Source: Candidatus Bathyarchaeota archaeon (lineage in GTDB: Archaea; Thermoproteota; Bathyarchaeia; 40CM-2-53-6). Taken from it: 7,993 nucleotides of DNA. The position numbers and the translations under genes are program-made. Numbering within the stretch: position 1 is the first letter of the stretch; every line of letters begins with the position of its first letter. The DNA lies in contig VBBQ01000007.1 in NCBI GenBank assembly GCA_005888755.1, positions 1-7,993 on the forward strand, in the 5' to 3' direction. Shown here one piece after another: positions 1 through 7,993 of this stretch. The notes under the pieces are model-generated. The model was not told the origin of the DNA. It searched no databases and saw nothing but the letters and a program-made list of their open reading frames with translations.

Positions 1-2
1 TA

Positions 3-335
3 GCATTCAGGGCGCTGGCAGGAGGAAGCATCGTTGCTCTGGCAGTTATGTTAAGCCAGCTCGGAGGTCCTGAGCTGGGAGGCATAGCTTCATCGTTCCC
101 GGCAATATTCAGCCTGACGCTATTTTTCACGTATAGAACTCGTGGAATGGCGCTGTCGCGGGCATTGACGAAACCGTTGTTGATATCTGCGGGATTAACC
201 GCTTTTCCCTACAGTCTTCTCGTAGGGTTCCTCTATCCTATTCTGGGCATAGGGTTTGGAACTATGGTCGCATTGCTATGCGCTGCCCCTTTGGTTGCAC
301 TGGCCCACTTTCTGATCAATATCAGGAAGATTTGA
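3..335 (+). CDS. C-terminal part of a DUF3147-like integral membrane protein
   Basis: The frame is open from the left window edge, so the ATG at 48 is almost certainly internal and the true start lies outside. The 110 visible residues are strongly hydrophobic, with about four membrane segments (roughly residues 4-20, 25-42, 57-80 and 82-105) joined by short loops such as YRTRG, and they end in NIRKI. The run GGSIVALAVMLSQLGG followed by GGIASSFPAIF resembles the glycine-rich repeat I know from DUF3147-type membrane proteins, where a GG...ALA...LGG...GGI.A.FP pattern marks a three-helix unit. That family has no established biochemical role that I can name. The family link is from memory of the motif; membrane location is seen directly. 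No partner gene follows closely on this strand, so operon context is unknown. Confidence 0.7.
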   Translation, partial: AFRALAGGSIVALAVMLSQLGGPELGGIASSFPAIFSLTLFFTYRTRGMALSRALTKPLLISAGLTAFPYSLLVGFLYPILGIGFGTMVALLCAAPLVALAHFLINIRKI

Positions 336-661
336 GACCAGCGAAAAACACTCTCGCGCAAGAATGGTAAGTCAACGGCTTGCGTTCGGCTTGCAATTGG
401 ATGCAAGTCTTCGGCAGGTCAATATTATTCTCCCTATCGCTTGATAGTTCCATTTTGTTGCAACATATACCGAACTCGTGCATGACGCGATTTTCGATAT
501 TAAGACTTGGGTGCAGCAATGCACGATAAGCTACGGATAGAAGTGGTCAGCCGGTGATACCTCTGGCGATTACGAACATAGCCTCTGATTGGCTGTACAA
601 GTCTCTTGGTCGCTTTGTATGGAGGAGTCGCTCTTACAAGATCTGCGAGTCCTGATTAAGT
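336..661. other. Non-coding gap with weak hairpins
   Basis: I find no convincing gene here. A 65-codon minus-strand frame (322-519) has random-looking composition and overlaps the end of the membrane-protein gene. Two small inverted repeats are visible: CTTGCA/TGCAAG at 390-407 with a 6-base loop, and CTATC/GATAG at 434-447 with a 4-base loop. The first lies about 55 bases after the membrane-protein stop and could affect 3' end formation, but no T-tract follows it. No clear archaeal TATA box or ribosome-binding site precedes the ATG at 662, and I see no tRNA-like GTTCRANNC element. Confidence 0.4.
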
Positions 662-1402
662 ATGACTGAAAGGGGAAGAGATAGGAGATACGACGAACAA
701 GCAGCTACGATAGATTACGGAGGCGTGAGGGAGGGACGTGATCGACGATGCTCCCCCTTTGAAGGCTGGTCTTCGCTTAACGTAATAAGCAACCCGAACT
801 GTTTCGATTATCTCTTGCCCTCCCGTCTTATCGCGCTAGAAGGAATTGATCAAGCGGGGAAGAAGACTCAGACCAGACTCTTGTCGGCGAGCTTGCGCCG
901 GGAAGGGTTCAAGGTTGGCATTCTGAGCTTTCCGGTTTATTCTTCTAGTTCTGGACGGTTGATCCGATCCTTCCTCGCAGGGAGAACCGAGACCTCGCCG
1001 CACGCGCTGCACATGCTCTATTCCCTCAACCGTTGGGAAAACATGAAAACGATCACTGGGGCACTGAAAAAGAACGATTTCGTTATCTGTAACAGGTACA
1101 CTCCTTCCAATTTGGCTTACGGTGAAGCAAGGGGCTTGAGTGTCCAATGGCTCGCAGGCCTTGACGCGGGCCTCCCAGAATCTCGCGCGGTCTTCGTCCT
1201 AGACGTTCCTATTCCCAAGTCGTTCTCGCGAAAGACCCGGCGTCGAGACGTAAACGAGAGGGATCGGGCCTTTCTAGAGAAGGTGCGAAGAAACTACCGG
1301 TCTCTTGCCACGATATTTGGATGGCATCTCGTGGATGGCACGAAGCCTCCCGGCGAGGTTCACCAGCGAATACTTCTAGGTCTTCGAAGCGCTTTCCTCT
1401 AG
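662..1402 (+). CDS. tmk: Thymidylate kinase (dTMP kinase), possibly over-extended at the N-terminus
   Basis: The product phosphorylates dTMP to dTDP with ATP, a cytosolic step in dTTP synthesis. Seen in the 246-residue translation: a P-loop GIDQAGKKTQ (61-70); the substrate-side motif FPVYSSSSGRLI (90-101); YSLNRWE (120-126); VICNRYTPSNLAYG (141-154), matching the family DRYxxSxxAY motif with Asn for Asp; a LDVP strand (180-183); and a basic lid around KTRRRDVNERDR (191-202). The last P-loop residue is Lys68 rather than Ser or Thr, with Thr69 next; I recall this form from archaeal relatives. The first 51 or so residues have no counterpart in the family and contain GRDRR twice. A TTG at 815 would give a 195-residue protein starting just before the first beta strand, close to the normal family length. 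No clear ribosome site decides between them. The gene converges on the Lon-like gene with a 37-base gap. Confidence 0.85.
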   Translation: MTERGRDRRYDEQAATIDYGGVREGRDRRCSPFEGWSSLNVISNPNCFDYLLPSRLIALEGIDQAGKKTQTRLLSASLRREGFKVGILSFPVYSSSSGRLIRSFLAGRTETSPHALHMLYSLNRWENMKTITGALKKNDFVICNRYTPSNLAYGEARGLSVQWLAGLDAGLPESRAVFVLDVPIPKSFSRKTRRRDVNERDRAFLEKVRRNYRSLATIFGWHLVDGTKPPGEVHQRILLGLRSAFL

Positions 1403-1439
1403 AATGACCAGGCTTGGTTTGGTGTGAGCTCTACGCAGG

Positions 1440-3872
1440 TTAGTCTCTTGGTTTTCTGGAGAATTCTCCAAATTTTGTGATCTCTTCTGCCATTTCCGCA
1501 AGTCGTTTGTTGACCTTGAAATGAACCGTGTCTGGTTCATAAGACCCATCGTTCTTGAGTTCTCCCGCCTTTACGCCCGTCAAGATTTCAATACCTTCGT
1601 CTATCGTGCTTACTGGATAGATATGGAACCGTCCTTGTTTGACGGCTTCTACCACTTCTTCGCTTAGCATCAAGTGCTGGATGTTGCTTTTGGGTATGAG
1701 GACTCCTTCGTCACCCTTCAGTCCTTTGGCCCTGCATGTATGATAAAATCCTTCAATCTTCTCGTTGACTCCTCCAATTGCCTGAACCTCGCCCTTCTGG
1801 TTTACGGATCCAGTAACAGCGAAGTTCTGCTTGATGGGAAGGTCAGAGAGGGCGGAAAGAATCGCGTAGAGTTCTGTGCTGGACGCACTGTCACCGTCGA
1901 CTCCGCCATAACTTTGCTCGAAGACGAGTCTGCAAGAGACGCTCAAGGGTTTGTCACGAGCATACTTGTCCTCTAGATAACCGGAAATTATCAGGACTCC
2001 TTTCGTGTGTGTTTGTCCGCCTAGTTTGGCTTGGCGTTCAATGTCGATGACTCCTTCTCTGCCGAGACCGATGCTCACAGTTATCCTAGAGGGCTGGCCG
2101 AAGTCGAAGTCGCCGAGGCTGATGACGGATAGCCCGTTTACCTGCGCTGTCTTTTTCCCGGAGGTGTCGATGAGTATAACGCCTCTCTCGATCATTTCTT
2201 TGGTCTTTTCATCGAGGAGGTTGGAGCGGTAGATCTTCTCCTCTAACGCCTTCGCGATGTGGGTGTCCTTGATGTATTTCGACCGGTCCTGAGACGCGTA
2301 CAAGTTGGCTTCTCGAACAAGATCTGCTATCTCAGGGAATTTTGTGGAGAGCTTGGTCTGGTCCTCTGCTAATCTTGAACCGTACTCCACAACCTTTGCA
2401 ATCGCAGCTGCCTCGAGATGATTCAGTTTCTCATTCTCGCAAAGAGTGTGAACAAATCTTCCGTAGGTTTCCATGTTCTCATCACTCCTATCGATCGCGT
2501 CGTCAAATTGGGCTTTGACCTTGAAGAGCAGGCCGAAGTCGGGATCGGCGACATAGAGGGCCTGGTAAATCTGATGCTCACCCGCCAAAACGATTTTCAC
2601 GTTCAACGGGATAGGTTGCGGAGTGAGGCTCTTCGTGCTTGCAATGCCGAGCCTCTGGCCCGTTTCTTCAATGGATATGTTTCCGCTCTGAAGAGCTCTC
2701 TTGAGACTCTCATACGACAACTGGCTCGTTAGGAGCTCTCTAGCTCCGAGTATGAGGTAGCCGCCGTTTGCTTTGTGGATCGATCCTCCTTTGATCAGAG
2801 TGAAGTCTGTTGAGAGAGTTCCGAACTTGGCCTCGTTCTCGATTCTGCCGAGCAGGTTGGTTACCGTAGGGTTGTCTTCCGTGATCACGGGTGCCCCTTT
2901 CAAATCGGAATTATCTACGATGACATTGACTTGGTATCTTCTGTACAGAAGGTCAGGTAAGCTGCTCTCTGCGAGATTGGGTGGTGAGTCAGCATCCTTC
3001 TTCTGCTGTTCCGTCCCACTCACGGTGAACAGCTCGGTGTTTTCTAGGATGTCATCTCTCAGATCGTCGAGATACCGGATAACGTCGGGTTGATCCTGGT
3101 AACGTGAGGTTAGCGTGCTGATTAGGCCGCCCATCGCATAGTGGACCGTATCATCTCTGAGTTTCTTCAACTCGTCCAGAGTTTTCGCTTCGAGCTCGTT
3201 GACTTGTTTTCCGGCTTTGTCCAGTGCGTTTCTTACAGTCTCTCTACTCTGTTCGAACTTTTTCTTCACGCCGGCGGGTAGAGCGTCAAATTCCTCTTGG
3301 CTGACGGGCTTTCCCGCACGGATTGGAACTATTCCTATGCCCAGCTGGTTCATTCGGACAGCGTAGCTGGACTGTTTGGCTACATCGTTAAGCTCGTTGA
3401 GAATCCTGTCTCTCTCTTCAACCGATTTTTTGGTTATGCTGTTTGTTCGGGCTGCAAACTCTTCGCTTTGAAGAGCGGCTGGAACGGCTCTCTTGACCTG
3501 GTCTATGAGATTCTTCAGATCTTTCTGGAAGATCCTAGCCTTGCCAGCAGGAAGCTTGAGAGCTTTCGGCTCGTAGGGATTTTGGAAATTGTTCACGTAG
3601 CACCAGTCAGGCGGAGTAGGTTTGGTCTTGGCGATTTTCTCCAGGTAACTTCTGGTCGCGGGCCGCTTGCCGGTTACCGGAGGGCCGGCGGCAAAGACGT
3701 TGAATCCTTTGCCCTTCATCTCCATGCCGAAAGTCAGGGCCTTGAGGGCGCGATCCTGTCCAACAATCCCTTCGAGTGGAGCTAGTTCTTCGCTGGTCTT
3801 ACATTCGACCTTTCCAGGCGGGCATTCCAGCCGCAATTTTTCGGGAGGTAGCTCGTTGATTGGCAAATCCAA
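1440..3872 (-). CDS. Lon-like protease of the LonC/YcbZ (AAA_32) type with degenerate ATPase motifs
   Basis: The 810-residue protein has the order typical of this family: an N-terminal ELPPEKLR...LEGIVGQDRAL segment (7-43), a split AAA-like module, a long charged helical insertion (about 120-300, coiled-coil-like) between the Walker A and B positions, and a C-terminal Lon protease domain (about 570-770). The catalytic dyad is visible: Ser662 in DGDSAS and Lys705 in GGVNEKIEG. There is no membrane segment, unlike archaeal LonB. The ATPase side looks impaired: GPPVTGKR (63-70) in place of GPPGTGKT, GGYLILGAREL (370-380) with Gly where I recall the Walker B Asp, and DPDFGLLFKVKA (443-454) with Gly where relatives usually have Arg. 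Related LonC proteins are known to be ATP-independent, so this may be a soluble ATP-independent peptidase. The start is TTG: the frame is closed upstream by a stop near 3918 and has no ATG or GTG, and homologues begin just before ELPPEKLR. Confidence 0.88.
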   Translation of the reverse strand: MDLPINELPPEKLRLECPPGKVECKTSEELAPLEGIVGQDRALKALTFGMEMKGKGFNVFAAGPPVTGKRPATRSYLEKIAKTKPTPPDWCYVNNFQNPYEPKALKLPAGKARIFQKDLKNLIDQVKRAVPAALQSEEFAARTNSITKKSVEERDRILNELNDVAKQSSYAVRMNQLGIGIVPIRAGKPVSQEEFDALPAGVKKKFEQSRETVRNALDKAGKQVNELEAKTLDELKKLRDDTVHYAMGGLISTLTSRYQDQPDVIRYLDDLRDDILENTELFTVSGTEQQKKDADSPPNLAESSLPDLLYRRYQVNVIVDNSDLKGAPVITEDNPTVTNLLGRIENEAKFGTLSTDFTLIKGGSIHKANGGYLILGARELLTSQLSYESLKRALQSGNISIEETGQRLGIASTKSLTPQPIPLNVKIVLAGEHQIYQALYVADPDFGLLFKVKAQFDDAIDRSDENMETYGRFVHTLCENEKLNHLEAAAIAKVVEYGSRLAEDQTKLSTKFPEIADLVREANLYASQDRSKYIKDTHIAKALEEKIYRSNLLDEKTKEMIERGVILIDTSGKKTAQVNGLSVISLGDFDFGQPSRITVSIGLGREGVIDIERQAKLGGQTHTKGVLIISGYLEDKYARDKPLSVSCRLVFEQSYGGVDGDSASSTELYAILSALSDLPIKQNFAVTGSVNQKGEVQAIGGVNEKIEGFYHTCRAKGLKGDEGVLIPKSNIQHLMLSEEVVEAVKQGRFHIYPVSTIDEGIEILTGVKAGELKNDGSYEPDTVHFKVNKRLAEMAEEITKFGEFSRKPRD

Positions 3873-3896
3873 ACGCCGGTACCCGGTTCCTGGGAG

Positions 3897-3907
3897 TATT
3901 AGGAAAA
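3897..3907 (-). promoter_or_regulatory. Possible archaeal TATA-like element before the Lon-like gene
   Basis: On the minus strand TTTTCCTAATA lies 25-35 bases before the TTG at 3872. That is the distance expected for a TATA box serving a leaderless transcript that begins at the start codon. The match to the archaeal TTTAWA consensus is weak and no BRE stands out, so this is a positional argument only. Confidence 0.22.
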
Positions 3908-3950
3908 CTTGTGCTTCTTAGCTGGTAGGTTAATCAGCCGCCCAGCGGAT

Positions 3951-4130
3951 TCAGGGGTCAGTTGCCCTTAGGTTAGGGGAGAACGCTGTTGGGGGCACGG
4001 ACTTCATTCGCGACCTTCGCATCATTAACAAAGCTGTTACTAGTCCTCCCACAACTATCGTGGCCCAAATAGGGATGAAGTATCAATAGCGTTGTAAGAT
4101 GACCAACCATGGGGACTGCGGACATGCAAA
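3951..4130 (-). pseudogene. In-frame C-terminal membrane anchor behind two TGA codons
   Basis: The frame of the secreted-protein gene stops at TGA 4131-4133. It continues in the same phase for 15 codons (FACPQSPWLVILQRY), meets a second TGA at 4083-4085, then stays open for 43 codons to a third TGA at 3951-3953. Those 43 residues begin YFIPIWATIVVGGLVTALL and continue MMRRSR: a single membrane helix followed directly by a basic cluster and a short polar tail. That is the usual C-terminal anchor of archaeal surface proteins. The segment has no good start codon of its own before the helix. The simplest reading is that the secreted protein once carried this anchor and lost it by nonsense mutation or by compensating indels; sequence error is also possible. 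Confidence 0.5.
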
Positions 4131-4955
4131 TCATGAGGTCGATCCTCCCGTGATGAACTCATGTGCGTTCGAAGATTCGAACGCCCCAGTTGATGTGAAG
4201 TTCACTAACCGTGCGTTGTTAGTATAGTTTGCGAGAGAGTACTGGTAGAATTCCGTGTACTGGTTGTACGGGACGTGAAACTCGTCAATCCACATCCACG
4301 CGGATGATACGCCGAAGCCTGACTCCGAGTAGGTAGCTTGTCTTTCGTCGCCGTAATAGAGGCCGTTGTGGTATTGCTCGGTCATGAGTCCTGTGAAGAA
4401 ACCATTATGGTTTGTAGGATAGTTTCCGGTGGGCACGAAATCTCTTGCCCCAAAAGCATCGTAGCTAGTTTGACTCGATGCGTTAGTGTTCCAGTCATGT
4501 ACGTACATGGTAATATTGCTGCTCGAAAAACCGAGTCTCAAAAACACAAAGTCTCCGGGATTAACCGATATGGATCTCAGCATCGGTCGCCTTCCGTCTA
4601 TGTGTAAGCTCGATCCATTTGAAGAGAACACTTCGTAGATCGCGTCGAATCCCGAAAGTGTCGGGTAGACTGAGGATTTTGTGAGAATAGGCCATCTCCA
4701 CGAGAGACCAACTTGGTACCAATTGCCCATATCAGATAACCCATTCACGAGATATCCGATTCCTATGCCTTCAGTTCCACACTGTTCTGCAGCCGTCCCA
4801 TTGAAGGATAATTCGTGGAATGATTGGGCGAACGAAAGAGCGAGTTGCTCATCGTAGAGAGTTTGTCCAGAGGAACCGCTGGGAGCGAGTGTCCACCCAG
4901 TGCTTTGCATAATGCTAGCAGTCGGTAGCAGAAACAGCAACCAAGATATTCGCAA
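4131..4955 (-). CDS. Secreted beta-rich archaeal surface protein, function unknown
   Basis: The 274-residue product starts with a short basic/hydrophobic signal-like segment (RISWLLFLLPTASIM, 2-16), so it is probably exported. The mature part has few lysines, is rich in aromatic residues, Ser, Asn and Gly, and carries six N-glycosylation sequons (NGT, NGS, NIT, NAS, NYT, NFT), which fits life outside an archaeal cell. Recognisable landmarks are GIGYLVNG (64-71), NWYQVGLSWRWP (78-89), VNPGDFVFLRLGF (131-143), MYVHDWNT (150-157), GFFTGLMTEQYH (185-196) and SAWMWIDEF (218-226). I recall this pattern from uncharacterised archaeal proteins; alternating short strands suggest a beta-sandwich, perhaps concanavalin-like. 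A link to the G1 (Gln/Glu) peptidases is conceivable from Q81 and E193 but is not demonstrated. The start is TTG: the frame is closed upstream by a TAG and the only in-frame ATG (codon 16) would delete the signal segment. The gene is divergent from the hydrolase gene. Confidence 0.7.
   Translation of the reverse strand: MRISWLLFLLPTASIMQSTGWTLAPSGSSGQTLYDEQLALSFAQSFHELSFNGTAAEQCGTEGIGIGYLVNGLSDMGNWYQVGLSWRWPILTKSSVYPTLSGFDAIYEVFSSNGSSLHIDGRRPMLRSISVNPGDFVFLRLGFSSSNITMYVHDWNTNASSQTSYDAFGARDFVPTGNYPTNHNGFFTGLMTEQYHNGLYYGDERQATYSESGFGVSSAWMWIDEFHVPYNQYTEFYQYSLANYTNNARLVNFTSTGAFESSNAHEFITGGSTS
4165..4184. repeat. Perfect 9-base inverted repeat inside the secreted-protein gene
   Basis: GCGTTCGAA at 4165-4173 and TTCGAACGC at 4176-4184 are exact reverse complements separated by two bases. 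The RNA can form an 8-bp stem with a 4-base loop. It lies inside the coding region about 30 bases before the first TGA of the secreted-protein gene and encodes part of GAFESSNAHEF. No T-tract follows closely, so it does not look like a standard terminator. Confidence 0.6.
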
Positions 4956-4992
4956 GCGGAATCCCCGGGACCAGAACTGATGTCTCCCCTAG

Positions 4993-5005
4993 TCCTACCG
5001 TAGGA
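4993..5005. promoter_or_regulatory. Palindrome in the divergent promoter region, possible operator
   Basis: TCCTAC and GTAGGA flank a single C, giving a perfect 6-base inverted repeat. It sits in the 80-base divergent gap, 37 bases before the secreted-protein TTG and 30 bases before the hydrolase TTG. A dimeric helix-turn-helix regulator could bind there and affect both genes. No regulator is encoded nearby, and a repeat this short can occur by chance. Confidence 0.3.
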
Positions 5006-5035
5006 TCCGGTGTTGGCTTATCTAACCAGAGCTGT

Positions 5036-5908
5036 TTGAATTCTCTACTTTTTCCAATTTATACGCCTGAATCGGTGGGTCACCTTGACAGAGGCTTGAG
5101 CGACATCCTGGAGAGACCTCCGCCGAGCTTCGATAAACGTGTCAAGTATGGGCCGGATCCTCAGCTCTTTGCAGAGCTGCGCTTCCCTGTTGGACGGGGA
5201 CCCTTCCCGTTCTTGTACGTGATCCACGGCGGTTTCTGGCAGTCCACATATGACCTGTCGCACATTGGCCACCTCTGCGCCGCCTTCACCAGCAAGGGAA
5301 TCATTACCTGCAACCTCGAATATCGACGGCTCGGAGATCCTGGCGGTGGCTGGCTTGGAACTTTCCAAGATATTGGCCTCGCGACCGATCACATTCCGGA
5401 AGTAATCTCATCAGACCCACGCGTCGACCTGGCGAGAACAGCCGTCATAGGACATTCGGCTGGAGGGCACCTCGCACTATGGCTTGGAGGCAGACATCGA
5501 ATACCCAATGCGTCACCGCTACACGGCGCTCCGAGGAACCGTCTCGGCTGCGCAGTTTCACTGGCCGGCGTATGCGACTTAAGGACCGCGTGGAAGCAGA
5601 GGCTGGGAAACGGCATTGTTACAAGACTCATGGGCGGAACACCCGACCAGTATCCAGACCGATACGATGCCGGCAGTCCCATCGAACTCCTCCCCACTGG
5701 AACAAGACAAGTCCTAATCCACGGATCAGTCGACGACATCGTCCCGGCCTCTCAATCAGAAAAGTTCGTTGAAAGAGCCGAACAATTGGGCGAACATCCC
5801 ACCCTGATCAAACTCGATGGCATCGGCCATTTCGAGCTAATTGACCCAGAATCAGACGCGTGGTCCCCGGTCGTCGGAGCTGTTCTCCCCCTACTGGGCC
5901 TGAAGTAA
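5036..5908 (+). CDS. Alpha/beta hydrolase, BD-FAE/kynurenine-formamidase-like
   Basis: The 290-residue protein is a soluble serine hydrolase with no signal peptide or membrane helix. In order it shows the oxyanion-hole motif HGGFW (64-68), a conserved stretch LEYRRLGDPGGGW (94-106), the nucleophile elbow GHSAGG (139-144, Ser141), HGSVDDIVP (229-237, acid Asp233) and GIGHFE (262-267, His265), so the Ser-Asp-His triad is complete. HGGxW with GHSAG is typical of the kynurenine formamidase/BD-FAE esterase branch; the true substrate (formamide, acetyl or feruloyl ester, or other) cannot be told from sequence. No tryptophan-degradation genes are beside it. The start is uncertain: the TTG at 5036 gives the longest form, with GTG 5075 and TTG 5096 as alternatives. 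TTTATA at 5058-5063 would suit a transcript starting near 5087 and the TTG at 5096, which removes only 20 residues with no family counterpart. Confidence 0.85.
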   Translation: MNSLLFPIYTPESVGHLDRGLSDILERPPPSFDKRVKYGPDPQLFAELRFPVGRGPFPFLYVIHGGFWQSTYDLSHIGHLCAAFTSKGIITCNLEYRRLGDPGGGWLGTFQDIGLATDHIPEVISSDPRVDLARTAVIGHSAGGHLALWLGGRHRIPNASPLHGAPRNRLGCAVSLAGVCDLRTAWKQRLGNGIVTRLMGGTPDQYPDRYDAGSPIELLPTGTRQVLIHGSVDDIVPASQSEKFVERAEQLGEHPTLIKLDGIGHFELIDPESDAWSPVVGAVLPLLGLK

Positions 5909-5935
5909 AGGATTAGAGCTTCCGAAAGACGGGCG

Positions 5936-5943
5936 TTTCTTTT
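5936..5943 (+). terminator. T-tract terminator after the hydrolase
   Basis: TTTCTTTT begins 28 bases after the hydrolase stop codon, in the gap before a convergent gene. Archaeal RNA polymerase terminates at such T-rich runs without needing a hairpin, and no strong hairpin precedes this one. It is a reasonable 3' end for the hydrolase transcript. Confidence 0.4.
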
Positions 5944-5978
5944 GGCTGAGACAGAAAGGGATAGACTCGTGGGTTTGC

Positions 5979-5999
5979 AAAAAGCGGCTTAGGAAGCCG
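5979..5999 (-). terminator. Hairpin plus T5 terminator for the zinc-ribbon/M48-like unit
   Basis: Read on the minus strand, CGGCTT and AAGCCG pair as a perfect 6-bp stem with a 3-base loop, followed by C and five T residues (5979-5983). It begins 15 bases after the zinc-ribbon stop codon. A second small hairpin, CGGAG/CTCCG (5998-6012), overlaps the base of this stem, so the two could compete. Confidence 0.5.
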
Positions 6000-6013
6000 G
6001 AGTCGTTCTCCGC

Positions 6014-6247
6014 TTAGTTCGTCTGGGATGGCACAAGCACTCTTGGGGTTTCATTACTTAGGAAGTTGCCACAGTACCGACACCTTTCTGCAAAGGACAG
6101 ATTCTCGCCGCAGCATTCTGGACATTTTCCAATTCCCTGCCCCAAGCTCAGCTTTGATTTGGATGATGGATGAGTCCTAAACCGTAAGACGACAAGGGAG
6201 CAGTTCCAGCCGCCATAAGGCCCAAAGACATGTTGGTAAGGGTCCAA
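6014..6247 (-). CDS. Small zinc-ribbon protein, 5' part probably frameshifted
   Basis: The 77-codon frame ends in a clear treble-clef-like zinc ribbon: CPEC (42-45) and CRYC (56-59) form a four-cysteine site with a 10-residue spacer, followed by GNFL and a short polar tail. Such ribbons are common at one end of small archaeal proteins and usually mediate protein or nucleic-acid contacts. The first 30 residues (DPYQHVFGPYGGWNC...) look less natural than the overlapping frame at 6148-6309, which encodes a tract resembling a membrane helix; one indel would join the two. If intact as written, the start is TTG 6247, the only usable codon. It follows the M48-like gene on the same strand with a 68-base gap, so the two are likely co-transcribed. 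No ligand or partner can be named. Confidence 0.55.
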   Translation of the reverse strand: MDPYQHVFGPYGGWNCSLVVLRFRTHPSSKSKLSLGQGIGKCPECCGENLSFAERCRYCGNFLSNETPRVLVPSQTN

Positions 6248-6309
6248 GTCTTCCCTAGATCATTGTACTCAAGCGCTCTTCTCACTCTGTATCGGGAAGA
6301 CTCTTCCTT
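6148..6309 (-). pseudogene. Likely displaced N-terminal part of the zinc-ribbon gene (other frame)
   Basis: After a TAG this frame is open for 53 codons to a TGA at 6148-6150. From a GTG at 6283-6285 it reads VRRALEYNDLGKTWTLTN, then MSLGLMAAGTAPLSSYGLGL, then IHHPNQS. The middle segment is about 20 residues of small and hydrophobic type, fitting one membrane helix, and the start has an ordinary charged composition. A single frame change near 6150-6165 would join it to SKLSLGQGIGKCPEC of the zinc-ribbon frame, giving about 90 residues with one helix and a C-terminal ribbon. This is inference from composition and layout; no homologue was compared. Confidence 0.35.
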
Positions 6310-6315
6310 CTAGTT

Positions 6316-7371
6316 TTAGAGGGATCGCCGGACCGTCCATACTACGATGCTTATGCCCCCGATAATAGCCATCCAAAATCCGACAGCTGCGATGACGACA
6401 AGGGCTGCGCAAGTATTGTCCGCGCAAGCCACGTTGGTTTGGCCTCGAGCATAGAGGTTACCCGCGATGAACCCTGAGCCCCAGAAAGTAGCGAGGCCGA
6501 CAAGAACGATAATCGCACGTCCGCGGAGGCCTATTTTCGGAATTCTAGAAGGTCTTGGAAGACCCGCAAAGCGTGGGACGTTCAACTCTCCAATTCGTTC
6601 TTTGATGCTCGGGTTCCAGTGTGCTAGAAAGAAAAACCGGGGTATTACCATCGGCTCGAGATTCTGCATTTTGCCGAGAACCCGTGATACCTGCTCGGTT
6701 CCGAGCTGAGTGGCGACGCTCCTGTCCAGTTCAAACTCCCGTCTCTTCAAAGATTTTCTCAGGGATCTCCGGATCCAGAGCGCTGAGAGAAGGAATATTG
6801 GGCTCGGGAGAACAATAACCGGACCCGACAGTCCCCCAACGGCGGCAGCAGGGATGTAGAATAGCAGAAGGAAAAATAAGCCGCGGGGGACCAGAGCGAT
6901 TTTTCCGAGCAGCTTGCTTATCCTTCCTGAATTGTAGGCCTTGATTCTCACTAGGTGCATCGAGATGAGAATCTTCCACTCGTCTAGTGACAGTTTTCCT
7001 TTCAGGTATTCCACTAGCATAAGTTCGGCCTGGGGGAGTGACCCTGGAACGGTGAGAACTTCTCTGGAGAGGATCACTGGTTTTGATATCATCCAGCCTG
7101 TGCTGTTATAGCGGTCGAATCTTCCCCAGAAAATCTGTTTGTACCAGTACGGTATCTGGCATTGCACTGATAGTTCTCTTGTCAGCTGTAGGAGCGCGTC
7201 GTCTTCTGGACTCGGGTCTGTCTTGATTCTCTCGTACCAGCTAAGCCGGCGCAGCCGTTCCAAGAATGCTTGCCAGTGCTCTTCTAGCAATCTTATACGT
7301 ATAGTGGAACGATGAGCAGAATGGCTGTCGGGCCATTGTAAGAGACGGCTCAAATTGACGTGGACGCTCAA
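6316..7371 (-). CDS. M48-like membrane protein with the zinc-binding HExxH lost
   Basis: The 351-residue protein follows the layout of M48 (HtpX/Ste24-type) membrane metallopeptidases. An N-terminal cytosolic part (about 55-130) contains NSTGWMISKPVILSREVL, like the Nxxx..P.I.ls..lL strand of M48. The helix EWKILISMHLVRIK (131-144) aligns residue for residue with the M48 ELxAVLAHELAHIK helix, so HELAH is replaced by MHLVR (138-142). Two membrane helices follow (about 160-182 and 184-200), then REFELDRSVATQLG (211-224), which keeps the ExxxD motif as Glu212 and Asp216, then NPSIKERIGEL (253-263), equivalent to the HPxxxeRI motif. Two more membrane helices (about 286-306 and 322-346) end the chain before a basic RRSL tail. 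With both histidines and the glutamate changed it should not be a zinc protease, so a scaffold, chaperone or regulatory role is more likely. The start is TTG 7371; no ATG exists upstream, and TTG codons further in are alternatives. Confidence 0.65.
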   Translation of the reverse strand: MSVHVNLSRLLQWPDSHSAHRSTIRIRLLEEHWQAFLERLRRLSWYERIKTDPSPEDDALLQLTRELSVQCQIPYWYKQIFWGRFDRYNSTGWMISKPVILSREVLTVPGSLPQAELMLVEYLKGKLSLDEWKILISMHLVRIKAYNSGRISKLLGKIALVPRGLFFLLLFYIPAAAVGGLSGPVIVLPSPIFLLSALWIRRSLRKSLKRREFELDRSVATQLGTEQVSRVLGKMQNLEPMVIPRFFFLAHWNPSIKERIGELNVPRFAGLPRPSRIPKIGLRGRAIIVLVGLATFWGSGFIAGNLYARGQTNVACADNTCAALVVIAAVGFWMAIIGGISIVVWTVRRSL

Positions 7372-7842
7372 GTTAGCACAACAAGAACTCGACGAAGCTC
7401 GACGCTTTGCTGAAAGTGTCGAAAGTGCTTATCGCGGCAAAAATTGCCAAACCCAAGTTCGGTCGGAACGATAGACCATCATTAGTCCCTCACCGAAAAA
7501 CTCGAAGTGTGAGGAGAGGGGTATCGTGTCACCAGCGGATCACTGTTCTGGAAAAGGCACCGTGAGGTTTTCTGTGGTGCCGAGGGCAGAACTATGACTC
7601 TGGGTTCATATCTCCGGCTGGAGAACGCCCAGACGATGGCTACCTTTCACCTCGATCGACGAGCAGGACATGAAAGAACGAGTGAGCGGGTAGGAGAACG
7701 CACACAACAGAAATTGACACCGCTATCGCTACTCTCGGGATGTATTGGCTGTAGCTGCTGTCAATCTCAGTATGTTACGAAGGCTCCAGATTCCCAATTC
7801 TCTTTTTTCCACTAGGACGATTTGACTGTCCCATCGAAGCGA
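7372..7842. other. 471-base gap without a convincing gene, rich in inverted repeats
   Basis: A 73-codon plus-strand frame (7594-7815) overlaps the repeats and has no recognisable features; I do not support it. Direct repeats CTCGACG (7388-7394, 7398-7404) and GAAAGTG (near 7412 and 7421) lie at the left side. From 7436 on there is a series of inverted repeats followed by a T6 run, annotated separately as a possible RNA gene. I see no tRNA, SRP RNA or RNase P core motif. Confidence 0.45.
7436..7808 (+). ncRNA. Candidate structured RNA (nested stems ending in a T-tract)
   Basis: Successive pairings on one strand: GGCAA/TTGCC (7436-7448); CCTCAC/GTGAGG (7488-7514); a two-part stem GTTCTG/CAGAAC (7545-7550 with 7587-7592) enclosing GGCACC/GGTGCC (7556-7561 with 7576-7581) across an all-purine 5x5 internal loop (GAAAA facing GAGGG), with an outer TCA/TGA extension at 7540-7542 and 7595-7597; CTTTCA/TGAAAG (7644-7649 with 7671-7676) enclosing CTCG/CGAG (7651-7663); and ATTGACA/TGTCAAT (7713-7719 with 7759-7765) enclosing GCTA/TAGC. 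A T6 run at 7803-7808 could end a plus-strand transcript. Strand is chosen from that T-run. There is no clear promoter and no match to a family I know, so this is a structural hypothesis; the boundaries are approximate. Confidence 0.25.
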
Positions 7843-7993
7843 CTAGGAAGTTCTTTCGGCTCTGATTAAACCAATCCTTTTATAAATGAATTCATTTAGA
7901 ATTATCTTGTGTTCATCGGCAAGCCAGTACCTGCCGCCGTTCTTATTGATAGAGACGAAATTGTTAACAAGCTTGTCAAAGATATTTCCAATA
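7843..7993 (-). CDS. 3' end of an AT-rich gene of unknown function
   Basis: The minus-strand frame is open from the right window edge to TAG at 7843-7845, giving about 49 residues of a C-terminus. It contains FDKLVNNFVSINKNGG, then RYWLADEHKIILNEF, then IYKRIGLIRAERTS. The composition is natural for a soluble protein: charged, with regular hydrophobic spacing. Lys and Asn are frequent and codons are AT-rich, unlike the genes to the left, so it may have a separate origin. The YWLADEHKIILNEF stretch is loosely like the wing and final helix of winged-helix regulators, but that is only a resemblance. The opposite-strand frame from ATG 7886 is a poorer, Ser/Leu-rich shadow. The gene reads toward the possible RNA region. 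Confidence 0.55.
   Translation of the reverse strand, partial: IGNIFDKLVNNFVSINKNGGRYWLADEHKIILNEFIYKRIGLIRAERTS
7883..7898. repeat. 16-base perfect palindrome next to a TATA-like sequence
   Basis: TAAATGAATTCATTTA reads the same on both strands with no spacer. It overlaps TTTTATAAA (7878-7886), a good match to an archaeal TATA box, yet both lie inside the coding end of the minus-strand partial gene. It could be an operator or promoter for a plus-strand transcript leaving the window, or a chance product of local AT richness. Confidence 0.35.

Follow-up and report, generated by a model that had tools for sequence, protein, structure and literature searches.

A putative M48-derived pseudopeptidase family found in a single family of Bathyarchaeia

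The window, by which we mean the whole 7,993-nucleotide stretch of DNA analysed here, makes up the whole of one contig (C48) in an archaeal genome of 2.0 Mb, for which the depth-in-centimetres names of several of the nearest Bathyarchaeota MAGs suggest a soil habitat. Besides the gene under study it encodes a LonC/LonB-like protease (1440-3872, minus strand), in which the Walker A motif reads GPPVTGKR, with no S/T after GK, and the serine-lysine protease part seems intact by eye, and a dTMP kinase ORF (662-1402, plus strand), the true start of which is probably internal since its Pfam match begins at residue 59 and the homologue at the corresponding locus of the nearest genome (L036) is called at 200 aa. 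The 1.2-kb stretch at 3856-5089 is absent from L036, which is otherwise 88-93% identical, and contains a secreted-looking ORF of 274 aa (4131-4955, minus strand) with no Pfam match. Hydrolase, Lon and dTMP kinase genes are common to the window and L036 only; neighbours of the gene under study differ between genomes, no conserved operon partner was found and, because the gene neighbourhoods are not conserved, synteny indicates no protease partner. A downstream zinc-ribbon ORF (6014-6247, minus strand, 77 aa) was considered as a partner and rejected, its copy in L036 being frameshifted and short of Cys codons; this ORF is probably decaying.

The features of the gene under study are as follows, with residues numbered throughout by the 351-aa ORF of the preliminary description (start at 7371), the protein itself having 315 aa.

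7264-7371, minus strand: in-frame stretch upstream of the TTG start and outside the protein; unconserved, with in-frame stops in five relatives
6316-7263, minus strand: coding sequence of the putative M48-derived pseudopeptidase, 315 aa, TTG start at 7263
6940-6981, minus strand: EWKILISMHLVRIK, former active-site helix (residues 131-144), which aligns with the M48 HExxH helix
6946-6960, minus strand: MHLVR in place of HExxH (profile alignment)
6844-6900, minus strand: predicted membrane helix 1 (residues 158-176; hydropathy), with positive charges before it
6772-6828, minus strand: predicted membrane helix 2 (residues 182-200; hydropathy), with positive charges after it
6724-6738, minus strand: EFELD (E212, D216), aligned with the M48 ExxxD motif
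6592-6615, minus strand: NPSIKERI, counterpart of HPxxxxRI (profile alignment)
6460-6516, minus strand: predicted membrane helix 3 (residues 286-304), part of the C-terminal extension
6343-6399, minus strand: predicted membrane helix 4 (residues 325-343; hydropathy)

The start at 7371 had to be abandoned. A TTG matching window position 7263 is kept in every orthologue compared and in-frame stops lie between this codon and position 7371 in five relatives (L036, L037, L038, L039 and L012), so the protein is taken to run from 7263 to 6316 on the minus strand. Hydropathy predicts four membrane helices, and the placement of positive charges predicts that the motif-bearing parts are cytosolic. The C-terminal extension with its two helices was seen in window-gene orthologues only, and the loop preceding membrane helix 4 carries two conserved Cys (VACxxNTCAAL).

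The preliminary description had read the protein as an M48-family member that has lost its metal site. Searches of Pfam and NCBIfam with the single window sequence returned no M48 match, and even the best relative (L025) scored 18.9 bits, below the curated cut-off of 20.3 for Pfam PF01435. Homologues gathered within the genome's own taxonomic family gave a profile of 50 sequences (A2), which HHalign matched to an alignment built from 19 genuine M48 proteins at a probability of 97.7% (E 1.6e-12, 195 columns), rising to 98.4% (E 9.5e-15) with gappy columns trimmed, whilst 14 reversed or locally shuffled controls reached at most ~6% probability. An independent and unbiased check, a six-frame search with A2 of 256 genomes of the class, gave nine matches outside the host family, all nine of them M48 proteins with an intact HExxH. 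To have taken the lack of an M48 match as decisive, as the preliminary description proposed, would have misled, because the single sequence fails where the family profile succeeds (98%, E ~1e-14). Sequence searches of the PDB were suggestive only, with ZMPSTE24 providing the top four matches to a further profile (A1; E ~0.13) and Ste24p matching A2 at E 0.29. As judged from these profile comparisons the window protein is homologous to the M48 metallopeptidases, and that it is M48-derived and not an HExxH-type protease we regard as close to certain.

A structure model built from a shallow alignment of six sequences was weak (mean pLDDT 57, pTM 0.49) and gave no significant Foldseek match at this low confidence. 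In a second-look structural alignment of the same weak model the best whole-domain matches were ZMPSTE24 and Ste24p, with Z scores of 7.6, 7.2, 6.7, 5.8 and 5.6 over 153-166 residues, which is consistent with an M48 fold at a level below decisive.

At the former active site the details given earlier held up well. The window protein does contain M138, H139, R142, E212, D216 and NPSIKERI. In the profile-profile alignment M138-H139-L-V-R142 falls on the H-E-L-A-H of genuine M48 proteins with no gap, and two membrane helices are predicted between the motifs (158-176 and 182-200) as had been proposed. HExxH, the motif for zinc binding and catalysis in M48 (PF01435), is replaced by MHLVR in the window protein, and it was found in none of 50 representative family members, most of which have S-S-L-(I/L)-(Y/F) in the motif columns. 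As to the earlier suggestion that homologues be examined for MHLVR-like residues, the orthologues of the window gene read x-H-(L/M)-(V/L)-R with H139 and R142 invariant in the ten compared. The retention of ExxxD holds in part: E212 and D216 stand in the window protein and in nearly all orthologues, whereas the wider family keeps the Asp only. D216 is found in 49/50 members, whilst the zinc-ligand Glu is E in 8/50 and otherwise mostly R, F, V or another residue; V replaces E212 even in L021, which clusters with the window gene in one clade. Similarly, NPSIKERI does align with HPxxxxRI and keeps the P and R, but has lost the H. W82, W132, G224 and R259 are nearly invariant across the 50 members.

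The window protein thus resembles M48 proteins such as HtpX and Ste24/ZMPSTE24 in domain order, in the position of the active-site helix, in the two helices between the motifs, in ExxxD (here EFELD) and in a PxxxxRI near the end, and differs from them in having MHLVR (SSLxY and the like in its relatives) instead of HExxH, in the disappearance of the zinc-binding Glu from most of its relatives, and in having no N-terminal membrane helices and an extra two-helix extension at the C-terminus. The closest M48 matches of the family profile are compact M48 peptidases of Bathyarchaeia (L139, L175-L179), which have the HExxH position, two helices, ExxxD and HPxxxRI in the same order, and of which L176-L179 have an equally short layout; unlike the family described here, all of them keep HExxH and ExxxD intact.

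In a tree calculated with the motif columns removed, a branch with an SH-aLRT support of 99 had all 50 family members on the same side, which fits an active site lost once in an ancestor, with radiation afterwards, as far as sequence can indicate. The profile detected the family in 18 of the 21 genomes of one Bathyarchaeia family, at about 1-9 copies per genome, and it was found neither in the rest of the class (256 genomes searched) nor among 398 genomes sampled from the phylum. The frame is open in all ten orthologues of the window gene that were compared, which reach down to 56-60% protein identity with the window protein, and dN/dS among them is 0.14-0.38. By these measures the gene is kept by selection for something other than HExxH catalysis. 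The proposal of a pseudoprotease is accordingly supported in its three components, namely M48 descent (profile-profile comparison with controls, and genome search), metal-site loss and selective retention (tree and dN/dS). A broken paralogue, frameshifted or stopped, lies elsewhere in the same genome (G000:C13:4707-5319) and shows that copies turn over.

Several family members carry additional domains. An N-terminal C2H2 zinc finger followed by two membrane helices is fused to the M48-derived domain in L074, in L089 and in one protein of G018:C333, a zinc ribbon is carried by L019, and extracytoplasmic domains are fused in L054 (residues 1-126) and L100 (C-terminal part); the latter two domains are weakly alike (40% over 40 aa) and neither had a Pfam match. 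The C2H2-two-helix module also occurs as a family of small zinc-finger proteins (L081, L082, L088, L104 and L039), with 1-7 copies per genome in the host Bathyarchaeia family; they frequently neighbour the M48-derived domain or are joined to it. Copies lay within 4 kb of family members in 15 of 44 cases, against about 1 expected, and in 7 of 36 cases for non-seed copies, against 0.75 expected (Poisson p 1.4e-5, a value too small by an unknown amount since some islands are the same ancestral one in different genomes). The genome of the window also encodes two intact M48 proteases (L001, which is HtpX-like, and L002).

On this basis we favour, with moderate confidence, a reading of the window protein as a catalytically dead, membrane-anchored descendant of an HtpX/Ste24-like M48 peptidase that acts as a non-catalytic adaptor or regulator. 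Its parts differ in strength. The absence of enzymatic activity of any kind is highly probable. Family-wide, the two His that bind zinc in M48 are replaced, as is the catalytic Glu, and the protein would be capable of neither catalytic zinc binding nor peptide hydrolysis. An adaptor or regulator role, argued by analogy, is the somewhat likelier outcome. A putative remodelled cytosolic groove, with H139 and R142 in the window subfamily and mostly S-S-L-I-Y in others, would bind a protein partner or substrate that is then presented, sequestered or regulated at the membrane, a possible partner being an active M48 protease of the same genome. What is bound or sensed would be set by the accessory parts, that is by the C-terminal two-helix extension in the window protein and by the C2H2-two-helix, zinc-ribbon and extracytoplasmic domains in its relatives. 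It is the extra domains, the linkage with the C2H2-two-helix module and the coexistence of intact M48 proteases that lead us to a modular binding or regulatory role. More tentatively, the metal site may have been lost once, in the ancestor of a soil-dwelling family of Bathyarchaeia, after which the M48 fold would have served repeatedly as a membrane adaptor or signalling domain without catalysis, joined to zinc-finger, zinc-ribbon and extracytoplasmic modules and reaching up to 9 copies per genome; this wider scenario is possible, and we would not put it as high as an even chance.

Pseudoproteases are a known kind of protein and are well studied in animals, the iRhoms being the classic membrane case (PMC6451368). 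Membrane scaffolding or substrate capture of the iRhom type, as the preliminary description suggested, is plausible by analogy: iRhoms likewise descend from a membrane protease, are inactive, have been retained by selection and have gained domains, and the M48-derived family would match them in its predicted inactivity. They differ (PMC6451368) in having the fold and ancestry of rhomboid serine proteases, in being eukaryotic and in having known clients (ADAM17). No earlier description of an M48 pseudopeptidase family was found in the open-access literature searched; what is new is a lineage-restricted family of apparently dead M48 proteins with unusual modularity, pseudoproteases as such being already known. 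Old, selected, lineage-restricted, expanded and modular, the family would provide a natural experiment in what becomes of a membrane protease fold once catalysis is gone. Since Pfam searches with single sequences do not detect it, its members would be taken for hypothetical membrane proteins.

The adaptor reading has to be weighed against a role in genomic conflict, in which the family would be a fast-turnover one concerned with defence, decoys or discrimination of self from non-self, its copies arising, breaking and disappearing, and would be accompanied by a second membrane family, of zinc-finger type, that also evolves fast. Copy numbers of 1-9, the occurrence of tandem and broken copies (e.g. 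G000:C13:4707-5319 and G019:C50:91992-92605), neighbourhoods that vary among genomes and the enriched linkage with the C2H2-two-helix module would all suit such a role, but a search for defence families gave no match of weight, a search for viral homologues of the window protein found none, and the window-gene orthologues are well kept, which leaves it a small chance of being correct.

The protein might alternatively still be an enzyme with a rebuilt site, either a Ser-pair hydrolase in the SSLxY members or one using H139, E212 and D216 in the window subfamily. Ser indeed occurs more often than any other residue in the first-His column and in the Glu column (27/50 each), H139 and E212 are invariant in the ten orthologues compared and D216 is almost universal. 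What speaks against a rebuilt catalytic site, and makes it the less likely reading, is that the family has no candidate nucleophile or ligand set in common: the Ser is replaced by P, A or G in many members and by M-H in the window subfamily, E212 is already lost in L021, and the near-invariant residue is the Asp alone, which is no zinc ligand in M48. We consider such an enzyme improbable.

A chance likeness between the M48 motif and an unrelated membrane protein, to which the failure of the single-sequence Pfam and NCBIfam searches might point, is rejected as far as sequence can do so by the reversed and locally shuffled controls and, given the profile-profile E of ~1e-14, the nine out of nine M48 matches outside the host family and the Ste24 proteins heading the structural matches of the weak model, has a negligible probability. 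Equally negligible is a decaying gene without function, a reading that could appeal to paralogues present as fragments or with stops and that is rejected for the window gene by its dN/dS and by ten open orthologues as divergent as 56-60% identity.

Two short fragments, L020 (G009:C167:10434-10520) and L031 (G001:C1:12451-12549), match the N-terminus of the window protein only; each lies ~240 bases from a C2H2-two-helix gene, and they may represent either remnants or reuse of the N-terminal domain.
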